DNA from: Tamarix chinensis
Taxonomy: Eukaryota; Streptophyta; Magnoliopsida; Caryophyllales; Tamaricaceae
Length of the DNA: 64,000 bases
Direction: 5' to 3'
Assembly (NCBI GenBank): GCA_030549775.1
Contig: CM060180.1
Location: 27,175,590-27,239,589 of the forward strand
Position 1 is the first letter of the stretch, and each line of letters starts with the position of its first letter. The position numbers and the translations under genes are program-made. The notes below the pieces were generated by a model that was given only the letters and a program-made list of their open reading frames with translations, was not told the origin of the DNA and did not search any database. This document shows, one piece after another, positions 1 to 64,000 of this stretch.

Positions 1-371
1 TCATATCATACTATATCTGACAAGGTATACAATAAGGTTTTTAATCCACTAAACCTGCAACACTAGGGTTAACCTAGTGGGGTCACTACCCCCTTAAAAG
101 CAAACTAATTACAAAACGATATTAACTACAACACATAAAATTCAAAGTTAACACAAGTCAAGTATGTCAAATAACAAGGACCCATATTCAAAGACATAAT
201 TACAACAGCAAATCACAATGCCACTTATACTACCCAATCACACTATCCTCACAAGCTAATCCGGATTTAAAAAAAAATCACTTGAAAGAAGTTAAAATAC
301 ATTTTCGGTTAAAACATTTAGGATCATGAGAACCGAATCTCTAATCGAAATCCGATTCTCAACAACCAAAA

Positions 372-398
372 GCTCTGATACCAACTTGTGGTATCAGC
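372..398 (-). repeat. Second primer-site copy inside a hairpin
   Basis: A second TGGTATCAGAGC copy lies on the minus strand at 372-383. It is followed after 5 nt by its inverted copy, giving a perfect 9-bp stem (CTGATACCA and TGGTATCAG) in the leader, about 135 bp from the true primer site. It could be a duplicated LTR/leader junction or a remnant of recombination. Confidence 0.6.
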
Positions 399-509
399 TT
401 AAAAAGTTTAAAAACAAATAGAGGAGCGGTCAAAACACACTTCAAAATCAAATACAAAGTCCAAAAACCAAATTTATTTCCGAAAACGAGCGTGGCCAAA
501 GGACCAACC

Positions 510-521
510 GCTCTGATACCA
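510..521 (-). other. Primer-binding site (initiator Met tRNA)
   Basis: The minus strand reads TGGTATCAGAGC, the standard complement to the 3' end of plant initiator-Met tRNA. It lies 3 nt after the LTR terminus ...TGTTACA at 525. This spacing is what identifies the repeated TG...CA units in this window as LTRs and fixes their orientation. Confidence 0.8.
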
Positions 522-524
522 ACT

Positions 525-655
525 TGTAACACCCCCAAATTCACTACTGAAAAATTTCGTTTAAAATCAAAGGGTTTAGTGGAAGCAAAGGATAAAACCG
601 TAAATTCGGGGGTATTACCGCCACACTTAGTACCAGACCGGTTCACTCCTATCTA
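525..655 (-). mobile_element. Truncated LTR, 3' end only (copy P)
   Basis: This is the conserved 3' terminal module of the giant LTR family, also seen at the 3' ends of copies A, C, D and E. The minus strand ends in GGGGTGTTACA at 525. Similarity stops near 650, just after the first arm of the terminal hairpin (624-642), so the second arm and the rest of the LTR are missing. The adjoining sequence is unrelated AT-rich DNA. Confidence 0.7.
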
Positions 656-837
656 AACCAACATGAACTAATTACTCGAATAATCCAACAATATAAATCA
701 ATTCATTGTTAATACTAATTATAAGCACTATTTGTAAACAATACTTTTATATTTAATTTAATGGACTCCTAATTTATAACTATTATTCTATAATAATAGT
801 AGTAGTAGCAACAACAACAACAACAACAATAATAGTT

Positions 838-922
838 TTGTTAATAATTAATATTATTTTTTTAATTTACCACTAATCAATATTATTTTTATTAATTATA
901 GCTAATATTAGATGATGATGAC

Positions 923-960
<38 letters not shown>

Positions 961-982
961 GAAGAAGAAGAAGAAGAATATG

Positions 983-1024
<42 letters not shown>

Positions 1025-1256
1025 TCTTTTTTTCAATAGATACTAAAAAAATTCAAATTTATCACTAATTAATACTATTTTTATTAATTAGAACTAATAT
1101 TAGATGACGACGACGAAGACGATGATGATATTATTACTATTATTATTATTATTATTTTCAATTAATACTATTTTTTTAAATTATTACTAGTTAGTATTAT
1201 TTTTATTATTTATAACTAATATTAGATGATGGTGGTGGTGATTAGAATAATAATGA

Positions 1257-1305
<49 letters not shown>

Positions 1306-1380
1306 TTCAATAAATACATTTTTTTCAAATTTATCACTAATTAACACTATTTTTATTAATTATAACTAATATTGGAGGGT
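838..1380. repeat. Composite minisatellite with nested trinucleotide runs
   Basis: Four imperfect copies of a roughly 120-190 bp unit start near 845, 1040, 1160 and 1305. Each contains a stretch like TTATCACTAATTAATACTA followed by TTTTTATTAATTA and ACTAATATTAGATGATG. The first three run into variable GAT/GAC/GGT runs and then ATT or AAT runs; the fourth ends in TTGGAGG. Unit length differs because the microsatellite tails differ. Confidence 0.6.
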
Positions 1381-1411
1381 CCATTGGCGTGCATCCAATA
1401 GAAGTTAAGCC

Positions 1412-1412
<1 letters not shown>

Positions 1413-1470
<58 letters not shown>

Positions 1471-1487
1471 GGTCAAATCAGATCAAA

Positions 1488-1521
<34 letters not shown>
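1413..1521. repeat. AAT and ATT microsatellites, facing
   Basis: A run of AAT (about 1413-1469) and a run of ATT (about 1489-1521) flank GGTCAAATCAGATC. The two runs are complementary and could fold into a long AT hairpin. Confidence 0.8.
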
Positions 1522-1522
<1 letters not shown>

Positions 1523-1529
1523 CGGATTA

Positions 1530-2574
1530 GATCTATAACAATAAGGTCGGATTAGATCAGTTCAAAAATAAGCTACAGAGAATGTGTCTTTAGCTAACCA
1601 ACAAAATTAAGGAAACAAAAGAGAAATTACTTAGACAAAAATCTAGAATGCTGTACCTCAAATGAAACCACTATTACACTTTGGCTCGTCTCCCCCTACT
1701 TCGCCCAGATTACACAAGTAAAGCGGGTTGACTCCTTTTTGTCAACTCCTCTTGTTTAATTCATTTAAAATAACTAGTTGATATATAGGCTAATGGGGTG
1801 CCACGACTAAAGAAACGAATTCTTGGTACATCGATATTCACTAATTGACTTAAGACAATTAACTTGTTCAAAACTCATATTTTAATAAATAATTAGATTA
1901 GCATGGCTAGTTATACTATTTACTAGAGTCAAAATTCCATTTAACGTATTAGTCAAAGATTGTCCGACAAATTATTTGATTCAAAATTTAGTTACCATAA
2001 ATCTTTATGCTTTTATTATTAGTTTTTTAGGGGGTTATACTTATAACACTTCAACTCAATTCAGCTGCTCTAAATGATCATAATTTTAGTTGTTCCAATT
2101 TCCAGCACACAAACCCATAGAGACACCAATATATACGAGTTCCAAGCAATCAGCCATCAAATCAACACATATCGCGCCTGTAGTGGTTGAGTCAACCTCA
2201 ATTCCTCAGCTGCATATGGTTGTCCGCAGCACAACAAACATAACATATAACATCCATAATTTCCACAAATCCCAAAACTGCGTTAAAAAAGTGAGAGAAC
2301 CATGTATGAGATAATGAATAATTACCATGAACTTCAGTACTTGGCATTTGAATCGTATCTCATGAGAACCATATCAACAATTTGCAGTTTATTCAGCATT
2401 TGAACAGTATGTTCGAAAATGAATTGGACGATCTTATGAATAATAAATACATCATAGCTTACAAACCGAAATCAAACGAGCATCCAAAGAATTAACCATA
2501 CACGTACAAAAAGAAAGGATGAAATTACCTAGACACCTAAGCTACATAAACGTTTCGCACGAATGAACGCCCGT

Positions 2575-2606
<32 letters not shown>

Positions 2607-2733
2607 CAAGGAATGAATGTTTCGAGATACTAAAATGAGGAAAAAGGCTTTTCATGTTTAAAAGCCCTAAATAGTCCTCGTATGATGCGAACAAAAAATA
2701 TAATATTTTTTTTTCTCACTTGATCCCAAAATG
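1530..2733. other. Intergenic DNA beyond the FAB1 3' end
   Basis: AT-rich DNA with no supported gene. It contains a TA dinucleotide run at about 2575-2601. Short open frames here (for example 2090-2314) have no recognisable motif. The FAB1 3' end probably falls near 2710-2730. Confidence 0.5.
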
Positions 2734-2739
2734 TTTATT
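2734..2739 (-). terminator. Candidate poly(A) signal of FAB1
   Basis: AATAAA on the minus strand, about 160 nt after the FAB1 stop codon at 2899-2901. The distance suits a plant 3' UTR. No other evidence is available. Confidence 0.4.
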
Positions 2740-2898
2740 CACATAAGATAGCTGTACATGATTTTCCCCCCCTTATTTGAATAATCTAAAACGGTTCTTC
2801 GTTAGATCCTCACAAAAAAAGGTTATCACTTTTCACCAACTCGTTACATCACAACCAAATTACCCGATTCAAACATAACGTTTCTTTCAAGCAATCTT

Positions 2899-3195
2899 TC
2901 ATTGATGGTCAGACTGTGATGCACTTTTAGCGGTTGGTGGTAGTGGGCACCAATGATCCGGCGCTACAAGGAAATAAGTGGACATAGCTTTCCTGAACCG
3001 TTTCTTGTATTGCCCTGGAGAAATGACTGTAGGAGACGCATTCTTGGGACCTCCAAGGATACCAGTAGCCTTCACCCAACTCTCAAGATGCTTGTCCCAT
3101 GTATACTGCCTCATGTAATCAATAATTCCCAGGACCAACTCATGTTTTTCGTCATCCAACCCGACGAGCAAGGAGTAATCCATCACATCAACTGA
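2899..3195 (-). CDS. FAB1: FAB1 exon 11: kinase C-lobe and stop
   Basis: Encodes residues 1709-1806 and TGA at 2899-2901. Contains MDYSLLVG, LGIIDYMRQYTWDKHLE (metal-binding D1734), GGPKNASPTVISPGQYKKRF and AMSTYFLVAPDHW, the standard C-terminal end of plant FAB1 kinases. The acceptor is GTCAG before 3195. Confidence 0.95.
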   Translation of the reverse strand, partial: SVDVMDYSLLVGLDDEKHELVLGIIDYMRQYTWDKHLESWVKATGILGGPKNASPTVISPGQYKKRFRKAMSTYFLVAPDHWCPLPPTAKSASQSDHQ

Positions 3196-6100
3196 CTGAC
3201 AAAAAATATACGAAGTTTATCAGAAAGGTTAGCAACAATAGATTTAGTCTATAATTGTCAGGCAACACATACATAGTCGTATGGTTACAAGATCAGTAGC
3301 ACACAGTAAATATCTACACAAAACAAAAAGGTAATCCAGAAAATCAGACTCTGAAATCACTTAATAAATTTTCAAAATAAGTAATTATCTTAAATAGTTC
3401 CAAACAAGCAGTAATCATAACTCCGCTATATTATGCATTCTCAAATAAGATTAGCTTGGTCTGCCTTATACAAGAAGAGACAAAGTTAAACTTTTAAGAT
3501 CACCAAAGATAAGCAGGGTACACAAGAACTTTGATATCCAATCACAATTTGCAGTACCTTTTTCTCATTACAGCGATTTCCATTACCAAGACACGAGGAT
3601 ATACGACAATATTTGCTGGATGTTCATTATCAATTAGTGCTGAAAAATATCTATGATTATGAGACCAACTGTTGGAAAATTATTGAATGGACTCATGTCC
3701 ATCAACGCCACCAAACACAACTAGCTCCACCACAATGCCTGTCTCACTTTCGTTCCCCTTCAAGGACGTTGTCGTACATTGATCGTCACCGTGTATTCGG
3801 ATGCTGAACACTCAATAGCACCACCGACTTTCCTTTTGGTCCCCATCCCTTGTGTTCAACACTGTTCCTTTTTCAAGGACGCAATTCAATGCCAGCACTC
3901 CTACACTTGTGTTCAGCTGGTGAGTGGCGAGGGCTTATTAGGGTGAATGCTCATTTAGCATATGCTCTGCTGGGATCTCATTTACATTTGGCACTGTATG
4001 TACGTGAATAAAACATTGAAGCTAAGCACCTAATTCCAATGGGTTGGAAAAAGAGGAACAAGATGCTTGTGATTTTTAATGATTATTTGAAAGCCCAAAT
4101 CTCTCTCCTCCATAGAGTTCTGTCGCAATTTCCTTCTAGGTTCAGCTACAGGAATGCTTGTTGCTATGCGTGCCCGATTCACTGAGGTGGAAACGAAGGC
4201 AGACATTGCAGTGGAGGTGGCTGTGAATTGTGGCATGGATGGACTTAAGTCTGGTCTGATAATTAGAGAGAATTTTCCGGCACTGGATTTGTGGCTGTGA
4301 ATATCACATGTATTGATGTGTATCGATGGCATAGTATTTTCCCGTCAATATTTTTCCATATTGGCCAATAATCACACTACCCCACCTCACCACCAACCAT
4401 CATCGCCATTGGTGGCGGTGGTGATTCAAATGAAAAACAAGTTGTAGAGTACAAACTGATTTCTAGAAATCAATATAGTTAAAACTGGTTCTAAATTTTA
4501 GAAAACAAAAACTGGACACCGTTCAGAAACCTAATATCAGCAAAATGAATATGATACCGAACGGACCTGAAGACACCAAGTTGTATGCTTATAACATCCA
4601 AAAATTAGCTCTCTTGAAACAAATCAGTAAATTGTGACAAATGGCCTCCAGTCAATGATTTCTACATTAGTGTAGCAGCAAAACAAAAGACACAAGCAGC
4701 TGTGCAAGTAGTTATGTATACTCTGAGTTAAGATGATAAAAGACACTTAATGTGCAACCATGGAAGACATGTGACGACCAATCAAGTGAGACGATGCTAA
4801 TAGAGATATATGTCAATAGATGTATAAATAACTTGTAATTGTGCCCTGAATTCACACAAATAATTATATCAGACTTTTTCAACATGTAGTGAAGAACAGG
4901 AGAACAATAAGCTTATATGTGGTTTTCTTCTCGGAAACTTACAGAAAGAAATGGGGTATCATTCCAGACAGCTCGCTCCAAAAGACGTTTTGCCTTATTC
5001 CCCACGAAAATTGGCGAGGTAGGCATTGTTTCAATCAAGTTCTGATCCAACAAAACCTTGTTTCCTCCGGTGGAGTCTGGATTGTAACGTGATCTAGCAG
5101 AACCTTTAAGGTCGTAAAGCCGTGTAACATTGCGTTGAAACAAAAGATTTTCCATTACCAACACATCCATCTTTGATTCTCTGCCTGTATTGAAATGCTT
5201 GGATGTAACCTTAAATAAATACACCAAGAACAACCTAAATCAATTTTAGAACAATAACTGTCTCCACAATGAAAGGGGATGAAATTTTTGCAAAGAGACT
5301 ACAAGAAAACCATAATAAAAGATACGGGAATATTTTCACTCAATCAGAAAAGATATGATAGGAAAAAGAACACAAGGAAACAAAGAGAGATGAGAAATAG
5401 AAGCCTGAGAACTACTTCATATGAGTCATGACTATAGCAAATGATTGAAGCATCTTGAATATAATGCTTATCGATTACCTCCGTCATGTAAGTAAGAGCT
5501 ATAATGGCATATGGACAGAAAAGTATGCACAGTTGATAAAAGTCGGCCTGTTATTTTATCTGTTGACTTCTTGTCATTCTCAGATATTTGATTAACCGAT
5601 TCAATTTAGGACCACTATGAGTTGATAAACATCATGGCAAAAAGAACTGAATATTTACCTGATATATTCCAAGAATCTTTGCCAGGCAGGTCGGGCTTCC
5701 AGTGCTGATAGACTCTGACAAATATTTAAAGTAAGTTGGTGCGAATTTGATAAATGACTCCAGCTCTGTCTTTGTCACCTGCTTAATTATAAAGCGATCA
5801 TCCAAAGTTTTTGCAAAAAAGACATTGCTCTTGCCACCCTGGGCACCCCATTTCTTACAACGACTAAGGGACCGAATGTAATCCAACTCTGAAGGACAGC
5901 ACATCTTCCTCAATGCCTCAAATCGTTTTGAATAATAACAAATGACTTTATACTTCACTTTCCCATTTGGATCATCATCCACAAAAGAAACTTTTAAATG
6001 TGATGCCTTTGTGTAGAGAAATGGGTCCAAGACCAAGTTGCTCCAAGACCCCTGTGCAGATAAGAGTTTCTCATCTAAAGACCCTTGAGTGTTCAGGGAT

Positions 6101-9100
6101 TCCATAGTTGTATCACCCGATGAATCCAAATTTGGTAATGAAATTGAAGACTCTAGACCATCCCTTGTCATCTCAGAGGAGTTAGACATCTGAGTATGAT
6201 AATCTGGTGAGACAAGAGTATAAGATATGATACTAGTTGGTTCATCATCATACACTGGCACAACAGTATCATTGATGCCAATAGGTAGAAGCAACCTAGC
6301 ACCACCATGGCGTTTCAATTCACAGAATGAAGATAGGTAGACCGGTTTGTACTCCAGCACCGCATCAAGAGTGTGTGTATTGGGTGAGTCAGTTGTGTTA
6401 AGTAAACAATATAAGTTTATGAAAGGCATCCCTAACCAGCTGGTGGAATATTCTGTATTTCCAGACCCTCTAGTAGGCAATGCAAGACCAAGAGGATGAG
6501 GCATCTCTACCTCTTTTCTGTTGTCAATGGTATAGTTCTCCAAAATAGAGGTAGCTGCACCTGGGGTGGCACAATTAGATGAATCTTTAGGAACATGAAT
6601 AGGAAGATCTTCGTCATTTTCTTTCGATGCTGCATTTCCTAGAAGGAATTGACCAGTCCATGCTGCATCCAGAGTTTCAGATAAATTCACCATGCACAGA
6701 AACTGACCATCTGAAAGATCCCTTTGAACTGGATAACAAGATTCAAGTGGATCAAGTTTGCTTATCTCAGGAGAAACATCTTCACAATCTTCGTTGGTAT
6801 TAATCTGATGACTTGAATGCAATTCTTCACGGCAGGCACTAGGCTGGTTAGTTCTGCTGAGATCACCTTCAAAATCAAGATCTGTATCAGGCTGTCCATC
6901 TGAAACATTCAATCTGCAACTGCTTGAGCCTTTGACATGTTGGGAACTTCCATCTGTCTCTATCCCCTGAACGATATTTAGGGATTTCTCTGCGGATTTT
7001 AACACACTGTTCATCCCATGCATGGGCATGCTTTCAGTCAAGCTTGCAGCATAGACCAGACGCTGGTCCCATACATAAGACTGAAAAAGTAACCGCCTTC
7101 TCAATTTATTGATTTCAAGAATATCAATTGCAGGTTGGCCAGCTTCTGCCTCTTTGTTCAGCACAATCTGTAGTAATCCCTGGGAAGCACCAAACTTGGA
7201 GATAAGAGAACACAACATCCCACAATCTGAAGTTGGTAGCACTCAGACAGTTCAAACATCAATTGTTCATATAATACTCACAAATGAAGAAAAGAGTGAG
7301 TCAAAGGAAACAAAGTGGAGGGTAAAACAGAGGAGCTTGCCAGACAAATAGAGAAACGGTAACACTGGATAACTCCTTTTCACCAATTTACAAGAGCTTC
7401 ATCCATGTTCAGACAACATGAACATTCATAATACTGCTTGAGTTTAGGATGAAAAAGGACCAATTGATGCTTTAAGCAAGAATTATCAACATCCCAAACA
7501 TTGTTTTTGACTTAAGTTGATATGAACAAAAGCTACAATGGAGACAAACCTCAAATTCTTCTTTCTCCTTCCTTAGCCTTTTTTCAAGTTCTGCAATGTG
7601 TTTTCTCAACCCATAAGCTATTAAGCTACCTTCCAACGATCCAATGTCAGGCACTTCTACTGATATCCGATTAAGAGCATTGCAGACGTCAGTAAAGAGT
7701 AGCTCTGCTCTGTCACCCACCTGATTAAAATATTGAAAGATTAAGCAGTATAGGAATACCAATGTCACAAGTATCAAGGGATAAATGCTCAATTCATACA
7801 CCTCGTTCAACTCTTTCTGAATCCAGTCCTGTTTGTTGTAATTGAATTCCAGCTTCGCAGGTGGAAGGCAAACAGAATGAACATCAATGGGAGCATACCG
7901 GAAGCAAGCAACCATCCTTCCCGAACTGAGCAAACCAGATATGTCAGAATGTTAAAAATGAAATCTCCTTTATCAACAATCAAACATCCCCCACATTACA
8001 GTCCTGGCAGCTCCATATACATTTTTTAGATATATGTGGCAAATAAGGCCAAGAGAAAGCTTTTTTCCTTATTTTTTAGGTAAACATGTTGGCGTCATGA
8101 AACAAACTTAAGATAGAGAGGAGATAGAGGGTATAGCTAGTCAAACCAGTTTCAGGGTTTGGGTATAAATAAGACAAATGATAGTTCATGGCTAGCACAT
8201 ATCAGACAGGCAATTTAACAATCTTTCAAGTGAAGCTACCATGTGCGGTGAACTGAGAATTGAAAATAATTTTTCGTGAACAGATAATGTAAGAACGAGT
8301 GTCAGTAAGTAATTCAATTGTTAATACAATGTGACATATAACTTGATTCGGATCTGATAATCCAAATTGAAAAACCCAAATCCATACCAGGCAATGAAAT
8401 CACAATTGTGGTTGCAGTTACATAGTATCAGAGCACTGCAAATGACAAATATTATGACACGGTCAGATTTGATATAATAGATATCAACCTATATTAGATG
8501 TATATCGGTGGATATCAATGAATATTGGTGACATTGGTCGCGTCAAGTTCCACCACTATGTAGTGGTAACATCACATATCTATTGGTTCAACATCCAATA
8601 TATGGTACCGATATAACAACATATCAACTGATATTTTATTCCACGACCCATACCTGATTTTTATCTGACTAATCTTGATCAGGAACCTGACTCAATTTAA
8701 CATTGTTTCAGATTTAGTCTTCCCCTATATTAACCCGTATCCAAACTAACCCAGACCAAAGTGACCTGAACCATCGGAACCGAATACTACACATACCTGA
8801 ACATGAACTCGAACCCATGCCAAAAGCAAACCTAATATAATCCAACACATTAGGTGACATATACAGGGATGACCCGTAGTATTTGTTTTATTAATATGAT
8901 TTGAATATGTAATTTGTTTTGTTTCATAATTCCAAGGGGAATGAATGAGCAACCTTGAGGGAATTAGATGTTAAAAGCATCTAAGATGACAAATCTCTTG
9001 CAATTTTCATCATTCTATGACAAAAAATAAAATAAAAAAATATTTTGATGATTAACATCAGCTATTATTAATTGAAATAACAAAGTAACATGCCAAACCA

Positions 9101-10708
9101 AAATAAGGACTAGGCCAAAGTTAAAAAAAAAAAAAAAAAAGGACCAAAACAACACTTCGTGCATAGATGATGCAGCAACCTAAAGCCATCAAACACCCTA
9201 CTACTCACCAACAAAAGGATCACCCCCACTCAAACACATTTATCAAAAGTAACCTACAACGAAAAACAACCATCCGACATTCAAAGTTCCAAAAGATGAT
9301 GCAGACCATGAGGAAAACATCTACTGCAAACAGAAGGAAGTACGGTCAGCCACAGATTTGTAGCTTCCCCATACAACCTCTTATGATCAAACATCAGCTT
9401 CCATGCATTACCTAACCAGGATTTGCACTAGTCTAGTTCAAAAAACGTGTACAAATTTTTTTAATTGTAGATGACTGTATTAAATAATAACAAAATATAG
9501 CAAGTTCAGAAACCATACACAAAGAATATGTCAATGAAGATATAATAAAATATAAAACTCATAATCTATTAATTTAACAAACAAACAATTAATGTCATTT
9601 TGAACTGACTTTACCCAACCCATATCCAATCCAACTCAAAGTCTATAGACCCAAATTGAGACCAAATAAAGACCAATCAATGGATCAGAGATTTACCTAC
9701 CAGAACTTAAACAGAACTAAATTAGCACACCTTGAAAATAGACCCAAACCAAACCAAACCCAACCGGAACTGATTGCATTGTAAACTTGATTTTAATCCA
9801 AACTGGAATGAATTGAACCGAAACTGATCCAAATGACCCGTTTGTCACCTCTACATATAACCATGTCCTTGACCTGAGGCATGATGACTTATAGGAAGTA
9901 AGCCTTCAAAAGTAATCTAATACTATTGATCTAGAGGTCGACTACAATATACATTAGCTTAGCTGCACACATAGGTAACGTCTATGATGCTACTACTCTG
10001 TTTGCATACATGAGAAAACTCATTATAATGAAGCATTTCCCTGCATAATGCCAATCACAACATAAAAATTACACAAAATTGTGTATACCTTGATATACCA
10101 AAAAAAAGTAAAAACAGGGCTCGTGATACAAGAAAACCATACCCATAGAACCGGAGACAATCCCTGTGTAGAGAATGGCCACAGCAAGCAATCCTGCTGG
10201 TAGCTGCATGATTTGAAAAGCTAAGTTCCAGAAATTTCCCAAAAGACAAGCCCCATGCAGCATCAGACATTACTACCCTCTGAGTAGTTGGAGGAAATCC
10301 ATTGGATCTGGGGCAACGCAGACACCTGTGCCACATCCAAATTTTGTCCTCTGCTGAGAATAAATCTGAAAGTTTTCTAACTGAGATTGTAAGGCTGCCT
10401 TCTCTATGAGTATAACAATGAATATGGGCCTCAGATGGCATCTCACATGACTTGCAGCGGTAGCTCTTCAACATGCACAAATCAAAGAGAATAACCTGTC
10501 AATGAAACTTAAAGAAAAGAAGCTAAGAGTGTGTTTATTTATGGAAAACTGCTTTCTATTTTCTATCTCCAGTTTTTTATTCAAAACAAGAAAACAGTTT
10601 TCTATATATATATATATTCATTAATCCATCTATCCAGTAAAGATAGAAATTTGAAAATGTGTTCACACTCTTCTAGATTGGATAATAATAATAATAATAA
10701 CAACAATG

Positions 10709-10741
<33 letters not shown>

Positions 10742-13700
10742 GCATATTATTCTTATTAGTAATATTCATATTAAGATCAGTAATAATAATATTATTACTT
10801 TTAATAATAATGATATTATTATTATATTATCATCTATAATGATTATAATAATAATAGCAATAATATTATTATTATATTATCATCTAAAATGATAATAATA
10901 ATAATAATAATAGCAATAATATTATTATTAATAATAATAATACTAATAATGCTAATAATATTAATATTAATAATATCACTAATATTAATAGTATTAGTAG
11001 TAGTAGTATCACTAAGTATGATCACACTACTAACAATATTAATATTGATAATATTACTGTTAATAATAATGTTCATATTAAGAATAATTATGATTATAAT
11101 GAGAGAGATTAAAATAATTATAAAAATCAGAATAATAATAAAAATGATGTTATTATTATTCTTAATTTTAATATTAATAGAAATATTATTGTTCTAGAAA
11201 AAAAACAATATTACTATTATTACTTTCATTAATATTAGTAATAATAATATTATTATTATTAATGTTAATAATAATATCAATGTTCCTAATTATATTATTA
11301 ATGTTAATAATAATAAAATTCTTATTATTCTTAACAATATTAATAATTACATTAACAAAATAACATTACTACGATTATTATAATTTTATTAATATAATAT
11401 TGTTGTTGTTATTAGTAATATTAATAAAGCATACATTTTTATTATCATTATTATTACTAATAATATTAATATTCACAATAATAATAATACCATTATTATT
11501 AATTCTATTGTTAATAATACTAACAACATTGTCATTAGTTTTACATTTTTTTTATATCTTAATATTAATATTAATAAAGAAATATTATTAAATTAATAAA
11601 AATAATAAGAATCTTATTGATTTTATTATTAAAATTATTATTATTATTATTGTTAACTTTTGCAATGAAAAAAAAACATGGAGAAAATAAAAGCTTACAT
11701 TTATATGAAAAACTCATAATAGGTTTTCTTCAGAGTGTTGGAAAAATGTGTTTTCTGGTTTTCCAATCAAGAAAATGAAAAATAGAAGTTATAAACATGT
11801 TTTTCGAAATTCCAAAAACCTGGAAAATGGTTTAAAAAAAACAGCGTGGTTTCTCAAAAGTAAACGCACCTTAAGGTTCTCTTTTCATTTTCTCCTCTCT
11901 TGCTATTCTTTTTCTAGTTTTGGGCCAGGGAACTATAGCAAAAGAAATTAAAAATGTCACACCTGATCAAACAAATGATCTTGTAAAAACCGACCCAACG
12001 GTCTATCAAAGCTTCCATAGTATTTGATCCTAAAAAGATGAGCTCTTTCACACACAACACCCTTCCATACACAACGTGTCATCAATGATACCAAAATGCT
12101 CTGATTGTCAGAAGGTGATGGTGGAAAAATTTCCTTGGAAGATGGTAGTTCCTCATTCTGATCACTCATCCTCTGCTTTGAAGATGCAGACTGTGGATTA
12201 AACTGCTCTGTTTCCTTCTGCACACGAAAATCAGCAGGCCTACAGGAAACACCTTGTACTCCATCCTTAGAGGTCATCAAGCAACTAGATGTTGTACAAG
12301 TATCCAACTGACCCACACAACTGTGTCCTGTTAAATTATCACTTTGAGGAAATTGATTAGCATAATTAGAATGCCAAAGATAATGCTCAGAAGGAAATAA
12401 GAAACCGAGTGTACCATCAGAGTATATTAAATCAGGTGAAGTTTCTGCACGGCAAGTCTGAGTGCATGATATGACTTCTTCTAGTGATGGAATTGGATCA
12501 CTCTTGCTTGGTGAAGCCGAATCAAAAATGAGGCTATCGCTGGATTTCTGAGTGTCACAGGCAAGTTGGTCAATCAGTGCCCTTCCAGATCCAGCTGCAG
12601 GGACAGAAAATCCAGGTATAGTTGAAATGGCTTTGCTGATGTGTGACGCTTTGTCAGGTAACGCAACAGTGATTGGGGACTTTAACGGGAGTTCAGGCAA
12701 AGAAGCACCCTCATCAGCAAGAAAAGATGTTTCTAGAGCCAAATTATAGGCAGCAAAAACCCCATATTGGAGTACATGTTTCACCTTCTTCAACTCATCC
12801 CCATGAGCACCCTTGAGCAATATCTGAGAGGAAGGAAGCAAAAAATTCCACTTATTAGCGACATGCTGCATAACCCGAGGGCTACTAAGATCACAAATGA
12901 TGGCATCCTAAGGAGGAATGAGGCCTTTTAGTGCAGATGTTTCCCCTTGCTGCAGAGTTGTATACCTCATTATCAATAGTTTCAAGAGCAATAAAAGCTA
13001 GTAAGACATTATCTTATCTTTCTATACAAGGACACAACTAGCACTTGAACAAAGGAAAAGTTTTATAAAGTGGCACACATACCATATAAACTAAAACAAA
13101 AATGTAACAGGAACCCCCCTATGCCCCAAACACAAAATTAAAAGGGAAAAAACAGTCCATCTGATTTAAAATAAAAAAGAAATAAAATGAAGAATATTAA
13201 TCTCAATCATGCCAGCAAATGCATATATACTGTGTATCAAGAGCTTACAGTGCAACCCAAAGGCTTGGGACAACCCTCCAAAAACATCAAAGTCTTCATC
13301 AGTTTCTTCCCACCTTGTCCAGCACTGCCATGTTGTTCAAAATACTTCTCCACGTGAAATGAATCGCAGTAACCCAACTTTTGTGATGATACATGATCCA
13401 CTGAAGGGACAATTAGAGCTCCTGTGCAGCGAGCAATACGCTCCAGTAGAGGCCTCTTAATATTTAAGACAACAGAGATGCCTTTTTCAAGAAGATAATC
13501 TTGAGCAAATCGTGAAACTGACTTTTCTACCAACAGAATATTTGGATGATGTGCATGGATTTTTGTAACAGCCATCTTCAGATGATCCATTTCCTAATTA
13601 CATGCGTTAAGTATATTAGATGACATAAAATTCAACTAAAAGTAAATAAATAATCCTCGATTGATAACAGCTATTTGACTGTTAGCCTAAACATGGCGAC

Positions 13701-16700
13701 GAACATGAATAGCTGCAATCTATAAAATGTTTGCACAAAAAAAAAAAAAAACCTGCTTCAACAGTGTATTGAAGCTTGATAATTGATTTGAAACCCGCTG
13801 ATACTCCAATGCCCCTGCAAGAATCAGAAGACGTGGTCTATCGAACTTTGAAATCATTCTTCGATGGGCAACATTTTTCTTGCAAGCAACTCCTTTAATC
13901 AGCTTGCTATATAGGGAGAAAGAAACAATAATCATTAATAGCAGCTTGGAGCTTGACAACAAAGGTGTAGAAATTCATACAAAAGGATATAACAAGCAAT
14001 ATAACTAGAAGTGCAACAAAAGCAGAATCTCCATTATGCACTAAATTTATGCACACACAATGATGTTTCAGATGCAATGAGCAATCAAAGAGCAACCAGC
14101 AAAATTTTCGATTTTTTCCTTTTATGATTCAACCAGGCAGTTATTTGCACATCTAGCCTTCATGCAATCAGATTCATATCACACAAGACTTGGTAATGAG
14201 AAACTCAAATTCATTATATAGCTCAATCATGGGAAGCTTAATGATCTGAAAAGAAGTATAGGGAGCAAGCATATGCATGTAATATATGCGACATATCCTA
14301 ATGATGCATGTAACATATCTTCTCATCACTAGAATCTGAAAAATATGTTGAAGCTACAGAAGTTTAGAGGAGAGTTGCTGCTGTCCCATGCAGTTCTGTT
14401 GCAGGATATGATCACCAACAACTTACAAGACGATACCTGTAGGTTAAATGTCTACTAAATCAAAGTATATTAGTACAAGGCTTCTTCTTTGGCTTCCATA
14501 TTTCTCTGACACAACAATACTTGGTTCTCATTGAATGATGCCTTGCCACAGGAAAAGTTAGTCTATCAACTATCTTAGTTTACAAGAGAAGAGATCTTAT
14601 TTTACTGAAATAGACTCCCGTAAACAGGTTGAATTTTGAACTAGTTCACTGAAGTCAAATACAGTAATATTTTTACTAAAATAGTAAAGTAGAAAATTGA
14701 AATAATACAAAATCCATTTTTTTCACTCAGATAGCCATATAGTCTATTGCAATAATAAAAAAGTCTAGATACTTAAATGTTTAACAAAAGTAAAGTACAG
14801 AAATTCATTAAATTTTCTTCTCAATAATTTTTTATAAATATCCTCCTCTGCAATGCCATGCATTGCACAAGTACACACTAGTGACCTATAAATTTAACAG
14901 GCAAAGAAGAGGATTAAGGGTAATGGGCGAATGGCTATGGAAATTAACCTAATTTTGGGTCTCGCCACTAAAACCCAAAGAAAATGTTCTCTTATATCTT
15001 GTTTTCCTATCAAATTTCAGTTTTCATAATATTTGGTAATATTACTATATATCTAATATACACATCCAGATCACTTTAATAACATTAATAAATGTAAGGG
15101 TAAATTAGGAAAAAAAAGTAAAATTTTATCAAAACATCACTTATATTAAAACAAAAATAAGCCTCTGAAACATCTTTTATTTTAAATCAGGGGGAGTATA
15201 TACAGACAATGTGTAAGAAAAAGCATCTGGGTATGAAACCATAAAGAAACTGACACTGAATGATGCACTTGCAGTCCCTTTCATTTTCAACAGGATAATG
15301 TTTCATATGACGTTACCTCTCACTACGTTGCCCACTGGCAAGACATTTCACCTTCACATACCCACCAGGATCCATTCCACCACTCTCACTCATATCTGGC
15401 TTAAGAAATGCAGCAGCTTCCCAGGACAAGGTAGTAATTATGTCCAACCAACTTTCTTTGTTATCCCGCTCATGAACAGGAAGGTTCTCAATTTGCAATA
15501 ACTGAGCTATCAATGCTCTAAAATGTCCACTAACAACATTCCTCATGGCTTTCCTGTGCTCTTCATTTGACTTGTCCCTATGACGAACATCGCCAGCATT
15601 GGAACTGCATGAAGAGCAGGGATATCCCCATTCTCCACTAGCATTGCCATCTTCATCATCATCAAAAAAGATGGCTTCATTTTCATCTTCCTCCTCCTCA
15701 GTCTCTGGAGGAAGCCAAAGCAATACATCGTTCTCAAAATCCAACTTGTCAAAATCTGTACTCTCAATACCATAAAGAGACGCTTCACAACCACCATGGG
15801 TACCATGTCCATAAGACTCTTCTCCAGATGTCGCCAAAGATCCTTCCATGACCTGTGTTGTACAAATCTCTGCAGATAAAGGAGAAACTGCTTTTCCATC
15901 ACTGCCATCTTCTACATGTTGGCTTGTGTATATTTGATAAGGATGGTCAATTTCATCATAGCGGACACTTCCATTGTATTCTACAGATTCAGAAAGATGC
16001 CTTACATCTGAATCAGACTGGTATGCACAAACATCCTTATCTTCATCATCGCTACTAGCATAAGGAAACAAATAGTTAAGTAAGCATCACTATGTGCACA
16101 AAAATGTGCAGAAGAGTTACGAATCAACATAGAATCATGTTACAAAACAAAGTGATAGAACATGCGCAAAGTCACAAACAATAGTGGGCAATATAAACTT
16201 CAATATATGTCTTCCGCTTTGCTTATTTTTTTAAGTGAAAATAAGGCGGGGTGTGTCAGTTGATACACATATTAGACTGAACTTAAATTTTTCCACTTTT
16301 CCAGGCATTCTCAGGGCATGGTTTGAACCCACAAATGACACAAACTTGCAAATCAGAGAAATTTCCTCCAAATGAGAAAAAGATCGCTAATATGCTCTAT
16401 AGTGTTTGACATATGATTGTAAGCTGAAAGCAAAAGTGTACCTGAGTGCAGAGATTCAGAGAGAGAGAGAGTGTGTGTGTAATAAGGATTGAATATTCAA
16501 GAAGAAAACCTAGGTTATAGAAAAACATAGTTCTTTCAGCATTAAGAAGATCTGGCAAAAGGGCTATGTACCATTATATGCTTTCTTATCAACTAAGTAG
16601 GATATCCTTAGTATTATTTTTATCATCTAGATTAACTTATATAGGCAATATCAGTTAGAGAAGATATTAAAATATAGTGTTTTGCTAGTATTTTATATAT

Positions 16701-18871
16701 CTAGTGTAACTTGATTATCAAGTTTCCATAGTTGTACAAATAAGGAGTGTCTATCTTATTCTCTAGACGATTTTATGTAATATAGAATTTATTAATTATA
16801 TGATTTGTCTCAATAATGTCCAATTTCTTCATGTTCCCCAAGAATTAGGTAGTTTTCATCTTTATTGCCCTCCCATTTTACCCACTCCCACATCAGAGAG
16901 AGGGAGAGATGCAACACTCGGAAATCTGTAATGCAATGCAGGGGAATTCATCTTATAGGCCATGCCCACGATGAAAACTGTAAAAGTTGCATTGTCCCCA
17001 GGAAAAGCCCAAAACTGTAACCTCTTGTTGTCATCCTGCAAAAAGTCTCTTGCATAACAAATGGAACAGACACGATATTGTGAGGAGCATAATCCATTAT
17101 AAGTTCTTTTTCTAATCCATCAAATTAAAAGTTGCAGTATCTATGAAGAAAATACAAGATGTACCTTGATGTATGTTACTTGTAGATAACATGGAAAAAA
17201 GAAGGCATTAATGACAATCTAGGAATATGGAGAGATTCATCAGAGTCCAAGGGTTCAAGTTGGATTATGTCCTATGGGTTGTAACTTTTGGAGACAATGA
17301 TGTCTCAGTTTCTAAAATTATGATTGAGATGGATGCTCTACTGCAAAATGATAGTTTTAGATATCTTAGGCCCATCCCACAAGGAAATTGAGAGATTAAT
17401 AAAGACATCATACATCATAGGAACATCAAGTGCTTGAAATGGAGGAGCACATCAGAAGTCCCAGGTAAAATGGTGAGGAAATATGTTTGAGGGACATTTT
17501 TATTAGAAGAGATAAAAATAAGGACGAGTAGGACTTAAGCTAAAGATAATATATGAGATAATAGACTTAGATGGGTCAAACAGAGATGGCATCCAGATTT
17601 CCGAGAAGAACATCTTAAGCCATTGTGAGAAATGTAAAATTAGGTCAAGGAAGAATTGGGCCCAGGTGATTGAGCAGAATTTGACCTTGCTAAAAGTAGC
17701 AAATACAAAACCCATTGACAGGAAGTTGTGGTGTCTGAGAATTGAGGAACTAACCTTAAGTGGGAGGCCTTCCTATATCAACTTAGCCTAGGGGGTGTAT
17801 TTTCCTCGCTCCCTGATTTGATATTAATGTCTTTGTTGAGGTGGTTACTATGATGTTTGTGGTTGTGATTATCTGTGTTGATGTTCTGTTCGGCATATAT
17901 GAAAAACATGCATATAAGTCTGATCAGCATGTCATCCCAGATAGACCAGACAAGCTATTTGCAAGTAGACCATGGCAACAATTTCAAAGTAGGAAGCTAA
18001 CCACAAGTAGTATCAATATTGCATATTAACGACAATGAAAACCACACATATCAACTCATGCATTAGAATAATCATCAGGGAGCAAGTCAGCACCAGATAG
18101 ACCTGATAAGCCTTTCCTTCTAGCACACAACTCTCAATTCATATAATCAAACAGCCAATTAAGGCCTCTATAAAACATTTGATCACTTCCTATGCTACAC
18201 ATGTAACAATATTCCCATAAAAAATGAGTGGTTGTGCACATACACATGTACCTGCTCATTGAAAAGCTACACTCATGTGAAGATGGACCTCCAGCATCAG
18301 CTACTGTATTACTACTCGACTGTTCAGATGGTCTATGGCCAGTTCTGCAGGGACTTGCTTGGGAAAATACTTGAGAGCTCATGCAAGAACCATAGGACAC
18401 GTGATCATAGGATCCAGATGAATGAGCTATTGAAGCAGCTGCATTGCTACAGTTACTATTATCATTATAACCGGAATTAATGCTCCCCAAACTAGATGTA
18501 GATGGTGATGGACTGAGTACTGGACTAGAAGGGCCAGCACTGTCGCTAACAATCAGGATCCCCTGCTGCCACTGATTGAAGCAAAAGTTACAAACCCTGA
18601 TCTTTTCACACTCCTCGCCATCAGTCTTCGACTCTTCACAAGGAGCGGGAATTGAATGAGAAGTACACTTGGCACAGAAAACACGTCCGCAAAGCCGACA
18701 GTGATGTTTACGATTAAACACTGTGAACTGAGAATCACATTCATAGCACACCCTGCAGCTCTGATCGGGCATCCAAAAGTCTTTGGAAACATTTGTGTTT
18801 TCTGTTTTCCGAGGAATCCAAGATTTGAATATATCTACTATATCTAAATGGTTTTTGTCTGAGGTGCCCAT
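2899..18871 (-). CDS. FAB1: FAB1-type phosphatidylinositol-3-phosphate 5-kinase, whole gene
   Basis: FAB1/PIKfyve makes PtdIns(3,5)P2 from PtdIns3P on endosomes and the vacuole, controlling endomembrane traffic and vacuole form. Coding exons, 5' to 3': 18871-18252, 16054-15317, 13906-13753, 13593-13249, 12823-11963, 10465-10143, 7925-7802, 7720-7550, 7179-5659, 5209-4943, 3195-2899. All introns are GT-AG and phases join, giving 5421 nt or 1806 residues, close to the full length of plant FYVE-containing FAB1A/B. Domains: FYVE (about 33-105), TCP-1/chaperonin-like (about 450-700), cysteine-rich (about 907-1060), variable linker, PIPK kinase (about 1500-1806). Visible kinase residues are K1578 in FIIKQ, DLKGS at 1652-1656, MDYSLLVG at 1713-1720 and D1734 in IIDYM. 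No frameshift or internal stop was found, so the gene looks functional. The exon 2 acceptor is uncertain by 3 nt. Ten introns of 81-2217 bp carry several transposon remnants. Confidence 0.95.
3196..4942 (-). other. FAB1 intron 10
   Basis: A 1747-bp GT-AG intron. Part of it (about 3660-4330) is less AT-rich than other introns and may be an old inserted fragment, but I recognise no family. Short open frames in it have no motif. Confidence 0.6.
4943..5209 (-). CDS. FAB1: FAB1 exon 10: kinase catalytic segment
   Basis: Encodes residues 1620-1708, including MDVLVMENLLF, the DLKGS catalytic motif (1652-1656), LLDQNLIETMPTSPIFV and RLLERAVWNDTPFLS. The acceptor TTTAAG precedes 5209; the donor TCT|GTAAGT lies at 4943/4942. 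Confidence 0.95.
5659..7179 (-). CDS. FAB1: FAB1 exon 9: long linker and kinase N-lobe
   Basis: Encodes residues 1113-1619 (507 codons). The first part is conserved (DILEINKLRRRLLFQSYVWD), the middle is variable, then ARLLLPIGINDTVVPVYDDE and the PIPK N-lobe with WGAQGGKSNVFFAKTLDD and FIIKQ, where K1578 is the ATP-binding lysine. The start is placed at TTCCCAG|GGATTA because it keeps phase and spacing; an alternative CTACAG acceptor 12 nt later would remove four residues. Confidence 0.94.
7550..7720 (-). CDS. FAB1: FAB1 exon 8: linker helix
   Basis: Encodes residues 1056-1112 (57 codons). It starts VGDRAELLFTDV and ends in a charged helix (ELEKRLRKEKEEFE), likely a coiled coil. The preceding 81-bp intron (7721-7801) is a multiple of three and has no in-frame stop. 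Confidence 0.92.
7802..7925 (-). CDS. FAB1: FAB1 exon 7: end of cysteine-rich domain
   Basis: Encodes residues 1014-1055, including GRMVACFRYAPIDVHSV and LPPAKLEFNY. It continues the exon 6 domain. The acceptor CTCAG precedes 7925; the donor GAG|GTGTAT lies at 7802/7801. Confidence 0.92.
7926..10142 (-). other. FAB1 intron 6
   Basis: A 2217-bp intron between the two cysteine-rich-domain exons. It includes a direct-repeat patch of ATATC/GATATC words around 8465-8640 and an A-run at about 9123-9140. No coding remnant was recognised. Confidence 0.6.
10143..10465 (-). CDS. FAB1: FAB1 exon 6: conserved cysteine-rich domain
   Basis: Encodes residues 907-1013. Cys/His pairs are visible at C910-C913, H920, H922-C923 and WHRCLRC, followed by RVVMSDAAWGLSFGKFLELS and CGHSLHRDCLRFYG, hallmarks of the FAB1 cysteine-rich region. 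The donor GG|GTATGG leaves two bases that join exon 7 to give a glycine codon. Confidence 0.95.
10527..11871. mobile_element. Tourist-like MITE in FAB1 intron 5
   Basis: A 1345-bp element flanked by TAA (10524-10526 and 11872-11874), the 3-bp duplication typical of PIF/Harbinger-derived Tourist elements. Terminal inverted repeats are GAGTGTGTTTATTT on the left and AGGTGCGTTTACTTT on the right (reverse complement). The interior is nearly all ATT/AAT/ATA repeats in both orientations, able to fold back on itself. No transposase is present. Confidence 0.65.
11963..12823 (-). CDS. FAB1: FAB1 exon 5: TCP-1 end and variable linker
   Basis: Encodes residues 620-906 (287 codons, phase 0). Starts ILLKGAHGDELKKVKHV and continues through FAAYNLALETSFLADEG and VALPDK. 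A variable serine-rich linker follows, then the conserved DNQSILVSLMTRCVWKG and RIKYYGSFDRPLGRFL. The donor is CAG|GTGTGA. Confidence 0.95.
13249..13593 (-). CDS. FAB1: FAB1 exon 4: TCP-1 domain core
   Basis: Encodes residues 505-619 (115 codons, phase 0 at both ends). Contains LLVEKSVSRFAQDYLL, LNIKRPLLERIARCTGA and EGCPKPLGCT, all conserved in plant FAB1. This domain serves as a regulatory and scaffold-binding surface in FAB1/PIKfyve proteins. Confidence 0.95.
13753..13906 (-). CDS. FAB1: FAB1 exon 3: TCP-1 domain start
   Basis: Encodes residues 453-504, including GVACKKNVAHRRM and LLILAGALEYQRV, which are typical of the FAB1 chaperonin-like domain. The acceptor TATATAG precedes 13906. The donor CAG|GTTTTT lies at 13753/13752 and is followed by a T-run. 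Confidence 0.93.
13907..15316 (-). other. FAB1 intron 2
   Basis: A 1410-bp AT-rich intron within the region coding the acidic linker/TCP-1 junction. No inserted element or coding remnant was recognised. Confidence 0.55.
15317..16054 (-). CDS. FAB1: FAB1 exon 2: acidic linker into TCP-1 domain
   Basis: Encodes about residues 207-452. It starts with an acidic stretch (SSDDEDKD), has a second acidic run near EEEEDENEA, and ends in the conserved YVKVKCLASG segment leading into the chaperonin-like domain. The acceptor is CTAG at 16055; a tandem TAG 3 nt later could be used instead and would drop one serine. The donor is GAG|GTAACG. Confidence 0.9.
17190..17500 (+). mobile_element. LINE (L1-type) reverse transcriptase fragment
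   Basis: In FAB1 intron 1, opposite to the gene. The plus-strand translation contains NDSFRYL, then QGN, EINKDI and KWRS in the order and spacing of the segment after the RT core in plant LINEs (SFRYLGS..QGNGEID..HRI..KWR). It has stops and substitutions and is a dead fragment. The rest of the 2197-bp intron (16055-18251) holds only short GA/GT repeats near 16458-16490. Confidence 0.6.
18252..18871 (-). CDS. FAB1: FAB1 exon 1: start codon and FYVE zinc finger
   Basis: Encodes residues 1-206 plus two bases. The ATG at 18871 begins MGTSDKNHLD. FYVE signatures are WMPD (33-36), RKHHCR (54-59) and RVC (92-94), with paired cysteines binding two zinc ions. The domain binds PtdIns3P and recruits the kinase to endosomes. 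A serine-rich tail follows. The donor AG|GTACAT lies at 18252/18251. Confidence 0.95.
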
Positions 18872-19720
18872 TGAAATCCACCCTTCTAGTTATCATAACC
18901 CCATCCCGAGCATGTCATCGCAACACAATCAGAAGGGCAGCGATAAAAATCCGATGTTGAATCAATCGAAACACGTGGAAGGAGGAGAAGGAAACAATTC
19001 GCTCTGTCAATCTAACTGTAGTTTCTTCGTGCCAAAATTTTGATTGGTTGTATTATTTTGCTAGCCAATCAAATATGCTCCTAATTGGCAGTGTAATCAA
19101 CTATTAATTTTCCTCGCAGATCCAAAATTTAGATTTAAATACCTGTACTCGCAGAAGTTGACTCTTCGTTTACAACAAATTTCAAGTGCAATCTGCCAAC
19201 AAAGACAAATCGAATTAAGGAAGATTGGATTACAAAGATAGAAACAAACAACGTCTTACGCCACATATTGGATTACAGCTTTACAATACTGATTACTGAC
19301 AGCTGTAAGCTCCTCGCCCATAAAATGGACAACAGACGAACATTTCAAACGGAAACGAAATTCTTCGTGACATGTGATGCCCAATTCCCCCTTTCAACTG
19401 ACTAATCACGTATTACATCAAACTTCAAAATTATCTAAAGCGAAGCTATGGAAGTTACCCGGTGATTCCGATTGCCAAGGTCAAACTGTTGGGTTCCTCA
19501 CTGCTTAGCTCTCAATGAACCAACTCCAAGAAAGATGTGACAGGACACAGAGAGAGATACACAATAGGCAAATTCGATGGAAATTCAATAGATTGGAGCT
19601 AGCGTCCGCAAAGGACTAGGCATTGAAGTTGCCGATGGTAAATGTCAAATTCGAATAGAAGACCATAAAAGACAGTGGTATAATAGTATTTTATTAATTG
19701 TAGAACTTAGAAATTATATA
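18872..19720 (-). promoter_or_regulatory. FAB1 5' leader and probable promoter
   Basis: Sequence upstream of the start codon. A donor-like CCGG|GTAACTTCC lies near 19459 on the minus strand and an acceptor-like ACTAG lies about 20 nt before the ATG, so a 5' UTR intron is possible. A G-box/ABRE core CACGTG is at 18972-18977. A TATA-like TATTATA is near 19680. The transcription start cannot be fixed from sequence. Confidence 0.35.
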
Positions 19721-21135
19721 TGCATAAATTACATATGTGGAAGACGCAGAAAGAAGGGGGAAATATGATATTCACATGAAATATTAGGGGCAGTTGAAAA
19801 GAAGAACGTAGACTTGCAGAAGAGCGACTCTTTTGGCGCTTTTATTTTATTTCCTCTCGCTCTCATTCTCGCCACCTGGGCTGGGACTGGGGACTTGGGA
19901 GTGCGACCTTCGCCAAGTGTCAGCAGGTGAAGAGAAAGACTGAAAGAGTGCGACCTTCTTTTCTATTTTCAGGCAAGTTAATGCAACTTCGTTAAACTTG
20001 AAGAAATTTAGGAAAAATAAAAAATAAAAATAAATAAATAAATCGCTTCGGTTTGGGTTAAAAACCGACCTAAACTGTAATTTTCCGGTTTTAAAAATTT
20101 TTTAAATCAAACCAGATTGTTTTTTAAATACAGTTTATGTCCCTTGAAATTTAATATTAATTTTAATACTTATTTTACAATAAATAAATAAAAATCTATA
20201 TTATTACTATTGAAACTTAACTTTATAATACATTTTTATAAATTTACAACCAATTTAGACCTCTATTTATAACGTATTGTTCAATATCAATATTCTAGCA
20301 TATCACCTTAGGGAGGGAGATACAAGAAAAAGAAAAAAATATAAAGTTATTTGTTATAATTTACTACATAAAAATTACATATTGATACATGAAAAATTAT
20401 TTTTTATTTAAAATTATATATATTTATATATACGAATTGCAGTTTATAAATTATAATTTAATTTTTTAAATTGTAACTGAATCATTTTTATAAATACTAA
20501 ATCAAACAAATATAAATTACAATTTGGCTCGATTTATTTTACAGTTTAGATCGTATTATGAACACCTATAATTGCAATTATAAATTTTAAATTTTTAATA
20601 TGGATTTTAAAATTTTTAAAAATATCTAAAAAAAAGTTTATATTAGAGAAATTTATAAATTGTCTTTTCAAATAAAATTATGCTTAAGTTTCTTCATCCA
20701 AATAAAGAGAAACGTAGTTGACCCATTTTATGAGTATGATAGAGATATAAATAGTGTTTTTTTTTTGAGATATGAGATTTGAAAGAGTTGCATGCGAGAT
20801 CAAATGTAAAATACCATTTACATTGTGTTCGAAAATATTATACCTACTATGAGGCGATATAAACCCATAATTCAACTGCTAAGTTATTCACTATGATAAT
20901 TTCACGTGCAAAACCTTACAATCACTTGTCCTGTGTGTTTTCTTATAAATCCTCTACCACCCACTTGTGGAGCATTGTCAGGTGCGGAGTGGAAAGAGCC
21001 TTCAATATTATTAAGCTTGACAAAATCAAACCAATGGTGACTCCAAAGATCTCCTCTTGTTTCAAAATATTATTGTTGTTACACTGAAAGAAGACCCATT
21101 CAAATATCAACCTTTTGGTGAGCATTAACTAATTA
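19721..21135. other. AT-rich intergenic DNA
   Basis: No gene supported. Strongly AT-rich from about 20000 to 20700. Short open frames near 20890-21125 lack motifs. Confidence 0.5.
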
Positions 21136-21638
21136 TGTTGTGGGTGATCTTTAAAGTTGGAAGTTTGTAGGCCCTAATTGTTATGTTTTTATCCAACTTT
21201 GGACTTATATACGAACGATGCAAATTACAAGTTGTCGTATAATTTAATCCCGTATAAAAGTGATTAACTTGAGTTTAAAGTATCTAGAATTAAGTTATAA
21301 TTGGATGTGAACTCCTATATGTAGAGATATTGTGAGTATTAGTTTATTGATGGACAGAATTATGATGACCCAATAAATAATAGATCAATTATCTATATAT
21401 GTGCGGTTGTGATCCCCGGGTCACACTAACTTCATTCTAATCGATTCTCATTAATTGTTGGAGACAAGTGAGCACGTGCGTGATATGAAATATCATAATA
21501 CCAACTGTTTAGATCTTGCCAAATATTCGATAGCAATTTAATCAATCATTGCTACGCATTTAGTTATGCTTTTGCATACCAATTATGGTTATTATTCCTG
21601 AGGAATCAACATATGATCCTATCAAATAAATTCCATCA
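21136..21638 (+). mobile_element. Probable 5' LTR of Ty1/copia element
   Basis: Begins TGTTGTGGGTGATC and contains a TATA-like GTATAAAAG near 21251 and an AATAAATAA poly(A)-like site near 21374. A primer-binding site follows at 21641. The boundaries are estimates because the other LTR is not in the window. Confidence 0.45.
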
Positions 21639-21640
21639 AG

Positions 21641-21654
21641 TGGTATCAAAGCCT
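21641..21654 (+). other. Copia primer-binding site
   Basis: TGGTATCAAAGCCT, close to the initiator-Met tRNA complement, as in many plant Ty1/copia elements. It precedes a gag remnant in the same orientation. Confidence 0.55.
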
Positions 21655-24073
21655 GCATGCTCAATTCATCATGATTCAATTTTGTATTACTTATTTGGTA
21701 TTATTATTAAATTAGATCTGGTTTATATTTGATTTCAAATTCTAATCAATTGGATTCGATTTGATACATGGATTCAATTTTGTCTATAGTTTATTGGTTG
21801 GTTCGATATATTATTGATTGGTCAAGTTTGGTCTTTCGATTGATGTTGTTGATTCAGCAGCATCGTAGCCATTCAATCAGCTTAAAAGTGTAACTAGATT
21901 ACTTTTGTCTTGTCTAATAATTAAAATTAAAAATATATTTTTTCTTTATTGGTCCAATGATTTTGTTTGGCTAGACCTAGTCCCACCACATCAATTTCAA
22001 ACCCTTACTATCACCAATTTGGTTTCATTGGTTTTTAGCGACCAACAGTAGGAAAGCCATTGATGTATGGTGGCTTTGATAGGTTATTATGCTAGCTTTC
22101 ATTATGTTAGCTTCTATTGCCAACGACGTTGGGGCAATGGTAGTAGTGGTTTAAGGAAATTCGGGGGCAGGTTTGACTGTTTTGGAAGTCAGCTGATGGT
22201 TATATCTCTACTTTTACTTTATTAACGGACAAAATTACCTATCTTCTGTTACTTTGTTTTTTTATTTTTTTCATAAAATAAATAAGGAAAAGAGGTTGGA
22301 TTTGAGAATCAATGAACTAGTAAAAGTTAGTAATTAATAGCAGATTAATTATAAACTAAACTTAGTCTTTCAAATATTACAACTTAACAACACACAACAT
22401 TAAACCATTAAAATATAACAATTTAATTATGGTTGCCATTAAATATTCTAATGTACATGATGTTGTTTAAGATTTGAGATTATGGTATTGACCGTTATAT
22501 ATATTAATTTATGGCTATATTTTATGTTAATTATCACAGTGGTGTTATTTTTTAATTAGCATATTAAGTTAGATTTAATGTCATATTATTATTATAGATA
22601 TTAAATCTAATTGCGGTTGGTCTTAAGGTTTAAAATCATTATACCATATTGAGAAATTTATTTATTTAAATAAATGAATGTTAAGTATTTTTAGATAAAT
22701 TAGTTGACACAACATGTCACCAAATTGACCTCTCTTGTGAATACTAGTTTATTAAAAATATTAGATGTTAGTGTATATGATTATTCATTTGGGTCTTTGC
22801 TTGACCCAAAGGAATGGCAGATGTCTAGCTAAATTTTATATACACCAGTGGTGATAAGTATGTGATAATTATTTGATTGCTATATGGATAATAAATTAAT
22901 CCAATATAGGTTTATTATTTTATAGGCCTTTTTATCAGTATTTGATCATTGTAATAAGATTATTTCTCGCAATTAATATTACTATTCGAATACTTGATAT
23001 TAATTTGTGCTAATATCTTGTGATGGGAGTGACATTATTTGAAATTGTTGATTTATATTTACATATATTGATGTGAGTATGATATTTTTTTTTAACTTAC
23101 TTATTTTCTGCATGGTTTGTAAATCTATGATTATCATATGTACCAACTTAAGTTTAATTTTCATGCATAAAGATAACTTCAAGGATTAAAAGAGAATATT
23201 TCAACTGTTCTTAATTGTATGTGTCTAGATCTTGTGCCCAGAATTTGACAACCTACTCCTCGTACTGCTGAAAATTCATCTAATGATAAATAAAACTTTG
23301 AGAAGTGAGATTGTCCAAATTTCATAAGTCTTATGACCATTAAGTGTATTACTTTGGAAGTCTCTAGGGGTAAAGTGTCACTGATGACACTAATATTAAG
23401 CAATTCTTTACCAAAAAATCTAAGGGTGAAATAAGCATATTTTTACAAAGCTTGATTTCAATGATGTTAGAAGGCAAATGAAACAAGAGGCACTATATCA
23501 TTGAGATGTCTTGCATCACTTCAAAAGTTAAAGCATTAAATATTTAGTTGTCATATGACTTTCTCATACATTTTGCACTAATTTGGCTTCTTGTATAATT
23601 CAATTAGTCTAAAGTTAATAATTGACAATAAAAGAAATTTTCTTTTAATGAGTTTATTTCATATTGAAGTCAAGGAATAAATATTGAAGCAAGTTAGAAA
23701 ATAAAATGCTAATTTTATTTCCACCCCCGAAGATAAGGACAAGAAAGGAAAATAAGAATATGAAGCTACTCATAAAAGTCCAAAACAATTGAAACGATGT
23801 ATGGAAAATGATACGTGTTTCATTTGCACATTGTTTGGATATATAAAGAATAATTGTACAAAATAACACAAAATCCTTGCTTTAGTTTATTATGAAATAA
23901 ATTATATATTAGTACCTAGAAATACTTAGTGATTAAATTTAAGTGTTGCTACTTATATAAGTATTTTTATGCAAGGTTGTTTGAGCTATTGAAATCCAAA
24001 GAATGATGAAAGATACATTGATGCGTGTAATGGATCATCAGTAGAAGTTGAAGCGATAATAATTTTAGGTTAT
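21655..24073 (+). pseudogene. Decayed Ty1/copia leader, gag and protease start
   Basis: Leader to about 23000, then gag in broken frames: a segment resembling the copia gag core (KLKAL, then FNQFKV and FNELISYC) at about 23515-23665 and a zinc knuckle at about 23800-23865 reading CFICTLFGYIKNNC, where the histidine is replaced by tyrosine. A segment resembling the copia protease (VPRNT, then ATYIS) and SSVEVEAI follow near 23905-24060. Many stops and frameshifts. The element is cut at 24069-24073 by solo LTR A and resumes at 29364. Confidence 0.65.
24069..24073 (+). repeat. Target-site duplication GTTAT (left) of LTR A
   Basis: GTTAT immediately before TGTAACACC, repeated at 29359-29363 immediately after GTATTACA. 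Confidence 0.85.
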
Positions 24074-24173
24074 TGTAACACCCCCAAAATTCACTACTGA
24101 AAAATTTCGTTTTATTAAAAGATAATTTCGGAAGCAGATACATAAAACGTGAACTTTGGGAGTATTACCGCCA

Positions 24174-24219
24174 CACTTGGTACCAGACCGGTTCACTCAT
24201 ACCGTTCCAGTACCAAGTG
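24174..24219 (-). repeat. Terminal hairpin of LTR A
   Basis: Arms CACTTGGTACCAGACCGGT and ACCGTTCCAGTACCAAGTG, 19 nt each, separated by 8 nt. Copies C, D and E carry the same structure; where E has A/T at the sixth pair, A has G/C on both arms. Confidence 0.7.
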
Positions 24220-24749
24220 CTAAGGCTAAGAAAATGAAATACAGCTTGAAAGAAATTCAATACACACAAATCAGAGTAGCGCATCAAATCGTTTACAAGA
24301 ATAAAATCTACCAACGATGGTTACAGTAACACATAACATTAAAACCAGAAATTTAAAGAGAAAGAGAAAACCCTAACGATACCGGATAACTCCTTACTCT
24401 CTTTCTCATAGCCCACTTGAGTAGCACCTGAAAATACCTGCAAGGGCACTGCCCATTGAATAGGCAGGGGCCCCATAAAGGGAATCCCTTCAGTACTACG
24501 GTACTGAGTAACCCTTTAATACCACACTTAAAGACAGGCCCGCATACGGCACACAATGCAAGCCACACACATATAATAATGAGAGATGCATACATAACAA
24601 TAACAAACATAATACTTTATAAGTCACGATCGATACTTTGGGCCTTAAGCCACGTCATAGTGTAATATCAATACATTCGGCCTTAAGCCATTATTCCATC
24701 ATCATTCCATCAGACTCATATTTTATATCCATGTGAGTACGAGAACCCC

Positions 24750-25175
24750 ACTATTATAGCCGGTGGATCGGAAAGTATACACTCAGGGTAGAACGCCTCT
24801 GACCACTATTATTGCCGGTGGACCGGTTTGGCCCCGACTCACATGGTGTTCCACTATAAGTGATTAGTATTTTTCCATAATTTTATTCACATACAATACT
24901 GGTTTTATTGAGCTCGGGACCCCCACTATTTTAGCCGGTGGACCGGAATATATATGAAATCATCATCCAGGGCACAACGCTCCTAGCCACTATTATAACC
25001 GGTGGACCGGTACTCATAATCACACACCAGGGCAACACGCTCCTGGACCACTATTATAACCGGTGGACCGGGATATATAAAGAATCATCATCCAGGGCAC
25101 AACGCTCCTGGCCACTATTATAACCGGTGGACCGGTACTCAATATCATAATCATCTGGGCCCGGCTCATTGATAT
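24750..25175 (-). repeat. Cassette blocks of LTR A
   Basis: Repeated CCACTATTATAGCCGGTGG-type cassettes in two blocks, separated by a stretch with CACTATAAGTG. Spacers between cassettes hold inverted repeats: TCAG...CTGA at 24783-24802 and CCAGG...CCTGG at 25027-25046 and 25092-25111; the copy at 24967-24986 ends CCTAG and has one mismatch. Each cassette also has the dyad CCGGTGGACCGG. Confidence 0.8.
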
Positions 25176-25839
25176 TCCACTTTCAATAATAGTATCTTTC
25201 CTTTTCTTTAATCAGCACATCAATCATATTTATTTGCCTCGAACGGGAGATCAATAACCCGGGACACAAAGGTACACCGGTCGTACCGGTTGGTGCATAT
25301 AAGCTACTCAGTACCCTTTAACCACGAACCCAAGGACGCAAAGGTACCCTGGTCGTACTGGTGCATAAAGCTAACTCAGTACCCTACCGACAAGGACACC
25401 TAATCCATAAGTATGCATACCCTCTAACTAGGTCCGTAGAGGTAGAAAGAGTAAGATATAGGGCCTGGCTGGGGCATAAAGGCATACCAACAAATACCAG
25501 AATAATCGTGGACTAAACCACGTCCTTAGGGTAGCGACCCCTAAGGAGTCACCATTCCCGATCTCGAGGTCTTTCACTTTAAGTAATAGTGTCTTAATTA
25601 AGGTGATCACGAAAAACACGATAATCCGATACTTATTCACTTTTAATCGTTATGATATCATCAATCATTTCTTATTTAGATGATTATACGGAAATTCACA
25701 GAGAAATCATTAAGGTCATACTAATTATCAAACACTCTTACTTGGCTAATCAGCATTATTTGATTCATATTATAATGTTCCACAATCTCAAAGACATGTT
25801 AGGTACAAATTACTCATTTGCCCTTTACTTATATAATTG

Positions 25840-27120
25840 TTAAGTATCCATTCCTTACTCGCCAAATTACCATACTACCCTTTAGGTTATATAATTACCA
25901 AATTACCCCTTATACGATTTAGGTTACCAAATTATTCCCTACACTTTTTAAATCACCATTCACTCCTCATAATTACTACACTTATCATATTTCCCATTTG
26001 GTTGGTTAGATTACCAAATCGCCCTTCTCCTTTGTTATAATTACTAAATCGCCCTTGAGTTGGATAAATTACTAAATTACCCTCCTTCATTATCATGATT
26101 ACTATTTTGCCCCTTTAGTTGGTTAAGTAATTATCACTTTACCTTTTAATCGGCTAAATTACCAAATTTCCCCTTTAGTTGGATAAATTACCAAATTGCC
26201 CTTCTCCTTTATCATAATTACCATTTTACCCCTCTCAATTATTTTAATTGCCATTTACCCTTTTTAATTATCATAAATCCCAAATTACCCTTCTTCATAA
26301 TTACCAACATTAATTTACCCTTCTTCATAATCATAATTATCAATTTACCCCTTCTCCATATTTATAATTACTATATTACCCTCCTCCATTATTAAAATTA
26401 CCATAATACCCTTTAATTGGTTAATTTACCCAAATTACCCTTCTCTAGTATCATACTTATCCAATTGCCCTTCTACAATCATAATTTAATCACTAAATTA
26501 TCTTTCGCCGTTATCATAATTACTAACTTACCCCTTACTCCCAAGTTTACCATAATATCCTTTTATTTACAAAATTACCCTTCTACCCCTTACTTTCAAA
26601 TTACCATAATATCCTTTTATTTATTAAAATTACCACCATACCCCTTTTACTTGTAAAATTACCATAACACCTCTTTTACTTTACAACTTCCTATCTTACC
26701 CTTTTACATCCAAAATTACCATTTTTATTCTTACAAAATTACCATTTTGCCCTTCTTTTCCAAAATTACCCTATTACCCCTTACTTATAAATTACCATTT
26801 TGCCATTCACTTATATAATTACCACATTACCACTTACTTATGAAATTACGATTTTGCCCTCTACCTTCAAAATTACCATATTGCCCCTTTTACTTGAAAA
26901 ATTACCATAATGCCCTCCTTCATCCAAAATTACTATTTTACCCCTACTTCCAAAATTACCATTTTACCCTTCTTTCTCACAACTTACAATTTTATCCTTT
27001 ACTTATAAATTATCATTTAACCCCTTTTATTTTTAAATTACCAAACTACTCTTTTTGTTTACAAAATTACCAAAATGCCCTTTTTCACTTATGAAATTTC
27101 CATTCAACCCCTTTATTCAC
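25840..27120. repeat. Degenerate AATTACC minisatellite in LTR A
   Basis: Dozens of copies of a roughly 17-45 bp unit such as AATTACCATTTTACCCCTT. Open frames across it are repetitive translations, not genes. The same position in LTR C holds an unrelated minisatellite. Confidence 0.8.
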
Positions 27121-27779
27121 CATTTTTATGAATTTACTAACACTACATAAAATAATGATATTAATACTTCATTTTTATCATCTAAGTCCACCAACTTGTC
27201 ATTTTTCAACATAATACTCATTAGCAACTACATACATTGATTTACATACCTCACAAGCATAATTACTAAAATACCCTTAAACAATAACATCATTCATGCA
27301 TTAGCGACATGATACATCATAAACAAGTATTTAACATTTCCATCCATAATCAAACTACTTTCTTAATTAACATACCTACATATGGCACAAAAGTCATCAT
27401 GCTTTTCCTTTTTATCAAACAATATAATGAACCATATACATATCATGCTAAGCACCCAAAACATGCATAAAATCATACTAAACCCCTAACGTGCTAGCAT
27501 ACGTTTTTCCATGTATTTAAGGGAGGATTAATGGTTACCTTAATCCCACAAAATATCAAATCTTACCAAGCATAATTAGCAACTCAACACCTGAAAATAA
27601 TATCCATCATATTTATGTTAGAAATAAGAATCCAAGTATAAAACTTTATAAATTTTAATTAATAAAACACTTAACATAAAATACCATTATACCTTAAAAA
27701 TTAGCCAAATAATTTTTAAAATGAAGGGGAGCTCACGCTGCATGAGCAGCATGAGTCTCATGCAAAAATGAGGGGTGGA

Positions 27780-28990
27780 AGGGTTCGAAGGGGGGTGAAG
27801 GAAGCAAAATCTATTATTTTCGGGTTAGGGTATTTAGGCTAGAAAAGAAGGTGGTTAGGGGAGGTTCTAAGGCAGGGGAATGGTGCAGAAGTGAAGAGGG
27901 GGTGTAGGTGGAGGCTAAGTGTGGTTTCACGACGGCATAGGGCGGCAGAGACGGTGGCGGCAAGGCGGTGAAGTTGGCTGCCAAGAAGGGTCGAGGGAGA
28001 GGGGCCGAGAAGGAAGGAAAAGGAGAGGGAAAAATGGAGGGGTTAAAGGGCTGTTTTTGGCTAACTAATGCATGGAGGTTGTAGAGGGGTTGCAGGGTGT
28101 CGAACGGTGGGTTGGGTGGCGGCAGAGGTGGCCGGAAGGTGGCGGAAGCGGCGGTTGCAGGTGGCTCGGCGGTAAGGGGAAAAACTGGGGAGAAAAAGGA
28201 AGAGGAGGAGAAGGGAGGAAGTGCAGGGCTCGAAGGGGCGGCGTGGTGGTGCAGGGTGGTAGTGGGTGGTGGCAGGAGGCGGCGCAGGGGTTGGGCTTGG
28301 TGGTTCGAGCGGCGGCGGGCAGCGGTGATCAAAAACCGGGGGAGAAAATGGGGAAGGAGGAAGGAGAGAGGAGGGAGCTCGGGAAAGGGAGTAGGGCTCG
28401 AAAAAATGGGGAAATGAAGGCTTGGAAGATGAATAAAAAGAAGAGGGAGAAGAGAGGGGGCAGGGCTGGCCGGCGATCGGTGCTGCAGGTGGCAGGTGGT
28501 GGTCGGGTGGCAGGGGAAGAAAGGGGAGAAGAAGGAAAGGGAGAGGGGCATGCAGGGCTGTGGTCCAGGGCCGGTTTGGCTCAAAAAAAGAAAGAAAATG
28601 ACGGGGGAGGAAAGAGAGGGAGAGGGAGGTAGGTGGTGGCCGGGTTGCAGGTGGCGACATGCTCGACCATGGCAGAAGAAATGGTCGGGCGTGGGAGAAG
28701 AAGAGAGGCGAAGAAGAAAGGGATGGCGGGCGGTCGGACCGGCGCAGGAAAGAAGAGCAGCCCGGCCGGTCCAAAGGAAAAATAAAGAGGGACGTTGGGC
28801 TGCTGGACGGCGTGCGAGGAGGAGTGGCTGGGGGAAGAAGCGGGCTGGAGGGACGGGCTGGACGTGCGTCAGGCACGAGCGAGGAAAAGGCAGAAGCGGG
28901 CCGAAGGCCCAGTCGCGCGGGGAGGAAGGAAGCAGGCCGGTGCGGGCGGCCCAAGGAGGAGAAAAAGAAAAAAAAAAAAAGAAGAGAAGA
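27780..28990 (-). other. Pyrimidine-rich tract of LTR A
   Basis: The sense strand is rich in C and T, so stop codons are rare and long frames stay open on both strands (for example 28584-27814 and 28954-28061, minus). The translations are proline/serine/leucine-rich with no domain. Not annotated as a gene. Equivalent tracts occur in LTRs B, C, D, E and F. Confidence 0.7.
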
Positions 28991-29363
28991 AAAGGAAAAA
29001 AGGGAAAAGGGTAAAAAGGGAAATGGTAAAATAGGGAAAATAATTTAAATTAATTTTATAAATCATAAAATGTAATATTCTTGATAATTTATTTAATTTA
29101 ATAATTTAATTTATTATAATCTAATATATTAGTTTAAAAAGGATAAAGTTGGTAAAATATTAGTTTGGGAATTTATTTAAATAAAAATAATATGATAATT
29201 AGCAAAATATTTATATTTAATTTATTAAATAATCTTATCCAAATTTATATACTCTAAAATCCATAAAATAATTAAAATAAATAATTTTACAAGCAAATTT
29301 TATTTCAAATAAAGTTATTTATTAAAATATAGGTTTTTGAAATTTTTGGGGTATTACAGTTAT

Positions 29364-30594
29364 TATTGAGAATAAGATGTTATTTGAATTTAAAAGACAC
29401 TTCAGTTATATTGTCCTTTAGATGGAAGTTAGTTTCCATACCGGACGTATGTAAAGATCATCATTCATATGGACATAATCAGCATTATCTTTCATTAAAT
29501 TTATATATTATTGTTGATGGTTCATTATTTTTTATTCAATAACCTATAGATGTTTGATATTATTACTTCATATAATGAAACCTTGCATATGGAGTTAGGG
29601 TTAGTTGTAATACACTATGACAAAATCCTATCATGAATGGTGTAGCTAAGAGATGAAATGGGGCCTATAAAGATATGGTGAGTGTGATTAATCAGTATAT
29701 GTTACCAAAAAGATAATAGCTTATATTCTCAATAAAGTACCAACTAAAGTAATTAACAAAAGACCTTGTAAGCTTTAAACAAACTTTCAAATTTAGGGAT
29801 ATCCAAATTAGGTAAGGCCTTATAGTCTATATAGAATGAAGTTATATTCTAAAGGTGTGAGTGGCTACTTTATTGGTTGTTTAAAGCACTTTAGGGGCAT
29901 TATAGTCTTATAATCCCATGCTTAAGTGAAATTTAGGATGTAAAGTGCAATATATCTTAAGGATGTTGAGCTATAAGGAAGCGATATCGTTAGGGAAATT
30001 ATCTTTGAGGACGAATCACTTTTTATTTCCACTATATCCTATGATGATTAACAGGGTTCTATAAGTGTTGTTAATCAAGAAGCAAATTGTGAATCTTAAA
30101 TAGACAATGTTGAAAAATTCCTTATAAAGAAGAACAAGCTCAACAACACCAAGACCTAGATATATCCATTGGATAAAGGACAAATGCTACTTTGGATTAT
30201 TATTTCTTTAAGAACATGATGAAATAATGGAATATTGGAAAGAAGATCCAATCGCCTTCCATTAAGCCACATGTATTTATAATTCTCAAAGGTAGATTTA
30301 TGTCATAAATGAAGAGTATAAGTCTGTATAGAAAACTAAAGTATGAGATCTTATCTCATTAATAGAAGGTTTGAGTCTCATTAGTTAATGTCAAACAGGA
30401 TTTAAATGATAATGTGAAAAGACATAAAGGTTGTCTTATAGTAGAGACCTCTTATATGGATTTAAATACCGTGTTTCTCAATGGAAACATTGATGAGACT
30501 ATACATATAGTACAAATTGAATAAATCCATCAATGGGCTCAAGTAAGTTTCATATCATTGGTATCACAAATTACATCAGGCAACTATTTCATTT
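29364..30594 (+). pseudogene. Decayed Ty1/copia integrase and reverse transcriptase
   Basis: Continues the copia element after LTR A. Broken frames show an SFHTGR-like pre-integrase piece, NGVA-like integrase, YILNKVPTK-like and LNGNIDETI (RT, near 30480), and WYHKLHQATISFS near 30570. Stops are frequent. It ends abruptly at the edge of LTR remnant B, so the RT C-terminal part, RNase H and the 3' LTR are missing. Confidence 0.65.
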
Positions 30595-32781
30595 AGTGAA
30601 ATACCTCTTAGGGACAACACACCCGAGCCACTATTATTATCCGGTAGAACGGACTCAACACCATAGTCCTGACTCACATAGTTTTTCACTTTAAATGATT
30701 AGTATCTTTCATTTAAAATTTAACTCTTAATTGTATTTTCATTCACATTGAGTATGGGGCCCCATTATGCTTAACCCGATGGAACAAATTGAAGTACCTC
30801 TCGGGGACAACACACCCGAGCCACTATTATTATCCGGTGGAACGGATCCATATAAACACTTTGAGCTGACTCACGTGATATTTTACTTTAAATGATTAGT
30901 ACCTTATTCAAAGTTGACTATATATTATCATGCTGAACTCCTATAAATGCACAAGATATAGCGCTTAACAACATAAATACGAACACGTAATTATCCTCAA
31001 ATGATCATAATACCCTTAGGGTAGTCAATAAAATCGTATTTTCCCAAAGCCTCATGAAACCCAAAGCATATAAATTTCCAATTATTATCCAAAGTACATG
31101 TTCTCAATTTTCCATTAATATCCTGTATCCAACATTATACCCAAATATGTACTTACATAATTTCATTACTCTCAATAATATCATTTAATAGTATTTCCAT
31201 AAATAAATTATTCAACGCAACATACTCAACACAAAAGCATATATATAAATACAAGTATCACATAAATCCCTAGCTACGACATGTATCCTTACCAATAAGG
31301 ACATCGGGCTCTATACACGTAAATTCTATACTTCCTTTGAGATAACCAAAAGATCGCCTACAAAAATAAGATAAAATATGATTAGGAATAAAGATTAAAA
31401 ATTGATACGGCAATTAAGGTAAAGGAAAGTAAAAATGAAATTTATCGGAGTAAAATAGAAGCTTGAATTGTATGGAAGTGTAGAAGAACGTGTGGTGGAG
31501 CTATGATTAAATTTTAGTAGTGTTTGGACAAAATTTGGGAGGGGTACATGGCTAAAAAATAAAGTTGTATGGCCAGGCGGTGCAAGAGTTGTAAAGCTAT
31601 ACAACAACAGCGCACAATAGGTCGAGGATGACCAAGTGGTGCAAGAATTGCACGATTGTGCAGCACTGGGTCGAGAGGAAAAAATGTACAGCTAGACGAG
31701 GCAGGAGTTGCACAGCTGTGCAGCAGGTAATTTAAGCGGTGCACTATCGTGCACTCTACGATATTGCAACGAACAAGGGGAAGAAGAATGAAAAAGAGGC
31801 AGTGGTTAGCGATGATGGTTGGTGATGGCGAAGGGGAAGGTTGGGGCAACCTTGTGGTCGATCCACCAGCTAAAAGGCAGTGAGTGGTGGCTTGGGTGGT
31901 ACTCGGTGGTGGATTGGGTGGTGCGAATGCTGAAAATAGAGAAGAAGGAGGAAGGAGAAGGAGAAGGGAGAATGAAGAAGAGAAGAAGGTCGAGGAAGTG
32001 AGGGATGAAAATAAAATGGATGGATGGAGGGGTATATATATTAGTATGGTGGCATGCCAAGGAGGAGAACGATAGAAGGAGGTGACGACGACAATGATGA
32101 TAATAGGTTGAGAAGAAGAAAAGAAAGGATAGGGGTGATGGTGATGGTTGAAATCGATGGAGATCAGGCAAAGGCACGAGGGATGATGATGATGATGATG
32201 ACACACGAAGGAGACATGCATGGGAGAGGAAAGTAGGGAGTGTGATCGTGATGGTGGCTGCAGGTAAAAAATAGAGTAGTATTAAGAAGAAGAAAGAAGA
32301 AGAAGAGTGGCGGGGGAAATGATGGTGGTGTGTGGGATGTGTAGAGGAAGGGAAGAAGAAGAAGGCAAGCACGAGGGATGGCAGGGATGGTGTCATGGCG
32401 CATGTGGGAGACAAGTAACAGTGTGGTGCAGAGGAACTCAATTTCTTCATGCCACAAAATCGATGTAGGAGAAGAAGGAAAAACAAAAGAAAATAAAAAG
32501 GAAGAAAAGGGAAGAAAGGAAGAAAAAGAAAAGGAAAAGAAAGAAGGATTAGGGGATTAGGATTAGATTAGGTAATTTCATATTAGCCAAGCAATTTGGA
32601 TTAGTGGAAATTTTAGTGGGTTTTTATTTTGGTTTACGAATTACGGTTTATCTAAATTAAGATTTTAGTTTTGGTATTAAGAAATTTAGTTAAGGCTAAT
32701 AATATAATTTCTTGAGATTAGAATCAAATTAGGGCGCTAATTACGCGAAATTAGGCTAGGAAAAATTTTCGGGGTATTACA
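30595..32781 (-). mobile_element. Truncated solo LTR B
   Basis: The sense (minus) strand starts TGTAATACCCCGAAAATT at 32781 and has a pyrimidine-rich tract (about 31500-32560), a GTAAGG donor-like site near 31290 and two cassettes (30598-30660, 30790-30850). The 3' module and terminal hairpin are absent, with the copia RT adjoining directly at 30595. The second cassette carries a perfect CTCGGG...CCCGAG inverted repeat at 30800-30820. Confidence 0.7.
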
Positions 32782-33274
32782 CTAAAAGTAAAAATATAAT
32801 TAAAACCTAACAATCTAAGCATTTAATTCTAATATTTTACCATTTTTATTTTAAACCCATTGGGTTTTATCCTAAAGCCAACGGATTTTATCCGATAGAA
32901 ATATAAACGAATGCGGAGGAGGGGGCATACCCATCCGATTTGAGTACAGATATGGGTATAGGTTTTCTTATCATATTTGGATAATGAATTGGGGAAACCT
33001 AATTTATATCTGATATACCAGCATCCATAGATTAAAAAAGGTTTTGAGCTCAACCTTTAAGATTTTATCCCAAAGAGTATTCCAGCAAGTTTCAAACATC
33101 CCTCTTGCTTCTTAAATGTAATACCCAAACTACCTCCTAGTTAGAAGATTTTATATCTGTCAATTGTACAAGGAGACTTGTATAGCTAGCAAGACTAAAT
33201 GAAGCAAAATATAATAATAACACTAAGCTTTATTAATCAACATAGAAATTAGGCTAATAGAAGTATAATATGAT

Positions 33275-33341
<67 letters not shown>

Positions 33342-33464
33342 CACCTAAAGAATAACAAACACAAAGAGTTTGAAGGATGATTAGATAATTAGAAAGAACC
33401 AAATAATAAGTAAGGAAATGAAATAAAGAAGGGAAAGGAAGGATAAAAGTTTGAATGAAGTTTT
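32782..33464. repeat. Intergenic DNA with CT and TA microsatellites
   Basis: No gene seen. Contains degenerate GGATATCCG-like words near 32860-33000, a CT run at about 33274-33292 and a TA run to about 33340. Confidence 0.6.
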
Positions 33465-33467
33465 AAG

Positions 33468-33473
33468 TTTTAT
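33468..33473 (-). terminator. Pararetroviral poly(A) signal
   Basis: AATAAA on the minus strand downstream of the TATA box at 33593-33587. The pair would define the RNA terminal redundancy. Confidence 0.4.
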
Positions 33474-33586
33474 TGATTTGAAGTTTTGGATACATAGATA
33501 GTTTGGGTAGGTGATTGGGTTTTTCCTAAGAGAGTGTATCTCTCTAAATTTTTTTCGATCACTCTAAATGAAAACCTAAGTCCCCT

Positions 33587-33593
33587 TTTATAG
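33587..33593 (-). promoter_or_regulatory. Pararetroviral TATA box
   Basis: TATAAAA followed by GGGGACTT on the minus strand, about 400 nt after the second ORF, where caulimovirids carry the pregenomic RNA promoter. The AATAAA at 33473-33468 lies about 115 nt further, the usual promoter to poly(A) spacing of the terminal repeat. Confidence 0.5.
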
Positions 33594-33999
33594 ATGGAAG
33601 GGGTCTAACTATTAAAACTTTTGAAAAGTGGTTCGGGAATAAACCACCAAAAGTAAACAGTAAAATGTATATAGTAAAATGTGTAAATTAGAAGTAAATA
33701 GTAAAATTAACCTAAGAAAAGTTAAAAAGTATCCACGTGCTTCAATTTTGCCGTAGATTCCTTTGTCCTCTTCTTCTTTTGTTTTTAGCCGCTTTTACCT
33801 TTGCATTTCTACTTTTGAACAAAAGTTGTTGTCACCAAAAAGTTTCCTCGTGCTTTAAAGATAGCTTTCACTTTTGTTGACTACCTTTTGCCTTTCGGTC
33901 TGTCTTTGTTGCTAGTATAATATTCCTTGTCTGCCACTTTGTCTTGTCTTTTGGTGGGTGCTATCAATATGCTTTTGATGTAGAGATATGTATGAACTA

Positions 34000-35387
34000 T
34001 TAGGAAATACTTGGGAGTATTCCACAACAATCATATTCATTTTGATCTGCGTAATCTGGAGTTGATGTAGATGATGATGATGATGATGATGAATCCTTAT
34101 TGTTTTGAGACAATATTTGGCTGAGGATTGCCAAGTACTCATCCTTTAATTTTGCGGCTATAAGTTTTGCCGCTGTGACTGAATTCTGGGCTAGAAATTT
34201 TGTCTGTGATGGACTAGCCTAAAGTTGTTTTAGTGATGAAGTTTGTCGTTGTTTGATCTAGCTTTGGACGGTCTATTTTGAAACTTTGTCAAATGTCTGA
34301 AACTTTTTCCACCATTTGACCTTGAACTTGCGTACCAGTGTTGGAATTCCATCGATTTCATGAATCTCTGTAATCCATGCGAAGACCCATGGGCAAAAGA
34401 ATCTAGAGTAGAAATGGAAGATAGGGGCCAAAACCTCTCCTTTTCTATGGGTTTGTAAAGGGTTTTGAAGGTATCAAGTGATTCTGATATTTGAGGAGGA
34501 AGGATTTCCGGGATGGATCCGAAGTCTTTCCACCATTTTATGAACCAGAATGGTAGTTCTTCTTTTGTGAGGTTTTGAAAGAAAATCAACCAAGAGTGTG
34601 ATTTTCTAGAATTTTCGGTATATAAGGTGTTGTACCAGGCCTGTTGGTAGTCCCAGTAATTGAAGGAAGATTTTGTGTTTGGGGTTATTTTGTATGATTC
34701 GGGAAGCCATCAAGGTAGTTCGAGGCTTCTACCCCTAATCCATGGGAAGAATGACCTTATGTATTTTGAAAGTTGAATAGGCCATCTCATTCTGGGTTTG
34801 GGGTATGGTGAAGTGTTTGAATGAGGCCGACCCTGTAGATTGAAGAATAGCTTCATAATAAACCTAAGAATTGGTTAAATTCCAAGGTTTATAATACCAT
34901 CCAGAAAATAATTTTTATAAAGCAATGAAGGGGTCTGGATAATAAAATCCATCTTCATAGTTTGAAATCATTTGAAAGTGTGGTTTGATAAAATACTCAG
35001 ATTTCTTTTGGAAATCCTTTTGTTTTGAAACCAGTTCTTTTGAAATTGGTTTTTGTAAAACTAGTAAAGGAATTTTGGAAATATGTTTTTGAGAAAGGGT
35101 TTTAGGAGTTGAAGAACCCTCCTCAATTTTTAAAACAGTTTTGGAAGACATACCTGAGTGTTCTGGTGGAGAACTCTGGACATTTTGAACCATATTTTGA
35201 AGTACCTTTAACACTTCGGGAGATTTTGACAGGGATTCAACCCATTTTTTAACATCTTGTTTTGAATCTTCATTTTTGTGGATGAAGCTACTACTTTATC
35301 TTCAACGGTTGCTTCATACCATGATCTAATTGGTTTTGGTGCAAGGATCTCTTGCACTTTTTCTTTGCCTTTCTTTTTTGGAGCCAT
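34000..35387 (-). pseudogene. Second ORF of the pararetrovirus, function unknown
   Basis: ATG at 35387 (MAPKKKGKEKV) overlaps the RNase H end in another frame. Pieces at 35387-35208, 35214-34915 and 34589-34230 are in changing frames, ending with a serine run and TAA at 34000-34002. It would be about 460 codons if intact. Contains FWFIKWWKDFG. ORFs at this position are described for florendoviruses with no known function. Confidence 0.5.
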
Positions 35388-35399
35388 CTCTTTGTTTGT

Positions 35400-36010
35400 T
35401 TTGAAGAAACTCACGCGTTAGAAAGTCTGGTATTAAGTTGGCTTCTCCCTTTATATACTCAATTTCAACATCAAAGACAGAGAGGATAGCCTGCCATCTG
35501 GCAAAGATTTGTTTTGATACTATGTTTTTAACATCCTTTTTGAGAATTTCTCATATGGACCTGCAGTCAATCCGTAATAAGAATTTTTTGTTAAGTAGAT
35601 CGGATTGGAATTTTTTTATGGACTAGACTATGGACAGTATTTTTTTTTTACTATCGAATAGTTTTGTTGGATTTGGTTCCAATGTACAGAATTGTATTGG
35701 ACAATGGATTCAAATTGGATTTGGGCCTGTTTGGATTGGGCTAGGTATTTCTCATAGGTTTGGGCCTGGGCCTATTTAAGTATACTACCGTACCCAATTT
35801 CAGAGGCATCAGTTTCTACTATTTTGAATAAGTTTGGGTTGGACAAGTGTAAATAGGGAATGGACTAAACTTGGGCCATGATTTGTTTTGTAATATTGGT
35901 ATGAGCTTGAGTCCATGGTTTTGGGCTCTTTTTGAGATGGTCATGGAGAGGTTTTACGACTTGGTTGAGATTTGGGAAAAAGTCTAGAACATAATTCAGA
36001 CTACCCAAAA
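35400..36010 (-). pseudogene. Pararetroviral RNase H region
   Basis: Broken frames with FLGSLNYV, TDASEIGYGS (first catalytic aspartate kept) and, at the end, IPDFLTREFLQ, the usual C-terminal segment of caulimovirid RNase H. Several stops. Confidence 0.6.
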
Positions 36011-36014
36011 ATCT

Positions 36015-36700
36015 TTAAAGTTGGGTTTTATCGAGAATTTGGTCGGGGAATTTTGATGTGAATTTTATGGACCTTTCTATGGGGACTATGGTTATTGAAT
36101 CAATATAGTGGCCTAGAAACATAATCCTAGTTTGACCTAATGCTATTTTGGACTTAGACACAACTAACCCATTTCTTTTTGCGACACTAAGGAATGTCCT
36201 AAGGTGCTTGAAATGTTGGTCTAAATTATTTAAAAAAATTAGGACATCATTAATATAAACAATACACAAATTTGAGTATGGATTAAAATTTTCATTCATA
36301 ATTCTTTGGAATTATGAAGGTGCATTTTTTAATCCAAAGGGCATTACGTTCCATTGATATTGTCCAAGAGGGACTATGAATGTAGTTTTGTATCTATCTG
36401 TTGGTGAAATTTGTATTTTCCAAAAACTTGATTTTAAATCAAAATTTGAAAATATTAATGCAGAATGCAATCTTTTGAGAAGGTCTTTTTTGTTTGGGAT
36501 AGGATACCTAATCAATTTTAATGCATCATTTAATGGTTTGTAATTTATGATAAGTCGAGGGGTTCCTCTTTCAATTTCAGAATTTTTGTTAACATAAAAG
36601 GCTGCACAAGACCATGATAACCTAGATTTTGCAATTAGGTTTTTTGATTCCAAGTCTTGAATTTATTTTTTCCAGTGTTCAAGTAATTATGAATTCATTT
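36015..36700 (-). pseudogene. Pararetroviral reverse transcriptase, inactive
   Basis: Two open pieces (36653-36312 and 36299-36015) separated by one stop. Contains LIINYKPLNDAL, YPIPNKKDLL, FDLKSSFWKI and MPFGLKNAPS. The catalytic YxDD motif reads Y-I-N-D at 36257-36246, so one catalytic aspartate is lost. Followed by FLGHYID. Confidence 0.75.
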
Positions 36701-36913
36701 GAATTGGCCTAGCACTTATTGTAAGATTCTTCTCATTAAAGCTATCTTCATATGGTAAGTCAACCATATGGTTTTTTCTTGACCAAAATGCATTTAGAAG
36801 GTCAGCACAAATTTCCTTTTCAATTTGAGAAATTTTATCTTTTATCAATTTTGTTTCTAATTGATTTTGAATCCTAGTTAAGGATATATTTTTTTTAATA
36901 AATTCATATCTGT

Positions 36914-37320
36914 TTATTTTCCTTGAACAAGGAGGTTAATTTGATTTTGATAAATTGATTTGGCCTTTAATAAGTTTATATTCCTAGCCCTGGGAATTTC
37001 TAAGAATGAAAGGAAATGTTTTTTTCCTTTGGTTTTGAATGAAATTCCAATTAGGTCAACTTTATATAGAGTTATTAAATTTATGACTGGAGTACCCAAA
37101 ATTATGCTATGACTTATATCTAGGGTTATTAAATATGTTGATTTGATTTGCAGGTTGTTACAAATAACACTTGCTTTGCATTTATTTTTAATTTTGAGTC
37201 TGGATTTGTTTACTGCAAACAACATTTCTGTGGTTTTAGAAAGAAATTATTTTGGTATAATTCGTTCTTTTATACAATTTATATCAGCGCTAGTGTTAAA
37301 CAAGGCAATTGAATTAATTT
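36914..37320 (-). pseudogene. Pararetroviral aspartic protease, inactive
   Basis: The motif that should read D-T-G reads N-T-S at 37297-37289, so the catalytic aspartate is lost. It continues with SIILGTPVINL, the usual C-terminal ILGxP-type protease signature. 37577-37957 upstream is an acidic linker after the knuckle. Confidence 0.65.
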
Positions 37321-38002
37321 GAAAATCATCATACAATTTGAGGGTTATGTTTATGATATATTTCCTAGAGGTGATTTCTTTTAGAACATTTAAAAAATCC
37401 TCTGGGCAGGAAGGTTTTGAATTTGCTCATCTTCATATTCATTTTGTTCACTAGGTTCTGGAGATGTGTTTTGAAATTGTTTTGACAATAACATGTGAAT
37501 GATATTGCTATCATTTTCTTATTTTTGTTGCAACTGTTTTAATTCATTTTTTACTTCTTTAATTTCATGTTAAAGTTCAGAAGTTGTAGGAATTACATTT
37601 TTTTAATTTTTGTTGTCCTTTGAGTATTGAGGTTAGATCATTAGTGTTTGTGGATTTTACTGGAATCTTTGAATTTGATGGTTTTGGTTCATTATTTTCT
37701 AATGATTTCATTAATTTTTCCAAGTATTCTTTTTGTTTTTGAGTATCAAGAATGTGTTGCACAATTTCTATCATTAATTTTTGTTCTTTGGTTAACACAT
37801 TCATTTGGTTTGCAAATGTCTCTTCTTTTGGGTCAGAAGAGTGATACGAAGAGCATGATGAAGTTACTATTTCATCAATTTCTAGGTTATCAGTTTGGTT
37901 TTCATTTTGAGATTCATTTTTAGATGTCTCAATTAGGAGGTTTTGAATTTTCTCCATTATTTACTCATCTAAATTTAGTTCTTTGATGTGGTTATTTAAC
38001 CT

Positions 38003-38940
38003 ACAATATTTTGAAATGTGACATGTTCTTCCACATTTAAAATAGGTTATCTTATTCCTGGGGGTTTTTAATGAAGAAACTTATGGTTTCTTACCCTTTG
38101 ATTTTGATTTTTGATAATATGGTATCTGTTTTTGAGGTTGAGGTGCTGGTATGTATTTTTGTTTTGATTTTATATGATAAGTTGGTTTACAATTACTAGT
38201 ACATTTCTTTGGTTTGTTTGATGTTCTAATTATATCAAATTGTTTGCAAAATAAACCTAATTCTTGTTTTGTTTTGTTCAATTCCCATTTTAAATGTCTG
38301 TAAAGTGTTAAGTCTTAACATATTCTTAAACCTTCTTTTTGGGTGAGACTAATTAATTCACCATATGTGAACGTATTATATGGGATTTGATTTCCATGAG
38401 CTTTTTGATTTTGCTTTTAACTCTTTTACCTAAGAGGGGTTTGAATCATGTAAAGTGAATGATTATTGAGTCCAGCTAGAAATTTTTCTTTTCAAAATGG
38501 TTGGTTTGAATCATCCCTAAGCATTACTCTAGTTAGGAATGTGTTTTTATACCATTAGAAATCGCTTAGGTGTTTGCATCTAAGGTTTGAAAGCATTATG
38601 CGTTTTTGTCTTTGAGGTGTGAAGGGTCACCTATAAAGTGTAGAGAGATTGAAAGAATGAGGGATGCAACGACATCAGAAATGGGTTCACCATTTTCATA
38701 AATAATATCTTCATTTTTATCTATTTTTATGGCTTCCAGGATTTGATTTTGTTCCTCTATTGTTAAGTGGAAATCCCACCAACATTTTAATTGACCTAAG
38801 AATTCCACTATCAGGAGTTCTGCTATGGTTCTATCAGAGGTATTTTTTTGTGTTTTGTATACATTGGCTGCCATTGTCATTTGTTGAAGGAGGTTTAGGA
38901 TGTTGTATTCTGACATCCCATCTATATTCCATTCGTACAA
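38003..38940 (-). pseudogene. Pararetroviral coat protein with degraded zinc knuckle
   Basis: Starts with a piece containing EYNILNLLQQMTMAANVY and LKCWWDFHL, typical of the caulimovirid coat region, then a basic stretch (38281-38081). At about 38044-38003 is a CX2CX4HX4C-type knuckle in which the first cysteine is replaced by tyrosine and the glycine before histidine by cysteine. At least one stop or frameshift separates the pieces. Confidence 0.65.
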
Positions 38941-40221
38941 GGAAGATGCCTTCTAGTTTGGTTGAATTAACTTGTTTGGCCTGATTTCTAATTTTAGATC
39001 AGGTGTAGTTTGTCTAGGAATTATTTTCCTAGATGATGAGGGGTTATGAATATGAGCTAGGGTTGGTTCTTGAAGCTCATCATTACCTGTTTGGTCAGTT
39101 TGATTCATCATGTTTATTTAGGAATCTAATTCAGGAGTATCTGGGATTTGAATTTAATTTGATGAAGTTGTTGGGGTAATCTGGTTTAAATTATCCTTGA
39201 TTGTCTGGAGGAATTCTGTTTTTTCAACCTGGATATTTTGTTGACTAGGTTTTGAAATTTCAAATGGTTTGAATACAGGTATTTTCTTTTGCTCTGTATT
39301 TTGGGGCACAGAAGTTATTTGTATTGCCATAAGAATTATCTTTTGAATTTGTTTGTCCAATTTTACCAATTGTGTTCCAATTGTATTCAAGTGGATATTC
39401 GTATAATTGTTTTGAAGAACAATGTTTTTAACATTTTCAGATTCATCCTCTTTTGGCATTCTTAATGGTTTTAATTCCAATGTGTTTTCATCATATGTCA
39501 TTTTGATATTTTGCAAATGTGGATGTTTTGTTTCTGTTGTTCCTTTATTAGTATGCCATGTTTTAGTTTTGTTGTGGATTGTGACTGGGTTTGTTCTTTT
39601 GAATGGGTATTCAATGTTTCTTTATTTGTAGATTATTTCAAACTAATCAAAGAACATTACTTTGATTTTATTGTTTTGCATGAATTTATAGTAATCAGTT
39701 TGAATTTCTTCTCTCTATTCTAAGAAGTGATTAAAGAACCATGTTCTCTTTTTTACATTTTTCTCATAATAGAAATCCTTTTTGAAAATTTATTTGTCAA
39801 TTACGAATTCCTTTTGAATAACATTTAACATATTTTTAGTTATTTCTGAATAAGTTGGAGAATCTGGGGGAGTGTTTGTTTTAATAGATTCTTCATTTTC
39901 AAATTTTTGATATACTAATTTAGGAATTCTGGTTTCATATTTTGCACCTTGAAATGAGGTTCTAGGTATTTCAGAAGTTAAATTCCTTTTTTGATCCTTT
40001 TGTTCCAAGTCGATTATTTTAGGAAGGTTTGAAACTTTTCCTAAGTCAATTGCTGAGGATGTTGAAGCATCGTCTAAATGTCTTAGGCTTTGAGTTCTTC
40101 TGAAACTTAGTTTTACAGTTCCATCTTCAAATTGAGTTAATTGGCTTATTTTGTATTTGGGTTTGGAATTATAGGTTGCGGTTTGTCTTCCTAAGGTGGT
40201 AAGACATTTTCTAATGATCAT
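38941..40221 (-). pseudogene. Pararetroviral polyprotein linker region
   Basis: Two open pieces (40221-39790 and 39516-39154) in a broken frame, rich in S, T, P, K and E, with FEDGTVKLSFRRTQS at the start. The position between movement and coat proteins fits the variable linker of single-polyprotein caulimovirids. No enzymatic motif. Confidence 0.5.
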
Positions 40222-40570
40222 TCTTTAGGAAGGGTTATTTCATTCCATCTTATTTTTTTTGGTATAACTACATTTGATTTTGCCGAATTAGTTTGAAGCA
40301 TTAAAGTCTCTCCTTTTATACTTTGAATTTTAGCTTTGGTTTTGAATGCAGTTTTCATGACCTTATAGCGAATTCTAAAAATCATAGCTACGGGTATTGA
40401 ACCTTCTAAAATTTCATAGCCATGTGTTTTAATTTATAAGGTCAAGGCATGCAGAATGTTTAGATCATCTAAAGTTGGTGAAAAGTTTAGATAACAACTA
40501 AAAAATATCGGTCTAGCACAAAGGCTATTATTTATGGTTCCTTTAATCAGATCCAAACTCTTCGTGTTAC
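40222..40570 (-). pseudogene. Pararetroviral movement protein, C-terminal remnant
   Basis: Translates on the minus strand to a segment with SLDLIKGTINNSL and HGYEILEGSIPVAMIF, resembling the 30K-type movement protein part of caulimovirid polyproteins, with one stop. It is cut on its 5' side near 40570, next to an AC dinucleotide run. Confidence 0.55.
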
Positions 40571-42200
40571 GCACACACACACACATGTATAGAGTTGACT
40601 GTAAAACATTATAAACTCATATTTATAATCATATAACTAATATAGCATACTAGTTAGACATCAAAGCACTTGATTCGAGACCCTTTATATTACGCCCCAA
40701 GATTCTCACCTAGAAGGGGTGAACAAAACCACAACTCGACAAGTAATTGATCAATCTGTCAAAATAGGAATCCAGCTTATTTATAAAAGATTAGAAAACA
40801 TTATACCAAATAAAAACATGTACTTTGAAAAATATTACTAATTATTGATAAATATAGATAACCATAAGATAATCACTGATGAAATTAGAAAGAGTAATAC
40901 AAAGTACATATAAGTCAAAAAATCACGAAATAATGAAATGTTAGTAGTACCAAACAATTAAGTCAATAACTGAACAATAGAAATGGAACAATCAACGCAA
41001 TCAATTCATGGGGTAATTGTCGCCATAAGGGACCCCATAGTTAGAGGTGTCAGTTGGGTTTGTCAGAATAAGTTATGTTGGGTCGGGTCGGGTCGGGTCG
41101 GGTTGTTTGTAGATCAAATCGTATCATTTTGGGTTTAAGTTATTTCAAGTCATTTTATTGCTCTGATTTAGGTCATTCCAAATCTAGATTGGCTTGAGTC
41201 GGGTTTGGATTGAGCTAGTTTGGGTCGAATCAGGTTTGAACTAATCAAGCTTGTGTTTGGATGATTTCATATTTGAGTTAATTCGCCAATTTAAGTTTGG
41301 ATCAACTTAACAAATTGGATTTTAATTAAGTATTGATGGGTTAGGCTGAAGCCGAGCTAATCTCGAATTAGATCACTTTGAATTTGGATCAAATCAGACT
41401 TTAATCGCCAAAATTAATCCAACTTATTACCCTTGTAAGCAATCATTAAGTTCGACTTCATGTAAGCATATGATTACTAATATCTTATTAACTGCTATTT
41501 GTTTATTATTATAATTTTTAAATGTTGTGTTTTTATGCAAAAAAATAGATAAAATTAGAATATCGTTGGTAAATAAACATATCTCCAATAAAAGTAAGAA
41601 AATTAACTAAAATTTAATAAAATAATATATTTTAAATGCTTTAATAATTAATAATACATGTATTTTTTTGTATCATAACCGGTTGATATCAAATTTGGTA
41701 TTGTTGCATCATGTTGATGCCACGTCAGGTTGATAACGGGTTGGATTGATGGTGAGTTGGGTTGATGTCGATTTACGGGTTGGATTTGGGTCGGGTCAGA
41801 ATAATTATATTTGGGTTAGCATCAGATCTGGTCAGTTTTACGTTGAGTTAGGTTGATGAGTTTTTTAAGTTTTGTAAGAATTGAGGCAAGTCGTGTAATT
41901 TTTTACTGCTCCATCCACAAGTTAGGTACAAAAAATGAAAACTAACTATGATCCCTTATTTATTTGAAAAAGGTCAATAGGACACATCCTATGTAGTACA
42001 TTACTAATAATATTAATTAGTAATTTCACGCTGTTGAATGAGATAATAAAAGATTTCTTTACCCATTGGGGACATAGTTACATAAGGCGGTCCTATTAAC
42101 AAAAATAAGATACAATAATTTATTATACAAACCAATCTCTTTACACAATCATTAGAATGTTTGATCCTAATTTTATTATGAAACAACGAAGTAATAAATC
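40571..42200. other. AT-rich intergenic DNA with GGGTC repeats
   Basis: No gene supported. Contains a GGGTC run at about 41080-41105 and degenerate GGGTTGGATC-type words at 41045-41420 and 41700-41880. An AC run is at about 40570-40585. Confidence 0.55.
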
Positions 42201-42639
42201 ATATTTGAAATGCCCCGAAAAATTCTAATCTAAAATATTATATTTAAATGAGATTTTATCATAAAGATTAATTAAATAAATTATTTTGATTAAAATAAAA
42301 GGAAATTAATTAGGAAAAATCAAGGATAAATTTATAAGTGTGTTAATTAAGAGAAATTGGGTATTTTAGCTAATTAAGGATTTGTATTTTAGAAATTAAC
42401 TAAATAAATTATTTTATTTAAAATAATGAGGAGAAAATAGTTTCAAATTAATATTAATTTTATAAATAATTTAATTGGAAGAAAATTAGGGTTTTTGCTA
42501 ATTAAAATAGAAGTTATGGAAAATCTATTAAAAATCCTAATTTAGCCTAAAAAGGGATTTAAATATTATTTTATTTAAATATTATTATTTTTAAATATCC
42601 TAAATATTTAGATTAATTTAATTGGGCCTAACCTATTTT

Positions 42640-43820
42640 ATTTCTCCTTTCCTTTTTCCCTTTTTCTTTTTCCTTCTTCCTTTTTCCTTTTCTTTTTCTT
42701 TCTTTTTCTTTTTCCTATTCTCCTCGCCGAACTGGGCCAGCTCGCGGCCCAGTTCCCCTTTTTCTTTTCTTCTTCTTCTTCTTCGGCGCGGCCCAGCCCG
42801 CGCGGCTGTTTCTTCTGCCAACGCAACGCCGCGTTTTGTTCCTTTTGTCGCCGAAACTCGTCGTTCCATTTAATCCGTTACCCCTCGCGCCCGTTGCCTT
42901 TCTTCCGCCCGAATAAGCGCTGCGTTTCGTCCGTGTTACGGCCGAAGCTCGTCGTTTCATTTAATGCACACTCGACCGCGCGCGAACCGGCCCGGTTCTC
43001 CCCTTTTTCTTTCTTTTCCCGGCCGACCGGCCGCCTCCCTTCCTTCTTCCTTCTTCCTCCTTCCTCCTCCGTCGACGCTGCTGCACCTTCGACCCCGTCA
43101 ATGGCATCTCCGGTTACGGTCAATAATACCGGCCGTTTCTTGTCTCATTGTCTTCCTATTAACTCCAGAAATAACTTCGTATAATTATTTGACGTTAACT
43201 CTCGGCCGTTTCTCCTCCCCAACCTCTCGAAACCCCGAAGCCAACCCAAACGTCGACCGACCGTTTTCCGACGCCGGCTGCCCAAATCCTTGCATTTAAC
43301 ACTTCCATGTCAACCTCCAGCTCCTCTTTATCCATTCCAACATCTATAAATAGCCTAATGGTAGGACCTTTGGATTTCTTTTCTTCCCCGAAACCCTCGG
43401 CCCGAGCTGCCGCCACCCCAACTTCAGACGCCTCATCCGCCACCTTCGGCCAACATCAGCGCCACCGAAACATTCCATTCTCTTCCCTGAAAATTCCTCT
43501 AGTTAACCAGACTATTTTTACCTCTCGATTATTCTTGCACGAGCCTCCATAGCCGTGCCAAGTTGGATGCTCGTTCTCGCCTGAATTTTTACCCAGAAAG
43601 CATTAAACCGCCTTCCGCCGCCGTGCGCCGCCACCTTTGGCTGCACCAACACCATCATTTTGTCCCTCTCCTCTTGGGCAACAATAAACACCTCTTATAT
43701 CACCTCAATTCTCCCTATCTTTTTCCCAACATTCATCTTTCCCTCTTTTCTTCTGTTTTTCCGGCCACCGTCGCCGCCGCCGTGAACCACCGCCGGTGCC
43801 ACCCATCCCCACCAGCTTAA
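42640..43820 (+). other. Pyrimidine-rich tract of LTR C
   Basis: GC-richer, C/T-biased stretch with several overlapping open frames on both strands that reflect composition, not coding. It may be the transcribed leader of the LTR (inference). Confidence 0.6.
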
Positions 43821-43889
43821 GGTTGAACCCTAGACCCTCTCAACCATTTTCCATATTAGTATATGCCTTGATTTAATTTATTTCAATTA

Positions 43890-44366
43890 TTTGCATATAA
43901 TTACCATTATTATTATTCTTAATATGTTTTATTACTATTTGATGAGAAATTTTATTCTGAATTTTACTTGCAGGGTGGAGAGTGGTAATAAAACAATATT
44001 ATTGTTAGTTTTGAATTTTAAGTTATTAAGTGAATTATTATGGGATTATTATCATTCTTCTTAGTATTATTATTAATATTATAATTATTAGAATATTTAT
44101 TATTATTATCATTTTATTAATTATTCTGGAAAATATTAGGCCCTAATTTTGTATTAACATTTGCACTTATTTATTTTAGTATTATTGTTTCTATTGTTCT
44201 TATAACTATTGATGATAATATTATCAGTATCTTTATTATTTTTAATATTATTATATATGTTAGTAATTTTATTATTTATATTAAATAATTGTTAAGTCAT
44301 TAGTTATAAGTAGGGTCGAAACCCCACTTTAAATTTTAAAGCTTATTATTATTATTATTATTATTA

Positions 44367-44402
<36 letters not shown>

Positions 44403-44470
44403 TCATTGATATTAGTTTTATTATCTTTGATATTATTATATTAGTATCATTATTATTATTAGGGTAAAGT
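43890..44470. repeat. ATT-rich microsatellites in LTR C
   Basis: Long ATT runs (about 44345-44402) among degenerate ATT/ATA. Matching positions in LTRs D (54480-56110) and E (58240-59035) are also ATT/AAT repeats. Confidence 0.75.
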
Positions 44471-44904
44471 CTTGAATCCTATATTATCAAGTTTTATAAT
44501 ATCTCTATTATTTTTATGTCTTTAGCAAAGTTAGAATTTTGTTAAGGTTATTATTTGGTCAAAGCCCTAAGGAGGCGTAGGAACGTGCTCCAAGACCGGT
44601 GTCGTTTCAGGTAAGGGGTGCTAAGGCCTATTATGTGCTAATGTGCATTGTGTGCCTCGTATTCTATGCATTCTATGTTTATGATTATTAATTATGCCGT
44701 ATATGATATGACATGGAGTTGAAGTATGCTTTCGTATGACATGTGTATTATTTGTGTATGACCCTGTAAGACATGCATGTGAGGATGTTGATATGATTTT
44801 ATGTGGGAGAAAGGATGAAAAAGGAGGATGGGGAAAGAAGTTGACTAAGGGAAGTGAGTTGACCTAATTTTATGAATTTATGAGGAATAATCTATTGCAT
44901 GGTT

Positions 44905-45430
44905 TTATTTGGAAGAATGTAATCTATGATGTTATATGGGAGAATCGAATTATTGTTTAATTGGGAGAATCTAATTTATGATTTGTGTGGTAAAATCCAA
45001 TTTATGGTTTTATATGGGGAAGTTTAATTTATGGTTTGGTATGATTTTATGTGAGAGAAATTAATATATGGTTTGTATGGAAGAATTTAATTTATGATTT
45101 GATTGGGAGAATATAATTTATGATTTGTTTGGGAGAATCCAAATTATGGTTTTGCTTGGGAGATTCAAATTTATGATTTTATGTGGGAGAATCTAACTTA
45201 TAGTCTTGTATGGGAGAATACAATTTGTGGTTATGAAAGGGGAGAATCTAATCAATTGTATTATGTGGAAAAATCTTTGGGTTTTATATGATTTGAATCC
45301 TTGTGTTGGTATGGATTGAATTTAGGGTTTTGTGTGAATGAATCTTTGGGATGTATATGGTTTGATCTAGGGTTTGGTATGAATGAATCTTTGGGTTATG
45401 TGGATTGAATTTAGGGTTTGGTATGATGAG
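44905..45430 (+). repeat. GGGAGAATCTAATTTATG minisatellite in LTR C
   Basis: About a dozen copies of a roughly 26-30 bp unit, GGGAGAATCTAATTTATGAT, to about 45240, followed by repeats containing GAATCTTTGGGTT and TTTAGGGTTTGGTATG. Not shared with LTR A, D or E. Confidence 0.75.
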
Positions 45431-45903
45431 GTTTTGGGTTTTACATAATGGTTAATGTTTGCATGGTTGAAATTAGGGTTTCACATGGAATTTTAGGGTT
45501 TGCATGAAAAAGGTTCGAAGGTTAGTATGGGGAGATTAATGTCTGCATGGGTATGAAATTATGTGTGGAAAGTTAATTTGGGATGTAAGGAAGGTAATGT
45601 AAGTGTTGTTTGGGTGTTTGAGCACTTGGGATGAAAAATAGCATGTGGAGCAAATTAAGGGTACGAAGGAGACTAAATTAGGGTTTTGGGATAAAACCCT
45701 AGAGTGAGATGTGAAGTAGAATTGGAGGATAAGTGTAAAGGGAGCGATCCATGCATGGCTAGGGTTTGGTGGTAGCATATGTGTATATGGTGATTAAAGA
45801 TGATGATGAATATGGAATTTATGATTTATGATTCGTGCATGTGCATGGTGAAAGCCTTTGAATAAGATACTTAAGACATTAATCACGTAAAGTGGAAGAT
45901 GTT

Positions 45904-46250
45904 GAGACGGGCCCAGACCGATCCACCGGCATAATAGTGGCAGGGAATATTTCCCTCGCGACCGATCCACCGGCTAAAATAGTGGCAGGGAACGTTTCCC
46001 TCGCGACCGATCCACCGGCTATAATAGTGGGGGATCCCGAGCTCAACAAAACAAAACGTTATATGTTGAACGATATGGGAAGACACTAATCACTTAAAGT
46101 GAAACACCGTATGAGAAGGGGCCAGACCGATCCACCGGCTATAATAGTGGCAGGGTATGTTACCCTCGCGACCGATCCACCGGCTAAAATAGTGGCAGGG
46201 AACGTTTCCCTCGCGACCGATCCACCGGCAAAAATAGTGGGGTTCCCGTA
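45904..46250 (+). repeat. Cassette blocks of LTR C
   Basis: Two blocks of three cassettes (GACCGATCCACCGGC plus TAATAGTGG). The spacers are perfect inverted repeats: AGGGAA/TTCCCT at 45942-45956, 45987-46001 and 46197-46211, and AGGGTA/TACCCT at 46152-46166, where both arms have changed together. The blocks are separated by a stretch with CACTTAAAGTG. Confidence 0.85.
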
Positions 46251-46452
46251 ATCGTATGGACTTGAATAAAAGTATGGTGTGACATGATTCTGATAAGAGA
46301 TTAATTAAACAATTAATCTGGATTATATGGGCCTTTGTACTTTTACCTGAATTGTTCATATACCTTTATGATGTTATGTTGGATTATGCCCTGTTATTAT
46401 TCTGCATGGATTATGCGCTTGTGTGTTGGCCTTAGTGCTCGGTTACCTTACT

Positions 46453-46488
46453 CAGTACGTAGCGTACTGATCACCCTTTTTATGGGTG
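46453..46488 (+). repeat. Paired small hairpins of LTR C
   Basis: CAGTACG-TAG-CGTACTG at 46453-46469, then CACCC-TTTTTAT-GGGTG at 46472-46488. Both are conserved as structures in E (60780-60796 and 60799-60815). D keeps the first (52627-52641), and A keeps CAGTAC-TACG-GTACTG (24491-24506). Confidence 0.75.
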
Positions 46489-46774
46489 CTGCTCATTCCC
46501 ACGAGTAGTATGCCCTTCTGATTTGTGCAGGTGGGCGAGATATCAGTTGGGGTTGAGTGTTGAGCATGTTGGGCTCGAGATTCAAGAGAGTTGTGGCCAT
46601 ATCATAGTCTTTATATGACTCTAATTCTTTTTGTTAAACTTTTATCGGTTGTAAGTTTAATTCTCTTTTGGAAATGAATTACATTTCTTGATGCGTACTC
46701 TGAATTTGTTTTACAACCGTTTAATGCTTATTTGGAAATTGAATTGTATTGGTTATTTCTTTTCTTAGCCTTAG

Positions 46775-46820
46775 CACTTGGTACTGGAACGGTCAGAGAG
46801 AACCGGTCTGGTACTAAGTG
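46775..46820 (+). repeat. Terminal hairpin of LTR C
   Basis: Arms CACTTGGTACTGGAACGGT and ACCGGTCTGGTACTAAGTG, about 100 bp before the LTR 3' end, with one G-T pair and a few internal mismatches. Confidence 0.7.
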
Positions 46821-46924
46821 TGGCGGTAACACTTCCAGAATTCACAGGTTTTCAGTGCTTCTAATTTAATTGCTTCCGCTTTTAAGAAAAAAAAAATTAG
46901 TGAATTTTGGGGTGTTACAATATT

Positions 46925-48815
46925 TTTCGTACTTATAAAATAGACACATTTTATGAATAATATTTGATGAATGTATAGAATGAAAAACTAGTTACGAAAC
47001 AATAGATATTTAAAATAGGTCATTGGATAAGTTACCTAACTTAATACACAATTTACAAAAAAAAAAAAACATAAATAATATTAGTTCTCTAATAGGAGAG
47101 CCATGTACGTATAATCATAATGTATTTATTAATACCAAAATTAGGGATCGCCGTCCCTTATCATATTCATTTACCCCGTTCGTGAATAACTTATTATTAT
47201 TACCAAAAATGATTAACGAACCTAAGCTAATAATCTAAACCCAGATATTTGAGGTTGGAAGACTTGTCTCATGCGGTCATGCCATGCGAGCGTATTATAC
47301 ATGTTATACAGGGTTGATAGGTGGCAATGCATGTGTGTGTAGCGTTTATAGTATAAAATCAGGAATATTATCCTATTACTAACAATGGAGATAAGCAATA
47401 ATAGCAGCTAGCTAGCATATATATCATATGATTCATATTATTATGTAAGTGATAACAGGTAAGAGCAACAATATATAACGTCGGTGGAGCAATGGGGCCA
47501 AGGATGACAAGCCTGGAAATGACACATTAAGGACTACTCTAACGGTACAATATCTATATATATTATCAAGCAAGGAACATTAATTTAGCTATTAAGCAAG
47601 GAAGTCGGAGTAGGAAGCAACTATCACGCAGAACAGTAAATATGTACATATGTATTTATATAGGACCGTTATATATCAAGAATAAATTTGAACTCGATTT
47701 ATTTAATAAATGAATATAAAAATAAAGTTTGAACTTAATTTGTTTATGAATAGATTGAGTTTTTAATGTATTGAGCCGACTCGCAAATTTTCGTGGTAAA
47801 TAAGTCAAGTTTATAAATTTTTATACCGTAAACGAATTTAAATTTAAAATTATTATGTTTAAACTTAATTCAATTAATAATAGAGTAGAATTTAAATCTT
47901 ATTTTTAAATTTAATTAATTAAATAAATGAGTCAAACTAAATATTTAATAAGTAGAATGTAAAAAGTTTACGAATCCAACCCTATACTATATGTTTGCAT
48001 GGCTAGGCAACCAGAGCTGAAAGTACAACACAGTGTCGAGCGTGAGAGATGAGACGGGAGAGGTACAGAAGTTAAATTGATAGGGAAATATGCATGAACC
48101 AAGACTAATATACACATATAGCGAAAATGTTGCACAGATTTCAATAAAGACAATCAACTCAAAACAAAAGTTTAGTTATTTATTGGATTTCAGTTTTCAT
48201 TTTTTTAAAGATTTAAAAATTATATTTACAATTTTTATTTTCTGTTTTCAAATTAAAAATTAGAAAATATGAGTTTTTATTTTTGTAAAAAAAATGAAAA
48301 AGATTATAATATATTTTTTTGAAATTTTTATATAAATATATGTTCTTATTTTATTATTGATTTTTTAATTGAAAAATCAATAATAATATTAATACTATTT
48401 TGATTATTACTAAGAATAATTTTAATATGCTTATTACTTTTAGTCATAATAATATTATTATTTAGATTTTACTAATATTTATTAGTCCAAATATTAATAA
48501 AATAATACTAATAATATTATTATCATTGATAACATAGTTAATAATAATAATTATATATTATTATTATTATTATTAACATTAATATTCATAATGATATTAT
48601 TATTCACTTTAAGATTAATATTGTTATCAATATTAAGAAAATAATAATATGCTAATTATTAATATTAAAATTCATAATAACATTATTATTAAAATTAATG
48701 AGTAATTAATAATATAATTACTAATAAAATTAATATTACTAGTATTAATATTAATATCAATTTCATTGATATTAAGAATACATTTATTATTAATGTTAAT
48801 ATTTTATATTTATTA

Positions 48816-48853
<38 letters not shown>

Positions 48854-49414
48854 TTTTTATTACATTGTTGCCGCTTGGACTGTAAATAAGCTGAGCCAGT
48901 TCGATATTCAGCTCAGCTCAGCTTGTTAAAAGTTCGGTTCGGCTCGTTTATTTACTTAAACGAACTTAAAAGTGAGGCTTGGTTCATTTTTTGGCTTTGG
49001 CTCGTGAGCTCGGCTCGACTCGGCTCGTTAAAAGCTCGGTTTGGCTCGTTCGTTTAGTTAAACGAGTCGAGCCCAAACATCATTTTAGGTTCGTTTAGTT
49101 AAACGAGCCGAACCCAAGTTTAGTATTAATATTCGGCTCGGCTCGTTTATAGCCCTAGTCGCCGCTATACAAATGGGTGGGAAAACTTCCTCTTAAAAAA
49201 TTCCTTATATAAATTTTTTGGCTTAAATAGTATTAGTGATGACAAATGTCGTCGTTTATACCCTTATTCACAATGATAAAGCAACTAAAAATTTAGCGGG
49301 GCCGGTTTGATGGAAACAAATTACAATTAGCACTGCATTTTGAGCGATAAGATTCATCACTAATGAATCACACATCTCGCATGCTAAATTTCCCATGACT
49401 ATAAGTGAATATAC
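46925..49414. other. AT-rich intergenic DNA
   Basis: No gene supported. 48330-48860 is ATT/AAT-rich and ends in an AAT run (48822-48851). Short open frames at 47023-47238 and 47968-48153 lack motifs. Confidence 0.5.
48895..49160. repeat. Palindromic GGCTCGTTTA repeat cluster
   Basis: Repeated GCTCGGCTCG and TTCGTTTAGTTAAACGAGC words, the latter nearly perfect palindromes (at about 49046-49065 and 49090-49110). Such GCTCG/TTTAAACGAGC repeats are common in plant genomes. The unit order is irregular. Confidence 0.6.
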
Positions 49415-49417
49415 TAA

Positions 49418-50167
49418 CGGGTCGTTTGTTTTAAGGGACTAGAATTGTGGGAATGGAAATTTGGAGAGAGATTTAAGTATTCCATTATTTGTTTTGAGTG
49501 AGTGTGAATTAAAATGGAATTGAGAATGAGATTTAAGAGTGTCAATTTCCAACAATTCATTCCTAGAGGGCCTGGTATTAAAAGGATGGAAATGGGAGCA
49601 GAAGATAAAAATACCAAAATAACCTTGTATTATTGTGTATAAAATTATATTAATAATATTAATTATAATAATAATGACGATGATGATGATTATCTTTATA
49701 ATAATTATAACTGTATTATAATTATCATTATAATTATTATCTTTATTATAATTCTAATCGTTATAATAATTAATTATAACTAAAAATATAATAAGTATTA
49801 TAGTAATAATTATAATTACAATAAAGATAATCATAATTATAATAATAATTATTATTATAAATATTATTTGATATAATAATAATTACTATTATATGATTTG
49901 ATCGGATCAGATCGAATCTAACCTGATCGGATCTAATCTGATGTTATATAATCTATTATGAGGAAAATATGATCGAATAATAGAAAAATATAATAATACT
50001 TGATTATATATATATATATATATAAGAAGGATATTTTTATAAGTTTATGATTATATTTTCAATCTCATTCCCACATACCAAATTCAGATTTTTTTTTCAA
50101 GTTAATTCCTATTATCATTCTCACTCTTTAATTCCCAAATTCACATTCCCATTTACCAAACGAACCG
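49418..50167. mobile_element. Tourist-like MITE (750 bp)
   Basis: Flanked by TAA at 49415-49417 and 50168-50170. Terminal inverted repeats are CGGGTCGTTTG and, as reverse complement of the right end, CGGTTCGTTTG, extending with mismatches through GGGAATG-rich arms. Interior is AT-rich with ATT and TA runs. No transposase. Fits PIF/Harbinger-derived Tourist elements. Confidence 0.7.
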
Positions 50168-50207
50168 TAAGGGTATTATCTACGGTATGTGCCGTTACTA
50201 AAACGCT

Positions 50208-50214
50208 TATAAAA
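50208..50214 (+). promoter_or_regulatory. TATA box of an unassigned transcript
   Basis: TATAAAA, 40 bp after the MITE, in a GC-richer stretch. A donor-like AAG|GTAAGT lies at 50330, so a short first exon of about 50240-50329 is possible, with an acceptor-like TTTTAG at 50571-50574. Confidence 0.35.
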
Positions 50215-50911
50215 CCTTCGGACGTCTTATTTTCTTCGGTCGACACTTTCTCTCTTCCTTCTTGCAATTTTTTTTCTTCACTACCGAGCTTACTGTGACC
50301 ATTCACTCCTCTAATTTCCTTAATCTAAGGTAAGTAAAGTGTAGTTTTTTTTTTATAAATTTATTGTGTTTATGATGTGTATTATACTTATTAGTTGATG
50401 TAGATTTAGTTTTTTTCTTTAGTTTATGATTTTATGAATTTTCCCAAATTTCACCACCTCTACTACCACCTATTTGTTGTATTTAATTGATGATTTTGTT
50501 TGAATAATTAGTTGATGAAAAATTTGGTGATTTTGTTTGGATAATTAGTTAGTGAAAATTTTTATATATTTTAGGTTGCTGGAGAAAGCCTTGCCTACTA
50601 CCCTATAAGCACTGTCGTTTGAAGCCAAATATTGTATTTTTTTTAATTTTTAAATAATATATATTATAAATGTGATTATAATTTTGTTGATGTATGTGTT
50701 GCGAATAAATGTATATATGATAATAATTGTATATTTATGTGGGTAACTGTAATTAAATGTATATGTTGTGATTAAATAATTTACTATTAGAAATTTATAA
50801 GAATTGTGGTGATAATTCTTTATGTTTGTTGGTAATTGTGATTATTAAATATATGGAATAATCTATATATAGTTCTAATAATGACAAGTATTTTAAAGTA
50901 ACCAATTTATG

Positions 50912-50960
<49 letters not shown>
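50215..50960 (+). other. Possible spliced leader of an unknown transcript
   Basis: After the TATA box comes a C/T-rich leader, the GTAAGT donor at 50330, an AT-rich 245-bp intron-like stretch and a candidate second exon from 50575 (GTTGCTGGAGAAAGCC). No protein was recognised. It may have continued to the exon-like fragment at 61390 before LTR E inserted (inference). Confidence 0.25.
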
Positions 50961-50962
<2 letters not shown>

Positions 50963-50964
50963 AT

Positions 50965-51433
50965 CTTATTAAATAAGGTAAATTATTAGATTATAGTACT
51001 TAAAATTAAGATAATATTGATGTCATTAAATAAATTATCATTAAAAATGTATAATAATTATAATAAAAAATTATTATTAGCCTTGGATAAATTTTATTAT
51101 TAATCAATATGTAGAGCAAAATACAATAATACTTTGATTTAATAGATTAATTTTAACATTAGATAGAGTATTTTTAAGGTAATAAAAATTTAAAATGATC
51201 AAATATTATAACCCTTAAATAATTAATTATTAATTATGTGGAATAATATGTGTGTGTGTGTGACATATTATTAAATAAGGCAAATTATTAGATTATAGTA
51301 CCTGAAATTAAGATAATATTGTTGTTACCATATAAATTATAATTAAAATTTTATAATAATTATAATAAAAATTTATTATTATCCTTAGATAACATATTAT
51401 TAACCAATATGTAGAGTGATAACATAACAATAC
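50965..51433. repeat. Tandem duplication (~300 bp unit), interrupted by LTR E
   Basis: Copy 1 (about 50965-51190) and copy 2 (about 51268-51433, continuing at 61318-61365) share TTATTAAATAAGG, AATTATTAGATTATAGTA and CAATATGTAGAG. Copy 1 follows a TA run (50917-50962), copy 2 a TG run (51250-51261). Copy 1 shows the sequence across the LTR E target site. Confidence 0.65.
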
Positions 51434-52233
51434 TGAAATACCCCAAAACCCTAATTTAGGGAATCATGGCCAAATAAGAAATTATTAGGAAAATTAATTA
51501 AATAAACTATTTTTATTAAATAAGAGAGAATTAATTAAGGTAAATCTAGGAGAAATTATAAATAATTTTAAATAGGAAAAAATTGAGTATTCTGCTAATT
51601 AAAATAGAATTTAAGGAAATTCTTTCAAAATCCCTAAATTAGCCTAAAAAGACAATTTAATCATTTTTTTAATAATTATATTTTATTACATATCCCAAAT
51701 TACCCAAAATATATTTGATTAAGCTAATCCACCTTTTCCCTCTCTTTTTCCTTTTTCTTTTTTCCTTTTTCCCTCTCTTTTTCCTTTTCTTTCCTTTCCT
51801 TCTCTTCCTTTTTCTCCTTCTTCCCCCGACCTGGGTCGGCCCAGTTGCCCAACTCCTCCCTTCCCCTGTGCGGCCCAGCATCCCCCGCACCACTCCTTCC
51901 CTCTCCCGGCCGGTTCGAATAATTTTTTTTCTTTCTTTCTTCTTTCTCCCCGGACCACCGGTCCAACCTTCTTCTTCCCCCCTGTGTCGTCTTCTTCCCC
52001 CCGACACACCTGCAACTCCCAAATCGGCGCCGGATTTTCTGCCTCCGATCACGCCGTTTGACCCGTCGTTCTCCTCCTCTCTTTCCCGTCGTCTTCCCTG
52101 TCATTTCGTCTCGGTCGGCCATTCCCTCCCCTGCTGTAACACCCCCAAATTTACTACTGAAAAATTTCGTTTAACTAAAAGGGTTTGGCGGAAGCGAAAA
52201 GATAAAACCGTAAACTTGGGAGCATTACCGCCA

Positions 52234-52279
52234 CAGTTAGTACCAGATCGGTTCACTCCTACCGTTCCAGTACTAAGTG
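52234..52279 (-). repeat. Terminal hairpin of LTR D
   Basis: Plus-strand arms CAGTTAGTACCAGATCGGT and ACCGTTCCAGTACTAAGTG, with a mismatch at the third base relative to other copies. Confidence 0.65.
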
Positions 52280-52824
52280 CTAAGGCTAAATAAAGTTAAC
52301 ATTAAATACGAATCATTAATAAAACACAAGTCATACAGAAATCAGAGCACGATTTAGGATTACAAACCAAAGAGTACATGACTAGAGTTTTTCAAACATA
52401 AAGCATAGTACAAAAACACAACTAAAATATGATAATACAAGGTTCAATAAAAGAAACAGAGTCTGGCCGATCACTCTCGACCCCCAAGCCAAATTTAGGT
52501 TCAACTCTCGGCCCCGCCCGATGCCTCGTAGGTGTCATAGGCATCAAAGACGTCGTCCCCTACCTGCACAAACTCAAACGGGTCTTCTGCTCGTGGGAAT
52601 GAGCAGCACCTATAAAACGGGTGATCAGTACGTTGCGTACTAAGTAAGGTAACAGATGCGCTAAGGCCAAGCATACAAACATACAACATAGCACAATCAC
52701 ATAGGCAGCATGTAATAATATAAATGATGAAGGCCAGCTATGGTCCAATCAGACTTACTTTCTTGTAGATCTCTATTAATTATAGTTATTTCACACCATA
52801 ATATTTATTAATCCATGTGAGTGC

Positions 52825-53200
52825 GGGAACCCCACTATTATAGCCGGTGGATCGGTCACTTATAGGGAAAAACACACCTAACCACCATTATATGCCGGTG
52901 GATCAGTCTCCAGGGCATATCGCTCCTGGCCACTATTATGCCGGTGGATCGGTTTGGCCCCGACTCTCATGGTGTTTCACTGTAAGTATATAGTAGCTTT
53001 CCCATAATTCATTGGCAACATAATGTTTGATTTGTTGAGCTCGGGATCCTCCACTATTATAGCCGGTGGATCGGTCACTTATAGGGCAGAACACACCTAA
53101 CCACTATTATATGCCGGTGAATCGGTCTCCAGGGCACCCCGACACCTGGCCACTATTATGCCGGTGGATCGGTCTGGGCCTGGTTCAACAATCTTACTCT
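52825..53200 (-). repeat. Cassette blocks of LTR D
   Basis: Two blocks of three cassettes with TATTATAGCCGGTGGATCGG and variants. Spacers carry TAGG...CCTA (52863-52880 and 53082-53099) and CCAGG...CCTGG (52910-52929 and 53129-53149). Both arm types occur in both blocks in the same order. Confidence 0.82.
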
Positions 53201-54479
53201 TTAAGTAATTAGTATCTTATTTGTGTCTTATTAGAATAAGCTTTTCACCATTGACATGCATGTCAACTACCTTCTACTTCTATTCTCCCAAGGGGGTCCG
53301 TCCCATATCTTAAGACTCCTACGCCCCTTATCACACCCCGACGCCCATTTCCTTGTACACATACACTTAATGAAAACCCAACTCCTACGGGTGTGGGTTA
53401 GGCCCAACACCTTATAACATCAACTCTACCTTCTATCACCCTCTAGGGTTTTCCCTTGAAAACCATAATTGGACTTATGTGGCCCAACTTCCTCTCACTT
53501 ACACTACCGTACTCCATTTATCGCCCCACACCTTATCTCATTTAGATCCAATCCCAAATCATATAACCTTACCCCTCGATTAAACAAGTGACCGGAAAAA
53601 CCCTAGTTGGCCACTTCAAACCCTAGTACTTTTCTTCTCCCACAAGTAACCTCTCTCTTTTCACCCAATATCTCTCCTCTCCCATGGCATCCATAATCAC
53701 CCTTTATAAAATAAATTTCCACTCTTAACCCGTACTCCACTCTCCCTTAATCATTTTTACTTCCACATTTTCTAGATTAGTGCTTCATCCCCAAAACCCT
53801 AATTGGGTCCCTTACACCCTTACACCAACCTACGTACTATTTCTCATCCCAAGTCTCCAATCACACCACAATTATCCCCTTAGTTTATTTACACCCTAAT
53901 ACAAATTTTCTCACGTAAAGATCTTCCCCATGCAAGATTTATCCACTCCATACAAAATCTCAAAGTTCCCATGCAAATTTTAAGGCTCCCATGCATGGTT
54001 CCCATCTCTCATTCATTTTGGCCATTCCTCCCTCTTTAATTTCCTCTCACAGATCATGAGGTATTTTGGTCAACCTCATATACCCCTTAGTGAACCCACT
54101 TCTCATCTTCTTTTTTTTTGTCCTTTCATTTCCATATCATATTATCAATGGTCCTATCATGCATGTCGTAGAGGGCCATAAAATATCACATCATGATCAC
54201 CATATATACATATAACACACATGTCACAAGAAAACATATACAAACATACCTTAACTCCAAACTACGCTACACATAAGACAAGTTAATAACAATCATGTAT
54301 TACACGACGTAGCATGATATAAATCATCCAAGGCATACAAGTCACACAACACACATAGGCCTTAGCTACATCCTTATCTAAAGTGACGCCAAGCTTGGAG
54401 CACACTCCTACAACTCCTTAGGGTTTTGGTTTAATTCACTTATAAAAGGGAAAATACTAAGTATTATTTTCCCTCAAAA

Positions 54480-55087
54480 GTACCATCACTCCTTGTTTTA
54501 GTCTAAGATTAGGATTATTATTATTAAAGAGAGTATTATACGAAAACTAGGGTTTTTATCTTAAAAATAGTCTACTAAATATTACTAGTCAAAATATGTT
54601 TATTTTAATATTTATTGCTACACTTATATTATTAAACCTATTAGCTTTATTCTTCTAATAATAGTACTGATACTAATTATAGCCAAATAGTGATAACAAT
54701 AATACTAATAGTAATGCTAATGCTTATAGTGATAGAAACTCTAGCATTTTTAAGGCTAAGTCTAATAATAGTGTTAGAGTTAAAATAATAATATAATAAT
54801 TGCAATACCAACAAAGTACAAATATTCCTAAAAATAATAATGATAAAATTTATATTTTGAATAATAATAATATAAGGGTTCAAATGTTCTGGTCACAATA
54901 ATAATAATAAAATAATAATAATGATAATAGTAATAACTAATAATGATACCATAGTAACAATGTTAGTGCTAAAGGCATTAAGAATAATATATTAATGATA
55001 TTCTAATATTAAATAGTAAAATACTAATGCTTAAGTATTCTTCCTCTTTAACGACAAAACGATAATACTCCAACTTCGGTTTAAATA

Positions 55088-55185
<98 letters not shown>

Positions 55186-55726
55186 AAAAATGTTAAGTAC
55201 AATAATAATAACAATAACAATGATAATAGTAACCAAAATGATAATAATAATAATAATAATAATAATAATATAAGGGTCTAAATATTTATATTAATAAATA
55301 ATAGTGATAATGGAAAAGTTAGTATTAACCATATTAGCAAGGAAATAATGATAATGATAATGGTAATAACAATAGTAATAGTACCAATAATAATAGTAAT
55401 AAAGTTAGGGTTAAGTAGTGATAATAATAATAATAATGGCATTAATAATAATAATAATAAATAAGAATAATACTAATAGTAATGATAATAAAAATGGTAG
55501 TAGTAACTAGTAATATAAGGTTTCAAACGTTTACCATAATAGTAAAGATAACGATAATAGGCCATAGCTAGCATTAGTAATAATAGTAGGAATAATAGTG
55601 AAGTTAGTAATAATAATAATAGTAAACGAGGAAAAGTCCCAATCATAATAACACCAAAGTTGTAGGCCATCATTAACGATAATATTATTATTGGTAAGAA
55701 AAATCATAAAGTTAGGCTAAGTAATG

Positions 55727-55762
<36 letters not shown>

Positions 55763-55828
55763 GAGATAACTATATTAATACTAACGTTGTTAATAATAAT
55801 AATAATGATAGTAGTATTAGTAGTAGTA

Positions 55829-55893
<65 letters not shown>

Positions 55894-56110
55894 CATTTTA
55901 ATGTTAAAGTTGTAGCCTTTTAAATAGTTTACCCTAGTTATAAGTATTTTCTGAAATTAGGTTAGGAAACAAGGGGGATACATAATAATAATATTAGTAA
56001 TGGTAATAATAATAATAATCACCATGATAATATAAAATTAATAATAAGAATAATAATAATAATAATAGTAATATTAAGGATAATACTAGTAATATTAAAT
56101 AAAATTATTA
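54480..56110. repeat. AAT/ATG microsatellite field in LTR D
   Basis: Very long AAT runs (for example 55093-55145, 55724-55760 and 55840-55890) and a GAT run (55146-55185), as in LTRs C and E at the matching position. Confidence 0.8.
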
Positions 56111-56114
56111 ACAC

Positions 56115-57300
56115 TTATAGAAAATAGTTTAGGGGCTGGAAAGTTAGAGCACCACCTAAGGTTAGGGGTGGAACAGGCGGCGGCGAATGGCGGCAACGGC
56201 GGCAGCGGTGGAGGAGAGAGAGAGGGGAAAGATGGACATGTAGGCTAAGAGAGAGGAAGTGGAGGGGTGTTTGAGGTGGTGGAAGGTGCAGCAGGTGAAG
56301 AGGGGTGGAATGAAGGTGGTGGTGCAGCTGGGAGTGGCGGCGCACGGCGGTTGGTGAGGCGGCCGAAGGTGGTGGAAAATGGTGGAAGATGGAGGAAGTA
56401 GAAGGAGGGGGAGGCAGGGGGAGATGAAGGTTTGGGAAGGTAGGGGAAGGTTCCCTGGGTGTTTTGGAGGGTGGGGGAGGTGTTGGTAGCGGCGGAAGGC
56501 GGCGCAACGGGCGGCGAGGGGCTGGAGTGGACTGCTCGGGTTGGCGATTTTGCACGGCCGGGGCGGCATATGCAGGGAAATTCGAGGGAAAAGGAAGGTC
56601 TGTGCAAGGATTGGTTTGGGGGATTTTTTGGCCGGCTGCGATAGGCGGCGGAGGCAGGGCGCTCGTCTGATGGGGGGCGGCGAGAATGGTGGATTTCTGG
56701 GTTTTGAAATCAAAACCCAAATTAAGGATGCCCATTGGGTATTTATAGATCAATTGAGATGGGTAATGACAGGAGGAAGGAGACAAAGAAGGTGCAGATG
56801 CCAGGCATGCCGCCGGTGGTGGCAGTCGAGGCGGCACTGCCATGGCAGGGACGACAAGCTCGAGGGAAGAAGGAAAAGGAAAGGGGCAGGGTGCTCGGGA
56901 GAGGGGAATAGGTGGGTTGGGGCGAAAATGTGAAAGAAAGCGACGGGAGAGGAAGGGGGAGGACGGTGGCAACAATAGCGGCCGGTGAAATGCTGGGTTG
57001 CACCCCTCGGTCGCCGCCACTCATAGGGGAAGAAGAAGGGCTCGGGACCGGGCGGCTCAGGGAGAAAAGAAGAAAAGAAAAAAGAACCGGACCGGCCGGG
57101 GAAAGAAAAAGGAAAGGAGAGGAGTGGCGCAGGCCTGGGCTGCCGGGGAAGCTGGGTCGCGCGATGGGCTGGCCCAGGTCGGGGGGAAGGAAAAAGAAAA
57201 GAGAGGGAGAGGAAGAAAAGAAAAAGGAAAAGGAGGGAGAAAAAGAAAAGAAAAGGGAAAAATGGAGAAATAGGTGGGTTGGGTATTTTGGTATTTTTGG
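56115..57300 (-). other. Pyrimidine-rich tract of LTR D
   Basis: The sense strand is C/T-rich; open frames such as 57020-56115 (301 codons, minus) are proline-rich and have no domain. Composition explains their length. Confidence 0.6.
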
Positions 57301-57376
57301 GTTATTTTAAAATAATAATATTTAGAAAATAATAATTAATTCCTTCTTAGATTAATTTAGGCTCTTTTTGAATAAT

Positions 57377-57424
<48 letters not shown>

Positions 57425-58239
57425 TCCCATTTTAGTTAGCAACACTCCCTAATTTTTTTTAATTAAATTATTTATAATTTTCCTCTTGATTATCCCTAAA
57501 TAAATCCCTTATATTTTAATAAAATAATTTATTTAATTAATTTTCCTAATAAATCCTCACTTAGCCATAATTTCGAGAATTAGAATTTTGGGGTATTTCA
57601 CTTGCTCGTGCCATTCCCCTTTCCCGAAAAGCATGGCCTACACACGTAGACCTGCGCCGGCCCATCCTCGCCGGTCGGAGCACCATACCCCTTACCCCCT
57701 ACTCTCCCACCCTACTTTGTTGTTTTACCTCTCGATCAGTTTATAAATAGCCCCGAAGGCTGCCATAATTGAGTTTGGATTTTGGCAGCCCATAAAACCA
57801 ATTTAGCGACCACCGCCTGTTTAGCCATCTGTTCCGCCGCCATCGGCCGCCTTTGCCGCCCGATCTAGCCACCAAAATTCTCCCTGCACCGCCCTCTACA
57901 CAACCGAACCACCAGCTTTCCTTGCCTTGCCCTGCACGAGCCGCCCCGGCCGTGCGAAATTGCATCCCCCAACAGCCTCATTCGACCCCGCGCCGCCTTC
58001 GCGCCGTCGGTTGCCGCTGATTCCACCGCCTACAGCGCCACCTCTACCCCCCAAAACAACCAGGGAATCCTGCCCTACCACCCCACATCTCCATTTTCCC
58101 CTACTACCCTCTCCCCTAGCCTCCACATCCACCTCTCCACTTCTTCCTCCCTCCACCGCCGCGCCGGCACCACCACTTAGCCAGGTTGCCTCCCACCTCC
58201 TTGAACCCTAAACCTTGAATAATAAAAGTGTTAATGATT

Positions 58240-58430
58240 TTAATATTATTAACTATTATTATTAGTATTATTATGATTATTATTATCATTATTATGATTA
58301 TTTCTACTACTACTACTACTACTACTATTATTATTATTATTACTACTACTACTATTATTACTATTATGTCCTAACCTTAATTCCAGAGAGTTTCTAATTA
58401 ATGGTATTAATTAAGACTAAAACCTGGTTG

Positions 58431-58516
<86 letters not shown>

Positions 58517-59035
58517 TAACCGTTATTATCATTGTCATTACCTCTACTATTATTATTAATTTTAGTATTATTATTATTAAGGGTGTTATTACTATCGTTA
58601 TTATCATTATCATTAATATTAGTATTACTATCATGAGTATGGTTGTTGTTATTATTATTATTATTATTGTTCTTACTCTTAGTATTATTATTATTATTAT
58701 TATCATTACCGTTATATTTGCTATATTTATTACTCTAACTATTATTATCATCGTTATTACCTTTATTATTATTATTATTATTTTATTATTCTTATTATGA
58801 TTAGTATTTTCACTCTTATTATTATTATTATCACTATTATTATTATTAGTATTATTATCATTATTATCGTTGTTAATATTAGTATTATTATTATTATTAT
58901 TGTTACTACTACTACTATGATTTCGATTATTATTATCATCATTATCATCATTAGTACTATCATTATTATTAGTATTCTTATTATTATTAGTATTATTAAT
59001 AACATTATTATTAGTAATATTGGAACCCTTACTTT
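58240..59035. repeat. ATT microsatellite field in LTR E
   Basis: Runs of ATT, ACT and AAT (for example 58433-58468, 58478-58515). Open frames of isoleucine repeats are artefacts. Confidence 0.8.
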
Positions 59036-60244
59036 AATACTATGAATATACCAAGACTTACCTTGATTAGTAGTGATTCAATTAACTATCTAGAGAATAA
59101 TAATAACCCTACCTTTTGATTATAAACTACCGATTATTAATATTAGCCTTTGTATTAGGCCATGATAGGGGTAAGATAGGCATTTTGGTAATTCCAATAG
59201 AGGGAGATTAACCTATAGTATTTCCCTCTTATAGGTGAATCGAGTCAAAACTTCCAAGAGGCATAGGAGCGTGCTCCAAGCCCGGCGCCGATTTAGGTAA
59301 GGGTATAGCTAATGCCGCTTGTGTGATATGTGACCTACTTGCCTTGAATGCCTCGTATGATTATACATCGTGTTTTACATGTTATTATTTTACTTGTTTT
59401 ATGTGTAGCGCAGCTTGGAATCCGAGGTACGTCCATGTGATCGCTTTTGTTATGTATTAATGTTGATGTGCTACAAGTTGTGATATGATGTGGCCTTAGA
59501 ACATGCATGCTAGGGTATTTGATGTGGTGATGTGGTTTGGGAGCATGAAAAAGAAAGTTGGGAAAGAAAGATAACCAAGGGGAGGTAAGTTGGCTAGTGG
59601 GGGAAATGGGAGGAACTAGGGTTTGCATGGGGTGGTTAAGGTCCGCATGGGGGCGAACCTTACGTACGGAAAGATGCCTCGGGGCGTGTGGAAGGTAAGA
59701 GAAGTATCGTTTGAGTATTTGGGGGCTTTGGGCGAAAAATAGTACGTGGACCAGAACAAGGATGCACAGGAGACTAGGCTAGAGTTTAGAGGGAACCCTA
59801 ATTTGAGTAGGGGAAAGAAGAAAAAGAGAATAATAAAAATAAGTGAGAATGAGTGGGACATGAAGTGAGGGTTGAACCGAAGGGTCGTGATGTGTAGGGG
59901 TGCTAGAATAAGTCTGGGTTGTACGAGGCATAAAAGGGATGGGCCACATAGGCCCAAGTTAGGATTTCTGGATAAAACCCTAAGGGAAGGCGGTGAGTGG
60001 ACTTTGGGGTATAAGGTGGTGGGCCTAGACCCACACACTTAGGAGACGGATTCCTGGTGTGAGCAAGCGGATTAAGGGAAGGATGTCAGGCGAGTTAGGA
60101 GGCGCAGAGGTCTCAAGATATGAGACGGGCCCTCTTGGGAGGATAAGTATAGTTGGAGTTAGCCATGCATGTCTAGGGCGGAATTTGTTGAAAAAGATAA
60201 AATAAAACACTAATCACTTAAAGAGAAAGATTGTTGAGCCAGGC

Positions 60245-60595
60245 CCAGACCAGTCCACCGGCGAATAATAGTGGCCAAGAGCCGGGGTACCCTGGAGACC
60301 GATCCACCGATGAATAATAGTGGCTAGGAGCGTGTTGCCCTGTATGATTCCGGTCCACCGGCTATAATAGTGGGGGATTCTGTGCTCAACAAACCAAATG
60401 TGATAAAACTAAAACATGGGAAATGTACTAATACTTACAGTGGAACACCATGTGAGTCGGGGCCAGACCGGTCCACCGGCAAATAATAGCGGCCAAAAGC
60501 GTTTTGCCCTGGAGACCGATCCACCGGCGAATAATAGTGGTCAGGAGCGTTCTGCCCTGTACGTATCTCCGATCCACCGGCTATAATAGTGGGGC
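60245..60595 (+). repeat. Cassette blocks of LTR E
   Basis: Two blocks of three CACCGGCGAATAATAGTGG-type cassettes. Spacer inverted repeats are weaker than in A, C and D, with short CCA/TGG or CAGG/CCTG arms, as expected for an older copy. Confidence 0.75.
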
Positions 60596-61166
60596 TTTTG
60601 CACTCACATGGATTAATAAAGAGTATGTGTGGAATTGAGTATGTCATTAAGAGATTTAAAGAACAAGTCTAATTGGAGCATAATCAGCCTCACTATTTGT
60701 ATTGTTTTATGTTGCCTATATGATCATGCATGTGTTGTGTACCTTGTATGTTTGGCCTTAGTTATACGGTTACCTTACTCAGTACGTAGCGTATTGACCA
60801 CCCATTTCATGGGTGCTGCTCATTCCCACGAGAAAAAGGCCCCTCTGATTTAGTTCAGGTTGGTGATTCTATATTCGATGCCTACGACGCTTACGAGGCA
60901 TCGGGCGGGACCGAGAGTTGAGTCTGGACCTAGCTTGGGGGTTGAGAGTGACGTGGCCGGAGTCTATCGTCCACCTTCTCTTTCCTATGTCTTTATATCT
61001 AATTTATTTCTGGTGTACGATGTTTCAGACATTTGGAACTTTGAAACTGTACTTTTGGATTGTAACTTTTGACTTCCGCACTCTGATTCTGTCTGACTTA
61101 TGTTCTACTAATGACTGGTGATTTATTAACGTCTCGTATTTGAGGATTAATCTTATTTAGCCTTAG

Positions 61167-61212
61167 CACTTAGTACCGGGATGGTAGGAGTGAACCGATC
61201 TGGTACTAAGTG
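61167..61212 (+). repeat. Terminal hairpin of LTR E
   Basis: Arms CACTTAGTACCGGGATGGT and ACCGATCTGGTACTAAGTG; the outer 10 bp pair perfectly with A/T at the sixth pair, where LTR A has G/C. Confidence 0.7.
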
Positions 61213-61317
61213 TGGCGGTAATGCCCCCGAGTTTACAATTTTATACTTTCATTTTCGTTAAACTCTTTTAAATTAAACGAAATTTTTCAGTAGTAAATTT
61301 TGGGGTGTTACAAATAC

Positions 61318-61883
61318 TTTTAGCCAATAAATTAATTTTAACCTTATATAAAGTATTATTTAGTAAGTAGTTTTCTCTTTTGTAGGTTTATAATGCATTG
61401 TTTATTTGATGAGTATCACGTGTACTACTATAGTATGTCTCCAGATGAGTATATTAGAAAACATGTTAGTTGGGTATATGAAGTGCTATATCATGTGGTG
61501 CGGAGGGGTTTATATTTAGGATCATTTAAGTTCAGGTCGTATTATCTTTTGCTGACGTTGCCACAAATTCATCTATAGGTAGCTGCTAGAGAAGGATATA
61601 TGGATTTATTTGTCACTAATGCTCCACACCCAACTAATCATCTTAGTTGGGTTGTTGACAGTTGATGATTTATGAGACACTATAACCAGATAGCTAAGAA
61701 GTTGATAGTCATTGATGATGAGTGTAGGTCTTGACATAAGATACTAGCAAGTGTATAGCTTAATTACCTCAGTGACTCCTACAAGGAGGATGCACATTCT
61801 TTTAGAGAAGAGAGATAGCATAGGATTCTACAAGAGGAATGGATTGAACAGACGATCAAGGACATTCGACAATGAATCCTATT
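61318..61883 (+). pseudogene. Unrecognised exon-like fragment
   Basis: After the duplicated repeat, CTTTTGTAG resembles a splice acceptor at about 61384, followed by an open piece (61393-61578, MHCLFDEYHVYYY and on) and further readable pieces with stops (REGYMDLFVTNAPHPTNH, HYNQIAKKLIVIDDE). Less AT-rich than its surroundings. It looks like a degraded coding region, but I recognise no family. Confidence 0.3.
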
Positions 61884-64000
61884 GTAATCCCCCCGAAATT
61901 TTAAAAACCTATAATTTAATAAATGACTTTTATTTAGGATAAAGTAGCTTTTAAAATTATTTAATTTAATTATTTTATGCATTTTTGAGTATATAAAATT
62001 AGATAGAAATATTTAGTAAATTAAAATAAATATTTTGTTATATTATCATACTCATTTTATTTAAATAAGTTTCCAAACCAATATTTTACTAAAATTATCC
62101 TTTTTAAACCAATATATTAAATTATATTAAATTTATTTATCTACCAAAAATATTATATCCTATTTTTTCATAAATTATTTTACCTATTTTTTCCTTATTT
62201 TTCATTTTTCATTTTTCCTTTTATTTCTCCTTTTTCTTATTTCTTTCTTTTTCCTTTTCTTTCCTTTGAGCCACTAGGTCATGGCCTACCTCCCTTCCTC
62301 CTCGCGCCTGGGCCACAACCCATTCTTCCCCTCCTCTCCTCCCGCACAACAACGTAGGCCTAACCTCCTGCCTTTCTTTTCCTTCCTCCCCCACGCACGT
62401 CGGCCCAGCCCAGCCCCCTTCTTTCTTTTTCTTTTCTCCCCCCCGACAAGGCCGACCCACTTCTTTATTTTCCCCTTCGCCAGCCTACTTCTCCCTTCTC
62501 TCTCCTTCCTCCTTCTTTTCCTGACTACCTCTGCCATGGTCGAGCACACTCGCCCACCGCCTTGCAACCTTTCCCTACCACTACTGCAACCCTCCCTCTC
62601 TCTCTCTCGTCCTTTTCTTCCCTTTTTCGGACCAAACCAGCCCTTGCAAACCCTCCTCACATGCCTTATTTTCCCCCTCTTCTTCCCTTCCCTCTCCCTA
62701 CCACCCGACCACCCCTGCCTCCCTACTACCACCTCGACTGGCCATCTACTTCCCCTTTCTCTCCCTCTTCTTTTTCCTCTCTTCAACAACCCCTTTCCTG
62801 TCCCATTTTTTAGCCTCCTTATCTTCTCCCATCTCCTCCTCTCCATTTTCTTCTCCTTGTATCCCAACCCCCTATTTTTGCACCGCCGCCCCATTCTGCC
62901 ACTTCCATTACCGCAACAACTGTCTGCATCACCTTCTACTACCCTCCACCTCATCTCTGCACCACCGCAACACCCCCCGAGCAACCCTGCAGCCCCCTTC
63001 TTCCTCCCCCTTCTTTTTCTCTTATTTTTCTTCCTTTTCGGCAACCACCCTACACCTCCACCTTCTGCTGTCATCCCACCGCCTCTACTACCACCTAAGC
63101 CACCAAACCACTCCCTACAACCTCCCCTACCACCCCTCACCTCCTTTAGCCGAAACCAACACTTGCAGCTCCACATTTTTTCCCTCACTTTTCCTTCCTT
63201 CTTAGCCCCCTCCACCTCGGCAGCGACCTTCGTAGCCTTGCTACAGACCCCACCGCCGCCCTTAGCCGGCAACAACCTATCCTTGACCGCCATCTACACC
63301 CCCTCTCCACCCCTACACCTTTTCCTTTCCCTAAATCCTTCCCTACCTGCCCTCTTTCCTAGCCCCAAAACCCTAACCCAAAAAAATCACTTCCTCCTTT
63401 TCTTTCACCCACCTTTGACCCCCTTCCACCTTTGTTTTGCATGCAGCTCATGCTACATGAGCAGGATGAGTTGCCGCATTTCTTGGCTTAATTTAGTTAA
63501 TAAATTTTAAGGTATAATAATATTTAAGTTAAGTATTTCATTAATTAAGATACTTTGGTTTTCTCATTTCTAATATGATAAGTATTGATATTATTTTTAG
63601 GTATTGGTTTTACTAATTAAAGCTTGAATCTTTAACCGAGATACCAGTAAGGTTCGATTTTTACGGAAATTAAGGTAATCATTAAACCCCACTTAAACAC
63701 ATGGATAAACATATGCTAGCACATTAGGGTTTTAATATGTTATTTTAAATGATATATATTGTTTTAATATATTATATGTAGTTGCTTATATTGATTGATA
63801 AAAATCAAAGCATGTTAGTTTATATGCTATGTGTGGAAATATTGCTTAAGGAAAGAGTTTGGTTATTAATGAAAATGTTGAGTACTTATCCATGTTATAT
63901 TATGTTATTGTGACCATTGATCCATAAATATTATTATTGTGAGTCCTAGGGGTATTTTGGTAATATGTCTTATGCAAGAGTGTGGCCTAATATGTGTAGA
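61884..64000 (+). mobile_element. 5' part of giant LTR F, continues past window
   Basis: Starts TGTAATCCCCCCGAAATT and closely follows the sense start of LTR A (AAAACCTATA then TTTAATAAA). Contains the pyrimidine-rich tract 62220-63420 and a donor-like AAG|GTAATC near 63675. The 409-codon frame 62281-63510 in the tract is composition-driven; its tail (YTPSP, KTLTQ) aligns with the matching frame in LTR A. The window ends before the cassettes. Confidence 0.75.

Follow-up and report, generated by a model that had tools for sequence, protein, structure and literature searches.

The LTRs of Sireviruses, which belong to Ty1/copia, contain palindromic repeated motifs (RM boxes) that have been proposed to act in cis-regulation (PMC2829016). 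As given in the part of that paper used here, one box is present in at least 8 copies that are commonly more than 85 % alike, a CGG-CCG core is found in 12 of 13 elements, and most boxes are in the upper half of the LTR and precede a conserved TATA box. The LTRs of Del elements are long with a GC-rich variable 5' region, and a search by word beginnings in the text of PMC4029996 gave 0 hits for hairpin, stem, palindrom, tandem and secondary structure. In maize transposable elements, the excerpted source links hairpin-rich LTR regions to small RNAs and reports that hairpins concentrate in Copia LTRs, with Ty3 generally lacking an obvious peak (PMC10760457). For rRNA and microRNA genes, the relevant sections of PMC8794818 describe template-switch hairpins with compensatory changes, sometimes several, on single branches. 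Among the titles and abstract openings listed by keyword searches of the open-licence literature, outside which most subscription papers lie, none described covarying palindromes in Ty3-type LTRs.

The 64,000-nucleotide stretch of Tamarix chinensis DNA analyzed here (the window) contains copies of an LTR family with unusually long end repeats that is very abundant in this one genome (Table 1). The window corresponds to C10:27175590-27239589 and, judged by its LTR types, reads as plant nuclear DNA; several of its LTRs measure about 5 kb. LTR A and LTR C are solo LTRs because exact 5-bp flank repeats directly abut both tips, and LTR D, where four of the five flank bases match, is probably a third. 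The 3' tip of LTR C is GGGGTGTTACA. An iMet primer site is located directly past an LTR end on the minus strand at positions 510-525 of the window and, since it adjoins that LTR end, the sense strand of LTR C is the plus strand. A second iMet primer site, with 1 mismatch, follows one LTR end in L009, a stretch of the wider sample described below. At 525-1520 of the window, an LTR 3' end with the tip of the family stands beside the primer site and continues into ATT repeats; no good cassette match was found in this interval. In another sampled stretch (L019, 5148-6478) we observed a second LTR-like family, whose tips TGTAATACTCC and TGTAACACCCC lie 440 bp from each other and which has an iMet primer site.

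The LTRs have TG...CA tips, a 5-bp target repeat and an iMet primer site, which are features of Del/Tekay (Ty3) elements and are common to other lineages too. Judged from the LTR tips, the primer site and the 5-bp flank repeats only, they look like Del. Like the Del LTRs as described in the consulted source, they are long and have a GC-rich variable 5' region. Three LTR 5' ends (42206-42800, 57040-57600 and 28800-29358) pass from about 350-450 bp of AT-rich sequence through a pyrimidine tract into GC-rich sequence and recall the variable CpG island reported from the 5' region of Del LTRs. No coding region was tied to these LTRs in the two places inspected: 0 Pfam families were matched by three short frames that follow the primer site of L009, and no long pol-like frame was seen in stretch L060.

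Read on the sense strand, a cassette consists of CCACCGG-N0-3-ATAATAGTGG followed by a palindrome (the box) and then by a linker of variable sequence. The exact core CCACTATTATAGCCGGTGG has 46,837 matches genome-wide while the reversed control has 0. Our sample consists of the window plus 51 stretches (L009-L059) chosen within the first 3 Mb of C1 by exact matches to the core, all from one genome, and yields 378 cores at up to 3 edits and 240 spacers between neighbouring cores, 216 of them distinct. The cores fall into 170 blocks, of which 126 were assigned a type (65 to block 1 and 61 to block 2) and 44 remained untyped, including 37 single matches. Three cores are present in 46 of the 65 block 1 and 52 of the 61 block 2 copies, the order block 1 then block 2 is found in 52 neighbouring pairs, and the gap between neighbouring blocks is 97-103 bp in 56/69 cases. 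The usual layout is three cores and two palindromes over about 100 bp, repeated, near the LTR 3' end, and from this block layout it follows that an LTR normally holds four boxes in fixed slots. The two blocks are located about 0.65-1.1 kb upstream of the LTR 3' end in the sampled LTRs and start 3.7 kb into the 4.7-kb LTR C. Within the window they are seen in A, C, D and E, the same four LTRs in which a sequence-only reading of this DNA had found them to recur.

The same reading had given each cassette a dyad resembling CCGGTGG(A/T)CCGG. This holds for most copies in LTR A and some in LTR E, which read CCGGTGGACCGG on the minus strand, but LTR C and most of LTR D have CCGGTGGATCGG and no full dyad. 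A CCAC/GTGG stem inside the core was considered and rejected, with 0 paired changes in 370 cores and a low pairing probability.

In 18/24 LTRs, CATGCATG or a copy with at most 2 changes precedes block 1 by about 90-110 bp; we take this motif to be RY-like. On the other side of the array, exact TATAWAW within 50 bp after block 2 gave 13 matches (overlaps counted) in 24 LTRs, and with one mismatch allowed a TATA within 45 bp was found in 62 % of 60. A universal TATA box directly after block 2 was thus rejected by both scans, and neither they nor the sequence of the LTR 5' ends revealed a transcription start.

Table 1. Coordinates in the window of the LTR copies, cassette blocks, palindromic boxes and downstream hairpins
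Feature	Position	Strand	Detail
LTR C, solo LTR, 4,714 bp	42206..46919	+	5-bp flank ATATT on both sides; starts with TGAAATGCCCC
LTR A, solo LTR, 5,285 bp	24074..29358	-	flank repeat ATAAC
LTR B, remnant	30607..30840	-	cores and boxes
LTR D, ~5,466 bp	52135..57600	-	start uncertain; flank repeat 4/5 bases
LTR E, 3' end	61312	+	LTR E start not found
LTR C block 1	45923..46030	+	cores 45923-45940, 45967-45985, 46012-46030; two palindromes between
LTR C block 2	46132..46240	+	cores 46132-46150, 46177-46195, 46222-46240; two palindromes between
LTR A blocks	24748..25130	-	cores 25112-25130, 25048-25066, 24987-25005, 24923-24941, 24803-24821, 24748-24766
LTR B cores	30821-30840, 30628-30647	-	
LTR D cassette blocks	52832..53167	-	
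LTR E cassette blocks	60255..60592	+	
Palindrome AGGGAA-TAT-TTCCCT	45942..45956	+	LTR C block 1
Palindrome AGGGAA-CGT-TTCCCT	45987..46001	+	LTR C block 1
Palindrome AGGGTA-TGT-TACCCT	46152..46166	+	LTR C block 2; double-change copy
Palindrome AGGGAA-CGT-TTCCCT	46197..46211	+	LTR C block 2
LTR A boxes	25092-25111, 25027-25046, 24967-24986, 24783-24802	-	first two both CCAGG/CCTGG
LTR B boxes	30800-30820, 30607-30627	-	first CTCGGG/CCCGAG; second with one-arm decay
LTR D boxes CCAGG/CCTGG	53129-53149, 52910-52929	-	
LTR D boxes TAGG/CCTA	53081-53100, 52862-52881	-	
LTR E boxes	60275-60295, 60324-60343, 60493-60512, 60541-60560	+	
Hairpin TCAGTACG-TAG-CGTACTGA	46452..46470	+	downstream of blocks
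Hairpin CACTTGGTAC...GTACTAAGTG	46775..46820	+	near LTR 3' end; G.U pair in many copies

Box arms vary among boxes, slots and subfamilies yet remain complementary. In LTR C, AGGGAA/TTCCCT occurs three times and AGGGTA/TACCCT once, the latter exactly where the sequence-only reading had placed it; the CCAGG/CCTGG boxes that it reported in A and D, TAGG/CCTA in D and CTCGGG/CCCGAG in B were all located, and its description of E as weaker is borne out by one-arm changes in the LTR E boxes. We assigned 232 of the 240 spacers to 16 templates at 70 % identity or more, dropping 8; these templates were written after looking at structure, and 208 distinct boxes were counted in the resulting analysis. 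Most frequent is CCAGG-A-GC-GTTNT-GC-CCTGG, whose 5' arm has a bulged base and whose loop is 5 nt long. Perfect palindromes are also found (TAGGGTATGATACCCTA, TAGGACATGATGTCCTA, TAGGACGCGTAGTCCTA, AGGGTATGTTACCCT, AGGGCATGGCCCT and CTCGGG...CCCGAG). Three LTRs (L052, L020 on the minus strand, and L025) carry the same four mutually different box types in the same four slots, with small differences.

A chance origin of the boxes was rejected on three counts: stem scores, hairpin numbers in block-shuffled arrays and a pair count on 17-mers. The mean best stem score of the 240 spacers is 4.25 compared to 2.93 after shuffling, in agreement with the earlier expectation that they pair better than shuffled sequence. 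The arrays of 30 LTRs (7,163 bp) contain 32 perfect hairpins of at least 6 bp with at least 3 G/C pairs (nested ones counted), versus a mean of 3.96 and a maximum of 11 in 200 block-shuffles; outside the arrays such hairpins occur at 0.95/kb. Without the G/C filter the rates are close (4.47/kb in arrays, 4.07/kb outside), probably because of ATT repeats. At least one perfect hairpin is present in 10/30 LTRs and the remaining LTRs have bulged or decayed boxes. In the pair count on 23 distinct 17-mers, 87.6 % are paired versus 78.8 after shuffling and covariation is 0.280 versus 0.177, neither being reached in 500 shuffles. Three of the five measures exceed the shuffles in this way (0/500). The other two do not, namely pairs changed on both sides, at 368/500, and further pair types, at 500/500. 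In a cruder anchoring of the arms (201/240 anchored, 177 distinct), outer pairs 2 and 3 and inner pairs 2 and 4 exceeded the shuffles, outer pair 1 did so slightly, and inner pairs 1 and 3 did not; this anchoring put the bulged classes in the wrong register, and the templates took its place.

The same pairing is visible genome-wide. Of 7,327 GTGGCAGGGWANNNTWCCCTC sites, 6,228 are TA/TA, 1,070 are AA/TT and only 29 are mismatched, whereas about 1,848 mismatches are expected if the arms were independent (phi 0.984). Hand counts of 100 listed sites, all on C1, gave 83 T..A, 16 C..G, 1 C..A and 0 T..G for a T-A/C-G pair (2,059 sites in total) and 71 A..T, 17 G..T, 11 G..C and 1 A..C for a third pair (3,166 in total). 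Such site counts ignore descent, as one double change that is amplified repeatedly scores repeatedly; a test on a tree corrects for this. On a tree of 57 LTRs (112 branches) built from flanks outside the boxes, 36 double changes fall on the same branch, 27 of them from one Watson-Crick pair to another, compared to a null mean of 9.3 (sd 2.7, maximum 20 in 2,000 runs). An off-pair control in which one arm is matched with the wrong partner gave 11 and measures the exchange of whole boxes. Covariation is therefore above the tree-based null, as the sequence-only reading had predicted, and shared ancestry alone is rejected. A parsimony assignment of the fate of mismatches (22 compensation, 10 reversion, 1 unknown) involves ambiguous ancestors and carries no evidential weight.

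Paired change beyond shared ancestry is thus supported by the tree, the 17-mers and the 29 mismatches among 7,327 sites. The further claim that selection acts on pairing is plausible, but template switching can also yield paired changes. One explanation is mutation only, where template switching at quasi-palindromes homogenises the arms and the pairing has no function. The process is documented (in the sections used of PMC8794818 and PMC8604942), few intermediates survive (the 29 mismatched sites and the single C..A among the 100 listed), and mutation of this kind fits a lack of consistent strand bias; the paired changes on single branches are as in the hairpins that PMC8794818 describes. On the other hand, the boxes hold fixed slots beside a conserved core in a repeated LTR element, and the intermediate GGGC...GTCC is common (17/100 listed), indicating stepwise change. 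The commonest classes keep their 5'-arm bulge, which argues against pure arm homogenisation. No reverse-complement loop was found inside any template class (232 hairpins) and loops keep one orientation, a weak objection since inversions are rare in the examples of PMC8794818 as well. We take template switching seriously as a rival, and the paired changes may originate from it; we nonetheless regard mutation as unlikely to be the whole explanation. Many one-arm mismatches persist in the sampled boxes, so pairing is not restored in resident copies.

The sequence-only reading had offered an RNA stem array as one target of selection. We looked at this by comparing mismatch types, with the expectation that in a sense RNA helix G.U outlasts A.C. 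The ratio is a fair test in perfect palindromes because their arms offer nearly equal mutational context, and is less fair for the bulged classes. Over 208 distinct boxes the two mismatches are equal (77 G.U vs 77 A.C), with 7 vs 6 on internal and 52 vs 60 on terminal branches. For the AGGGTA/TACCCT class genome-wide, 190 sites are of the G.U type (6,418-6,228) and 389 of the A.C type (6,617-6,228), an A.C excess that may come from an inherited CAGGATATGTTACCCTC lineage and from one strand carrying a CHG site. One box class goes the RNA way, with 17 G.T vs 1 A.C among the 100 listed of 3,166. Mismatch types show no consistent strand bias, and are symmetric only on balance across classes. Folding both strands gave the sense strand no advantage: the mean hairpin energy of 169 distinct boxes is -5.14 for sense, -5.29 for antisense, -4.35 for arm-swapped and -2.21 for shuffled sequences, and in whole-block folds of 215 boxes the mean pairing probability is 0.33 for sense and 0.56 for antisense. 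A known Rfam element was rejected for window positions 44000-47000, where no family was found and the single match, to mir-263, is at chance level (E 0.19).

These results do not support an RNA stem array, in which the boxes would be stem-loops of the sense transcript, located in its 5' leader or 3' UTR and acting in packaging, dimerisation, stability or translation. What speaks for it, besides the class with 17 G.T, is that loops keep their orientation, that the commonest box has a 5' bulge and a 5-nt loop, that the giant LTR of Retrosat2 has a predicted R region of about 2 kb (in the section used of PMC3485330), and that some hairpins of the same LTR segment favour sense G.U. Among five hairpins nearer the LTR end, G.U and A.C number 18 and 6 in TCAGTAC/GTACTGA, 17 and 0 in CACTTGGTAC/GTACTAAGTG (14/17 at one pair) and 11 and 3 in a variant, CTGCCT/GGGCAG (8 at one pair); two others show no preference (5 vs 4 and 6 vs 7). 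The counts for TCAGTACG-TAG-CGTACTGA, 18 G.U and 6 A.C, come from 29 distinct copies, and its loops differ by subfamily. In CACTTGGTAC...GTACTAAGTG the sixth pair is G.U in 14, A-U in 5, G-C in 1 and A.C in 0 of 20 distinct LTR copies, and from this pattern that hairpin looks like a sense-RNA structure. For the boxes themselves we consider the RNA explanation possible and rather unlikely.

The alternative target was a DNA dyad bound by a dimeric protein. In its sequence-specific form, the half-sites would be AGG...CCT and the arms would covary by following the same protein. AGG/CCT is indeed common to most template classes (T2 and T7 depart), but AGG and CCT are 7 to 11 nt apart depending on the class, and covariation extends to flanking and inner pairs. 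A dimer site of fixed spacing is hard to reconcile with the variable stem offset and loop length, and we find this explanation highly doubtful.

We tentatively favour, at somewhat less than even confidence, the explanation that boxes and cores constitute a palindromic array of cis-elements in a family of giant-LTR retrotransposons, with no consistent strand preference. The conserved core would be a sequence-specific binding site, and the box beside it would be kept for pairing or for dyad symmetry at the DNA level, as a small cruciform, a single-strand DNA hairpin or a dyad read by an arm-tolerant protein. Many of the paired changes probably arise by template switching, during reverse transcription or replication, and would be kept because it is mainly paired versions that replicate. 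The array could then work as a promoter or enhancer module, comparable to the RM boxes of Sireviruses. It is our inference that the covariation reflects a function. Against this cis-element array, loops hold one orientation, which is needless for a strand-blind dyad. At 5-8 bp the stems are short for extruding a cruciform, and with no universal TATA after block 2 a promoter-proximal placement is conjectural. It is conceivable, and on balance improbable, that the boxes are a DNA element read by shape, in which intrastrand pairing matters, arm sequence is nearly free and each box is docked to a conserved core. We give the same low credence to the addition that these boxes diversified in fixed slots and spread genome-wide with tens of thousands of core copies.

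How the array compares with described systems follows from this architecture, within the portions of the cited papers used. As with the Sirevirus RM boxes, several short palindromes occur in the LTR and their arms differ between elements while symmetry is kept. Unlike the CGG-CCG core, most template classes here are AGG/CCT; instead of at least 8 similar copies there are normally four boxes, often dissimilar within one LTR; and the boxes lie close to the 3' end of the LTR, interleaved with a conserved core distinct from them, with no universal TATA after block 2. Since three of the Sirevirus features are absent, we do not class this as a Sirevirus array, although it would work like one. The sequence-only reading had called the structure undescribed, which is too strong because palindromic repeated motifs are already known from Sirevirus LTRs (PMC2829016). 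Like the structured regions of maize elements (PMC10760457), it is a hairpin-rich LTR segment. Unlike the template-switch hairpins of PMC8794818, it belongs to a repeated LTR element and the sample has 0 loop inversions.

The analysis puts a palindrome array into LTRs of Del-like appearance, in which pairing as such seems to be maintained while the neighbouring motif is fixed. With its thousands of copies, the family constitutes a natural mutagenesis set that separates pairing from arm sequence, and a DNA dyad, an RNA hairpin and a by-product of template switching can therefore be tested against each other.
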